Source of the DNA: a virus
Virus record (IMG/VR): IMGVR_UViG_3300020020_000096
Span: 1 to 40,246 of that record
DNA length: 40,246 nucleotides
Direction: 5' to 3' (one strand)
The position numbers and the translations under genes were made by a program. Numbering within the stretch: the stretch's first letter is position 1; each line of letters opens with the position of its first letter. Positions 1 to 40,246 of this stretch are shown one piece after another. Under the pieces are notes generated by a model. That model saw only the letters and a program-made list of their open reading frames with translations. It was not told the DNA's origin and did no database searches.

Positions 1-132
1 AAAACGTCTTTCTTTAAACGAAATTGAGATCCGCGGAACGGACCGCACCATCGGAGAAACGGCAGAAGAAGCGCAGTTGGGTAACACTCGCCTGGGTTAC
101 GGTGAACGATTGGTTGTCCAACTTGGCCTGGT
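1..132. repeat. terminal direct repeat, left copy
   Basis: Positions 7-132 are identical to 40121-40246. Extending left, positions 1-5 also match 40115-40119, with a single mismatch at position 6 (G here, C at 40120). This is the pattern of a circular molecule assembled with a 126-base overlap, although a real short terminal repeat cannot be excluded. The right-hand version preserves an AGAGG Shine-Dalgarno site for the gene starting at 40112, so the base at position 6 is probably the erroneous or variant one. Confidence 0.95.
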
Positions 133-1150
133 CGAGCGCGGCGGCGGACTGGGTGCGCGTGATCCAGTTGCCGGCCTGCGTCATCAGCGCCAGCCGGCTT
201 CCCCCCGCCTCCGACACCTGGAGATCCCCCGTGGTCTGCGTCCCAATCCACATAACCGGCGATGCCGCGTTGTAGCCCACCCCAACCGAATACGGTTCGC
301 TGTTGGCTTTGAACATGGACCGCCCGCCGGCCACCTGAAACCGGAATGACGGGTTGTCTATGCCCACCCCTACGTCGCCGCCGGTGGTGATCCGCACCCG
401 CTCCGACCCGCCGCAGAGGAACAGGATCGGACGCGCCACAGACACAATGCTGAACAGGCTGTTGATGTCAGTAATGTAGCTGGTGAGGCTTGTAGCATTT
501 GCGGAGAACAGGTACCCACAGCCTTTAGCCACACCACCCGCTACCTCCATGTAGGAGCCGGAAGTGTTGGACTCGGCGAAGATCTGTGTTCCTGAACCAG
601 GGGTTACACCGGAGGAAGAAGTGGATGTCCTCACCTTCCCGCCTACCGACAGCACGCTGGTCCCGTCATCGACTATTGCCCCGATACGGAAGCGCCCTTG
701 CGGAGAGATCTGTACCAACGCGCCCAGTGTGGAGTGCTGTATCTTCAAGTCACCGCTAGTGTCGCCGCCCGTCGTCATCTGCCAGTAATTGATGGCCCCC
801 GCGCTCACCGCCATATACAAAGCCGCCATGCCCGTGGGCGCGGCGTCCGCACTCTGGATGTAGACGGCCCCTGTCCCGGATTGCCGGACGAGCACACCTG
901 GCACACCCGCCGCCACCCCCACCCCAATCGTTCCCATCACCGTCAGATCGTCGCCGAGAGTAATATCGTCCGTGACATTCATGGACCCCGTCACCGTGAC
1001 CGGCCCAGTGAATGTAGGCGCGACTAAGTTGGCCTTCTTGAACATTTCGGCATCGATCAGGATCGTGGTCGCGTTTAACTCATCCCCCCAGGTATCGAGG
1101 TCCGCGCCCACGGTGGGCATGTTCCAGACGTAGTTTGCTGTATTCGGCAT
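14..1150 (-). CDS. tail fibre / appendage protein
   Basis: This 378-aa protein is probably an adsorption appendage. After a short N-terminal segment (VWNMPTVGADLDTWGDELN, about residues 8-26) come low-complexity beta repeats rich in Gly, Thr and Val, such as VTGSMNVTDDITLGDDLTV, as in trimeric fibres. No enzymatic motif is visible. The conserved-looking N-terminus suggests a virion anchor followed by a variable shaft. The start follows GGATAAAGC. It lies just downstream of the adaptor gene, and its stop is 15 bases before the next late gene once the circle is closed (40112), so it is inside the late operon, not at its end. Fibre function is inferred from composition and position. Confidence 0.65.
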   Translation of the reverse strand: MPNTANYVWNMPTVGADLDTWGDELNATTILIDAEMFKKANLVAPTFTGPVTVTGSMNVTDDITLGDDLTVMGTIGVGVAAGVPGVLVRQSGTGAVYIQSADAAPTGMAALYMAVSAGAINYWQMTTGGDTSGDLKIQHSTLGALVQISPQGRFRIGAIVDDGTSVLSVGGKVRTSTSSSGVTPGSGTQIFAESNTSGSYMEVAGGVAKGCGYLFSANATSLTSYITDINSLFSIVSVARPILFLCGGSERVRITTGGDVGVGIDNPSFRFQVAGGRSMFKANSEPYSVGVGYNAASPVMWIGTQTTGDLQVSEAGGSRLALMTQAGNWITRTQSAAALDQAKLDNQSFTVTQASVTQLRFFCRFSDGAVRSADLNFV

Positions 1151-1153
1151 GCT

Positions 1154-1774
1154 TTATCCAATCGCCGCGAAGCGCGGCTTTGCGCTGGTAGTGACCTTGG
1201 CCCGCTCGGTTTCCATGCGGATCGACTCGACGCAATCGGTGAGCGCGGCGAGAGAGAAGGCGATGCCGTCCGGATCCCGGATGAACTGGTTGGCGTACCA
1301 GAGCGCCCCGTACAGGTAGGTATCCGGGTATTTTTCGAGGAGCCAATTCGTCGGCGCCGCATCGGTCAAGGGTGGGACCTCGGCATAGTGGTCGAGTTGC
1401 GCCTCATAGGAGGTGGTGTCCGGCGCCGGCGCGAAACGCATCTGCCGGCCAACGAAAGTGAAGAACCGCGGCTTGCCGGATGGGGCGTAGATCTGTTTCT
1501 TTTCGAGGAACGTCTGCGGTGTAACGTACTCGATCTCACAGCCATCGGCATCCGTCATCGCGATGTTCTCGGCCAGCCGGAAGTTTGACGGCAGCGGCAG
1601 GTATTCGCCGGTGATGGTGAGGGGGAGAATGGATCGCTGCTCCTCACACCGCAGGTTGCGGTTGAGATACTTTTCCGCCAGTGCGATGAAGGTTTTGATC
1701 TGGACCGTCAGGTCACTGCGGTTCAGCCAGTCGGCGATCTCGGCCTGCAACTCGGTGTAGTTGGCGAAGGGCAT
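1154..1774 (-). CDS. SU10-type head-tail adaptor protein
   Basis: This 206-aa protein matches the SU10_adaptor type of podovirus connector protein that docks under the portal. The signature is at the N-terminus: NYTELQAEIADWLNRSDL, then IKTFIALAEKYLNRNLR, followed by a beta region and a helical C-terminus with the YLYGALWYANQF segment near residue 160. Length is usual for the family. The start is preceded by GGGGGACctataa, a good ribosome site inside the previous gene's end. It follows the capsid gene and a 102-aa gene and precedes the fibre, the order expected for a connector in podovirus late operons. The family call comes from recalled sequence pattern, not a search. Confidence 0.8.
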   Translation of the reverse strand: MPFANYTELQAEIADWLNRSDLTVQIKTFIALAEKYLNRNLRCEEQRSILPLTITGEYLPLPSNFRLAENIAMTDADGCEIEYVTPQTFLEKKQIYAPSGKPRFFTFVGRQMRFAPAPDTTSYEAQLDHYAEVPPLTDAAPTNWLLEKYPDTYLYGALWYANQFIRDPDGIAFSLAALTDCVESIRMETERAKVTTSAKPRFAAIG

Positions 1775-2083
1775 TTATAGGTCCCCCGGCATGGTGCGGA
1801 AGGCCCGGTTATCGGGATCCATGAGCCATTTATGCAGGGCCTTCTGATCGTTGAGGATGCCCTGGCGCTGGAGATCGGCATAGACGGCCATGGGGATGCT
1901 GGCCACAACCCGCCCGCTGCCCCATCGCGGGCGTTCGCCAGCATCATTGTAGAGCGCCTTATTGCGCTCAACAATTTCAGTGACATCCTGCTCCGATTTG
2001 AAATGGAGCTTTCCGTCAATGTCGTCCGTCCATACCTCATCGGTGACGCCGGACGGCAGTTCTTTCTCGTAGATCTGGTCCAT
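1775..2083 (-). CDS. conserved phage protein between capsid and adaptor
   Basis: This 102-aa protein has no assigned function. It ends in KWLMDPDNRAFRTMPGDL and contains VVASIPMAVYADLQRQGIL. I recognise this pattern from small proteins encoded beside major capsid genes of podoviruses, but the role is unknown; a head-completion or structural role is possible. I chose the ATG at 2083 because AAGAGGAG lies 6-9 bases upstream. An in-frame upstream extension to 2188 would run into the capsid gene and has an implausible Pro/Arg-rich sequence. Its stop abuts the adaptor start. Confidence 0.75.
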   Translation of the reverse strand: MDQIYEKELPSGVTDEVWTDDIDGKLHFKSEQDVTEIVERNKALYNDAGERPRWGSGRVVASIPMAVYADLQRQGILNDQKALHKWLMDPDNRAFRTMPGDL

Positions 2084-2105
2084 ACCTGCTCCTCTTGGAT
2101 AAAGC

Positions 2106-2131
2106 GGGAGGGGCCGTGCAGGACCCCTCCC
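2106..2131 (-). terminator. strong hairpin after capsid gene
   Basis: GGGAGGGG (2106-2113) and CCCCTCCC (2124-2131) form a perfect 8-bp GC stem with a 10-base loop. On the minus strand it follows the capsid stop by about 20 bases and is trailed only by GCTTTAT, so it is at best a partial terminator. It may also act as an mRNA 3' stabiliser that raises capsid expression relative to downstream genes. The function is inferred. Confidence 0.5.
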
Positions 2132-2150
2132 AATCTGGTTAGGAGGATGG

Positions 2151-3128
2151 TTACGACAGATCGGTGACGAGGCCGTGCGCGGCCTCATTTTTGACGCGCA
2201 GGCCCCACTCGATCAGCATCAACCGCTTTTCCGCATCGCCCGTTTTGGCGAGAGGGGTGGTCGTGTAATCACGCAGGGTAACCTTCTCGGCGAACTCGGG
2301 GTCGAGCAGGAGGCAATCCTGGTTGGCGCCGCTGCGCATGTACCGATTCGGAACTACCTGGAGGGTGCCGAAATCGGACAGGTAGACATCGGCTGTTCCC
2401 TGGATGGTGGTGGGCTTGTTGGCCGGCGACTCGTACCTCTGCGCCGCGATCCCGGGGAAGGTCGAGAAGATCCCTTTTTGCTTTGGTCCCATCATCGCAA
2501 TGGTGGGTTTGGCGCCGTTGACGTAGCAGAGCTGCATCGTGTCTTTTAAGAGCTGCTCCGTGAACACCCGCGCCGTGCCGTTGTCGCGGGGATCGGTGGG
2601 GACCGTGGTGTAGACCGGATTCGTACCCGTCAGGCCGAAGGAGACGTTGGTTTTGATCCAGGCCAGAATACCAGCGGTGGTGCGGGCGGTGGTGGTCGAG
2701 CCGGCGGACGCCGCCTGGTTCGACACCATGATGAACTCGACATCGCGCTTGAGTTCCGCCCCGATTTTCGACATCTGGTACTGCATCTCGTCCGGCCCGC
2801 GGCCCGCCTTCACCACCTTCTGGTTGGTGCCGGAAACGATGACCCGTTTGGACGAGATCTGCATGTAGTTGCCCAGGCGCACGGTGGGCGTGGCCGCGGG
2901 GTATGCGGTCGCGTCATAGTCCTCGCCCTCGATCTGGGCGTTGGCCGCGGCGGCAGCTAATGCGTCAGTTTGCCACTCGAAAAACGTCTGCGTGGGTTTT
3001 TGTCCGCCCGTTCCGATAGCCGTCGTAAACGGCGTATCCGTAGGCGAAATCATACTTATGACGTCGGATAAGCTCTCCCGAATTCCCTTAGTGGCGTACG
3101 TGGTGTACGTGATGTCCTTGAATGCCAT
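2151..3128 (-). CDS. major capsid protein (SU10-type)
   Basis: This 325-aa protein forms the head lattice. It has the pattern of the SU10 major capsid family: an N-terminal TYATKGIRESLSDVISMISP segment, PFTTAIG, then FFEWQTDAL near residue 45, RVIVSGTNQKV, and a C-terminus with CLLLDPEFAEKVTLRDY and LIEWGLRVKNEAAHG. The ATG at 3128 is preceded by AAAGGActaatgcc; an upstream in-frame extension to 3185 overlaps the scaffold end and lacks a better site. It lies directly after the scaffold gene, the usual assembly pair. The SU10 family assignment is from recalled motifs. The identity as capsid is well supported by order and length. Confidence 0.9.
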   Translation of the reverse strand: MAFKDITYTTYATKGIRESLSDVISMISPTDTPFTTAIGTGGQKPTQTFFEWQTDALAAAAANAQIEGEDYDATAYPAATPTVRLGNYMQISSKRVIVSGTNQKVVKAGRGPDEMQYQMSKIGAELKRDVEFIMVSNQAASAGSTTTARTTAGILAWIKTNVSFGLTGTNPVYTTVPTDPRDNGTARVFTEQLLKDTMQLCYVNGAKPTIAMMGPKQKGIFSTFPGIAAQRYESPANKPTTIQGTADVYLSDFGTLQVVPNRYMRSGANQDCLLLDPEFAEKVTLRDYTTTPLAKTGDAEKRLMLIEWGLRVKNEAAHGLVTDLS

Positions 3129-3150
3129 GGCATTAGTCCTTTTAGAAGGC

Positions 3151-4128
3151 TCATAAGAATTTCCCCATGAGCGCGGCGGCGTCACGGACGCTGCCGGTTC
3201 TTTCCAGGCGCTTCAGTTGCTGCCGATGCGAAGAAGACTGAACGGGCGCGGCGTTGGAGGGGGGCGCCTGGCGCGGTACGAGCTTCTGCTGGTTCTGGAC
3301 CTTGGTCCGTCCGGATACCAACTTGTCGTACATCATCGCCTTGCGCAGAACCAAAACGGTGCGGTGATCGACCACCCCTTTTAGCTCCTCATCGGAGAAT
3401 CCGGCCTTGCGCCCGAAAGCGACGAGTTCTTCCTTACCCTTGCGGGCTTTCTCCTCGTCCTTCCACTCGGGAATCGCCGCGGCGAGGCGTTCGGCCTCCT
3501 CCGCAATCGTTTGCTCCCGCGCCGCGACTTCATCACGGCGGGCGCGTTCGTTCGACCAGTTCAACTGCTGCTCCAACTCGGCCACTTTTTGCTGGTGGAT
3601 CTGGCGCTTGGTCCACTCGACCGAGAACTGTATCGGGTCCTCGTTCTGGAGCCGCGCCCAATCGGGTTCGACCGGCGCTTCCGTCTTGAGCTTTTGCACC
3701 ATCTGGTTCGCCCAATGGGCGTACTGCTGGCGCTCCTGCTTAAGCGTGTTCAGCTCCGCCTCCACAGCCTTCCTGTGTCCGGCAACTTCCTGTGCTTTCC
3801 TGGTGTAATCGGACTGCCTTGAGTATCCGGACATCAACTCCTTCAGCGTCACGCGAGACTCTTCCCCGTTCACTTTGACGGTGTAAGTTCTCTCGCGTTT
3901 AGACTGCGGAGTTTCGTCCTCTTCCTCGTCGCTATCGTCCTCTTCCTGGTCGTCTTCCTCGCCATCGTCATCGGGGTCATCGTCCCCTTCGACATCGGCA
4001 AGTCCGTCTTCCGGGACTTCCTGGTTGTCTTCCTCCGGGTCCTGTCCTGTCTCGCCATTGGCGAGGAAAGCCCCCATGCGGGAAACAACGTCCGGGTTTG
4101 GCGATCCGTTTAATAGGTTGTCGCTCAT
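3151..4128 (-). CDS. capsid scaffold / assembly protein
   Basis: This 325-aa protein is likely the internal scaffold that guides capsid assembly. Residues about 31-75 are almost entirely acidic (many Asp and Glu), followed by a basic stretch (SKRERTYTVKVNGEE), a motif KELMSGYSRQSDYTRKAQEV, and a long charged coiled coil from about 105 to 215. The C-terminus (LKRLERTGSVRDAAALMGKFL) is a short basic helix, as expected for a capsid-binding tail. The start codon overlaps the previous stop as ATGA, with TTGGAGAAA upstream. The capsid gene follows 22 bases on. No protease domain is seen. Confidence 0.85.
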   Translation of the reverse strand: MSDNLLNGSPNPDVVSRMGAFLANGETGQDPEEDNQEVPEDGLADVEGDDDPDDDGEEDDQEEDDSDEEEDETPQSKRERTYTVKVNGEESRVTLKELMSGYSRQSDYTRKAQEVAGHRKAVEAELNTLKQERQQYAHWANQMVQKLKTEAPVEPDWARLQNEDPIQFSVEWTKRQIHQQKVAELEQQLNWSNERARRDEVAAREQTIAEEAERLAAAIPEWKDEEKARKGKEELVAFGRKAGFSDEELKGVVDHRTVLVLRKAMMYDKLVSGRTKVQNQQKLVPRQAPPSNAAPVQSSSHRQQLKRLERTGSVRDAAALMGKFL

Positions 4129-4415
4129 GCATTTTCTCCAAACTTTTCACGGCGGGCCGCGGCATTCAGATCGTGCTGGGCCTTATCGCCGTTTTGTACT
4201 AAAATTTCAAGTTTCGTTCTTAACTCGTCCACAAGAAACAGCCGCTGATGCAGCGCCTCCCGTTCGATGGGGTCCTTGGACATGCGCCAGTCGCGCACGA
4301 TATCTTCCCTTATGACCCGGAAGGCGTTGTCCAGGATCGGATCGGTAAGAAGATCCTTGGCACGGGCGGCAAGCCTCAACTCTTCCTCACGGCTGGTTTC
4401 AAACTGGGCCTGCAT
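4125..4415 (-). CDS. small helical protein between portal and scaffold
   Basis: This 96-aa protein is predicted to be nearly all helical and highly charged, with heptad-like spacing in EREALHQRLFLVDELRTKLEIL. I do not recognise a family. Position between portal and scaffold suggests a small head-assembly factor. Its start lies inside the last codons of the portal gene, with a strong AAGGAGG site 5 bases before the ATG, and its stop overlaps the scaffold start as ATGA, so the three genes are translationally linked. Confidence 0.8.
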   Translation of the reverse strand: MQAQFETSREEELRLAARAKDLLTDPILDNAFRVIREDIVRDWRMSKDPIEREALHQRLFLVDELRTKLEILVQNGDKAQHDLNAAARREKFGENA

Positions 4416-6795
4416 CGGGGCCTCCTTCCATCGGAGGGGTTGGGGGTTGCTGGGCCTGCTGATTCTGGATCTGTTGGACCTTGGCCTGGAGGCCCATCGC
4501 GGCGGTTTCCCGCGCCGCGTCCGCTTTGATTCCGGTAGTCTGCAAAGCGGTATCGCGGCGCGAATCCTCCTGGTAGAGGGCCGTTTCCTGCTGGCGGGCG
4601 CCTTGGGAATCCTGCTGTTGTTGCTGGGCGGCGCGGGCCGCTTGCGCTTCCTGGAATTGGGAGGCCATCCGGTCGCGCTCCAGGTTTGCCTGGATCGTCG
4701 CGATATCCACCTCGGCGCCGTATTTCAATTCCAGTTCGCGGGCCTTCAGCAGAATGTTCGATTCGTTGAGGTCACGCTCCCTATCATTCTTTAAGAGCAT
4801 GTCCTGTTTCTTCAGGTCGAGTTCCGCCGCTTTCATCTGGATATCGGCCTTGATGGAATCGGCCTGGACCTGGGCGAGGATCATCGCCGATTTTTCCTCG
4901 GGGGTCGGCTCTTTCGGCTGCGGCGGGGGCGGGGTCCAGTCCGCCGGCACCTTATTTAAGAACATGCCAGGATCGACAAAACCGGCCATCTCGACCAGCT
5001 TGGCGAGGGTGGTGCGGTACTGGGAGACGGTGACGAGAGGGTTTTGGGGGCCGTAGATCTGGAGTATCTGCTCCTGCTTGGAGGCGATCAGCTGCAGGGC
5101 CTGCTTGCGCTCTTCCAAGGTGGAAGAGCCAACGGCCACGTTGATCGCCACATCGGTATCGGCGTTCCACTCGGACGGATTGACGGGGACCCAGGTGTTT
5201 CTGAGTTTGATGACGCGCTCTTTTTCCTGGTGCCGGCAGGCGAGTCCGAGAAGGCCCCGCATCATTCTCTTAAGGCCCGTCTCGGCGAAGATCCTGGCGA
5301 TCAGTTCGATATGCTGATGGGCGCCGTTGACCGTCGCCGCGACGGCTGCCTTTGTTGTTGACTGCAGGGCGTCGGCATCGAGGCCCGCGGCGGCGCGGGA
5401 GATGCCGGTCCGGTCCTCTTTCACCCTGTCCCAATAATTCAACATGGGTTCGGCTTCCCGGCCCAGGTAGGGAGTGACCAGGGGCTGGCACATCCCCGGC
5501 GCACGCATGCGGATGGGTCCGCCCGTCTCATTATTTAAGACGTCGGCGATATTGACCTGGCCTTCGACAATGGCCATCCGCGGGACGATGGCCTGCGCCA
5601 GCGAGTCGAGGGATTTCCGGAGGATCGATGATTTCACCCGCTGGACGTCCATCACCTGGTCCGCAATAGAATTGCCGAAGAGAGTATGCGGCGTCGGATT
5701 CGGGCAGAAGTTCGCGAAGGGCCGCTCGGTCGCCGGCTCATTGGCGACGATCTCATAGTCCGGGCCGATGCAGCAGATCTTCCGCATCTCGGCGATGCCG
5801 TCCCCATCGTAGTCCACCCGGACGTACACCTCGGTGTAAAGAACCGGACGAGTCGCCTCGTCGGAGGACTCATCGACTAAAGAGTTGGCGCCGGGGAGAC
5901 GCTGGACCGCCTCTTCCGAGTGCGAAGTGAATTCATGCAGGCCGGCGGATTCCAGGACATCGTCCCACTTGTAGCCGAGTGCCACCAGATCAGAGACGGT
6001 CAGGTAACGGCGATGCCCCACCAGGCGGGCCGAGTCCAGGCACTTCGCGGTGCGGTTGCACAAGAACTCTTCCGGCGGGATAGCGGCGATACGGATCCGC
6101 CCGGAGGCATTGGCGCGGCGGGTGATGACGATGTTGAGGGTGCCGTCCGGATTCTCGGAAACATTGGTGCGGGTGTTTTCGTCGAGTTGCTTGGCGTCCG
6201 TAATGAGCATCGCCGATGTTTCTATGGGGAGATCCTCATACTCATCGGTCACCATTTCCGCGGACGTGTCCCACCACCACGTCACCACGCCCTGGCTGCG
6301 GATCAGTGCGTCTAAGAAGGCGCTATGGAGGATCAGGAAACCGGGATTATCGACGCGAATGACAAAGTTGATAAAATCCGTCATCTGCTCTGCGACAGGC
6401 ACATCATTGGGAGTTCGCGGTATGAACTCCGCGATATTCTCCGGACCCAGGAACATCCTTATTATTGAGGGGAGAATGGCGTGGACCGTATCATGCACAT
6501 CCCTGGAGACGACTTTGGACCGGCCCTCCTCCTCATCCCCGAAGGGTTCCCCGTCGTAGTAGTTTGTGGCAAGGCGGCGGGGTTCGGCCAGGTCGGAGAT
6601 GACCTGCTCGGCTTCCTCGATCTCATCGCGGACGATGCGCTGCAGTTCATCGTCATCGAGCGGGACCGGGCCGTTGGGGTCCGGAGGTTGTTCCACGGGC
6701 GCGCCGCCCCCCGGCACCTCACTCTCGGGATGATATTCGGGGGGTACGGCGGCGCGTGGAAAGGCATCAGAACCGGAATCGTGGTAGCGATTCAT
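4399..6795 (-). CDS. portal protein (SU10-type)
   Basis: This 798-aa protein forms the ring through which DNA enters the head. Recognisable segments are DDELQRIVRDEIEEAEQ near residue 50, YYDGEPFGDEEEGRSKVVSR near 78, the central HTLFGNSIADQVMDVQR segment and the DRTGISRAAAGLDADALQ segment, all typical of long podovirus portals. The last about 170 residues are a Gln/Ala-rich coiled coil, often seen in SU10-type portals. I start at 6795 because the region upstream carries a TACCCT box 8 bases before the ATG and a CATGACGTCATG element, which together look like a promoter for a nearly leaderless mRNA. No Shine-Dalgarno site precedes the start. The divergent partner is the gene at 6878. Confidence 0.9.
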   Translation of the reverse strand: MNRYHDSGSDAFPRAAVPPEYHPESEVPGGGAPVEQPPDPNGPVPLDDDELQRIVRDEIEEAEQVISDLAEPRRLATNYYDGEPFGDEEEGRSKVVSRDVHDTVHAILPSIIRMFLGPENIAEFIPRTPNDVPVAEQMTDFINFVIRVDNPGFLILHSAFLDALIRSQGVVTWWWDTSAEMVTDEYEDLPIETSAMLITDAKQLDENTRTNVSENPDGTLNIVITRRANASGRIRIAAIPPEEFLCNRTAKCLDSARLVGHRRYLTVSDLVALGYKWDDVLESAGLHEFTSHSEEAVQRLPGANSLVDESSDEATRPVLYTEVYVRVDYDGDGIAEMRKICCIGPDYEIVANEPATERPFANFCPNPTPHTLFGNSIADQVMDVQRVKSSILRKSLDSLAQAIVPRMAIVEGQVNIADVLNNETGGPIRMRAPGMCQPLVTPYLGREAEPMLNYWDRVKEDRTGISRAAAGLDADALQSTTKAAVAATVNGAHQHIELIARIFAETGLKRMMRGLLGLACRHQEKERVIKLRNTWVPVNPSEWNADTDVAINVAVGSSTLEERKQALQLIASKQEQILQIYGPQNPLVTVSQYRTTLAKLVEMAGFVDPGMFLNKVPADWTPPPPQPKEPTPEEKSAMILAQVQADSIKADIQMKAAELDLKKQDMLLKNDRERDLNESNILLKARELELKYGAEVDIATIQANLERDRMASQFQEAQAARAAQQQQQDSQGARQQETALYQEDSRRDTALQTTGIKADAARETAAMGLQAKVQQIQNQQAQQPPTPPMEGGPDAGPV

Positions 6796-6803
6796 TGTTT
6801 CTG

Positions 6804-6832
6804 AGGGTACACGACGCCATGACGTCATGCAA
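6804..6832 (-). promoter_or_regulatory. candidate portal-operon promoter
   Basis: On the minus strand TTGCAT (6832-6827) and TACCCT (6809-6804) are separated by 17 bases. The box ends 8 bases before the portal ATG, so the transcript would have almost no leader. The TGACGTCA element occupies the spacer next to the -35 box, where a repressor would block polymerase. The assignment is based on pattern only. Confidence 0.55.
6818..6829. promoter_or_regulatory. CATGACGTCATG operator-like palindrome (site 1)
   Basis: This is a perfect 12-bp palindrome between the divergent portal gene (minus) and the 128-aa gene (plus). It is one of five exact copies of CATGACGTCA; a sixth copy has one mismatch. 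All lie upstream of or across gene starts. It overlaps the candidate portal promoter and sits just upstream of a possible plus-strand promoter (TATTCT at 6853). Confidence 0.7.
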
Positions 6833-6877
6833 GTCAGGAGGAGTTGGCGAGGTATTCTATAGCCTACGGAAAACGAC

Positions 6878-7264
6878 ATGGGCAGAAAAAAGAAAACAGA
6901 AAACGACGGCAAAGAACGCATCCCCTGCGCGTTGGGACTCCCCGATGGGCATTACCTGGAAAACGACTGGCCCGGAGGGGGGAGCGGTAACGGGTTCGAC
7001 GTCAAAAACGGCGAGATATACCTGTCCCCCGGCTCTTTCGCCCCCATGGAGGCGGTGACGGAAAAACGGGACCGCATCCAGGCCCTTGTCCGGCTGCACA
7101 ACAGTTGGTTCGCTGATGAGTTGGCCGGTATCGCCAAAGCGGAAGAGGAGTTCTGGGACCGGATCATGGACAAGCTATCCATTCCCCAGGAAGTCAACAT
7201 CACCATCAACCGGAGGGGTGTCATCCGCAAAGTCCCGGAGAAGGCCCTGAAGGGGGAAGTCTAA
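6878..7264 (+). CDS. unknown 128-aa protein, inserted in late region
   Basis: I do not recognise this gene. The protein begins with a basic segment (MGRKKKTEND), then a Gly-rich stretch and, from about residue 55, a helical region (EKRDRIQALVRLHNSWFADEL) and a C-terminal strand pair (VNITINRRGVIRKVP). It is on the plus strand inside an otherwise minus-strand late region, so it behaves like a separately controlled accessory gene. GGA lies 8 bases before the ATG, and a TATTCT box lies about 20 bases upstream. Its stop overlaps the stop of the convergent gene at 7261. It shares the site-1 palindrome with the portal promoter. Confidence 0.75.
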   Translation: MGRKKKTENDGKERIPCALGLPDGHYLENDWPGGGSGNGFDVKNGEIYLSPGSFAPMEAVTEKRDRIQALVRLHNSWFADELAGIAKAEEEFWDRIMDKLSIPQEVNITINRRGVIRKVPEKALKGEV

Positions 7265-7476
7265 ACCGTGCTGCCCGCCGCCTCGAATCTCCCCTTGCCG
7301 TCGAACACAAAGACCGGCGGGTAATCGCAGCCCAGATCGTAGTAGGCCGAATCCAGCATCAAAATTACCCGGCTTGTGTCATATGGCCTGGACTCGCGCG
7401 GGCCGTCCGGAGGAAGAGAGTGGAGAGTCAGGCCGAAAGACTCCATCAGGGCTTTGAACTTTTCCAGGTCTGTCAT
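7261..7476 (-). CDS. unknown 71-aa protein
   Basis: This is a small soluble protein without a recognised domain. It has a helical N-terminus (MTDLEKFKALMESFGL) and a beta-rich remainder (VILMLDSAYYDLGCDYPPVFVFDGKGRFE), suggesting a compact alpha/beta fold. The start overlaps the previous stop as ATGA, so it is probably co-translated with the 102-aa gene upstream. It is the last gene of the terminase-led segment before the convergent plus-strand gene. Confidence 0.7.
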   Translation of the reverse strand: MTDLEKFKALMESFGLTLHSLPPDGPRESRPYDTSRVILMLDSAYYDLGCDYPPVFVFDGKGRFEAAGSTV

Positions 7477-7781
7477 TTCCGCGCCAGCCGCTCAAAGTCA
7501 TCCTGGCGCAGGACAAAGAACCGGCCCTTACGCCCCAGCGTGTCCGCCCGGACCGCCATCCGAAAACAGGAGAGCAACTGCCCGTGCAGGAAGGCCTCAT
7601 CCTCCGTCAACGTCCGTCTATGGGCTGTGCCGATCAGCACGTTGAGAAGATCAATAGCCTCCTCCTCGGACAGGGGAGGAAGGGGGCGGATATTCGGACG
7701 GTCCTTTTCGGTCTGATCGAGACTGGCGGAAAGGCTTTGTTTCATCCGCTCCAACTCTTCGTACGTCCACGGCGATTGCAT
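7473..7781 (-). CDS. unknown 102-aa protein
   Basis: No family is recognised. The protein is mostly helical, with an N-terminal WTYEELERMKQSLSASLDQTEKD and a second helical half containing LSEEEAIDLLNVLIGTAHRRTLTEDEAFLHGQLL. GGGGAG sites lie just before the ATG in the short gap after the zinc-finger gene. It forms an ATGA overlap with the 71-aa gene downstream. Membership of the terminase-led transcription unit suggests a packaging or head role, but nothing in the sequence proves it. Confidence 0.7.
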   Translation of the reverse strand: MQSPWTYEELERMKQSLSASLDQTEKDRPNIRPLPPLSEEEAIDLLNVLIGTAHRRTLTEDEAFLHGQLLSCFRMAVRADTLGRKGRFFVLRQDDFERLARK

Positions 7782-7786
7782 CTCCC

Positions 7787-8176
7787 CTAACTCCCCATCG
7801 GCGCGTCCGCGCAGGCGGCGATCTCGGACCGCCGGACGTCCAGTCCCCTGTCCAGGAAACCCGGGCTGGTGGAATCCACCGTCCGTCCATAATGGCGGGC
7901 CTCAGACGAGCGCAACTCCGGGTACACCCACATTATGCCGCTGAAATGGACCCAGTCCTCCCGGCAATAGACGGCGTCCTCATAGAAGAAAACAAACCCG
8001 TTTTTGAGGATGGCCAAATACTCAAAATGATCCACGGCGGACTTATCCAGAGCCAGGTCAATAGGCCCTTGCCCCGATTCCAGCAATGCCTTCACCGCCG
8101 GATGATGGGGGCAAGTGGCGCTATGCGCCTTCAACTCTTCCAGGGTGCCGTCGAACTGACAGAATATGCATTTCAT
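7787..8176 (-). CDS. small zinc-finger-like protein
   Basis: This 129-aa protein opens with a probable metal site: CIFC at residues 3-6 and a following H-x4-C-x-H-H cluster (HSATCPHH), a C2H2/C2HC-like zinc finger. The finger is followed by HPAVKALLE, a combination I know from small phage proteins. The rest is an alpha/beta region (ILKNGFVFFYEDAVYCREDWVHF). It may bind nucleic acid, but this is not shown. The ATG at 8176 follows AGGtccac; an upstream TTG at 8194 would overlap the terminase end. It sits 10 bases after terL. Confidence 0.7.
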   Translation of the reverse strand: MKCIFCQFDGTLEELKAHSATCPHHPAVKALLESGQGPIDLALDKSAVDHFEYLAILKNGFVFFYEDAVYCREDWVHFSGIMWVYPELRSSEARHYGRTVDSTSPGFLDRGLDVRRSEIAACADAPMGS

Positions 8177-8186
8177 GTGGACCTGA

Positions 8187-9611
8187 TTATACAATCCCGG
8201 CCAGTGATCGTTTCAAGGGCTTATCCCAACTGGAGTGGGGGCCGCGGCCATGAGTCGCAATCGCGGCTACGCCGGCAAACGTCAGGCAGAACGCATCGGC
8301 CGCATCGGGACTCGGGAACCCTCGCTTGCGCATCTCTTCCTTGGACTCGATCTGGATCTTTCCGTTTGACGTGATCTTGAACTTACAGGCGGCGAGTTCT
8401 CCGGAGAGCCGCTCGTCCTTGGGGATCTTACAGTCGCGGGCCTCCATCCAGGCCTTGGCTTTGCCCCATAACTCGGACCTGAGGTTCAGATACTGTCCGG
8501 CAATGCTGGGGCTTTCTCCCACATTGATGCCGATGGCGGGAAGTTGGAGTTCCCGGAGACGATCCACAACGCCAGCGCCGATACCGATAGAGTCCACCAT
8601 GATTTCTATTGGGCGTTGATCGGGCGGGAGCGTATCCCACTCCAGTTTGACAAGGCCTGTGGTCTGCATCGTATCCCGCTTGGACCAGACGCGGACTTGG
8701 GTGACGGTGTTGCCGCGGCGCTCTACCAAACAGCAACTGTCCTGGCCGAATCGCGCCACATCGAGGCCCCAGATGATAGGGGACGTTGGAGTCGGACTGA
8801 CTTCTCTCGTTTGGGCGTGTTCGATGAGTTCCATTGGAATCAAGGTATCGTCATCGGCGGTAGGAAAAGCCCCGATTACGCGAATGCGGTACGCGTTACT
8901 GTCTATGCCGTATCTGGAGGCCATCTCGCGGCAGTAAGATTCGGACACCCGCGGGGAGTCGAGACAAGATATCGTGAATGTCTTCCAGTCGCGGCTTAAT
9001 TTGTGAAAAACATCATAGAAAAAGCCGGAGGAGCGCACCGGGTTTCCCAGAAGAATCGTACAGGCGGACGCGCCCGACATCGAGCCGGATCCCGCCTCGA
9101 ACACCTTCTCCGGAACCCCCGATGCTTCATCCGCTATAAGAAGGACATGGGTTGAGTGGACGCCCTGCATCGCCTCGGGTTGTTCGGCTCTGGAGGTGCG
9201 GGCGCTGATGAAAGCGGACTCCGGCGCATTCTTCAGTTCTATTCTGTCCGCTTTGATTTCGAGTAACTCTTGGAGGGCCGGCGGGAGCCTTCCTATCCAG
9301 TGCTTGAGTTCGGCGAACAAGGCATCAAAAAGTTGCGCTGTAGTCGGAGCCGTGACAACGGCTTTGCAGGGGAACCTGGTGATGATAAAAAAGATCAGAA
9401 TCCAGGCGGCGAGGGTAGATTTTCCGACTCCGTGTCCGGACTTCACGGCAATGCGGCGATAGCCTTTGGCATACGCCTCTAAGACTTCGACCTGGTGGGG
9501 GTCTGGTTCCACATCGAGAACTTCCCGGACGAATCTTACGGGGTCGCGTTCGTAGTCGTCAAAGAACTGGTCGAACACGGCACGGGGCGGGAGTTTCGGC
9601 GGGGGCGGCAT
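8187..9611 (-). CDS. terL: terminase large subunit
   Basis: This 474-aa protein is the DNA-packaging motor: an ATPase that drives translocation and a nuclease that cuts the concatemer. Walker A is SGHGVGKST (58-66), Walker B is LLIADEA (157-163) and the coupling motif GNP is near 190. The RNase H-like nuclease half has GLDVARFG (Asp284), VDSIGIG (Asp340) and SPDAADAF (Asp436). I chose 9611 because homologous sequence starts here. An upstream in-frame extension to 9905 is an antisense shadow of the DpdA-like gene. TACCCT stands 6 bases before the ATG with no Shine-Dalgarno site, implying a leaderless mRNA. It is separated from terS by a plus-strand gene and a 560-base non-coding stretch, which is unusual. 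Confidence 0.95.
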   Translation of the reverse strand: MPPPPKLPPRAVFDQFFDDYERDPVRFVREVLDVEPDPHQVEVLEAYAKGYRRIAVKSGHGVGKSTLAAWILIFFIITRFPCKAVVTAPTTAQLFDALFAELKHWIGRLPPALQELLEIKADRIELKNAPESAFISARTSRAEQPEAMQGVHSTHVLLIADEASGVPEKVFEAGSGSMSGASACTILLGNPVRSSGFFYDVFHKLSRDWKTFTISCLDSPRVSESYCREMASRYGIDSNAYRIRVIGAFPTADDDTLIPMELIEHAQTREVSPTPTSPIIWGLDVARFGQDSCCLVERRGNTVTQVRVWSKRDTMQTTGLVKLEWDTLPPDQRPIEIMVDSIGIGAGVVDRLRELQLPAIGINVGESPSIAGQYLNLRSELWGKAKAWMEARDCKIPKDERLSGELAACKFKITSNGKIQIESKEEMRKRGFPSPDAADAFCLTFAGVAAIATHGRGPHSSWDKPLKRSLAGIV

Positions 9612-9617
9612 ATGGGG

Positions 9618-9647
9618 AGGGTATTGGGTTTGGCTGCATGACGTCAA
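9618..9647 (-). promoter_or_regulatory. candidate terL promoter
   Basis: On the minus strand TTGACG (9647-9642) and TACCCT (9623-9618) have an 18-base spacer; the box ends 6 bases before the ATG. The -35 hexamer is part of the TGACGTCA palindrome, so a protein bound there would directly compete with sigma factor. This is pattern evidence only. Confidence 0.55.
9637..9646. promoter_or_regulatory. CATGACGTCA operator-like site 2
   Basis: This exact copy lies between divergent terL and the DpdA-like gene. It overlaps the terL -35 box. It is also 9 bases upstream of TACAAT (9656-9661), a plausible -10 for the plus-strand gene, so one site could control both directions. Confidence 0.7.
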
Positions 9648-9677
9648 ATCGGGGGTACAATATGGCAGCTTTCCATT

Positions 9678-10418
9678 ATGATCCACTACCATGGCGGCCC
9701 GATCACCCCTAACTCCGCGGCAATAGGGGCGTGGCGCCGCGGGCATGCCTGCGTCTCCTTCGCCTATCCGCGCCAGATGGCATTGGCGTGCGAAGTAGCG
9801 CAGTCCGTCATGGTCGATAACGGCGCGTTCACCGCCTGGCGGATGAGGGGGGAGCAGGTGGCCGAGGTCGATTATGCGCTGTGGGTATCGGAATGGGCGA
9901 GGCATCCAGCCTTCGACTGGGCCTTAATCCCGGACGTGATCGACGGATCGGAAGGGGACAACGATGAGTTGGTTGCGCGATGGCCTTTGGCGCGGGACTT
10001 GAGCGTCCCGGTCTGGCACCTGCATGAGAGCCTGGGAAGACTGGACCGCCTTGTGGGGGGTTGGCCGCGGGTGGCCCTGGGATCCTCCGGGCATTTCGCG
10101 GTGATCGGGAACAAAGCCTGGCGGACGAGAATGGCGGATGCGATGGAGGTTTGCTGCGATAGCGGGGGGAGGCCCAAGGCAAAACTCCATGGGCTGCGCA
10201 TGCTCAACCCCACCATCTTCTCGCAGTACCCGTTCGCGTCCTGCGACTCAACCAATGTCGCGCGAAACATCGGCATCGACAAAGCCTGGAAGGGAACCTA
10301 TATCCCGCGGACACGGGAGATGCGGGCGATGATCCTTACAGAGAGGATAGAGTTGCATTGCTCCGCAGCCCGCTGGAATGGCCGGACGGGTGGGATGAAC
10401 CGGGAGTTGTTGGGGTAA
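9678..10418 (+). CDS. DpdA / tRNA-guanine transglycosylase-like protein
   Basis: This 246-aa protein resembles the phage DpdA branch of the TGT fold, whose members exchange guanine for a 7-deazaguanine in DNA. Two active-site landmarks match. DNGAF (47-51) is in the place of the TGT DSGGF substrate Asp, and CDSTNVARN (189-197) is in the place of the TGT DCxxPTRNAR nucleophile loop, giving Asp190 as nucleophile. GSSG (135-138) matches the phosphate-binding glycines. It is short compared with bacterial TGT (about 375 aa) and lacks the Cys/His zinc site. The start has a TACAAT box 16 bases upstream and no Shine-Dalgarno site. It lies on the plus strand between terL and terS. An alternative role is a tRNA-modifying or uncharacterised nucleoside enzyme. 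Confidence 0.65.
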   Translation: MIHYHGGPITPNSAAIGAWRRGHACVSFAYPRQMALACEVAQSVMVDNGAFTAWRMRGEQVAEVDYALWVSEWARHPAFDWALIPDVIDGSEGDNDELVARWPLARDLSVPVWHLHESLGRLDRLVGGWPRVALGSSGHFAVIGNKAWRTRMADAMEVCCDSGGRPKAKLHGLRMLNPTIFSQYPFASCDSTNVARNIGIDKAWKGTYIPRTREMRAMILTERIELHCSAARWNGRTGGMNRELLG

Positions 10419-10422
10419 CACC

Positions 10423-10450
10423 TTGTAACCGCTTGTCGCGGGTATATACT
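10423..10450 (+). promoter_or_regulatory. promoter for short RNA
   Basis: TTGTAA (10423-10428) and TATACT (10445-10450) are spaced by 16 bases, a good sigma70-type pair just after the stop of the DpdA-like gene. No coding sequence follows before a terminator about 75 bases on. Confidence 0.55.
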
Positions 10451-10456
10451 TGGGAC

Positions 10457-10533
10457 TCCAAGAAAGGGGAGCCTAAGGCGGCGAACCCGAAAGGATGAGA
10501 AGGCCCCATCACTAGCTAATGGGGCCTTTTTAT
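10457..10533 (+). ncRNA. candidate small RNA of about 75 nt
   Basis: The segment lies between a sigma70-like promoter and an intrinsic terminator and has no open frame. Visible small helices are CTCC/GGAG around AAGAAAGG, GCC-TAA-GGC, and CC-GAAA-GG with a GNRA-type loop, followed by the terminator stem. I do not recognise a known RNA family. It could instead be the leader of an attenuated transcript running into 10534-10660. Position between terL and terS also allows a role in packaging control. Confidence 0.4.
10500..10533 (+). terminator. intrinsic terminator
   Basis: AAGGCCCCAT (10500-10509) and ATGGGGCCTT (10519-10528) form a perfect 10-bp stem with a 9-base loop, followed by a T-rich tail. 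It ends the short RNA and any read-through from the DpdA-like gene. Confidence 0.8.
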
Positions 10534-10979
10534 TGGGACTTTTTGGGATTTTTTTTTCGGACGGGGGCCATACTCCTACATCTATATAAAAGGCCCAATA
10601 ACATTTTTGGGCCTGGGGGCCTCGGTCCTCTTTATATGGAGGGACTTTTTTTCCGCCGGCCCCATACACGGGGCGGTCTCTGAGGAGGTCTACATCTAGA
10701 CCGCCCCCGGCTGCAGGTCGAAGGGGGGTCAAAACGGTGCCAGGCGCAGCCGGACGCGCCGCTGACGCCCACCCTGCCGGCCCGCGGACCCAGGCTGGAA
10801 TCGGGGATAGCCCGATCACCCTATATAGAAGGACTGGATACCCCTGTTTCATTAGGGTTAGAACTGTTGCAAATACGTTCGTATAAGACGCAGGTTATGA
10901 CGCGCTGCTAAGTACAGCCATTGCCTCATGTTTCACGCTACTGCGCGACACCGTTTATGAAACACCACAATCTCGCGGG
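10534..10979. other. non-coding hairpin-rich segment between terL and terS
   Basis: No credible gene is present. It holds three inverted repeats. AGGCCCAA/TTGGGCCT (10591-10598/10607-10614) is followed on the minus strand by TTTTATAT. GTCCTC/GAGGGAC (10625-10645) is followed by seven T on plus. GGGGCGGTCT/AGACCGCCCC (10670-10679/10698-10707) is a perfect 10-bp stem with an 18-base loop. Similar AT-rich words (ctatataaaaggcc, tttatatggaggga, ctatatagaaggac) occur near 10582, 10630 and 10821. It could hold the packaging site, small RNAs or a control region. A minus-strand frame (10298-10852) was rejected. Confidence 0.5.
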
Positions 10980-11435
10980 TTAGTCCATCAATGGCTCAAC
11001 GTCAATCACTTGCGGATCTGGCAGCGCCGCGGCTGGACGCCGGCGCAAGCTCTCCATGTGCAGGCCTCCAATCGTCACATTGATCGCCGTTGTGGGCTTC
11101 TCTGCCCACATATCCGGATCGTATCGGGACGCTACCCAGCGCCGCACATCGACCTGGAGTTTCGTTTTTTGCACCAACTCCGGAGGGTTCTCGTCCGCCA
11201 GTCGGAGGGACTGTTCCGCGAACGCCCCAGCCGCCGCCGCACGTGCGAGGCGAAGCTGCTCGGCGCGTGCTGTATCTTGGTTCATCCAAGTACTCAACTG
11301 TTGCCGAGTGACCCCCAACTCCTCTGCCAGGCCCAACATTGTATCCCCGCACGCGATTCTGTCGATGATCCGCTCCGGCCCGCCCATCTTGTTTATCCGT
11401 GCCAGCATCGCGTTAAACTGTGGCCGTCCTGCCAT
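10980..11435 (-). CDS. terS: terminase small subunit
   Basis: This 151-aa protein should recognise the packaging site and load TerL. Residues 20-45 form a helix-turn-helix (ERIIDRIACGDTMLGLAEEL, then GVTRQQLSTWM), followed by a helical oligomerisation region (ARAAAAGAFAEQSLRLADE) and the segment VDVRRWVASRYDPDMWAEK. This is the layout of Sf6-type small terminases, and length is typical. TAGAAT lies 8 bases before the ATG, with no Shine-Dalgarno site, suggesting a leaderless message. It is the first gene of the minus-strand late region but is cut off from terL by the DpdA-like gene. Confidence 0.85.
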   Translation of the reverse strand: MAGRPQFNAMLARINKMGGPERIIDRIACGDTMLGLAEELGVTRQQLSTWMNQDTARAEQLRLARAAAAGAFAEQSLRLADENPPELVQKTKLQVDVRRWVASRYDPDMWAEKPTTAINVTIGGLHMESLRRRPAAALPDPQVIDVEPLMD

Positions 11436-11443
11436 AGATCCAC

Positions 11444-11449
11444 ATTCTA
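11444..11449 (-). promoter_or_regulatory. -10 box of terS
   Basis: On the minus strand TAGAAT ends 8 bases before the terS ATG. No good -35 hexamer or TGACGTCA site is seen, so it may depend on an activator. Confidence 0.4.
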
Positions 11450-11790
11450 CCGCACGGGAATATCCGGACCGGGCGCCTGCGCCAGCGGGCCTCAGGGGAT
11501 CAGGTCCAAGGCCCGCTGGCGTTCGCCCAGGGCAGGTTGGACTTCCCGCCCCCGGCTCCCTCTAGATGTCCCACCAGCATACCGTGAGGCCTTGCCGGAC
11601 CCCCTGCTATTCACCCTCTCCGCCGCCCTCACCGGACGGGTCCCGCCAACACCCCTTGTGTAGGGTGTGTAGGCCTACGCATATTCGCATTGGCCTATAG
11701 AGAAATGGGGGTTTGTACTTCGCCTTTTGTTTGCTTACCACTAGTCTTTCTATGTATATTTTTGGGACTCTTATATGAATCCTAAAAACT

Positions 11791-11892
11791 CTACATTCCC
11801 TACATTGAAGCAACAACAACCTTATTTATCAATAGCATGCGCGAATGTAGCCTTTTCCGAATCCCTACATCAATGTAGCGATTCCTTACATT
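11791..11892. repeat. CTACATT repeat cluster
   Basis: Six copies of CTACATT or one-base variants, in both orientations, fall within about 100 bases of AT-rich DNA. 11865-11878 is a head-to-head pair (CTACATC then AATGTAG). The density and mixed orientation fit a protein-binding array such as an origin or a switch operator. No copy-number or spacing rule is evident. Confidence 0.55.
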
Positions 11893-11978
11893 GTGTCTGC
11901 GTCCGAAAAAAGAGGCGCAATACTTAGGATTCAGAGGGTTGCGCGTTTCTTCGCCTTTTCCAACAATGCGCCACACCC

Positions 11979-12005
11979 CCCTACAACGTGTTGTGTAGGG
12001 TTTTT
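11979..12005 (+). terminator. terminator-like hairpin
   Basis: CCCTACA (11979-11985) pairs with TGTAGGG (11994-12000) and is followed by five T. It could end a plus-strand RNA starting near 11767. The stem sequence is related to the repeats upstream, so it might instead be a binding site. Confidence 0.45.
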
Positions 12006-12070
12006 GCCTACCCGGTTCCCGCTCCCTGTAGCCCTCCGGAAAGGCCCCCAAAACCCTCCGCGTCCGGCCT

Positions 12071-12157
12071 CTACCGCCCCATCCAGCGGTGCAGAACCAC
12101 AATGACCAGCACCATCAAAAGGATCGCCACCGTCCGCACGCCATAAAGGATTTTCAT
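12071..12157 (-). CDS. 28-aa membrane micropeptide candidate
   Basis: The frame encodes 28 residues: a short basic N-terminus (MKILYGVR), one hydrophobic span (TVAILLMVLVIVVL) and a basic end (HRWMGR), the layout of a single-pass inner-membrane micropeptide. It is divergent from the PAPS-reductase-like gene. TAGAGT stands 7 bases before the ATG, and the TGACGT half of the palindrome lies 18 bases further upstream, the same geometry as the terL promoter. It is small enough that chance cannot be excluded. Confidence 0.45.
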   Translation of the reverse strand: MKILYGVRTVAILLMVLVIVVLHRWMGR

Positions 12158-12179
12158 GGGTCCGACTCTACCACCGGCG

Positions 12180-12194
12180 GACGTCATGACGTCA
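12180..12194. promoter_or_regulatory. doubled GACGTC operator-like site 3
   Basis: GACGTCATGACGTC (12180-12193) is a perfect 14-bp palindrome made of two adjacent GACGTC cores, including an exact CATGACGTCA. It lies between the divergent 28-aa ORF and the PAPS-like gene, 8 bases upstream of the TTGACT box of the latter. Confidence 0.7.
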
Positions 12195-12202
12195 CAATTT
12201 TC

Positions 12203-12231
12203 TTGACTCTTGCCACAATTCAACATACCCT
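12203..12231 (+). promoter_or_regulatory. promoter of PAPS-reductase-like gene
   Basis: TTGACT (12203-12208), a 17-base spacer and TACCCT (12226-12231) end 6 bases before the ATG, so transcription should begin at the start codon. The stretch TTCTTGACTCYTGCCA is repeated at the promoter before 13084, suggesting a duplicated promoter. Confidence 0.7.
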
Positions 12232-12237
12232 TGCCTT

Positions 12238-13017
12238 ATGGACCCAACCCCACCCGCCGCCCCCGTCCAACTCTCCTTCCTCTTCTCCCCTCCGGATGCG
12301 CCTCCCTCAACCCGGACCCGGCACATCGTGGCCCTCTCCGGCGGGAAAGACTCAACCGCCATGGCCCTGGCCCTGCAAGAGAACGAGCCGCGGCCTTACG
12401 AGTACCTCTTCACCCCCACAGGGCGGGAGTTGCCCGAGATGGAGCAGCATATGCGGGACCTGGAGCTGGAACTGCTCACCCCCATCACGCGCCTGTCCAA
12501 CCGTACCCTTGACTACTGGATTGAGCATTTCCAGGCCCTCCCGAATCACCGGCAGCGATGGTGCACGCGCCTCTTGAAAATTGAGCCGGCGCTGGCGTTC
12601 ATGAAGTCCGTCAAGAACGGTGTCCTCTATGTGGGCCTTCGCTCCGACGAGCCGACCCGGGAAGGGATCTATTCCAACGACATCCGGTGTGATTTTCCGT
12701 TCAAGCGTTGGGGCTGGGGCGAACCGGAAGTCTGGTCTTTCCTCGATGCCCGCGGCATCCGGATCCCCCCGCGCACCGACTGCGACAACTGTTACGCCCA
12801 GCGCCTCTACCAGTGGGAAGACCTATACAAGAACCACCCCCTCCGATACGCCGAGATGGAGGCGCTTGAGGCCCGCATCGGCAAAACCTTCCGCAGCCCA
12901 TCCAGGGACTCCAAGCCCGCGGCCCTGGTCCAGCTTCGCGTCGAGTACTTCGACAAAGGCATCCCCATGCAGCGGCGGAAGGAGTCCGATCAGAAGTGCC
13001 GGGTCTGCAGCCTCTAA
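12238..13017 (+). CDS. PAPS-reductase-like ATP-pyrophosphatase
   Basis: This 259-aa protein belongs to the adenine-nucleotide alpha-hydrolase fold. The P-loop SGGKDST is at 34-40. The segment RQRWCTRLLKIEPALAFM around 105-122 is the usual substrate-side motif, and YVGLRSDEPTRE follows. Five Cys (109, 182, 185, 254, 257) include two CxxC pairs, suggesting a zinc or iron-sulfur site. Phage members are usually annotated as PAPS reductase family, but true sulfate reduction is unlikely here. Adenylation followed by thiolation or amidation of a nucleobase, or a defence role, is equally possible. It has no Shine-Dalgarno site and a -10 box 6 bases upstream. It follows operator-like site 3. Confidence 0.75.
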   Translation: MDPTPPAAPVQLSFLFSPPDAPPSTRTRHIVALSGGKDSTAMALALQENEPRPYEYLFTPTGRELPEMEQHMRDLELELLTPITRLSNRTLDYWIEHFQALPNHRQRWCTRLLKIEPALAFMKSVKNGVLYVGLRSDEPTREGIYSNDIRCDFPFKRWGWGEPEVWSFLDARGIRIPPRTDCDNCYAQRLYQWEDLYKNHPLRYAEMEALEARIGKTFRSPSRDSKPAALVQLRVEYFDKGIPMQRRKESDQKCRVCSL

Positions 13018-13048
13018 AAAGAAAGTCGAAAATAATTCCACATTCTTC

Positions 13049-13077
13049 TTGACTCCTGCCATGAATCAAGTTATCCT
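13049..13077 (+). promoter_or_regulatory. promoter of the 13084-14101 unit
   Basis: TTGACT (13049-13054), 17 bases, TATCCT (13072-13077), then 6 bases to the ATG. It closely resembles the promoter at 12203. No TGACGTCA copy is near it, so it may be constitutive or differently controlled. Confidence 0.75.
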
Positions 13078-13083
13078 TGGATC

Positions 13084-13284
13084 ATGAACAGCGCAGCAAA
13101 CACCCACCGCATCACGATCAACGCCGGAACCAAAAACACCCGGACGTTTAACGTCCCCGTCTCCCGCTGGGAGGAGTTCGTAGCCTTCGCGAAACAGGAA
13201 GCTCTCGAATCCGGCCTGCTGGCATCCATCACGGTCACCTCCGCCCGCCGCGGCACGATCTACTCGACATTGGCGGGCGCGTAA
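13084..13284 (+). CDS. unknown 66-aa protein
   Basis: No family is recognised. The protein alternates strand and helix: RITINAGTKNTRTFNVP, then SRWEEFVAFAKQEALESGL, then ASITVTSARRGTIYSTL, resembling a small beta-alpha-beta binding protein. It leads an operon of five small genes. The -10 box ends 6 bases before the ATG and no ribosome site is present, so the message is probably leaderless. Confidence 0.7.
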   Translation: MNSAANTHRITINAGTKNTRTFNVPVSRWEEFVAFAKQEALESGLLASITVTSARRGTIYSTLAGA

Positions 13285-13315
13285 GCGCCCCCGTCCCGAA
13301 TTAAGGAGAAAGAAC

Positions 13316-13525
13316 ATGATGATCGGTCAGAACATATCGGAGCAGGGATCCCTGCGCAAAGCCGCCCGCCTTGTGCGGCGCATGGAACGGCTGTACCCGG
13401 ACCACACTTCCTGGCGCGGCACCCTCCAGGCTATGCGCCGCGCCAAACGCCGCGAGGCCCGCATGTGCCGGGTTCCCGATGACGCCCTATCCAACAGCGC
13501 GGCGCTATTCGCGGGGGTCCGGTAA
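13316..13525 (+). CDS. unknown basic 69-aa protein
   Basis: This small protein is rich in Arg and Lys (LRKAARLVRRMERLY, AMRRAKRREARM) and probably helical, so nucleic-acid binding is possible but not shown. AAGGAG lies 7 bases before the ATG. The stop overlaps the next start as TAATG, so translation is coupled to the DUF1737-like gene. Confidence 0.7.
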   Translation: MMIGQNISEQGSLRKAARLVRRMERLYPDHTSWRGTLQAMRRAKRREARMCRVPDDALSNSAALFAGVR

Positions 13526-13734
13526 TGCCCCGCCGTAATCCCCGGGACCTGTACAAGCTGGTCCACGCCGATAGCCTGCTCGATCTGGAGATCCAGGTCG
13601 AGCGGTACCTGGAGAAAGGGTACGTCCCCTGTGGGGGTCCATTCTCACCCAGGGAGGCGCACTGCACCCAGGAGAACTTTGGATACCATGCCCAGGCCGT
13701 CTGGAAAGCGCCCCCAATAAAGGAGAACAAGTAA
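13525..13734 (+). CDS. DUF1737-like small protein
   Basis: The 69-aa product has the pattern of DUF1737: YKLVHADSLLDLEIQVERYL followed by EKGYVPCGGPFS. Members are small proteins of unknown function found in phages and bacteria. Its start overlaps the previous stop (TAATG) and its stop overlaps the next start in the same way. The family call is from recalled pattern. Confidence 0.65.
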   Translation: MPRRNPRDLYKLVHADSLLDLEIQVERYLEKGYVPCGGPFSPREAHCTQENFGYHAQAVWKAPPIKENK

Positions 13735-13913
13735 TGCCCACCCCCAATTCCAAACCGAAACCCGCTCCCCCCAAACCCCAGAACACCCATGGTGGATACC
13801 GTCCGGGTGCCGGCGTGAAACCCAAACCGCGCTACTGCGAAAAGTGCGGAAGCCTCTGCCCGTCCGCCACCGCGGCCCGGGCGCATTGCGCCCTTGGGAG
13901 TTTGATGGCATGA
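13734..13913 (+). CDS. 59-aa Pro/Lys-rich Cys-cluster protein
   Basis: This frame starts in a TAATG overlap with AAGGAG about 9 bases upstream. The first 33 residues are Pro/Lys-rich and include GGYRPGAG, a motif like the basic GGRRPGAGRK leaders of some DNA-binding phage proteins. A metal-like cluster follows: CEKCGSLC and then HC (residues about 35-52). The stop overlaps the next start as ATGA. DNA binding is an inference from the basic region and cluster. Confidence 0.6.
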   Translation: MPTPNSKPKPAPPKPQNTHGGYRPGAGVKPKPRYCEKCGSLCPSATAARAHCALGSLMA

Positions 13914-14101
13914 CCTTCCACCCCTCCGTCACATCCACCCGCGTCCAGGAACTCCTCCGCGGCGACAACCTTGGCCTATGCGTTGCCTGCGGCGAAGAGG
14001 CCCATGGTGTCGAGCCGGACGCCCGCCGCTACATCTGCGAGGCCTGCGGCGAACGGTCCGTCTACGGGGCCGCGGAACTGCTGTTTATGGGGATCGAGTG
14101 A
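13910..14101 (+). CDS. 63-aa zinc-ribbon protein
   Basis: Two CxxC pairs, CVAC and CEAC, separated by about 20 residues and followed by an aromatic/helical end (RSVYGAAELLFMG), form a classic small zinc ribbon. I chose the ATG at 13910, which overlaps the previous stop as ATGA; a longer upstream frame would overlap the preceding gene. It is the last gene of the small-gene operon before a terminator. The function is unknown; a nucleic-acid-binding or adaptor role is usual for such proteins. Confidence 0.75.
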   Translation: MTFHPSVTSTRVQELLRGDNLGLCVACGEEAHGVEPDARRYICEACGERSVYGAAELLFMGIE

Positions 14102-14161
14102 ACGCCGGCGTGCGACACTAAACCTCAGTAGAGACCTTCCACGGTCGATGTCGCCACACAT

Positions 14162-14204
14162 GCCCCTCCCCGCGAACCTAAACGCTGAGAGGGGCTTTTC
14201 TTTT
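14162..14204 (+). terminator. terminator of the small-gene operon
   Basis: GCCCCTC (14162-14168) and GAGGGGC (14189-14195) form a GC stem with a 20-base loop followed by TTTTCTTTT. It lies 60 bases after the zinc-ribbon gene. Confidence 0.75.
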
Positions 14205-14245
14205 GCCGCAAACGGCCCGCCACGCCTCCAATCCCCATCCGGTGG

Positions 14246-14251
14246 TACGAT
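14246..14251 (+). promoter_or_regulatory. -10 box of the 125-aa gene
   Basis: TGGTACGAT is an extended -10 pattern; TACGAT ends 6 bases before the ATG. No -35 hexamer is evident. The start codon lies inside operator-like site 4, so a bound protein would cover the start of transcription. Confidence 0.5.
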
Positions 14252-14256
14252 GGCGC

Positions 14257-14266
14257 CATGACGTCA
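14257..14266. promoter_or_regulatory. CATGACGTCA operator-like site 4
   Basis: This exact copy contains the ATG of the downstream gene, so codons 1-3 (Met-Thr-Ser) are part of the palindrome. Placement just after the -10 box is typical of a repressor site. Confidence 0.65.
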
Positions 14267-14635
14267 GACGAACAACTGTGGCTTAATTTTGACTGCGCCA
14301 AGGAACGCATCCATTACTCTTCCTCCGATCCGACTCCGGTGCGCGAAGCGATTCCGGACGAGGTGCTGGCGCTCCGGATGATGCAGTCCGGCGACGACGA
14401 GTCGATGAAAAAGCAGGACCCCTTCTACCTCAAGAAGATCGAAGCGGTCCGGCTGCACGAACATGGCATCATTCTCGACGCTCAGGTGGACATCTACGAG
14501 TGGGATCCTTTCAAGACCATGCGAGATCGTCGCCTCTATAACTACGATGACGTGCCGGAGGCTTTCAGCCAAAAGATCCGCATCATGGTCCCCCCTCAAG
14601 AGTATTTCGACGCGCTTGTCGATCCGGACGACTGA
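14258..14635 (+). CDS. unknown 125-aa acidic protein
   Basis: No family is recognised. The protein is acidic, with an N-terminal NFDCAKERIHY segment, a central helical part, and strands HEHGIILDAQVDIYEW and KIRIMVPPQEYFDALVD. It is a single-gene unit: a -10 box 6 bases upstream with no Shine-Dalgarno site, an operator-like palindrome across its start, and a strong bidirectional terminator behind it. That layout is typical of an independently regulated accessory gene. Confidence 0.7.
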   Translation: MTSDEQLWLNFDCAKERIHYSSSDPTPVREAIPDEVLALRMMQSGDDESMKKQDPFYLKKIEAVRLHEHGIILDAQVDIYEWDPFKTMRDRRLYNYDDVPEAFSQKIRIMVPPQEYFDALVDPDD

Positions 14636-14656
14636 AACTCCCACGCCTCAACGCAT

Positions 14657-14694
14657 AAAGACCACGCGAGACAAAATAATCTCGCGTGGTCTTT
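14657..14694. terminator. bidirectional terminator
   Basis: AAAGACCACGCGAGA (14657-14671) and TCTCGCGTGGTCTTT (14680-14694) form a perfect 15-bp stem with an 8-base loop. The A-rich and T-rich ends serve both directions, between convergent genes ending at 14635 (plus) and 14707 (minus). Confidence 0.9.
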
Positions 14695-14706
14695 CTTGAG
14701 GACTTC

Positions 14707-14970
14707 TTAAGAGGGCCACGGTCTTACACGATGCACTTCCCCATTCTTGCGGCATACCGCGCCGTTGGCGTACTCGTAGAGAAAATCTACGAGGAACTCG
14801 TTCCACGAAGGCTTGTCCGGCTCATCGATGAGCTTGTGGCACACGATGTACCAGACCTCTTTCGGCACGCGCACGGTCATGGCTTTCGGCGGCGGTGCTT
14901 CAAGGACAGGATCAACGGTCTTTGAGGATTTAGAGGATTGTGCTGTTTCGTAGATGTTCTTCGTCGGCAT
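14707..14970 (-). CDS. ribbon-helix-helix-like regulator candidate
   Basis: This 87-aa protein has a disordered N-terminus (to about residue 28) and then MTVRVPKEVWYIVCHKLIDE with SWNEFLVDFLYEY, the strand-helix-helix order of ribbon-helix-helix DNA-binding proteins. The fold call is moderate. It is a single-gene unit facing the replication operon, with AAGGAA about 11 bases before the ATG and an AT-rich leader. It is a candidate for a regulator of the phage-plasmid, perhaps of the CATGACGTCA sites, but nothing shows which site it binds. Confidence 0.6.
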   Translation of the reverse strand: MPTKNIYETAQSSKSSKTVDPVLEAPPPKAMTVRVPKEVWYIVCHKLIDEPDKPSWNEFLVDFLYEYANGAVCRKNGEVHRVRPWPS

Positions 14971-15168
14971 GATTGTTGTGTTCCTTCGTTTTGTCTGTTG
15001 AACATTTTTTAATATTTAGAGGCTTGCTTCTCTCACAGAAGTACGGTTGAATTGACTTCTCTGGTCATGACGTCATAACGTCAACACCAGGGGACCATAG
15101 GCTACCACAGTAGACCGTAGTACGCAAGAGTAGCTTTCAACTAGACATTAGCAGAGGTTTGACAGCCC
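14971..15168. promoter_or_regulatory. control region of replication operon
   Basis: This is the gap between divergent genes. It has AT-rich DNA near 15000-15020, TTGACT (15052-15057) with TAACGT (15076-15081) at 18-base spacing as a plus-strand promoter, and operator-like site 5 inside that spacer. After it comes a leader of about 80 bases with several GTAG/AGTAG words and a TTGACA at 15159. No gene is seen. Confidence 0.55.
15066..15075. promoter_or_regulatory. CATGACGTCA operator-like site 5
   Basis: This exact copy lies between the TTGACT and TAACGT boxes of the candidate replication-operon promoter, with a second partial half-site TAACGTCA directly after. Binding here would block the promoter. 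Confidence 0.7.
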
Positions 15169-15177
15169 ATGACGTCG
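15168..15177. promoter_or_regulatory. CATGACGTCG operator-like site 6 (one mismatch)
   Basis: The site differs from the other five only in the last base. It contains the ATG of the 61-aa gene, the same placement as site 4. It may be a secondary site or chance coding similarity (Met-Thr-Ser). Confidence 0.4.
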
Positions 15178-15354
15178 TCCGACTCCCAGAATGAGATGCC
15201 TTGCGAGACGAGACTCGCGTTCCTAAGGCGTGAAATGCGGGAGCGAAGAGACTCTCATATTTTCTGGCTGGCAATAATTTGCGCCCTTTCGATCATGGCG
15301 AACATTGTCTTTTTGATCACCACAGTGGTGGCTCCGCAGGTGGGCCGGTGCTAG
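15169..15354 (+). CDS. small single-pass membrane protein
   Basis: The 61-aa product has a charged N-terminus (RLAFLRREMRERRDSH) and one membrane span (IFWLAIICALSIMANIVFLITTVVA), N-in topology by the positive-inside rule. No family is recognised. It opens the replication operon, an unusual place for a lysis gene, so membrane anchoring or superinfection exclusion are alternatives. No clear ribosome site precedes the ATG; an internal ATG (MPCETRL) is possible. The stop overlaps the next start. Confidence 0.55.
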   Translation: MTSSDSQNEMPCETRLAFLRREMRERRDSHIFWLAIICALSIMANIVFLITTVVAPQVGRC

Positions 15355-15476
15355 TGTTCGGCACGCGGCCCCCAGAGCCTGACTCCCCGCGGGAGGATAC
15401 GCGGATCGCGAAAGCGTTTTGCTTCCTGCTCGTTCTCGCCTATTGCTTCACGCATACGCGGGGGTGGCTATGGTGA
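15348..15476 (+). CDS. 42-aa membrane peptide candidate
   Basis: A GTG-start frame overlaps the previous stop (GTGCTAG) and its own stop overlaps the next start (ATGGTGA), so it bridges two genes with no gap. The product has a Pro-rich head and a hydrophobic span (KAFCFLLVLAYCFTH). Overlap at both ends is the best evidence. A two-component membrane pair with the 61-aa gene, in the manner of nested lysis or exclusion genes, is possible but speculative. Confidence 0.45.
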   Translation: MLVFGTRPPEPDSPREDTRIAKAFCFLLVLAYCFTHTRGWLW

Positions 15477-15979
15477 TCATCGGCATCGACCCCGGCGCCA
15501 CCGGCGCCCTCGCTTTTCTCGACACGAACACAGGCGTCATCAACGTGCAGGACATGCCGGCCATCCTCGTCCAGCAGGGCATGCGGCGGGTCCATCGTGT
15601 CTCCGCGGCCCTTCTCGCCGCCCTCATCGATGTGCATGGCGGGGGTCCGATGATGGCCTACGTCGAGCAGGTGGCGTCCATGCCCAACCAGGGAGTCTCT
15701 TCCGTCTTCGCCTTTGGCCGCGCCGCCGGCATTGTCGAAGGCGTGCTGGCGGCGCTCTGCATACCCACGATCTTTATCCCGCCGCAGACATGGATGCGCG
15801 GCGTTGGGTTGGCTGGCGCCGTGAAGGACCGCAAAGAGGCCAGCCGCGGGAAAGCCTGCCAACTCTACCCCGCGTCCGCTCAAACCTTCGCCCGGGTGAA
15901 AGACCATGGCCGCGCCGAGGCCGCGCTGATCGCCCATTTCGGGGCATCACTCCTGCACAAGGAAGCCCGGAGTGCCTGA
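15470..15979 (+). CDS. RuvC-like Holliday-junction resolvase
   Basis: This 169-aa protein is of the RNase H-fold resolvase type. IIGIDPGATGALAF carries the first catalytic Asp (residue 7). AYVEQVASM carries Glu66, and HGRAEAALIAHF near 146-157 carries the last acidic position (Glu150 in this copy). Such enzymes cut recombination junctions before packaging or during replication. The ATG at 15470 follows GGGGGTggct and matches the conserved N-terminus; an upstream extension is a Leu/Arg-rich shadow. It overlaps both neighbours in the operon. Confidence 0.85.
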   Translation: MVIIGIDPGATGALAFLDTNTGVINVQDMPAILVQQGMRRVHRVSAALLAALIDVHGGGPMMAYVEQVASMPNQGVSSVFAFGRAAGIVEGVLAALCIPTIFIPPQTWMRGVGLAGAVKDRKEASRGKACQLYPASAQTFARVKDHGRAEAALIAHFGASLLHKEARSA

Positions 15980-16166
15980 CCACGCCGCGCGGCTGCGCGA
16001 GATGGCCCAGGTGCTGCGTAGTGTTGCCGAGGATGGCGAGGCCGTCCTGCGCATCACCGCCTGCCCCAAGGGCGATTCCTGCGAGAACTGCGTCCGGAAG
16101 TGGAAGGCCGTCGGGATCCTGCGCGAGGCGGCGGATTACATCGACTCGCAGGTGGTGGTGCATTGA
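15972..16166 (+). CDS. unknown 64-aa protein
   Basis: The frame starts with GTG inside the end of the resolvase gene, after AAGGAAG. The product is helical (HAARLREMAQVLRSVAEDGEA, VGILREAADYIDSQV) with a central Cys triad (CPKGDSCENC) that could bind metal. No family is recognised. The stop overlaps the helicase start as TTGA, so it belongs to the same translation-coupled series. Confidence 0.65.
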   Translation: MPDHAARLREMAQVLRSVAEDGEAVLRITACPKGDSCENCVRKWKAVGILREAADYIDSQVVVH

Positions 16167-17449
16167 CACCGCGCCCCTACCAATGCACCGGCGCGCTCTT
16201 CCTGGCAGAGACGCCCCGCGGCGTCCTGGGCGATGAACCCGGCCTTGGGAAAACAGCCCAACTGATTCTCGCCGCCAAGCTGGTCGGCGCTCTCACCATC
16301 CTTGTCATCTGTCCGGCGGTGGCGGTCCGCAACTGGCAGCGGGAATTTCAGATGTGGTGGCCCGCGGCCAAGCCCGTCATCGTGTCCTATGACATTGCCA
16401 CCCGCATGGTGTCCAAGGGCTACAAGCGGACCCAGTGGGACGTCCTCATCCTCGATGAAGCGCACTATCTCAAAAACAGGGACTCGCAGCGCACCAAAGC
16501 GATCTACCGCCCCAACGCGCCCGAGAAGGGGATCGCCGGCATGGCCCACCATGTCTGGGCTGCGTCCGGCACTCTGGCGCCCAACGATCTGACCGAATAC
16601 TGGACCCATCTCCGGGTCCTGCGTCCGGACCTGATCCCATCGGCGGAAGTAGGCAAGGCCATGACGTGGACCGAGTTTCTGATGCACTACACCACCTGGT
16701 CCGCCGGCCCCTACTCGATCCGCATCCACTCGATCAAGCGCCGCGACGAACTCACTACAATTCTGGGAAAGCTGGGCCTCCGGCGCACGGTCGAAGATGT
16801 GCTGCCGGATCTCCCCGCCTTATGTTGGGGGACGGTGTCCGTCCCGCGGGATGCCGCCGCGGCGGGCCTCAGGGAAATGGAAGACGCCCCGGAGGTCCAA
16901 GCCATCCGGGAACGCATCGACGCCGGCGGGGACTTTGACGCCCGCGACACCGTGCATCTGGCCACCCTGCGCCGGGTGGTCGGGGAAGCGAAAGCCGCGG
17001 CGATCGGGGGCATGGTGGCCGGGGAACTCACCGAGAATCACTACAGGAAAATAGTTATATGGGCATGGCATGCGCGAGTCATAGACAAATTGATGCGTAC
17101 ACTCGTCGCGTTCTACCCCGTCTATATTGATGGCGGGGTGTCCCTTAACCAGCGCCAGAAGAACATCGACCTCTTCCAGCGGGACCCCCTGTGCCGGGTC
17201 TTTGTGGGGCAGATCGTCGCCGCCGGAACGGCCATCACCCTGACCGCCGCCAATCAGGTTCTGTTCGCGGAGTCTTCCTGGGTGCCGGCGGAAGACCTGC
17301 AGGCGGCGAAGCGTTGCCATCGGATAGGGCAGACCCGTCCGGTATTTGCGCGCTACGCCGCCTTGGAAGATTCGATTGACGAAGTCGTCGCCGCCGCACA
17401 GGCGAGGAAACTATCCCAACACATTGACATAGGAGAACCACGTATATGA
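16163..17449 (+). CDS. SNF2-family DEAH helicase
   Basis: The product is a 428-aa ATP-driven DNA translocase. Motif I is GDEPGLGKT (23-31), motif II DEAH (98-101), motif III AASGT, and motif VI QAAKRCHRIGQTRPV near the C-terminus; the last is the hallmark of SNF2 enzymes (RIGQ). It is shorter than typical and has no accessory domain. I start at TTG 16163, which overlaps the previous stop as TTGA with AGGTGG upstream. Homology begins at the following TPRPYQ. Known phage relatives assist replication or recombination. Confidence 0.85.
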   Translation: MTPRPYQCTGALFLAETPRGVLGDEPGLGKTAQLILAAKLVGALTILVICPAVAVRNWQREFQMWWPAAKPVIVSYDIATRMVSKGYKRTQWDVLILDEAHYLKNRDSQRTKAIYRPNAPEKGIAGMAHHVWAASGTLAPNDLTEYWTHLRVLRPDLIPSAEVGKAMTWTEFLMHYTTWSAGPYSIRIHSIKRRDELTTILGKLGLRRTVEDVLPDLPALCWGTVSVPRDAAAAGLREMEDAPEVQAIRERIDAGGDFDARDTVHLATLRRVVGEAKAAAIGGMVAGELTENHYRKIVIWAWHARVIDKLMRTLVAFYPVYIDGGVSLNQRQKNIDLFQRDPLCRVFVGQIVAAGTAITLTAANQVLFAESSWVPAEDLQAAKRCHRIGQTRPVFARYAALEDSIDEVVAAAQARKLSQHIDIGEPRI

Positions 17450-18075
17450 ACTACTCGATTACTATAACCAATGCCGCGTTTGACCTGACGCTGCAGACCA
17501 CCAACGCGCAGACCATCCGGGCCGCAATAGAACTTGCGGACCGGGCCTGCGGGGTGCTGGTACAAGGACCCATCACAGACAGCCTGATGCCGGTGTCGGA
17601 AGTGACCTTTGCCAAAGGCACCCTCGCCGATGTCCTTTCCAAAGAGATCGACCTGGAGGAGAAGGCCAACGAGCAGGCCCAGGCTCTCGCCATTGCCCAA
17701 GGGCCGGACCCGGACGTCCATGTGGAACCCCCGCCCCCGGCGAAGGCTGCAAAGCCCACTGCCGTGAAGAAGACGGCCAAACCCGCCGCGGCCCCCATTC
17801 CGGCGCCGCCAGCCGCCGCGAAAGAAGACCCAGTGGTTCAGGTTCTGATGCCCACCCCGCCGGAGAACCTGAAGGCCCTGCAGGATGAAACCGCATCGCT
17901 CACGATGGAGGCCATCGGGCGCAACCGTCCGGCGGTGATCGCTTTAATGGGGGAGTTCGGCGCGACCAAGTTCAGCGACATCAAGACGGACCCGGAGAAG
18001 TTGAAGGGATTCCGCGCCCGCATCCCGGGCATCACCGCCGAAACCCTGGTTGATGGGGATGGAAAGTTGATATGA
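17446..18075 (+). CDS. unknown 209-aa protein with Pro/Ala/Lys linker
   Basis: No family is recognised. There are two folded parts: a beta-rich N-terminus (about 1-85), then an unstructured Pro/Ala/Lys linker (about 95-130), and a helical C-terminus (about 140-209) including GRNRPAVIALMGEFGATKFSDI and RARIPGITAETL. The second resembles a helix-hairpin motif seen in DNA-associated proteins, a weak call. AGGAG lies about 10 bases upstream and the start overlaps the helicase stop as ATGA. Confidence 0.7.
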   Translation: MNYSITITNAAFDLTLQTTNAQTIRAAIELADRACGVLVQGPITDSLMPVSEVTFAKGTLADVLSKEIDLEEKANEQAQALAIAQGPDPDVHVEPPPPAKAAKPTAVKKTAKPAAAPIPAPPAAAKEDPVVQVLMPTPPENLKALQDETASLTMEAIGRNRPAVIALMGEFGATKFSDIKTDPEKLKGFRARIPGITAETLVDGDGKLI

Positions 18076-18401
18076 CGGAGGAGATCGACCTGACTGACCA
18101 CCACCCCTGTCCGGTCTGCTGCCGTGTGTTGACCGATCAGCCGCTGTGCCATTACTGCGCCGAAACCGCCGCGCTGCGGAAGGATCTCTTCGACGCCAAC
18201 ATGCGGGCCACCATCGATAAAGCTGACGCAGAACGGTACAGATGGCTTCGCAAGGAATCCCTCATCCATTGGGAGCGGTCGAAGAACCTCCGCAACAAGC
18301 TATCGTTCCCGACTCTCAGGGCTTTTGAACCGAAGCCTGGCGGGAATTATCGGGACAGGTTCGACGCCGCTATCGACGCCGTCAGGGAGGACAAGCCATG
18401 A
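18072..18401 (+). CDS. unknown 109-aa protein with two CxxC motifs
   Basis: No family is recognised. CPVC (13-16) and CHYC (near 28) form a small zinc site; a charged helical region follows with DADAERYRWLRKE-type sequence (DKADAERYRWLRKESLIHWE) known from many short phage proteins. The start is in an ATGA overlap and the stop is in an ATGA overlap with the nuclease gene. Confidence 0.7.
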   Translation: MTEEIDLTDHHPCPVCCRVLTDQPLCHYCAETAALRKDLFDANMRATIDKADAERYRWLRKESLIHWERSKNLRNKLSFPTLRAFEPKPGGNYRDRFDAAIDAVREDKP

Positions 18402-19597
18402 CCCAGGCCCACGAAACCCGCGAACATTCGGAACTATCGGCGTCCGGCGCCTATCGTTGGATGGCCTGCCCGGGCAGCGTCCAGTTATGCCGCACGGTCC
18501 CGCCCAAACCTCCCTCCTCCTACGCCCTGGAAGGGACCGCCGCGCACGAACTCGCCGAGAAGTGTCTGGCCGATAACATCGACGCGACGGACTGCGTCGG
18601 CATGCCCTGGCGGCATATCGAGGAACTCGATGCCGAGTTCTGCGATGCCGTCCAGGTGTACATCAATCTGGTCCGGGAACTCCTGGCGAAATCCCCCTCC
18701 TTCATTGCGATGGAAGGGCGCTTTTCCCTGGCCCGCTTGAAACCGCCCGCGCCGATGTTCGGCACAACGGATTTCGCCTGCATCATTGACGACGTCCTCT
18801 ATGTGCTGGACTTCAAGTTCGGCAAGGGCGTTTTAGTTGAGGTGGTGGATAATCCGCAACTCCTCTACTACGCCTTGGGCGCATTGATGTTCCTGCCCGC
18901 GGGCGTGGCGTCCAAGGTCCGATCCATTGATGTCACCATCGTCCAGCCGCGGGCGTCCCACATCGACGGACCCATCCGCGCCCACCGCTACACTCTCGAT
19001 GAGGTGATCGATTTTACGGAGGAACTCTTCCGGCTGGCGAATATCGCTATCGGGGATAACCCGCCCTTCAAGGCCGGCCCGCAATGCCGGTGGTGCGATG
19101 CCCACGGCATCTGCGCCGTCGCCAACGAGCAGGCCTTGACTATCGCCCGCGAAGAGTTCGGCATCATCGATGAGCGCAGCGTCCCTGTTGAGCCTCCGCA
19201 CCCGGCGCTGATTAACCCAGACGCGTTGGGACAATTGATGGCTAAGTTCCGGGTGCTGGAAGAGTGGATGAAAGCCGTCCGGGAGCATAGCTTCCGGATT
19301 ATGGAGGCCGGCGTCCCCGTCCCCGGCTGGAAGCTGGTGGCGAAAAGGGGAGTCCGGAAGTGGAAGAACGAGCAGTCCGTCAAGGACTGGGCCTTCCTCG
19401 CCGGCTACAACCCGGACGACCTGTACAGCAAGGAACTCAAGTCCCCCGCCCAGGTCGAGCACATGGTTGGCAAAAAACATTTGTCCGCTGATTTGTATGA
19501 AGTGATCTCCAGCGGATTGACATTAACCGAAGCGTCCGACAAGCGCCCGGCGGCATCGTCGCTGGCCGCGGCGGACGAATTCTCAGCTATCGAATAA
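18398..19597 (+). CDS. DUF2800-type PD-(D/E)XK nuclease
   Basis: This 399-aa protein matches DUF2800, a RecB-like family. It starts with SELSASGAYRWMACPGSVQL, has EGTAAHELAEKCL near 48, and a nuclease core with Asp125 (GTTDFACI), Asp138 and Lys140 (LDFKFGKG). QCRWCDAHGIC near residue 228 is a Cys cluster of the sort that holds an iron-sulfur group in related enzymes. Phage members are thought to process DNA ends for recombination. GGGAGG precedes the start, which overlaps the previous stop. DUF2815 and DNA polymerase follow, a familiar set. Confidence 0.85.
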   Translation: MTQAHETREHSELSASGAYRWMACPGSVQLCRTVPPKPPSSYALEGTAAHELAEKCLADNIDATDCVGMPWRHIEELDAEFCDAVQVYINLVRELLAKSPSFIAMEGRFSLARLKPPAPMFGTTDFACIIDDVLYVLDFKFGKGVLVEVVDNPQLLYYALGALMFLPAGVASKVRSIDVTIVQPRASHIDGPIRAHRYTLDEVIDFTEELFRLANIAIGDNPPFKAGPQCRWCDAHGICAVANEQALTIAREEFGIIDERSVPVEPPHPALINPDALGQLMAKFRVLEEWMKAVREHSFRIMEAGVPVPGWKLVAKRGVRKWKNEQSVKDWAFLAGYNPDDLYSKELKSPAQVEHMVGKKHLSADLYEVISSGLTLTEASDKRPAASSLAAADEFSAIE

Positions 19598-19622
19598 ACC
19601 CCTAGAAAGAAGGAACCCTTAT

Positions 19623-20219
19623 ATGTCCACATCAACCCCTGAAATCAAGAGAACGCCCAACTACATCACCCCGCCCGCAATCCTGAGCTACCCCGCGCTA
19701 TTCGAGCCGAAAGCGGTGATGAAAGGATCGGACCAACTGAAGTACTCGGCCTCGCTGGTCTTTCCCCCTGGCACCGATTTAAAGCCGATGCAGAGATTGG
19801 CGCAGGAAGCCGCCACGGAGAAATTCGGGGACAAATGGCCCGCCCTCCATAAGGCCGGACGGTTCCGGTTTCCCTTCCGTACCGATGCGGAGGAAAAGGG
19901 ATTTGAAAAAGGCAGCGTGTTCATCAACGCCAAAAATGATAAACAGCCCCAGGTTGTCGGACCCATGGCCGGCGTCGATGGCAAGCCCACCGCCATCACC
20001 GACGCCGATGAGGTTTACCCGGGTTGTATCGTGCGCGCCAGCATTCGCTTTTTCGGGTATGACACCAACGGCAACAAAGGCGTGGGCGTGTCCCTGCAAA
20101 ACCTGCAGAAGATGCGTGAGGGCAAGCGCCTTGACGGACGCCGGCAGGCGGCGGACGAGTTTGACCCCATCGAAGAGGCCGCATTCGAGGATGCGAACTC
20201 CGACGTTGACCTGATGTAA
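19623..20219 (+). CDS. DUF2815-type ssDNA-binding-like protein
   Basis: This 198-aa protein matches DUF2815: TPPAILSYPALFEPKAV at the start, LKYSASLVFPPGTD near 38, VYPGCIVRASIRFFGYD near 132, and an acidic tail (EEAAFEDANSDVDLM). The family is regarded as single-strand-binding-like, and the acidic tail is typical of such proteins. AAGGAA lies just before the ATG. It sits between nuclease and polymerase, which supports a replication or recombination role. Confidence 0.8.
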   Translation: MSTSTPEIKRTPNYITPPAILSYPALFEPKAVMKGSDQLKYSASLVFPPGTDLKPMQRLAQEAATEKFGDKWPALHKAGRFRFPFRTDAEEKGFEKGSVFINAKNDKQPQVVGPMAGVDGKPTAITDADEVYPGCIVRASIRFFGYDTNGNKGVGVSLQNLQKMREGKRLDGRRQAADEFDPIEEAAFEDANSDVDLM

Positions 20220-20229
20220 AGGGGGCGAC

Positions 20230-22191
20230 ATGGTCGTCCATATCGATTTCGAGACCCGTTCAGAGGTCGATCTGAAACGGACGGGCGTCCATGTCTATGC
20301 CGCGCACCCATCGACCCAGGTCATGTGCGCGGCCTACGCCATAGATGACGGTCCGGCTGCAATCTGGCGCATGGGCGAGCCTATGCCGGCGGACCTCGCC
20401 GCGGCCACCACCGCGGGCGCCGAGTGGCACGCCTGGAATGCGCAGTTTGAGCGGGTCATGTGGCGCGACTGCCTGCGCCGTGTGGAAAAGGGCGGATGGA
20501 ACGCCTACATGCCGCCGCTCGAATCCTGGCACTGCTCCATGGCCCGCGCGGCGCTCTGCGGCCTGCCCCTGGGCCTTGCCCAGTCCGCCACGATCCTCAA
20601 GCTGCCGGAGGGCAAGGACATGGGTGGGCGCAGCCTGATGCTGCGCATGACCAAACCCCGCACCAAGGACCCGCTGACGTGGTGGGAAGAAGAGGACAAG
20701 CTAGAACGTCTTTTCAGCTACTGTAAGAACGATGTGCTGGTCGAGCGCGGCATTGCCACACTCCTGCCCCCAATGCCAGTGGCGGAACGGGAGACATACC
20801 TGCTCGACCAGCGCGTCAACGACAGGGGCGTCCGGCTGGACGTGCCGTTGGCAGAGGCCTCCTACGACATAGCCAAAGAGGCCATCCGCAAGGCGGATGA
20901 CGAGCTGTACTGGATCACCACCGGCCAGGTAACCGGCGTCTCCAAGGTCAAGGCACTCACCGAATGGGTGCAGCAACAGGGAGTCCAAGTCGATAGCCTG
21001 GACAAGCAAAGCCTCGCCGCCCTGGCCGAGTGTGACCTCCCGCCGGACGTCTCCGCGGCGCTCACCCTTCGCGCCGAGTCCGCCAAATCCAGCGTGGCCA
21101 AGCTGGACACGATGCGGGCCTATGCCGCCGGAGACGGGCGCATGCGCGGCCTCCTACAATTTTCGGGCGCCGCCACCGGGCGCTGGTCCGGGCGGGGGCC
21201 GCAGCCGCAGAACTTCCCGCGGGGGACGGTGGACAATCCGGAGCAGTTTCTGCCGTGGGTCCGGGAGCGCCGGCTCGATGACCTGGCGCTCTTCGCGCCG
21301 CCGATGGAAATCCTGTCTTCGCTCATGCGGGCGCACTTTATCCCGGACCCCAAGCGCATCTACCTGTGCGCCGATTATGCCGCCATCGAGGCCCGGGTGC
21401 TGGCGTGGCTGGCCCGCCAGAACGATTTGGTCCGGAAATTCGAGCAGGGAGTGGACGTCTACAAGGATCTGGCATCCCGGATCTACAAAGTTCCGATCGA
21501 AGAGGTGTCCGGCAAACAGCGGTTTGTGGGGAAGACCGCGACATTGGGGTTGGGATACCAGATGGGTCCGCCCAAGTTCGCCGCGCAGTGCGCCGCCATG
21601 GGTGTAGAGATATCGGAGGAGATCGCGGTGATGGTGGTCCGGACCTACCGCAGTTCCAATGCCTGTATCGCGGCCCTGTGGAACGGCCTCGCGGGCGCGG
21701 CCATCGATGCCGTCGCCACGCACAGCCCTATGTCATACAACGGCATCACCTTTCGCATCGACGGGCGGTGGTTGACGATGGAGTTGCCCAGCGGGCGCTG
21801 CCTGTACTATTCGGACCCGCGGTTGCATGAGGTTGAGGCCCCCTGGAAGGACGAGAACGGCAAGCCGGTCATGCAGTCCCAAGTGGTCGTCAACAGTTAC
21901 TCCACGATGACCCGCATCTGGGGGCCGCGGCGGATGTATGGCGGGCTATGGACGGAGAACGCCGTCCAGGCTATCGCCCGTGATCTGCTGGCGCACTCCA
22001 TGCTGCAGGTTGAGAAGGCCGGGTTCCCGGTGGTGCTGACCGTTCACGATGAAATCCTCTCGGAGATGGTGGGCGCGCGTCCGGAAGCGATGGAAAAGCA
22101 GTTTGCCGAAGTGATGCGGCGGGTGCCGGCATGGGCGGCGGGGTGTCCGGTGGGGGTAGAGACGTGGCGGGGCGAAAGATACCGGAAGTGA
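20230..22191 (+). CDS. family A DNA polymerase with 3'-5' exonuclease
   Basis: This 653-aa replicative polymerase has both proofreading and polymerase parts. Exo motif I is HIDFETRS (Asp6, Glu8), exo III is YCKNDVLVE near 160-168. In the polymerase half, motif A is CADYAAIEARV (Asp382), motif B is KTATLGLGY (Lys435) and motif C is HDE (606-608). No 5'-3' exonuclease is present. Length is typical for phage-type family A enzymes. GGGGG lies just before the ATG. Confidence 0.95.
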   Translation: MVVHIDFETRSEVDLKRTGVHVYAAHPSTQVMCAAYAIDDGPAAIWRMGEPMPADLAAATTAGAEWHAWNAQFERVMWRDCLRRVEKGGWNAYMPPLESWHCSMARAALCGLPLGLAQSATILKLPEGKDMGGRSLMLRMTKPRTKDPLTWWEEEDKLERLFSYCKNDVLVERGIATLLPPMPVAERETYLLDQRVNDRGVRLDVPLAEASYDIAKEAIRKADDELYWITTGQVTGVSKVKALTEWVQQQGVQVDSLDKQSLAALAECDLPPDVSAALTLRAESAKSSVAKLDTMRAYAAGDGRMRGLLQFSGAATGRWSGRGPQPQNFPRGTVDNPEQFLPWVRERRLDDLALFAPPMEILSSLMRAHFIPDPKRIYLCADYAAIEARVLAWLARQNDLVRKFEQGVDVYKDLASRIYKVPIEEVSGKQRFVGKTATLGLGYQMGPPKFAAQCAAMGVEISEEIAVMVVRTYRSSNACIAALWNGLAGAAIDAVATHSPMSYNGITFRIDGRWLTMELPSGRCLYYSDPRLHEVEAPWKDENGKPVMQSQVVVNSYSTMTRIWGPRRMYGGLWTENAVQAIARDLLAHSMLQVEKAGFPVVLTVHDEILSEMVGARPEAMEKQFAEVMRRVPAWAAGCPVGVETWRGERYRK

Positions 22192-22195
22192 TCCT

Positions 22196-24520
22196 ATGAA
22201 ATTCGATGCACTCACCCTGAAGAAAAAGGGCTACCCCGTCATCCCCGTTTCCCCGCCGGACGGTAAGATTTCCCCCCTGTCCAAGCTCACCCCGGAGCAG
22301 ATGGGCAAGGCGCCGGCGGAAAAGACCGAGTACGGCTATTCCGGCCTCACCGATTGGGGTCGGATCCGCGTCCCCGCGGAAACCATCATGAAGTGGGGGT
22401 GCAACACCGGAGTCCTATTGGGGGACGTGGTGGTGCTGGACATCGATGTCATGGAGGAGTCCGTATCCAACTCCATCCGGGACATGGCCCTTGAAGACCT
22501 GGGAGCCGCTCCCAGACGGATCGGACAGGCGCCTAAACAGTCCTTGGTGTTTCAGCGCAACGGCGCCGTCCTACCCAATCGCCAGCTCAAGTTCGAGGTA
22601 GACGGAAAGACACATCTGATCGAACTGTTGAGCAAAGGCAAGCAGGCCGTCTTCGCCGGCATGCATCGCTGCGGGTCCGAGTACGACTTTCCCGATGGGT
22701 TGCCGGACATGGCGGATCTGCCTAAGTTGTCCTTTGAAAAGGTCAATGCCTACTTCGAGCGGGTACAGTCCGTGTTCAAAGATATGGGCATGCCGGTGGT
22801 ATCGACCTCCGGCAACCGGGAACCGAAGAATGTGGATCAGTCCAAACTGATTGGGGACGAGACACTGCTGCGCAAAGCGATGTCCTTCCTACCCAACACG
22901 GCTGAGACATATCCCTTCCGCCCGTCCTACGTCAAGATGGGCATCGCCTTGAAAGCGGCTACGGTGGGTTTTGAAGATGTCGGATGGGAGTTGTATCTGG
23001 CGTGGGCCATCGTCTGGCCCGGGGCAACAGAGGAGAATATCCGCAAGGAGTGGGACAGTTTTAAACCACCCTATGAAGTGGGCGCAAGTTGGATATACGA
23101 CGAGTGCAAACAATTCGGCTACAATGAGGCGGCGGAAGAGTTCGGGCCGTTGGCATTGGAAGCGCCGGCGGATCCGGAGGAGAAACAGCCCGTCCGTTAT
23201 TCAGACGTCTGGATGGCCAACGAGTTTGTGGAAACCCACCGCGATTGTCTCCGGCGGGTGACGGGTCGGGACAAGGATTCCTGGTACTCCTACACCGGGC
23301 GCGTATGGACGCCGCAGCAGTCTGCCGTGCTGGGCCTGGCTATCCAGTTTTGCGTGGATGTTTCGGACAAGGTCCTGCGATCCTCAGAGGCGTCCGACAA
23401 GGCGCAAAAACAGGCCATGCAACTGGCGCATAAATTGTTGTCCGCGCGCATGGTTACGTCGATCCCCACTCTCGCCCGTTCCAACAAACGGGTCATCCAG
23501 ACCCATGAGTCGGAGTTCGACCTGCTGCCGGACCTGTTGAATACTCCTGGTGGCATTCTCGACCTGCGCACCAACTCGATCATCGCGCCGGACCCCCGAT
23601 ATATGATCTCGCTCCAGACGGCCATTGACCCGGACTATGCGCCGCCCCGGCGCTGGCTGCAGTTCCTGGAGGAAATGACCGGCGGCAACGAGGCCCTCAT
23701 CGCCTTCCTGCAACGTCTCACCGGGTACTGCCTGACCGGCCATGTCACAGAGCAGTGTTTCGTCTTCTTCCACGGGACTGGCGGCAACGGCAAAGGCGTG
23801 TTTTTGAACACCATCGCCGCCATTGCCGGCACCTATGCGCGGACCGCGTCCACCGAGGTCTTCCTGGCGTCAGACCACCAACGGCATCCGACAGAATTGG
23901 CCTCGCTGATGGGGTCCCGGATCGTGCTGGCCCAGGAACTACGGCAAGGGCAGCAGTGGGATGAAGCCCGTATCAAAATGGTGTCCGGCGGGGACACCAT
24001 CACGGCTAGATTTATGAGGCAGGACGAATTCACCTTCCTCCCAACTTTCAAGACACTGCTCTCCGGCAACAACCGGCCCTCCTTCCAATCCGTTGACCAC
24101 GCCATGATCCGGCGCGTGCGCCTGGTGCCCTGCACGCATGTGCCGAAAGTGGTGGACACCCATCTGACGGACACTTTGAAGGAGGAGCGTTCCCGCATTT
24201 TCGGGTGGATGCTCCAAGGGACGCGCCAGTGGTATGAGCGCGGCCTGGACGCGCCCCGGATTGTGCTGGACACCACCAAGAGCTACATGGACGAGGAGGA
24301 TGTGGTGGGCCGGTGGATGGAGGAGCGTTGCCTGCGCGGGCCGGACGAGGAGGTCCGCGCCACCGCCGCCTACGATGACTGGAGCATCTGGTGCGGGGTG
24401 AACGGATCCCGGGCCGGGTCCCTGGTCACATTCGGACGCAAGCTATCCGATCTCGGGTTCACAAAGCGTCGCGATGGAACGGGCCTCATTTGGCAGTGTC
24501 TGGGTCTGAAGCCTGGTTAG
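22196..24520 (+). CDS. primase-polymerase / SF3 helicase
   Basis: This 774-aa protein combines priming and unwinding. The N-terminal part looks like a bifunctional primase-polymerase (GYPVIPVSPPDGK; GVLLGDVVVLDIDV with Asp82 and Asp84). A PriCT-like linker follows, then a D5/P4-type SF3 helicase with Walker A GTGGNGKG (527-534), a following Walker B (IVLAQEL) and sensor LLSGNNRP. Such proteins start and drive replication of phages and plasmids. GGAAG precedes the start, just after the polymerase stop. It closes the long plus-strand operon. No terminator is seen after it. Confidence 0.9.
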   Translation: MKFDALTLKKKGYPVIPVSPPDGKISPLSKLTPEQMGKAPAEKTEYGYSGLTDWGRIRVPAETIMKWGCNTGVLLGDVVVLDIDVMEESVSNSIRDMALEDLGAAPRRIGQAPKQSLVFQRNGAVLPNRQLKFEVDGKTHLIELLSKGKQAVFAGMHRCGSEYDFPDGLPDMADLPKLSFEKVNAYFERVQSVFKDMGMPVVSTSGNREPKNVDQSKLIGDETLLRKAMSFLPNTAETYPFRPSYVKMGIALKAATVGFEDVGWELYLAWAIVWPGATEENIRKEWDSFKPPYEVGASWIYDECKQFGYNEAAEEFGPLALEAPADPEEKQPVRYSDVWMANEFVETHRDCLRRVTGRDKDSWYSYTGRVWTPQQSAVLGLAIQFCVDVSDKVLRSSEASDKAQKQAMQLAHKLLSARMVTSIPTLARSNKRVIQTHESEFDLLPDLLNTPGGILDLRTNSIIAPDPRYMISLQTAIDPDYAPPRRWLQFLEEMTGGNEALIAFLQRLTGYCLTGHVTEQCFVFFHGTGGNGKGVFLNTIAAIAGTYARTASTEVFLASDHQRHPTELASLMGSRIVLAQELRQGQQWDEARIKMVSGGDTITARFMRQDEFTFLPTFKTLLSGNNRPSFQSVDHAMIRRVRLVPCTHVPKVVDTHLTDTLKEERSRIFGWMLQGTRQWYERGLDAPRIVLDTTKSYMDEEDVVGRWMEERCLRGPDEEVRATAAYDDWSIWCGVNGSRAGSLVTFGRKLSDLGFTKRRDGTGLIWQCLGLKPG

Positions 24521-24629
24521 CCGCTCCGTGCCGCTCCCGCCACTTCCGGTACTTTCGGCGCCATAGCCGGAGGCAAGGGGACCAACGGAGTCCGGACTTG
24601 CGGGGGCTGACCGTCCCCTTGGCCGGCGT

Positions 24630-24845
24630 TCAAGCCACCACCGCCTTGGGGGTGGTTGGCAGGCGGTAGGACCCCGGGACCTTCCGCTGCAATCGGGACC
24701 ATTCGTCCAGGTCGTCGGTGTTGTATCTGATGGCCCTACCCATCTGGGAATAGATCGGGCCTTTCCCCAGGCTCCTCCATTTGCGCAGCGTCTTTGGGCT
24801 GAGATTGAGGTGTTCAGCCGCGCCTTGTTCGTTCAGTTGGGTCAT
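24630..24845 (-). CDS. excisionase/AlpA-like helix-turn-helix protein
   Basis: This 71-aa protein is a MerR-type small DNA binder: NEQGAAEHLNLSPKTLRKWR forms the helix-turn-helix, and GPIYSQMGRAIRYNTDDLDEW is the wing and dimer strand typical of HTH_17 and excisionase-like proteins. In plasmids this type of gene often sits next to repA. I start at 24845; a longer upstream frame runs through the non-coding region. GGAGG lies 11 bases before the ATG. A perfect inverted repeat 90 bases upstream overlaps a TACTAT box, suggesting autoregulation. Confidence 0.8.
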   Translation of the reverse strand: MTQLNEQGAAEHLNLSPKTLRKWRSLGKGPIYSQMGRAIRYNTDDLDEWSRLQRKVPGSYRLPTTPKAVVA

Positions 24846-24934
24846 CGGAAACAAGACCCTCCGTTTCCCACGAGCCACTGCGGTAGCCCTGTGTCCCCCA
24901 TAGTTAATCACACTCAGTACCTTCGATGGAATAG

Positions 24935-24952
24935 TACCCCCATTTGGGGGTA
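24935..24952. promoter_or_regulatory. inverted repeat operator candidate
   Basis: TACCCCC and GGGGGTA flank a 4-base spacer (ATTT). The left end overlaps TACTAT, a possible -10 box (minus strand) for the helix-turn-helix gene, which suggests self-control. Confidence 0.55.
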
Positions 24953-25040
24953 TTTCGAGGGGAATGTGTCGGACAGATGGCAATCCGGTTGCTAGGACAG
25001 GAGTTTCCACTCTCGGTCCAAGGCACGGGCGCGGCCCCGG

Positions 25041-25115
25041 CAGGAAAGTTTTGCCTGGGTAACGAAAATTCTTCGCGAAGTTTCTGGCCGGCGGACGGGA
25101 CGAAAACTTTTCCTG
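25041..25115. repeat. nested dyad
   Basis: CAGGAAAGTTTT (25041-25052) and AAAACTTTTCCTG (25103-25115) are arms of an inverted repeat, with the 10-bp palindrome CTTCGCGAAG (25071-25080) near the centre. Such dyads occur at origins, centromeres or as rho-independent structures; no choice can be made from sequence. Confidence 0.45.
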
Positions 25116-25386
25116 TCGTTTCCGGTTCCGGTTTCGGGGCGGCGATGACAAATCGACCGGCGTTGTGGGATATGGTTTTTGGGGCCTGGGGCGCCTCAGG
25201 ATCATTCGGAAGGTGTTCGGACGTGCTTTGCCCACCCCCGCCCCTTCCGGCGCGTCCTGGGGCGTTTTGGCGTTCGGCGTTTTATGAGGAGGGTTTTTCC
25301 GGCTCGTTTTGCCTTCCAGCAGGGAAATCCACAACGACAGAGAAACTAGTCAGGATTCTTCGTCAGGTAGTCAGGTATAAGGAGAG

Positions 25387-25458
25387 CGTGCAGAGAAACA
25401 CGTATTACCGTGCAGAGAAACACGTATTCCTGCCAGAAAAGCGTGCAGAGAAACACGT
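25387..25458. repeat. three RepA iterons
   Basis: The 17-base unit CGTGCAGAGAAACACGT occurs exactly three times, starting at 25387, 25409 and 25442. Start spacings are 22 and 33 bases, both multiples of 11, so all copies face the same side of the helix. Each unit ends in CGTG/CACG. A degenerate copy (TGCCAGAAAAGCGT) fills the larger gap. Iterons next to repA are the hallmark of RepA-type origins. Initiation at this site is inferred. Confidence 0.85.
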
Positions 25459-25486
25459 GGAAAAGGGGCCGGATCCTCAGCCCCCT

Positions 25487-25495
25487 TGTGGAAAA
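25487..25495 (-). promoter_or_regulatory. DnaA-box-like site
   Basis: TTTTCCACA on the minus strand matches the relaxed DnaA box TTWTNCACA. A weaker copy (AAATCCACA) lies near 25325 on the plus strand. Both flank the iterons, as in many iteron origins. Confidence 0.5.
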
Positions 25496-25502
25496 CCCGG
25501 GC

Positions 25503-26381
25503 CTAGTCGCCGGCTGGCAGGGCCTGCCCGTGGGACAGGATCAGATCCATGCCGTCGTCGGAGATCCGCGCCGGACACGCCGGCCAGAACCGGACGGTCA
25601 TGGCTAGCCAGAGGTTTAGCGCCCGCCGGAAGAACCGCTCCTCCTCAACGGTCCCCAACTGATGGATCAGCCCGTTCTGCCCGTACAGGGAGATAATGGC
25701 GGACCCCGGGCAGGACCAGCATCTCCAGCAGACCCAGAGGTAGAAGTCCAGGCATCCGGGCGAGTCCGCCAGCGCCCGCACCACCCCTAAGTCGATAGGG
25801 ATGGGGTGGGCCTTGAGATCGGTCCAGAATCTGTCCGACAGAGCGACATGGTTCTCCGACTCGCCCTCCTGGTACCAGAGTTGGGCGGACTTGAACAAGT
25901 GGAACGGCTCGACGTGGAATTTCTGTGATTGGTCCCTTGGCCCGTAGTACATGGAAGTCGTACTGAGCCGCTGGAAACCCTCTACCAGCCGTTTGTATTT
26001 CCGCCCGTCCAACGCTAGCCCAAACATTTTCAGGATCTCGGCCCCGGACTTGAAGGAAATGTTCGGACTATCCTGCGCCACGGCGATTGTCGCCGCCCAG
26101 ATGAGAATCAGCCGGTCCTGCCCGAATGGCAGGCCGAAGTTGGGGTGAGCCACTAAACTCATCGCCGTGTTCCCGTTGTGCCGGGTATGGACCAGCTCCT
26201 CCGCCGGCGGACGTTTAACAGGGAGTCCGCAAAGGATGAAGTATTTGTTGCTGAAGGCAACCGGCTGCTCCTCCGTCTCCCGCAGCGCCCGCGTCCGTTC
26301 GATAGCATCCGCCCGCTTCAATTGGCGGGCGGACACCTTCTTCACCTTCAACAATTCCCCGGTGCTTGTCAGTTCAGACAT
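25503..26381 (-). CDS. repA: plasmid replication initiator RepA (RepA_C-type)
   Basis: This 292-aa protein has the pattern of plasmid-encoded RepA (RepA_C family): VAFSNKYFILCGLPVKRP, then HNGNTAMSLVAHPNFGLPFG, DRLILIWAATIAVAQDSPNI, FKSGAEILKMFGL near residues 120-140, and a winged-helix-like C-terminus. It should bind the iterons next to its 3' end and open the origin. I start at 26381, where TATCCT lies 8 bases upstream and no clear ribosome site is present; a longer upstream start is less likely. The partition pair lies upstream and the HTH gene downstream, a common plasmid backbone order. Confidence 0.85.
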   Translation of the reverse strand: MSELTSTGELLKVKKVSARQLKRADAIERTRALRETEEQPVAFSNKYFILCGLPVKRPPAEELVHTRHNGNTAMSLVAHPNFGLPFGQDRLILIWAATIAVAQDSPNISFKSGAEILKMFGLALDGRKYKRLVEGFQRLSTTSMYYGPRDQSQKFHVEPFHLFKSAQLWYQEGESENHVALSDRFWTDLKAHPIPIDLGVVRALADSPGCLDFYLWVCWRCWSCPGSAIISLYGQNGLIHQLGTVEEERFFRRALNLWLAMTVRFWPACPARISDDGMDLILSHGQALPAGD

Positions 26382-26389
26382 TGCCGCCC

Positions 26390-26395
26390 AGGATA
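26390..26395 (-). promoter_or_regulatory. -10 box of repA
   Basis: On the minus strand TATCCT ends 8 bases before the repA ATG, identical to the box at 13072. TTTGGG lies 17 bases upstream. The transcript would be almost leaderless. Confidence 0.45.
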
Positions 26396-26525
26396 CTGGA
26401 TCACCTGGAACCCCCAAAGAAAAAGTCAGTGACAATGGCGGACGGCCACCACCCAAAGATCAGCCCAATAGGCCCGGTCAGACAGATGGAGGCAATCCAT
26501 AATGCGAAAAAGCAGAAGTACACCA

Positions 26526-26780
26526 TTACTCGCTGTATGCCTCCGGCACTCCGAGATCGGCGCAGAACTTGTTGAACGCCAGTCCCATGACATGCTGCAA
26601 CGTGGCATTACCCAGTTTGATCCGGCACATGGCCAGGGCTGTTTTCACCTCTGGCGCGAAGTGCGCGGCGATCATAACTTTCGCCCCGTTGGAGGGGGCC
26701 GGGTCCATGATCGGATCCACCTTTGCCTTAGGCCCCTTAAGGGCAGCGGACAGGCTCGATTTCTTGCTAGCGATTTTCAT
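26526..26780 (-). CDS. ribbon-helix-helix partition partner of ParA
   Basis: This 84-aa protein has a basic N-terminus and then KVMIAAHFAPEVKTALAMCR with TLQHVMGLAFNKFCADLG, the strand-helix-helix pattern of small ParB/ParG-type adaptors that bind the centromere and stimulate ParA. Its ATG lies inside the last codons of parA, with AAGGAG 7 bases upstream, giving a 14-base overlap. An antitoxin-like role is possible for this fold, but coupling to parA makes partition most likely. Confidence 0.8.
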   Translation of the reverse strand: MKIASKKSSLSAALKGPKAKVDPIMDPAPSNGAKVMIAAHFAPEVKTALAMCRIKLGNATLQHVMGLAFNKFCADLGVPEAYSE

Positions 26781-27405
26781 TTGTATGCTCCTTGATTTGT
26801 TTGCAACTGTACTTATACAACAGTGTAACCTCTTTCGCCGCCTTCGATCCGGGGGCGTATTCGGACGCCGTCTGACCGGCGTTGCCGGCGTCCCCATGGG
26901 CGGCGCGGGCGAACATGACGATAGGGCAGACCTGGAATCCCCAGCCCAGCGCCGCAGCGCGAGTCTCTTCGTGCCGGCAACCCTGGATGGGGGCGCGGTT
27001 GATGACAACGGAGGCCGGAGGGTTACCGGCCAAGGCGAGGGCGTCCTGGACCGCCGCCAATGTCTCCACGTCATACATCTGCGGTTGGACCGGCATGAGG
27101 ACCAAGTCCGCCACCCGGGCCGCGGCGATCAGGGCATCGGTCGATTTGCCCGGGGTGTCGATCAGGACCAGATCGGCCCCGCCGGCGCGGGCCTGCGCCA
27201 GGATCTGGGCGAGGCGCGATACTTGGCAACTTATGACGGTGACATCGTCGGACCCCCGCCTATCGCTCCAGTTGCAGGCGGTGGTTTGCGGGTCCAGATC
27301 CACCACCGCGACGGCTTTGGTTTTGGCGGCTTCCACCGCTAAATTCAGGGCTGTGGTGGTCTTCCCGCACCCGCCCTTTTGCCCCACGATTGCGATTACA
27401 TACAT
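26767..27405 (-). CDS. parA: ParA partition ATPase
   Basis: This 212-aa protein is a short ParA/MinD-type ATPase that moves plasmid copies apart. It has the deviant Walker A KGGCGKTT (10-17), Walker A' VDLDPQ near 36-41, and Walker B VLIDTPG. No N-terminal helix-turn-helix is present, so it is the ParF/small-ParA type and autoregulation would come from the RHH partner. GGAGG lies 5 bases before the ATG. A perfect palindrome lies at 27416, just upstream of the gene. Confidence 0.95.
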   Translation of the reverse strand: MYVIAIVGQKGGCGKTTTALNLAVEAAKTKAVAVVDLDPQTTACNWSDRRGSDDVTVISCQVSRLAQILAQARAGGADLVLIDTPGKSTDALIAAARVADLVLMPVQPQMYDVETLAAVQDALALAGNPPASVVINRAPIQGCRHEETRAAALGWGFQVCPIVMFARAAHGDAGNAGQTASEYAPGSKAAKEVTLLYKYSCKQIKEHTNENR

Positions 27406-27415
27406 CTATCCCTCC

Positions 27416-27429
27416 AGCCCTATAGGGCT
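27416..27429. promoter_or_regulatory. palindrome upstream of parA
   Basis: AGCCCTATAGGGCT is a perfect 14-bp palindrome 10 bases before the parA ATG. It overlaps the expected transcription start region and is a good candidate for the operator or part of the centromere bound by the RHH partner. TACATGTA lies 15 bases further upstream. Confidence 0.55.
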
Positions 27430-27459
27430 TACAGAATAGATTACTACATGTATACGGAG

Positions 27460-28938
27460 TTAGAACAAAGACACCCAGGCATATGCATCCGCGGCGTCCT
27501 TGCGGCATACCTCGAACGTATCGAGCGCCCCGGCGGCGCCAGCCACCGCCCAAGTCTTGAATCGGTTCGCCGCGTTGCACGTAGGCCTCGTCCCGGTCAC
27601 CCATTGGACGCTGGCGAAGGTAGCGTCTCCGGTTGCCGTCAGGAAGTTGAAGGTCATGAATTGCAGCGTGTTGTTGATGGCGTTTGATCCGGCGCCGATC
27701 TGGGCGCGTCCGGTCGCCGCCGCCGCGCTAACATCCGCGGCCCTGCCAAGCAACACGTTGCCGCTGCCGGATGTCAGTGTCGCGCCGCTGCTTTGCCCGA
27801 TCAGCACGTTGTTGGCGCCGCCGGCGAGTGCGAATCCGGCGGTCTGACCGATGGCCACATTCTGATTTCCCGTTGCCGCGAATAGGGCCGCCCTGCCAAT
27901 CCCGGTGTTAAAGGACCCGGTCGCGGTCTGCCCCGCGTAATCGGCGATATAGGTATTCTCGGTTCCGGCGACAGTGGCGTTGCCGGCCTGGTTGCCGATG
28001 AATGTGTTGCGACTCCCGCCCAGGTTGTTGTACCCGGCCTGCGATCCCAGGAACACATTGGAGAACCCGGTCGTATTCGCCGCCCCGGCGTAGTCGCCGC
28101 CGAAGATATTGTTCAAGCCGGTAGTGTTCGCGATCCCGGCTGAGAAGTTGAACCGCACGTTCCCCTCGCCCGTACCAAGAGGCACCAGCGGAACCGATGC
28201 CAGCATATTCCCCCGCACCCCCAAGGCTTGATTCACGGCGTTGGCAATCGTCGCATACCCGCCGTCGGTGGGGTGCAGGCGATCCAATTGGAATTGGTTC
28301 GAGTTGTACGGATCCGGCAGCAGCGACTCCACGTCAACCAGGAAGTCCCACAGGGTGTTGGAAGCTCGAATATATGCGTTCACGTCGGCGCGTATGTTGC
28401 GCGAGGCCGGATTGCCGGCCATGGGGATCAGCGTGAACGCGACTAAGTTCCAGCCGTCTGCTTGCGCCGTGGCCCAGTAACTGGCGAGATTGGCTTTGAT
28501 CGTCGTCGCCGCCACGCTGGAGGCAGCGTCATTCGTCCCGATATCGACAAAGAGATATCCGGCCTTCCCGGTCACGGACGGGGAAAGGGGGCGGACATTG
28601 GCCGCATAGTCCGCCATGATATTCGGCACCGTATACCCGCCCACTCCGAGATTGGTCTTGGTGTTCCCGCTGCCGGTGAGATTCGCCAGGCCAAACGCCA
28701 CGCTGGGGTAGTCGCGTCCGGCGGTAGCGCCCGCCCCGGCGGTGATGGAGTCTCCGACAAAGACGAAGCTGGTGTTGGTGAAGCCCAGCTTGGACGCCGT
28801 CGTCGCATAGTCGGCGCTACCACCCCCACCGCCGCCGCCACTGCCACCGCTGACAACGCCGCCAGGAGCCGGGAACTGAGCCGATAGGGACATCCCTGCC
28901 AATAAGACCGCTGCCAGAATACGGGTTAGTTGTAGCAT
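27460..28938 (-). CDS. secreted SGNH hydrolase with adhesin-like repeats
   Basis: This 492-aa protein has a Sec signal peptide (MLQLTRILAAVLLAGMSLSA), a Gly-rich linker (about 27-42), an SGNH/GDSL esterase domain with FVGDSIT (Ser64), GTND (Asn136) and DRLHPT (Asp219, His222), and then about seven repeats of the type NxxIGxxAGxxxTG (about 270-420), as in trimeric adhesin heads and some fibres. It may deacylate surface glycans. A signal peptide is odd for a virion protein, so this may be a host-surface or lysogenic-conversion product. A virion depolymerase is the alternative. GGAGGGGGGAGG precedes the start. It closes the late region beside parA. Confidence 0.8.
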   Translation of the reverse strand: MLQLTRILAAVLLAGMSLSAQFPAPGGVVSGGSGGGGGGGSADYATTASKLGFTNTSFVFVGDSITAGAGATAGRDYPSVAFGLANLTGSGNTKTNLGVGGYTVPNIMADYAANVRPLSPSVTGKAGYLFVDIGTNDAASSVAATTIKANLASYWATAQADGWNLVAFTLIPMAGNPASRNIRADVNAYIRASNTLWDFLVDVESLLPDPYNSNQFQLDRLHPTDGGYATIANAVNQALGVRGNMLASVPLVPLGTGEGNVRFNFSAGIANTTGLNNIFGGDYAGAANTTGFSNVFLGSQAGYNNLGGSRNTFIGNQAGNATVAGTENTYIADYAGQTATGSFNTGIGRAALFAATGNQNVAIGQTAGFALAGGANNVLIGQSSGATLTSGSGNVLLGRAADVSAAAATGRAQIGAGSNAINNTLQFMTFNFLTATGDATFASVQWVTGTRPTCNAANRFKTWAVAGAAGALDTFEVCRKDAADAYAWVSLF

Positions 28939-29405
28939 GCGCCTCCCCCCTCCGCGTGATAGGCCGCCACCTTCACGTCGCCCGAAGCATCGAGAGCGAC
29001 GATTACAGTGAAGTTCTGCGTCGATGCGCTGCTCAACAGGAAGATCGACTTCAGGTTGACCGGGAACGGAGTATTGGCGCTGAACCTGTAAGCAAACCCA
29101 ACGTCCGTTCCGGCGCCAACATTGGAATTAGAAAATGCTTTGGCTTTTGCCGCCGCGGCGCCGGGTGATACCGGAACCGGAACAACCGCCGTCGTTGTGG
29201 CCGCGGCGCCGCCGACTTCCACCGAAACAGTGCCGGCAACGGTCGCCTGGATCCATGCGATACATCCTTGAATGGACACTGCGTTAGATGCATCATGGGC
29301 AATCGTCAGCTTTTCCGTCGTTACGGACGTCCGCGCGCTTTTAGATACGTGCGTTTGGGCGCTGAGGGCCGCACCCGTGAACAGTATCAAAATCAGGTGT
29401 TTCAT
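28926..29405 (-). CDS. small secreted protein
   Basis: This 159-aa protein has a signal peptide (MKHLILILFTGAALSA) and then a beta-rich, Ala/Val/Thr-rich domain with no recognised family. A Cys pair (CIAW near 47 and C at the end) may form a disulfide. I start at 29405 because GGGGAG lies 8 bases upstream; an ATG at 29420 is less likely. The stop overlaps the start of the SGNH gene by 13 bases, so the two exported proteins are co-translated and may work together at the cell surface. Confidence 0.75.
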   Translation of the reverse strand: MKHLILILFTGAALSAQTHVSKSARTSVTTEKLTIAHDASNAVSIQGCIAWIQATVAGTVSVEVGGAAATTTAVVPVPVSPGAAAAKAKAFSNSNVGAGTDVGFAYRFSANTPFPVNLKSIFLLSSASTQNFTVIVALDASGDVKVAAYHAEGGGACYN

Positions 29406-29419
29406 ATAATTTCTCCCCA

Positions 29420-29551
29420 TCAGTGTTCCTCCAACCCGCCACCGGCTTCCGCCGCCCGGTACATCGCCACGAACTCTTCCGGCCCCACATCAAACGGACC
29501 GAAACGCTCATGGGCGAACCAGTACACCCTCCTCAAGTCCTCGTCCGTCAT
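29420..29551 (-). CDS. small acidic 43-aa protein
   Basis: This short frame has AGGAG seven bases before its ATG and a stop that sits 14 bases before the start of the secreted protein gene. The product is helical and acidic (MTDEDLRRVYWFAHERFG, then PEEFVAMYRAAEAGG). No family is recognised. It is inside an unbroken minus-strand gene series, which supports it as a real gene. Confidence 0.6.
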   Translation of the reverse strand: MTDEDLRRVYWFAHERFGPFDVGPEEFVAMYRAAEAGGGLEEH

Positions 29552-29561
29552 CGGTGTACTC

Positions 29562-29753
29562 CTATCCGAATCGCAAAGGCCGGCTTAACGGACCCAGCGC
29601 CCCCAGCCCTTCCAGCAGCCAGAGAATCAAAAACAAAACCGCGATGGCGATGATGATTTTCTTGATCGGTTCCGGCATCGGGATGTAGGTCACGATGAGG
29701 TACAAAATGAATCCGAAGAGCGCGAGACTCAGCAGTATCGTCAGGATGGACAT
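29562..29753 (-). CDS. holin-like small membrane protein
   Basis: The 63-aa product has two membrane spans (LTILLSLALFGFILYLIV and KIIIAIAVLFLILWLLEGL) with YIPMPEPIKK between. This is the pattern of the small Thivi_2564-type membrane proteins, often encoded in late regions and suggested to act as holins. AGGAG lies 4-6 bases upstream. It is the best lysis candidate seen, but no endolysin lies beside it. Confidence 0.7.
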   Translation of the reverse strand: MSILTILLSLALFGFILYLIVTYIPMPEPIKKIIIAIAVLFLILWLLEGLGALGPLSRPLRFG

Positions 29754-29761
29754 GGTTACTC

Positions 29762-30958
29762 CTATTTAAAAAGTAGGGCTTTCAAGTCTGGGATGTTAAC
29801 GGACGCCTTTTGTGTCGGATGTCCGGTTGCCATGCCCAGGTAGTCTTTGTCAAAACCATCGAACAGACCCATCCGTTCCGCCTTGGTTATCTCGGCGCGG
29901 GTCAGTCCTTGTTGGAGTCCGATTGCGGTATGCGCTTTGCTGAGAGGCCCCGGCCCGCGGGGATCTCTCCCCTCCCAACCGGACTTGACCAACTCCGGGT
30001 CCGCCATGCCGGTTGCTGGATCAAAACCTATGCCCCCCTCGGATATCCCCGCCGCCTTGATTTGGGCCTTCCTCAATTGCTGCTTCTTCCCCAACATAGC
30101 CTCCGTCAATGCCCCTCCGTGGGGGCCGGTCAACAGCCGAGGATTATTCGACTCAGCCAGCAGGCCCAGGAAGCGGTCATGCGCTTGCCGCGCCGTATCA
30201 CCGGCCCGGAAGGCTCTCCGTTCGATGCGTTGGTTGCGATAACCTACTGGATCCACAGAGTGTTCAATGTAAGTGCCGTGCCGATTAGGGCCGAAGAACT
30301 CCGACTTGACGGCGGGACTCGCCGGCCGCATGTAGTCAAGGAGGTGCTGCGCCTCATGGGACAGGGTACCGATGGCGGTTTCCGGATTGTCACGGGAGAA
30401 CACGAAGCCGTCCTGGGCGTCTAATAATGACGGACGTCCTCCCCGGGAGAAGATATGCGTCTCGATCTCGTCAGGATCAAACCACCCTCCAGCCGATTCG
30501 CTGGGAGTGGCTTTCTGAATACTCACGTCCCGCACGCCCCGCTTACTGCGGATCGGATAGCGCGCGTCCAGGAATGCCTGGGCGTAGCCAATCTCAGGGT
30601 GACGAGCCATGTTCTTGGCAACCGGAGCGGCGTTCATCTTCGCGATGAACTTCGCCAAGTTGCGCTTGGTTGGGATCATCGCCCCGAAGTACGGAGTTTC
30701 CTCGGGAGACTGCCGCTGCGCCAGCGTGAGCCCCAGGTCAATTAGCGTCTCCGCAGGCGTGGCCAGGGCTTCCACTTGCGGACTGATGCCTGTCCCGGGA
30801 CGTGCGCCCGCCGCCTCGCGCTCCGCGGCCTTCGCCTCAAGGAACTTGGCCACGCCGTGCGGGTCCGGATCTTCATCCATCAAAAGTCCGGGCAGGACTT
30901 TGGAAGTAGGAACCTTCTTCCCGTTCCAAAGCAGACCCGGACTGTTTTGCGGCGGCAT
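29762..30958 (-). CDS. virion-region protein with HExxH zincin motif
   Basis: This 398-aa protein has SHEAQHLLDYM with the zinc site HEAQH (201-205), and a later conserved-looking Glu (RIERRAF, about 246) that could be the third ligand. The rest is not recognised; a mixed helical N-terminus and a C-terminus rich in short helices surround it. Phage polyvalent and ejected proteins often carry such metallopeptidase-like domains. It could cut a virion or host protein. AAGGAG lies 8 bases before the ATG. The protease role is inferred from the motif alone. Confidence 0.7.
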   Translation of the reverse strand: MPPQNSPGLLWNGKKVPTSKVLPGLLMDEDPDPHGVAKFLEAKAAEREAAGARPGTGISPQVEALATPAETLIDLGLTLAQRQSPEETPYFGAMIPTKRNLAKFIAKMNAAPVAKNMARHPEIGYAQAFLDARYPIRSKRGVRDVSIQKATPSESAGGWFDPDEIETHIFSRGGRPSLLDAQDGFVFSRDNPETAIGTLSHEAQHLLDYMRPASPAVKSEFFGPNRHGTYIEHSVDPVGYRNQRIERRAFRAGDTARQAHDRFLGLLAESNNPRLLTGPHGGALTEAMLGKKQQLRKAQIKAAGISEGGIGFDPATGMADPELVKSGWEGRDPRGPGPLSKAHTAIGLQQGLTRAEITKAERMGLFDGFDKDYLGMATGHPTQKASVNIPDLKALLFK

Positions 30959-30970
30959 TGTCGCTACTCC

Positions 30971-31360
30971 TTACCCGCCTGTTTTGATCCAGGCGTCCTG
31001 CAGATCGGCCACGATCCCGTACGGATTGCCGGCCACGGCATTAGCGGTGGCGCGGATCGATTTGTTGGGGTTGGCCGCGGAGCTCCAGACGTATACCGTT
31101 GTCGTCTGGAAGTCGAGCGAAGGCGGTGGCAGCGGCTGGTCCGTCACGATCACCGCGGGTTCCGGAGCGCCCCAGCCCTGGATGATTTCCAGGCCCAAGG
31201 CAACCAATGCCGGATCGGGCGGGGGCGGCGGGGTTTCCGTTACCAGTTGCGGATCGAGTCCGAATTGAGCGCGGATCAAACGCTGCCACGCAGCCATCGC
31301 CTCCGGAGTGGGCGGGGGCGGCGGGGGATGCGGGTGGGACTTCTGTTGTGGTGCGGCCAT
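30971..31360 (-). CDS. unknown 129-aa Pro-rich protein
   Basis: No family is recognised. It has three Pro-rich stretches (HPHPPPPPPTP, PPPPPDP, LPPPS) separated by a helix (AMAAWQRLIRAQFGL) and a beta segment (TTTVYVWSSAANP). It may be a flexible virion component. AAGGAG precedes the ATG, and neighbours are virion-type genes. Confidence 0.65.
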   Translation of the reverse strand: MAAPQQKSHPHPPPPPPTPEAMAAWQRLIRAQFGLDPQLVTETPPPPPDPALVALGLEIIQGWGAPEPAVIVTDQPLPPPSLDFQTTTVYVWSSAANPNKSIRATANAVAGNPYGIVADLQDAWIKTGG

Positions 31361-31378
31361 TCTAATTTCTCCTTGGGG

Positions 31379-33322
31379 TTACTTGAACAAAATGCCGCCG
31401 CCAACATACCCGGCAGGGTTGGCCATGCGGAAAGGTGAACGTTTCTTGATGTCGATCTCCTCGCGCAGTTTGCGCAGCGGATCGAGCGCCCGTTTCGGAT
31501 CCCCGGTGAGTTGCCGGACGACATCCCCGGCTATCGGTTCCAGGTCGCGCTTCATGCTCATGTTGGCGAACTTTTGCATCAGGCCCACCGGGTTTGGATT
31601 GACCAATTCCGGGATGAGGTTTGCGGTCGAGTCCTCGCTGAAATCGGCCACCCGCACGGCGCGTCCGGCGGTCTGCGATCCCTTCACCACGTCCTGGCTC
31701 AGGCGGAACTGGCGTTCGGCTTCCATGTCCTTCTGGAAGCGGGCATAGGCTTCCTTGGACCCGAAGGCGCGGCGCAGGCGCAGGTTCTCCTGCGGTTCGG
31801 AGGCCACGCGATACCACATGGACGGACTGCCCTGGTTGCCGTAGATCTTCTTGTTGAGGTGGGTCATGACCCCCTCACGGAAGGCCTCACGCTGGTCCGG
31901 GGAGAACTCCTGCAGGGACCGGGTAATCTGTTCCGGCGTCATCTGGAAATACTTCATGCCACTCCCGATGGCGTCCTTCAAATCCGCCGGGTCCGAGTAC
32001 CGTTTCCGGACGACGGCATACTCTTTGAACTTGGCGTCGAGAGCCTTCACAAACTCTGTCTGCGCATCCTGCAGGGCGCTCCGGGTGTCCGGGTCCAGTG
32101 TCCGGTCATGGAGCATGTTCCCGATGCGCATCTTGACGTTGTTGAGCGTCTGGAATGTAGGGCCTTCCGGCGGGTCCGGTTTCTTACGCAGTATGTTGGA
32201 CTGCTGGGCCGATTCATAGGCCTGCCGGAAGTGCGGCATATCCAGGTACTCGGTGATGGAGGGATCCTTGACCGCCCCGGGGTACCGCTGCCAGAGTGCC
32301 GAGTACGCCGGACCGGCCTCGGTCTTCTGTATCCGGGTCAGATCGTCAATCTGGTCCTTCCCGTGTCCTTCCGCCCCGCGCAGGGCATTGGAAGCGGCCT
32401 GCGCCGTTCGCCCCCGTGCGCCGCTGCCCCGCGTCTCCAGCCGCAAGAGGGCATCGTCCACTTCGTTTGACGGAAACAACGCCGCGGTATCGGCCAACTG
32501 CCGGAGAGAGTTCGACACGTCCGCCAGCATCGACGCCGGCCCAAGTTGCGCGATCTTCTTCTCCGCGTCGTCCAAGGAGATCTTCCCCCGCTCGAAAGCC
32601 TCCAGGATCTTATACCCGCCTTGCTTGGCCAGGTACTCTTCCTTGGTGCTGATGCCGGGAATCTTCTGGAGCAGACGGCCCGCAAGGTTTCCCTCCGCCG
32701 CATTGGCTACCCGCTGGGTTGCGCCGCCCGCGGCCCCGGTCACCGCTGGTGCGCCGCCGCCCAGTACCGCGCCACCCACGCCGCCGGCCACCGCCCCGCC
32801 GGCCCGTTCCATCGGACCGCCCGGGGTTGCGCCGGCGCCGGTCAATGCGCCGGTAATCGCCCCGCCCTGCATGCCTTTCTTGATGGTGTCGAGATACCCG
32901 ATACCACGCCGCGCTCCCAGCCATGGCGCGACAAGAGAACCAACCAGGGATCCGGCCACGTTCGCCCCCAACGACTTCCAGGGGTGATTCTCCTGCGCCC
33001 GTTTGTCGTTCTCCCGGTACTGCTTCACGGCGTTGCCGTAGTCCCCGCCCATAGCCGCTTCCACCCCGCCGGCCAACTCATCGGAGGTGTCGAAGGTCAG
33101 GCCCTTGGCGAACTGATCCCGGGCGTCGAAGTATCCGAATTCCGGCGTTGCGTCCTGGATGTTGATGGACTTAATCCGGATGCCGGGGACCATCTTCCGG
33201 ACCTCGTCCACCGCCAGCTTCTGCGCCGCCGGGGACTGCGTGCCGTCAATGGGGACGGCATAGGTTTTGCCGTTGTCCCCGGTGATCTCATACGTGAGCG
33301 TTGCTTTGGGTGTTTCGGCCAT
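31379..33322 (-). CDS. large ejection / internal virion protein candidate
   Basis: The 647-aa product has an N-terminal domain (to about 75), then a Gly/Ala-rich hydrophobic region (about 125-215, with repeats like GGAVAGGVGGAVLGGG) that could insert into a membrane, and a long helical C-terminal part (about 240-630). This layout is typical of podovirus proteins that are ejected to form a channel. No enzyme motif is seen. GAGGT lies 5 bases before the ATG. It follows the 477-aa candidate by a few bases in the late operon. Confidence 0.65.
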   Translation of the reverse strand: MAETPKATLTYEITGDNGKTYAVPIDGTQSPAAQKLAVDEVRKMVPGIRIKSINIQDATPEFGYFDARDQFAKGLTFDTSDELAGGVEAAMGGDYGNAVKQYRENDKRAQENHPWKSLGANVAGSLVGSLVAPWLGARRGIGYLDTIKKGMQGGAITGALTGAGATPGGPMERAGGAVAGGVGGAVLGGGAPAVTGAAGGATQRVANAAEGNLAGRLLQKIPGISTKEEYLAKQGGYKILEAFERGKISLDDAEKKIAQLGPASMLADVSNSLRQLADTAALFPSNEVDDALLRLETRGSGARGRTAQAASNALRGAEGHGKDQIDDLTRIQKTEAGPAYSALWQRYPGAVKDPSITEYLDMPHFRQAYESAQQSNILRKKPDPPEGPTFQTLNNVKMRIGNMLHDRTLDPDTRSALQDAQTEFVKALDAKFKEYAVVRKRYSDPADLKDAIGSGMKYFQMTPEQITRSLQEFSPDQREAFREGVMTHLNKKIYGNQGSPSMWYRVASEPQENLRLRRAFGSKEAYARFQKDMEAERQFRLSQDVVKGSQTAGRAVRVADFSEDSTANLIPELVNPNPVGLMQKFANMSMKRDLEPIAGDVVRQLTGDPKRALDPLRKLREEIDIKKRSPFRMANPAGYVGGGILFK

Positions 33323-33325
33323 GGG

Positions 33326-34759
33326 TTACCTCACCGTGATCGGACCCGCGATTCGTGGGGCGCCTGGATTGCCCGCGCCCGGGACGGTCAGGACCGGGGC
33401 CTTGATCGGGGCGAGGCCCTTGGGGAGCCTGTGGCCGGTCGCCCGCTGAACCTCCAGGAAGTTGTTCACGTCCGCTTCCAGCACCTGATTCAGCCGGTTG
33501 ACCTTGCCCACAATGACGGCGGGGGAGTCGTCCATGGACGGCATGATGTCCTTGTATTTCTCCTCGTCCTCCTTGCGCAGGACGCCGCCCTCCTTGCTCT
33601 TGCCAATGGTCTGCCGCGCATCCCGGATAATCGAGTTCAGCACTGCCGGCTCGTACGCGCCGCCCAACTGGAAGAGGCGGTTCACAACAGGAAGCGTGGA
33701 CAGGCCCTTGATCGGTCCGGTATGACGCCGGAACTCATCGCTTGTAAGAGCATTCGACAACTCGATCAGCGTGCTTTGCGCCCGCCGCTTGTCGGTGAGA
33801 TCCTGGACCGCCACCGCGCCCATCGGGGCCTGGTCGATCTGCTCCTTATCGAAGGCGAACTTCTGCCCCGCCAGCGCGGCCTGCGCCGCGGAGGCATTCG
33901 CCCCCATGCGGGTGCTGTTCGAGTTTTGCTGGTAGATCGGGTACATCTTCTCAAACTCGGTTCTCTTCTGCCCCAACTCGGCCACGCGATCCTCATGCGT
34001 TTGCTGATCAGCGGGCGCGATCCCCATGGCCCATTCTTTCTGCGCCGGGTTGGCCATGTTGACCAGAACCTGCTTATTGTTCAGGTTCACCAACTGCCAT
34101 TGCGCCTTGGGGTTGTGGTCGGTCATCGGTCGGACGCTGCCGTCCTTGAACAGCATCACGTTGACCGGATTCCCTTTCGGGTCGCTCACCTCCATCGTGC
34201 CGTGAAGCGTGGGCATGTAGTCCTTGATGCGTCCGGCAATGTTCTCGGCCTTCTTCTGGTAGAACTCGGCATACTTCGCACCGGCGGCGCCGCCGATACG
34301 CATGGCCATTTCCGCTTTCTTCGCGCTCCTGTCGTAATCAGCCTGCAGCTTCGCCATCATTTCCTGATTAGCGGACAACGGGGTCTGCCCGTCTCCCTGC
34401 GACGACTGCGGAACGGGTTGTTGCTCCTGGCTATCCATCTGCCCCAACTGACCCAGCGCATCCCGTTGGGCCTTCTGCTGCTTCATGGCCTGCGCCATCT
34501 GCCACAGGCCCAGGACCCGGTTCTGGTTGCCGGCCACGCCTTCGCCGAAGGATTCCTTCCCCGCGATGGCATTGCCTAGCGCCCCCATCGCACCGGCCCG
34601 CAAAACGCTGCGCATGCCCGGGGTCAGGTCGGGCCCCATGATTTCATCGAGGCCCCCCATGGCGTTCCGATTGAAGTTCCGGCCCGCGCCCTTGAGGCCA
34701 CTCCACAGGAGGCTTCCCGGCGCTTTCGCGATATTGCCTAATGTTCCTAAAAGTCCCAT
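33326..34759 (-). CDS. internal virion / ejection protein candidate
   Basis: The 477-aa product opens with a Gly-rich amphipathic region (MGLLGTLGNIAKAPGSLLW, about 1-65), followed by a Gln-rich helix (about 85-145) and mixed folds. No family is recognised. Composition and position between nozzle/GNAT-like proteins and the 647-aa protein fit a virion-packaged ejection protein. AGGGAG lies 6 bases before the ATG. Confidence 0.65.
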   Translation of the reverse strand: MGLLGTLGNIAKAPGSLLWSGLKGAGRNFNRNAMGGLDEIMGPDLTPGMRSVLRAGAMGALGNAIAGKESFGEGVAGNQNRVLGLWQMAQAMKQQKAQRDALGQLGQMDSQEQQPVPQSSQGDGQTPLSANQEMMAKLQADYDRSAKKAEMAMRIGGAAGAKYAEFYQKKAENIAGRIKDYMPTLHGTMEVSDPKGNPVNVMLFKDGSVRPMTDHNPKAQWQLVNLNNKQVLVNMANPAQKEWAMGIAPADQQTHEDRVAELGQKRTEFEKMYPIYQQNSNSTRMGANASAAQAALAGQKFAFDKEQIDQAPMGAVAVQDLTDKRRAQSTLIELSNALTSDEFRRHTGPIKGLSTLPVVNRLFQLGGAYEPAVLNSIIRDARQTIGKSKEGGVLRKEDEEKYKDIMPSMDDSPAVIVGKVNRLNQVLEADVNNFLEVQRATGHRLPKGLAPIKAPVLTVPGAGNPGAPRIAGPITVR

Positions 34760-34761
34760 GA

Positions 34762-35106
34762 CTATCTCCCTAAGAGTCCCGGGCGCCCGATGACGGAGAA
34801 GGGCTGAACCATCGGCATGCCTTGCGTCACACCCTGTGTGACATCCTGCATGCCGCCGCCTTTTTTCTTGCCCTTCTTTTTGAGTCGCCCCATCAACTTC
34901 GACAGGAAGTCATCGTCCTCCTCCGTCGTCGCGCCCGCGCCCATCATGTCGTACATTCCCGCGTCGGGAGAATATCCGGTTGGAGCGTAGGCCGCATCCG
35001 CGCCCGCGGCCCCGCCGCCACCGCCCATCATCGAGTACATGCCGGCGGATGGCTCATACGCCGCCGGGGTACGGGTGCCGAATCCCAGATTCTTTAATGC
35101 GCTCAT
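34762..35106 (-). CDS. unknown 114-aa Gly-rich protein
   Basis: The protein has two copies of a GMYxMMG motif (GMYSMMGGGGG and GMYDMMGAGAT) and an oligo-Lys segment (LMGRLKKKGKKKGGG), then a Gln/Val-rich tail. No family is recognised. The start is in an ATGA overlap with the previous gene's stop, so it is co-translated within the late operon. The basic stretch may contact DNA. Confidence 0.65.
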   Translation of the reverse strand: MSALKNLGFGTRTPAAYEPSAGMYSMMGGGGGAAGADAAYAPTGYSPDAGMYDMMGAGATTEEDDDFLSKLMGRLKKKGKKKGGGMQDVTQGVTQGMPMVQPFSVIGRPGLLGR

Positions 35107-35855
35107 GCGAGTAAGCCTCTCCCTCGCTGCGTGGTGGCCAGCAGGCCCTCCTGCGCGGCGCGTTTCTTGGACCCGTCCGGGTCATTGAGATCAATGGGCA
35201 TAGGGAACGGCCCCTGGAAGAGCGGAGGTGCGGTATACCCGCCCGCGCCGGCCACGCCTGTATCCGTCACTGGCTTTATTCCCGGCCCGGTGGGTCCGGC
35301 AGGCAGCGGGGGCAAGGTCCATACCGTCCCGGGAGTATTCCCGGTCCCCACCGCTGGCCACGTCTTACCCGGCGTATTCGGATCCTCCGTCTTGGGCCAA
35401 GGCGTCTGCCCGGGTACTAGACCGGGGGTGCCTGCGCCGGGGGCACCGGGGTTGACCGGATGACCGCCGCCCAGCTTGCCAGCATCGAATTCCTGTTGCG
35501 CCACAGAGGGGCTTTGCGAGGTTTTGAATTCGTCCTGCATCTGTTGGTTGAACGAGCCAGGATTGCGCTGGTAGTTGGCGTACACCATGCTGGCGTCATG
35601 CAAATCGCCCGTGCCGAAATCCAACTGGTACTGCGGCTTGTCCTGCGAGTACGGCCCACCGTTGTAGGTGATGGGGACGAGAGTCGCGCCCATGAGATCA
35701 GCCAGCTTCTGCGCGGAGGACTGGTCGAGTTGCGGGTTGTTCCGGTAGACATCCGGATCCCCGCCCGGGTCCGGGCCATCAGGTCCGGTGGTGTTCTGCT
35801 GGGTGTAGGCGGGTTTGTACCCGGCCTCATCGATTGTTCTTCTGAAGTCTGGCAT
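35103..35855 (-). CDS. unknown 250-aa Pro/Gly-rich virion protein
   Basis: The first 130 residues may fold (SAQKLADLMGATLVPITYN, PQYQLDFGTGDLHDASMV), whereas about 130-220 is a Pro/Gly-rich flexible tract (VNPGAPGAGTPGLVPGQTP). No family is recognised. Neighbours suggest a virion role, perhaps a linker in the tail or ejection apparatus. GGTGG precedes the ATG. Confidence 0.65.
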   Translation of the reverse strand: MPDFRRTIDEAGYKPAYTQQNTTGPDGPDPGGDPDVYRNNPQLDQSSAQKLADLMGATLVPITYNGGPYSQDKPQYQLDFGTGDLHDASMVYANYQRNPGSFNQQMQDEFKTSQSPSVAQQEFDAGKLGGGHPVNPGAPGAGTPGLVPGQTPWPKTEDPNTPGKTWPAVGTGNTPGTVWTLPPLPAGPTGPGIKPVTDTGVAGAGGYTAPPLFQGPFPMPIDLNDPDGSKKRAAQEGLLATTQRGRGLLA

Positions 35856-35859
35856 CTAT

Positions 35860-37500
35860 TTATCCACCGAATCCGCCGGCAAGCGATCCAACGATGCCCG
35901 CCACCTGCCCAATGGTCTGGAGGCCACTGGGGTTGTACTGCGTTGAGGACTGGCCCGTGCTGGTCATTCCCAGGTTTGGCAGATTCATGCCGAGAGCAGA
36001 GGACTGTAGTTGCAGGGGCAGCAATTCGTTCTGTCTACGCTCGTTATACTGCTGCATTAAGGCGTTGATCTGTTCCTGGGAAATGCCGCGGGAGTATTGA
36101 TCGAGGCCCAGCATCTTCTGCATCGCATCCATCGGCAGTTGGTACTGCTGCTGGGCGATGCCGGGGAGTTGCCCCGCCGCCGCCAGCATCTGCGAGATGT
36201 TCTGGAACCCGGCGTTTTGGTTACTCATGTCCGACTGCGTCCTTGCCCCGGCGTTGTATTTGGACGCATCGAGCAGGGCCTGCTGGTTGGAGAGGCCCGC
36301 CTGCTGCCCGTACCCGGCGTTCGCCATCAGGGCCTGCATCGTACGATCCGTATTGGCCCCGCCGCCCTGCATCATGGCATTTAGGTTCTGCATGGCGGTG
36401 TTATAGTCCATGTTTTGGTTTGCCAGTTGGGCCTGCATGCGGTTGCCGCCAATCATGTTGGCCATGGTCAGATCCCGCTGGGTGTTGGCCTGCCCAGCGG
36501 TCAACCCGCCCTGCTGCAGCATACCGGCCAACTGTAGATCCTTCTGCGTATTGGCTTGCCCCGCGCTCAAACCGGCGTCCTTGAGCAGACCGGCCATGGC
36601 TAGATCCGCGCCTTGATTGGATTGACCCGCCGTCATGCGGTTGGAAATATCCTGGCCCGATAAACCGGCGGCGGTGTTGAAAGCGTTGCTGCGTTCCTGT
36701 GCGCTCATCCGCGCAGTGGCATCAGCGAACCCACGATTTGTTTCGCCTTCAACGACTCCATGCCGCCCGCCGCCAAAACTGCCCGTGCGAACGGCCTCGG
36801 ATCCGTTCTGCATCTGCGCGATCTGGCGGGCGCGGTTCAAGTCCTGCGTCGATTGGTTAATGACATCGTCGGTGTAGCGGTTCTTATACTGATCCATCCC
36901 GGCGAGAATGTCGGACGTTTTCACGTCCTGGATTGTGCTGCGAGTGAAGTTCTTCAGCGGGTTATTCACGTCCCGGATTAAACTGGTGTCGAAGTTCCGC
37001 AGCGGGTCTTCCACGCTGCGGACCAATTCATTGGGAACGGACGCGTCAATGACCGTGCGCGGGCCACCGGCGGTGCCAACACGCTCCATCTGGTAGAGTT
37101 GCTGCTGCGCGGGGGTAAGGGACGCGCCTTTCATCTGGAATGGAGTGGGGTCATACCCATACGCGCCCACCGAAGTGGGTTCTTTGTTGAAGGCGGTATT
37201 CAACCAGCCCTCCGCGCGAGATAGTGTATCCGCCGGGTTAAAGGCCCCGTTGAGATTGTTGGCCATATTCCCACCGATTTCGCTGGCCCGTCCCACTGCC
37301 CACGTCGGATCCGCCACCCGGGGGGCGCTCTCCATCTTTCCCGTTGCCGGGTTCAACTGCGGAGCGCCATATACGTCCTGCTTGGCGTAATCGGCGCCCA
37401 CCATCTGCGCCTTCGCGAAGTTGTCCAGGTACATCTGACGCAGTTGCGGGTCGATCTGTGTTGTCTGCCGCTCGTTCGTATCTGTGGATGAACTGCTCAT
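35860..37500 (-). CDS. ejection-type protein with tandem helical repeats
   Basis: This 546-aa protein is Gln/Asn/Ala/Met-rich. About residues 255-360 hold repeats of about 22 residues: LLKDAGLSAGQANTQKD, MLQQGGLTAGQANTQRD and further degenerate copies, probably amphipathic helices. A C-terminal Gly/Ala-rich segment ends it. This fits podovirus internal or ejection proteins that form a long helical tube. I start at 37500, overlapping the previous stop as ATGA with GGAGAAG upstream; the longer upstream frame is Arg-rich and antisense-like. Confidence 0.7.
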   Translation of the reverse strand: MSSSSTDTNERQTTQIDPQLRQMYLDNFAKAQMVGADYAKQDVYGAPQLNPATGKMESAPRVADPTWAVGRASEIGGNMANNLNGAFNPADTLSRAEGWLNTAFNKEPTSVGAYGYDPTPFQMKGASLTPAQQQLYQMERVGTAGGPRTVIDASVPNELVRSVEDPLRNFDTSLIRDVNNPLKNFTRSTIQDVKTSDILAGMDQYKNRYTDDVINQSTQDLNRARQIAQMQNGSEAVRTGSFGGGRHGVVEGETNRGFADATARMSAQERSNAFNTAAGLSGQDISNRMTAGQSNQGADLAMAGLLKDAGLSAGQANTQKDLQLAGMLQQGGLTAGQANTQRDLTMANMIGGNRMQAQLANQNMDYNTAMQNLNAMMQGGGANTDRTMQALMANAGYGQQAGLSNQQALLDASKYNAGARTQSDMSNQNAGFQNISQMLAAAGQLPGIAQQQYQLPMDAMQKMLGLDQYSRGISQEQINALMQQYNERRQNELLPLQLQSSALGMNLPNLGMTSTGQSSTQYNPSGLQTIGQVAGIVGSLAGGFGG

Positions 37501-37865
37501 AATTGCTTCTCCAAAACCACTGATTTCTTGCTGTACCCTTCGCTGGCCAGGAGACGCTCCCACCCGGGCCGGCCATTGATCGACACCACGTTGCAGCCGG
37601 ATCGCCGCGCCCACTCCTCGCACCAGGTGCGGATGGCCAGGACCTCTTCCATCTCGCCCGCGGCCAGAAAACAGTGGCCAATGCGGACACGGGGGAGTTG
37701 GAGCAGTTGGCAGACGACAATGGAGCGGATACCGGGCCAGGCCACAAACAGGCCCTTCTCGACGCCCTCCACGATGTCCTCGTAGGTATGACTCCCGCCA
37801 TTGTGCGCAAGGGCGGACTCGATCAGTTCCCGGTACCTGGCAAGGTCCACCATGCAGTTCGTCAT
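37497..37865 (-). CDS. GNAT-like internal virion protein (T7 gp13-like)
   Basis: The 122-aa product has the pattern of small GNAT-fold proteins in podovirus late operons: HTYEDIVEGVEKGLFVAWPG, GHCFLAAGEMEEVLAIRTW, EEWARRSGCNVVSINGRPGW and a final ASEGYSKKS. In T7 the analogous protein (gp13) is needed for virion assembly; enzymatic activity is not implied. The start and stop are in ATGA overlaps. ATG at 37865 or Met5 could be used. Confidence 0.65.
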   Translation of the reverse strand: MTNCMVDLARYRELIESALAHNGGSHTYEDIVEGVEKGLFVAWPGIRSIVVCQLLQLPRVRIGHCFLAAGEMEEVLAIRTWCEEWARRSGCNVVSINGRPGWERLLASEGYSKKSVVLEKQL

Positions 37866-38077
37866 GGGATCACCGTCGCGGCGAGGACGCCGGCATCGGA
37901 CACCGTAACGGAGTATCGGGTGCCGTTCGGAGAGCGCAAAATGAGGCGGGCCGGGTAAACCTCAATGTCCAGGGTTTCCTTGCGGTTGTGCATGTCCGCG
38001 AGTTCCAGGTCATGCTGCAGGCGCCGCTGGCGGGCCTGGTCATATTTAGCGGGGGGATCGGGCAGTTTCAAGCTCAT
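37862..38077 (-). CDS. unknown 71-aa virion-region protein
   Basis: The product is a charged helix (KYDQARQRRLQHDLELADMH) followed by beta strands (LDIEVYPARLILRSPNGTRYSVTVSD), as in small tail-assembly proteins. No family is recognised. The start at 38077 overlaps the nozzle gene's stop (ATGA) and the stop overlaps the GNAT-like start. A longer upstream frame is a shadow. Confidence 0.7.
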   Translation of the reverse strand: MSLKLPDPPAKYDQARQRRLQHDLELADMHNRKETLDIEVYPARLILRSPNGTRYSVTVSDAGVLAATVIP

Positions 38078-39579
38078 CTGCCGCCCCTTAGAACGTGGTC
38101 GAAGCGGAAGCGCCCCAAACGCCAATCGTGGGCGCCGGCGCTCTCGACGCGCACCGAGATCTCCCGGCCTGAGAAACGGACCGATGTGGGCTGGCGGGTG
38201 AGGGCGTATGGCCCGTGTTCGGTCACCGGGCCGGTGGGCCAGAACCGGGTCCGGAAGCGGGCCTGGACCTGGCCCGCTACCTTCTCGTCGGGGATGATTC
38301 CGACAATGGAATAGACGCGCGAGGCGTCACCCATCTCAACCGGGCCGGACTCGATGAAGGGGACGTCCCCGCCGAAGTCGCGCCCCGTCTCATGCGCCCA
38401 GAGTTTGCCATCAGGACTGATGTAAATGGGGTAGGGGAAAACCCCTTTGGACTCGCCCGCGGTCCGCGGCATGGTGCCGATGGCCCAGGTGTCCATGCCG
38501 TAGTTGTAGAGGACATAGCGGTCGCACTCGGTGCTGCTGCCGGACGGGTAAAACCAGATGATTTCATCGAGGCCCGGGAGCCGGACCGAGTAGACCTTTT
38601 CCATCTGGGCGTAGTTCAGGTCTTTAAAGACGTAATCACCCACCGCGCAGGGAAGATGAGTGACCGTGCCGCTATAAATGTAGAAGCTGCCCTGGCCCAT
38701 CCAGTAGGCGTTATCGTCAAACGATTCCAGGCAATTGGCGCTGATGGCGCCGCAGCCGGTCGCGACTCTCTGCACACCATAAAAGGCCGGGTAGCCCACA
38801 TAGTCGAGAACGTGGGCATCCACATTGGTGAGGACCAGATTCTGCTTCCGGACCTTGCATGCCGTCCGGACCACCCCCGGCGTCTGCAGGGTCAGGAACC
38901 CGGCGCTCGTTGTGGCACTGATGGCCCAGGCGGTATAGTCTTCCGCCGATGACCATTCGATGCGGCGCGGATCACCGCGGGCGCCCATCAGCATGCAGAA
39001 CCGCTCCTCTGTTACCAGGACCACTTTGTTGTTGATTGGGACCGTGCCGGTGGTCGCGACAACAGGAACCGCGTCGATGTTCGGATCCCCAGTCCATTGG
39101 AAGAGCCGGCCATCATCGGACTGGACTGCGAGTAACGTCTGCCCGAAATTGTCGAGACTCCAGGTGGTGGCCAAGGCGGTCGCGCCGGCGGTTTGCCGCG
39201 GCGTGCCATAAAGGCCTCGCCCGTAGATCCCAACGCCGTAGCCTTGAAACGCGCGGGTGTCGTCGCGCCCGGGAACGAGGCCCGCCGGCGAGATATCGAA
39301 GAGTTCTACACCAGTACAGACGTAGAGTCCTGTATGCGTCCCAATCGCCAGGAATGGAGTATTCGAGTTATCCCTCCAGGCGTGTGCCGCACGGGCCTTG
39401 CCGGTGACCTGCATTTGGAGGGAGGTGACGTTGGAGTACAACGCGACAAACCCGCCCATAGGCTGGAGAACGCCTTCATTCCAACGGATCAAGTTTGAGT
39501 TGAACCAGCGCCCCGCGCTCTGGAGTTCAGTACCCAGCCTTACGATCCCCGGAGGAAGTCCCGCCTCGAAAAGTTTCAT
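38074..39579 (-). CDS. tail nozzle / stabilisation protein
   Basis: This 501-aa protein is beta-rich with repeated W/Y/G-containing blades, e.g. GIYGRGLYG, SLDNFGQTLLAVQSDDGRLFQW, RIEWSSAEDYTAW and DEIIWFYPSGSSTECDRY, the look of propeller-like podovirus nozzle or packaged-DNA stabilisation proteins (T7 gp12/P22 gp10 type). It closes the tail channel after packaging. The start overlaps the previous stop as ATGA. Function is inferred from fold-like pattern and from its place between connector and internal-virion genes. Confidence 0.75.
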   Translation of the reverse strand: MKLFEAGLPPGIVRLGTELQSAGRWFNSNLIRWNEGVLQPMGGFVALYSNVTSLQMQVTGKARAAHAWRDNSNTPFLAIGTHTGLYVCTGVELFDISPAGLVPGRDDTRAFQGYGVGIYGRGLYGTPRQTAGATALATTWSLDNFGQTLLAVQSDDGRLFQWTGDPNIDAVPVVATTGTVPINNKVVLVTEERFCMLMGARGDPRRIEWSSAEDYTAWAISATTSAGFLTLQTPGVVRTACKVRKQNLVLTNVDAHVLDYVGYPAFYGVQRVATGCGAISANCLESFDDNAYWMGQGSFYIYSGTVTHLPCAVGDYVFKDLNYAQMEKVYSVRLPGLDEIIWFYPSGSSTECDRYVLYNYGMDTWAIGTMPRTAGESKGVFPYPIYISPDGKLWAHETGRDFGGDVPFIESGPVEMGDASRVYSIVGIIPDEKVAGQVQARFRTRFWPTGPVTEHGPYALTRQPTSVRFSGREISVRVESAGAHDWRLGRFRFDHVLRGGR

Positions 39580-39794
39580 TGCGCCTTGATGAGTTCCCTT
39601 TTATTTGGAGCCAGCATCCACTTGCCTTGGAGGCTATGCTGCCTTGCGAAATACGAGAGAATCGCCTGCGAGGCGATGTTGAGCGGTTCCATCTGCTGAT
39701 GTATCTCAGCGATCATGCTGATAGCCGCGTCATCCAGCGGGAACGTCTCGGGGGCCTCAATGGCGGGTTCGACCTGAATTTGTTCTTGTTCCAT
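39576..39794 (-). CDS. unknown 72-aa protein
   Basis: The protein has an acidic N-terminus (MEQEQIQVEPAIEAPETF) and an amphipathic helix pair (DDAAISMIAEIHQQMEPLNI, SQAILSYFARQH). No family is recognised. The stop overlaps the nozzle start and it lies 3 bases after the 104-aa gene, so it is translated with them. A small chaperone for nozzle assembly is possible. Confidence 0.65.
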   Translation of the reverse strand: MEQEQIQVEPAIEAPETFPLDDAAISMIAEIHQQMEPLNIASQAILSYFARQHSLQGKWMLAPNKRELIKAQ

Positions 39795-39797
39795 AGG

Positions 39798-40112
39798 TCA
39801 GATTGTTTTGTTAACCGTGGCCTCGGTGGCGCCCTGCACCTCGGCGTCCGTGGCTAGGGAGTTGCCGGTTACCGGATCCACCCCCGCGGCTTGAATCGCC
39901 GGATCCATCACCACAAATGGCTGGACCTGGGAGGCCACCTGCACCGGCTGGCTGTACACCGAGTCCGCCCAGCGTTCCAGCGACACATGCCCGATAGCAT
40001 TCGAGTTCGTGGTGTGGATGGAGTCGCTGTATTTAATGCAGGCCACCTGGACCCGGCCCCGGAATGCCTGCTGCTGCATGAGGGCGGCTGATTCGTCACT
40101 TGTCATTGCCAT
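39798..40112 (-). CDS. unknown 104-aa late protein
   Basis: No family is recognised. The protein has segments RGRVQVACIKYSDSI, HVSLERWADSVYSQP and a Pro/Gly C-terminal part (DPAIQAAGVDPVTGN). It follows the fibre gene across the circular junction and precedes the 72-aa and nozzle genes. AGAGG lies 6 bases before the ATG in the right-hand copy of the terminal repeat. Met3 is an alternative start. Confidence 0.65.
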   Translation of the reverse strand: MAMTSDESAALMQQQAFRGRVQVACIKYSDSIHTTNSNAIGHVSLERWADSVYSQPVQVASQVQPFVVMDPAIQAAGVDPVTGNSLATDAEVQGATEATVNKTI

Positions 40113-40114
40113 AA

Positions 40115-40246
40115 AAAACCTCTTTCTTTAAACGAAATTGAGATCCGCGGAACGGACCGCACCATCGGAGAAACGGCAGAAGAAGCGCAGTTGGGTAACA
40201 CTCGCCTGGGTTACGGTGAACGATTGGTTGTCCAACTTGGCCTGGT
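40115..40246. repeat. terminal direct repeat, right copy
   Basis: This repeats 1-132 with one difference (C at 40120 against G at 6). It contains the stop of the fibre gene and the ribosome site of the next gene, so removing one copy restores an uninterrupted late operon. Confidence 0.95.

Follow-up and report, generated by a model that had tools for sequence, protein, structure and literature searches.

The viral contig analysed here (IMG/VR record IMGVR_UViG_3300020020_000096; 40,246 bases, the whole of which is referred to as the window) carries at positions 25310-25505 a putative iteron-type oriV, which we read, with a probability of roughly 0.93, as the plasmid-mode origin of a phage-plasmid. 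This reading follows from a layout shared with relatives of the adjacent initiator RepA, from the presence of the same elements in plasmid pSN0729-62, and from a structural model of RepA that resembles RepE54 and RctB. As in iteron theta origins, whose direct repeats measure ~17-22 bp, helically spaced repeats are linked to a Rep gene of predicted winged-helix fold and adjoined by DnaA-like boxes. A sequence-only reading had proposed a compact candidate origin at this site, which is supported by the layout in RepA relatives and by the experimentally used PromA origin; the phage-plasmid setting, the location on the downstream side of repA, the CCTGAC repeats and the further box that is fused to an iteron had gone unseen.

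Repeats and boxes downstream of repA

The 17-base sequence CGTGCAGAGAAACACGT is present in three identical copies starting at 25387, 25409 and 25442, exactly where they had first been reported, and the match positions confirm the spacings of 22 and 33 bases, multiples of 11. These correspond to 2.1 and 3.1 turns at 10.5 bp per turn, so the earlier description of the copies as lying on the same helix face holds approximately. The copies at 25387 and 25409 are alike over nearly the whole 22-bp tandem, and the third follows after 11 extra bp. CGTGCAGAGAAACACGT is the sole 17-mer with at least three copies in the window, none of 100 dinucleotide shuffles reached three copies, and no further match with up to three mismatches was found on either strand of the window (0.06 expected). 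The perfect iterons number only three; a degenerate copy (core CAGAGAAAC, 25338-25346) lies 53 bp farther out. On the plus strand this 9-mer has four occurrences in the whole window, which fall together in 120 bp at the locus, and it has none on the minus strand.

Table 1. Features of the putative origin and the adjoining plasmid cassette (coordinates in the window).
Feature	Position	Strand	Basis or remark
Weak outward DnaA-like box AAATCCACA	25325..25333	+	Seen in sequence
Degenerate fourth iteron	25334..25350	-	6 mismatches; core GTTTCTCTG in repA sense
Three CCTGAC(T/G)A repeats	25349..25375	-	At 25370-25375, 25362-25367 and 25349-25354
Iteron 3 from repA	25387..25403	-	Exact match; 22 bp step
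Iteron 2 from repA	25409..25425	-	Exact match; 33 bp step
Iteron 1 from repA	25442..25458	-	Exact match; ACGTGTTTCTCTGCACG in repA sense; ~45 bp beyond stop codon
DnaA-box-like TTTTCCACG	25456..25464	-	Overlaps (fused to) repA-proximal iteron
DnaA-box-like TTTTCCACA	25487..25495	-	Pattern scan; between repA and iterons
repA, replication initiator, 292 aa	25503..26381	-	Pfam matches and AlphaFold model
Ribbon-helix-helix protein, 84 aa	26526..26780	-	Pfam Antitox_RHH, 1.2e-6
parA, partition ATPase, 212 aa	26767..27405	-	phrog_164, 9e-39
14-bp perfect palindrome AGCCCTATAGGGCT	27416..27429	.	Computed; ~10 bp before parA

Because repA is encoded on the minus strand, the iterons lie downstream of it, and the adjacency noted earlier is correct. 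Reading outward from the repA stop codon (25505-25503), the order is TTTTCCACA (the DnaA-box-like site that had been noticed, which is real), then TTTTCCACG together with the first iteron, the second iteron after 33 bp, the third after 22 bp, the CCTGAC repeats and, outermost in the repA orientation, the degenerate iteron followed by the weak outward box (TGTGGATTT). The GC content of 25340-25460 is 48% against 61% overall, lower but not strikingly AT-rich. The cumulative GC-skew minimum, anticipated at the repeats, lies elsewhere (~34.5-35.5 kb), and GC skew lends the site no support. Rfam and tRNA searches gave no match at the locus.

Could the repeats be regulatory only, as a terminator of repA (the repA-proximal repeat holds a CGTG-N8-CACG hairpin followed by T) or as an operator? 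One repeat does score terminator-like, but such sites occur at chance level (3 against 2.9), and termination needs no three identical copies at steps of 22 and 33; the repeats are moreover downstream of repA rather than at its promoter, with no second copy upstream of the gene. We regard this explanation as scarcely credible.

The iteron-origin reading suggests the following course, which builds on the observed iterons and their place, on the common layout, and on the family and predicted fold of RepA. RepA would bind the three iterons stacked on about one face of the DNA, assisted by DnaA at the two TTTTCCAC boxes, one of them fused to the first iteron. RepA and DnaA together might then melt the flanking, less GC-rich stretch of CCTGAC repeats, after which the host replisome would be loaded. 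Contacts between RepA and the iterons may also set the copy number. ParA and the ribbon-helix-helix protein would segregate the plasmid copies, and lytic replication would fall to the phage polymerase A and primase-helicase, with a presumed switch between the lytic and plasmid modes.

Initiator, partition genes and viral genome

RepA matches Pfam families RepA_C (PF04796, 6.7e-8) and RPA (PF10134, 7.5e-7), both above cut-off. Its AlphaFold model (mean pLDDT 86) most resembles domains 2-3 of RctB (E 1.5e-6) and the RepE54-DNA complex (E 3.8e-5), with moderate TM-scores (~0.45-0.55 by query length), such as distant relatives would be expected to give; RepA is thus predicted to be a tandem winged-helix initiator of the iteron-replicon type. 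A tblastn search matched 547 plasmid records, all below 60% identity, and among the matches listed the plasmid RepAs are ~26-30% identical over most of the protein. In 50,697 phage records the window RepA found no match at E 1e-5, and the RepAs of two other viral contigs used as queries found one 3.9-kb fragment only; this RepA type is virtually unseen in sequenced phages. Viral contigs scanned with RepA or with the primase as a single-protein query gave no match. In a quick tree the window RepA groups with acidobacterial sequences (SH-aLRT 97), the closest to it, which hints weakly at an acidobacterial host, since replication genes can move.

The plasmid cassette (parA, a small ribbon-helix-helix gene and repA, all on the minus strand) lies between the primase and tail genes. 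ParA matches NF041546 (2.9e-45) below that model's cut-off and is 66% identical to the ParA of L023, where a small protein also follows ParA. The ribbon-helix-helix protein is probably a ParB-like centromere binder, judging from its family and position, and the palindrome AGCCCTATAGGGCT is a candidate operator or parS. The L023/L024 contig (IMGVR_UViG_3300010376_000035, 68,976 bp, viral) yielded two fetched stretches that are identical on opposite strands, and its palindromic form is probably an assembly artefact. PF10134 has no match in L023/L024, a negative that weighs little because the same model also misses L025, which carries RepA. Likewise, the RPA and ParA families were found in none of 12 records of portal relatives, 10 of them ~32 kb or shorter; such family negatives on virus records are weak, most records being fragments and PF10134 insensitive.

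With ParA and the ribbon-helix-helix protein encoded in the same cassette, the repeats might instead be a centromere (parS) bound by the latter and no replication origin, and a parS with direct repeats does lie immediately downstream of repA in mycobacteriophages Miko and Rachaly (PMC7157519). In the RepA relatives, however, the layout tracks repA whether parA is near or not, the fused DnaA-like boxes and CCTG repeats suit an origin, and the palindrome before parA could serve the par system; we therefore hold a centromere to be highly improbable.

The window encodes an SU10-type major capsid protein (1.5e-92) and portal (1.3e-183), a terminase and virion structural genes, and the virus is of the short-tailed, podovirus type; its capsid protein has Sinorhizobium phiM5 and EBPR podovirus 2 among its nearest counterparts, and its portal has an 83% relative in L005. 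Its first and last 132 bases (1-132 and 40115-40246) are identical save for one mismatch, so the genome is probably complete, circular or terminally redundant, at ~40.1 kb, even if its record may be entered as linear. No integrase was found among the window proteins scanned. Virion genes and plasmid replication and partition genes are combined on one element, which is best read, from its gene content, as a phage-plasmid.

The phage also encodes its own replication genes (family A DNA polymerase, prim-pol/D5 primase-helicase, Gp2.5-like SSB, exonuclease and SNF2 helicase). These, particularly the polymerase A, primase-helicase, SSB and exonuclease, would fit a reading in which the virus uses the site for lytic replication and not as an origin of the plasmid mode. 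The site nevertheless follows RepA, a plasmid protein all but missing from sequenced phages, and the DnaA-like boxes indicate host machinery, which makes a lytic origin very unlikely. The other replication genes look lytic, and the oriV would add a plasmid mode.

Further genes of the window include a queuine tRNA-ribosyltransferase-like gene (DpdA-like, phrog_887; 9678-10418, plus strand) and a PAPS-reductase/DndC-like gene (12238-13017, plus strand), with which the phage may modify its DNA. A 71-aa HTH_17 protein (excisionase/regulator-like; 24630-24845, minus strand) starts ~660 bp from the repA stop codon, with an 18-bp hairpin TACCCCCATTTGGGGGTA (24935-24952) upstream of its gene, and is a candidate switch regulator.

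Layout shared by relatives of RepA

Genomes were scanned with a RepA profile built from a three-sequence alignment (a broader alignment was too diverged to scan with), yielding 26 loci, the closest (41-43% identity) in Acidobacteria. In 25 of 59 RepA-relative loci, repeats form an array no more than 420 bp downstream of repA; in about 10, an array is found upstream of the gene. The downstream repeats comprise 3-4 units of a sequence wholly unlike the window iteron. Steps of 33/22 as in the window recur in L038, L048 and plasmid pW9NP1, and other relatives show 34/33 (L037, L042), 33/32 (L045), 56/22 (L030), 34/22 (L028) and 22/35/22 (L044); 19 of 22 steps deviate by at most 1 bp from a multiple of 11 (binomial p 1.2e-8, uncorrected for kinship). 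The position of the repA-proximal iteron and its fused box are likewise common to relatives, the first repeat being fused to TTTTCCACG or TTATCCACG in L030, L037, L038, L042 and L045, and similarly in pSN0729-62. CCTG octamers occur in all 11 origins compared (23 in total, where shuffles give 0.9), a contrast somewhat flattered because these origins were picked for showing an array or octamer. The CCTGAC repeats of the window hold the same place as the CCTGTAGT(TA) repeats of relatives, which they match only in part, and by analogy are probably a melting-side element. Inverted boxes comparable to AAATCCACA are found in L030, L038 and L048.

The link between array and repA is not universal, since five of the closest RepAs (L031-L035, 40-43% identity) have no array beside repA. 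Conservation of the iterons, which the sequence-only reading had looked to, failed at the level of letters, the layout alone being common: the iteron sequence was not found in the viral contigs, the fetched loci or 396 acidobacterial-phylum genomes, and no paired iteron cores occur in the same 396 genomes. The single paired-core match in the viral contigs, L027, was discarded, as it proved to be a coding repeat (KAEKQ) unaccompanied by a RepA. A DNA-level plasmid search with the repA-ori segment gave no match, and a literature search on CCTGTAGTTA found nothing relevant.

Two other viral contigs bear on arrangement in this family. L028 (IMGVR_UViG_3300038457_000126, ~4846-5150) is classed as viral and carries a family RepA with downstream iterons; it is either a phage or a misclassified plasmid. 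In L025 (IMGVR_UViG_3300012802_000002, 4763-6678), where RepA is followed by ParA, iterons and an inverted copy lie upstream of repA, an alternative arrangement in the same RepA family.

Locating a plasmid-mode origin in an uncultured podovirus supports a temperate, extrachromosomal lifestyle. More broadly, though at somewhat under even odds, a SU10/phiM5-like podovirus lineage infecting Acidobacteria may persist as plasmids by means of a broad-host-range plasmid-type RepA origin. The layout of this origin (box-iteron fusion, steps in multiples of 11 bp, CCTG repeats) would be kept across bacterial phyla while the letters are free, so that every element would have an incompatibility of its own. 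From the comparison also comes a simple origin grammar, with freely changing iterons, for a RepA family that spans several bacterial phyla. This rule can be tested and can guide the search for origins in plasmids and phage-plasmids from metagenomes; provided that the host hint is right, the repA-oriV segment could perhaps become a starting replicon for Acidobacteria.

Comparison with known plasmids and phage-plasmids

The PromA oriV (pSN0729-62, pMOL98, pSFA231) resembles that of the window in having a RepA relative and 17-bp iterons (PMC9499019, PMC4290620), a box-iteron fusion (TTATCCACG), 22-bp steps and, beyond the iterons, CCTGTA repeats. A mini-plasmid made of repA and oriV from pSN0729-62 replicates in both E. 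coli and P. putida (PMC9499019); in pSN0729-62, TTATCCACG is fused to the first 17-bp iteron, the steps are 69/22/22/22 and CCTGTA repeats follow. PromA differs in that kilobases separate its oriV from repA (in pSFA231 it is 5.1 kb downstream, against 45 bp in the window), its iteron CGCTGAAACTGTCTTGC is unlike that of the window, and its members are conjugative or mobilizable plasmids, not viruses. In pSN1216-29, mini-plasmids showed that the region downstream of repA with four iterons is required for replication, and iterons, DnaA boxes and an AT-rich region lie directly downstream of repA (PMC6232296); the published 15-bp iterons, CCGTC(T/C)(A/T)TTACCCAC, are unlike those of the window, and this plasmid too is conjugative. 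The window iteron matching neither group's sequence, the window origin would work like these replicons but is not, on its sequence, a member of either plasmid group.

The Polaromonas plasmid pW9NP1 (L087) has three iterons after repA at steps of 33 and 22, as in the window, with a TTATCCACG box and CCTGTA repeats, but its iteron core is ATTAACGGTCGCG and the plasmid is 7.2 kb. Of four further plasmids retrieved alongside, pPRO2 shows an array (33/33) and CCTGTA repeats, and three have no array beside repA. Among RepAs accompanied by a visible array, the closest (43% identity), in the acidobacterial Bryobacterales MAG contig L030/L056, shares the TTTTCCACG-iteron fusion, a 22 step (steps 56 and 22) and CCTG repeats, with an iteron, TTATTGTTGTCGCG, unlike that of the window; no SU10-portal match was found in that genome, where the search controls were silent too.

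The phage-plasmids P1, Miko and Rachaly are temperate phages kept as plasmids with RepA and partition genes (PMC7157519), as the window virus would be. In Miko and Rachaly no repeat motifs at repA were identified as an origin, and these phage-plasmids have different virions. The iteron-origin layout itself is already known from bacterial plasmids, and only the repeat letters appear to be the virus's own; less ordinary are the podovirus-type phage-plasmid setting and a conserved layout filled with free iteron letters.
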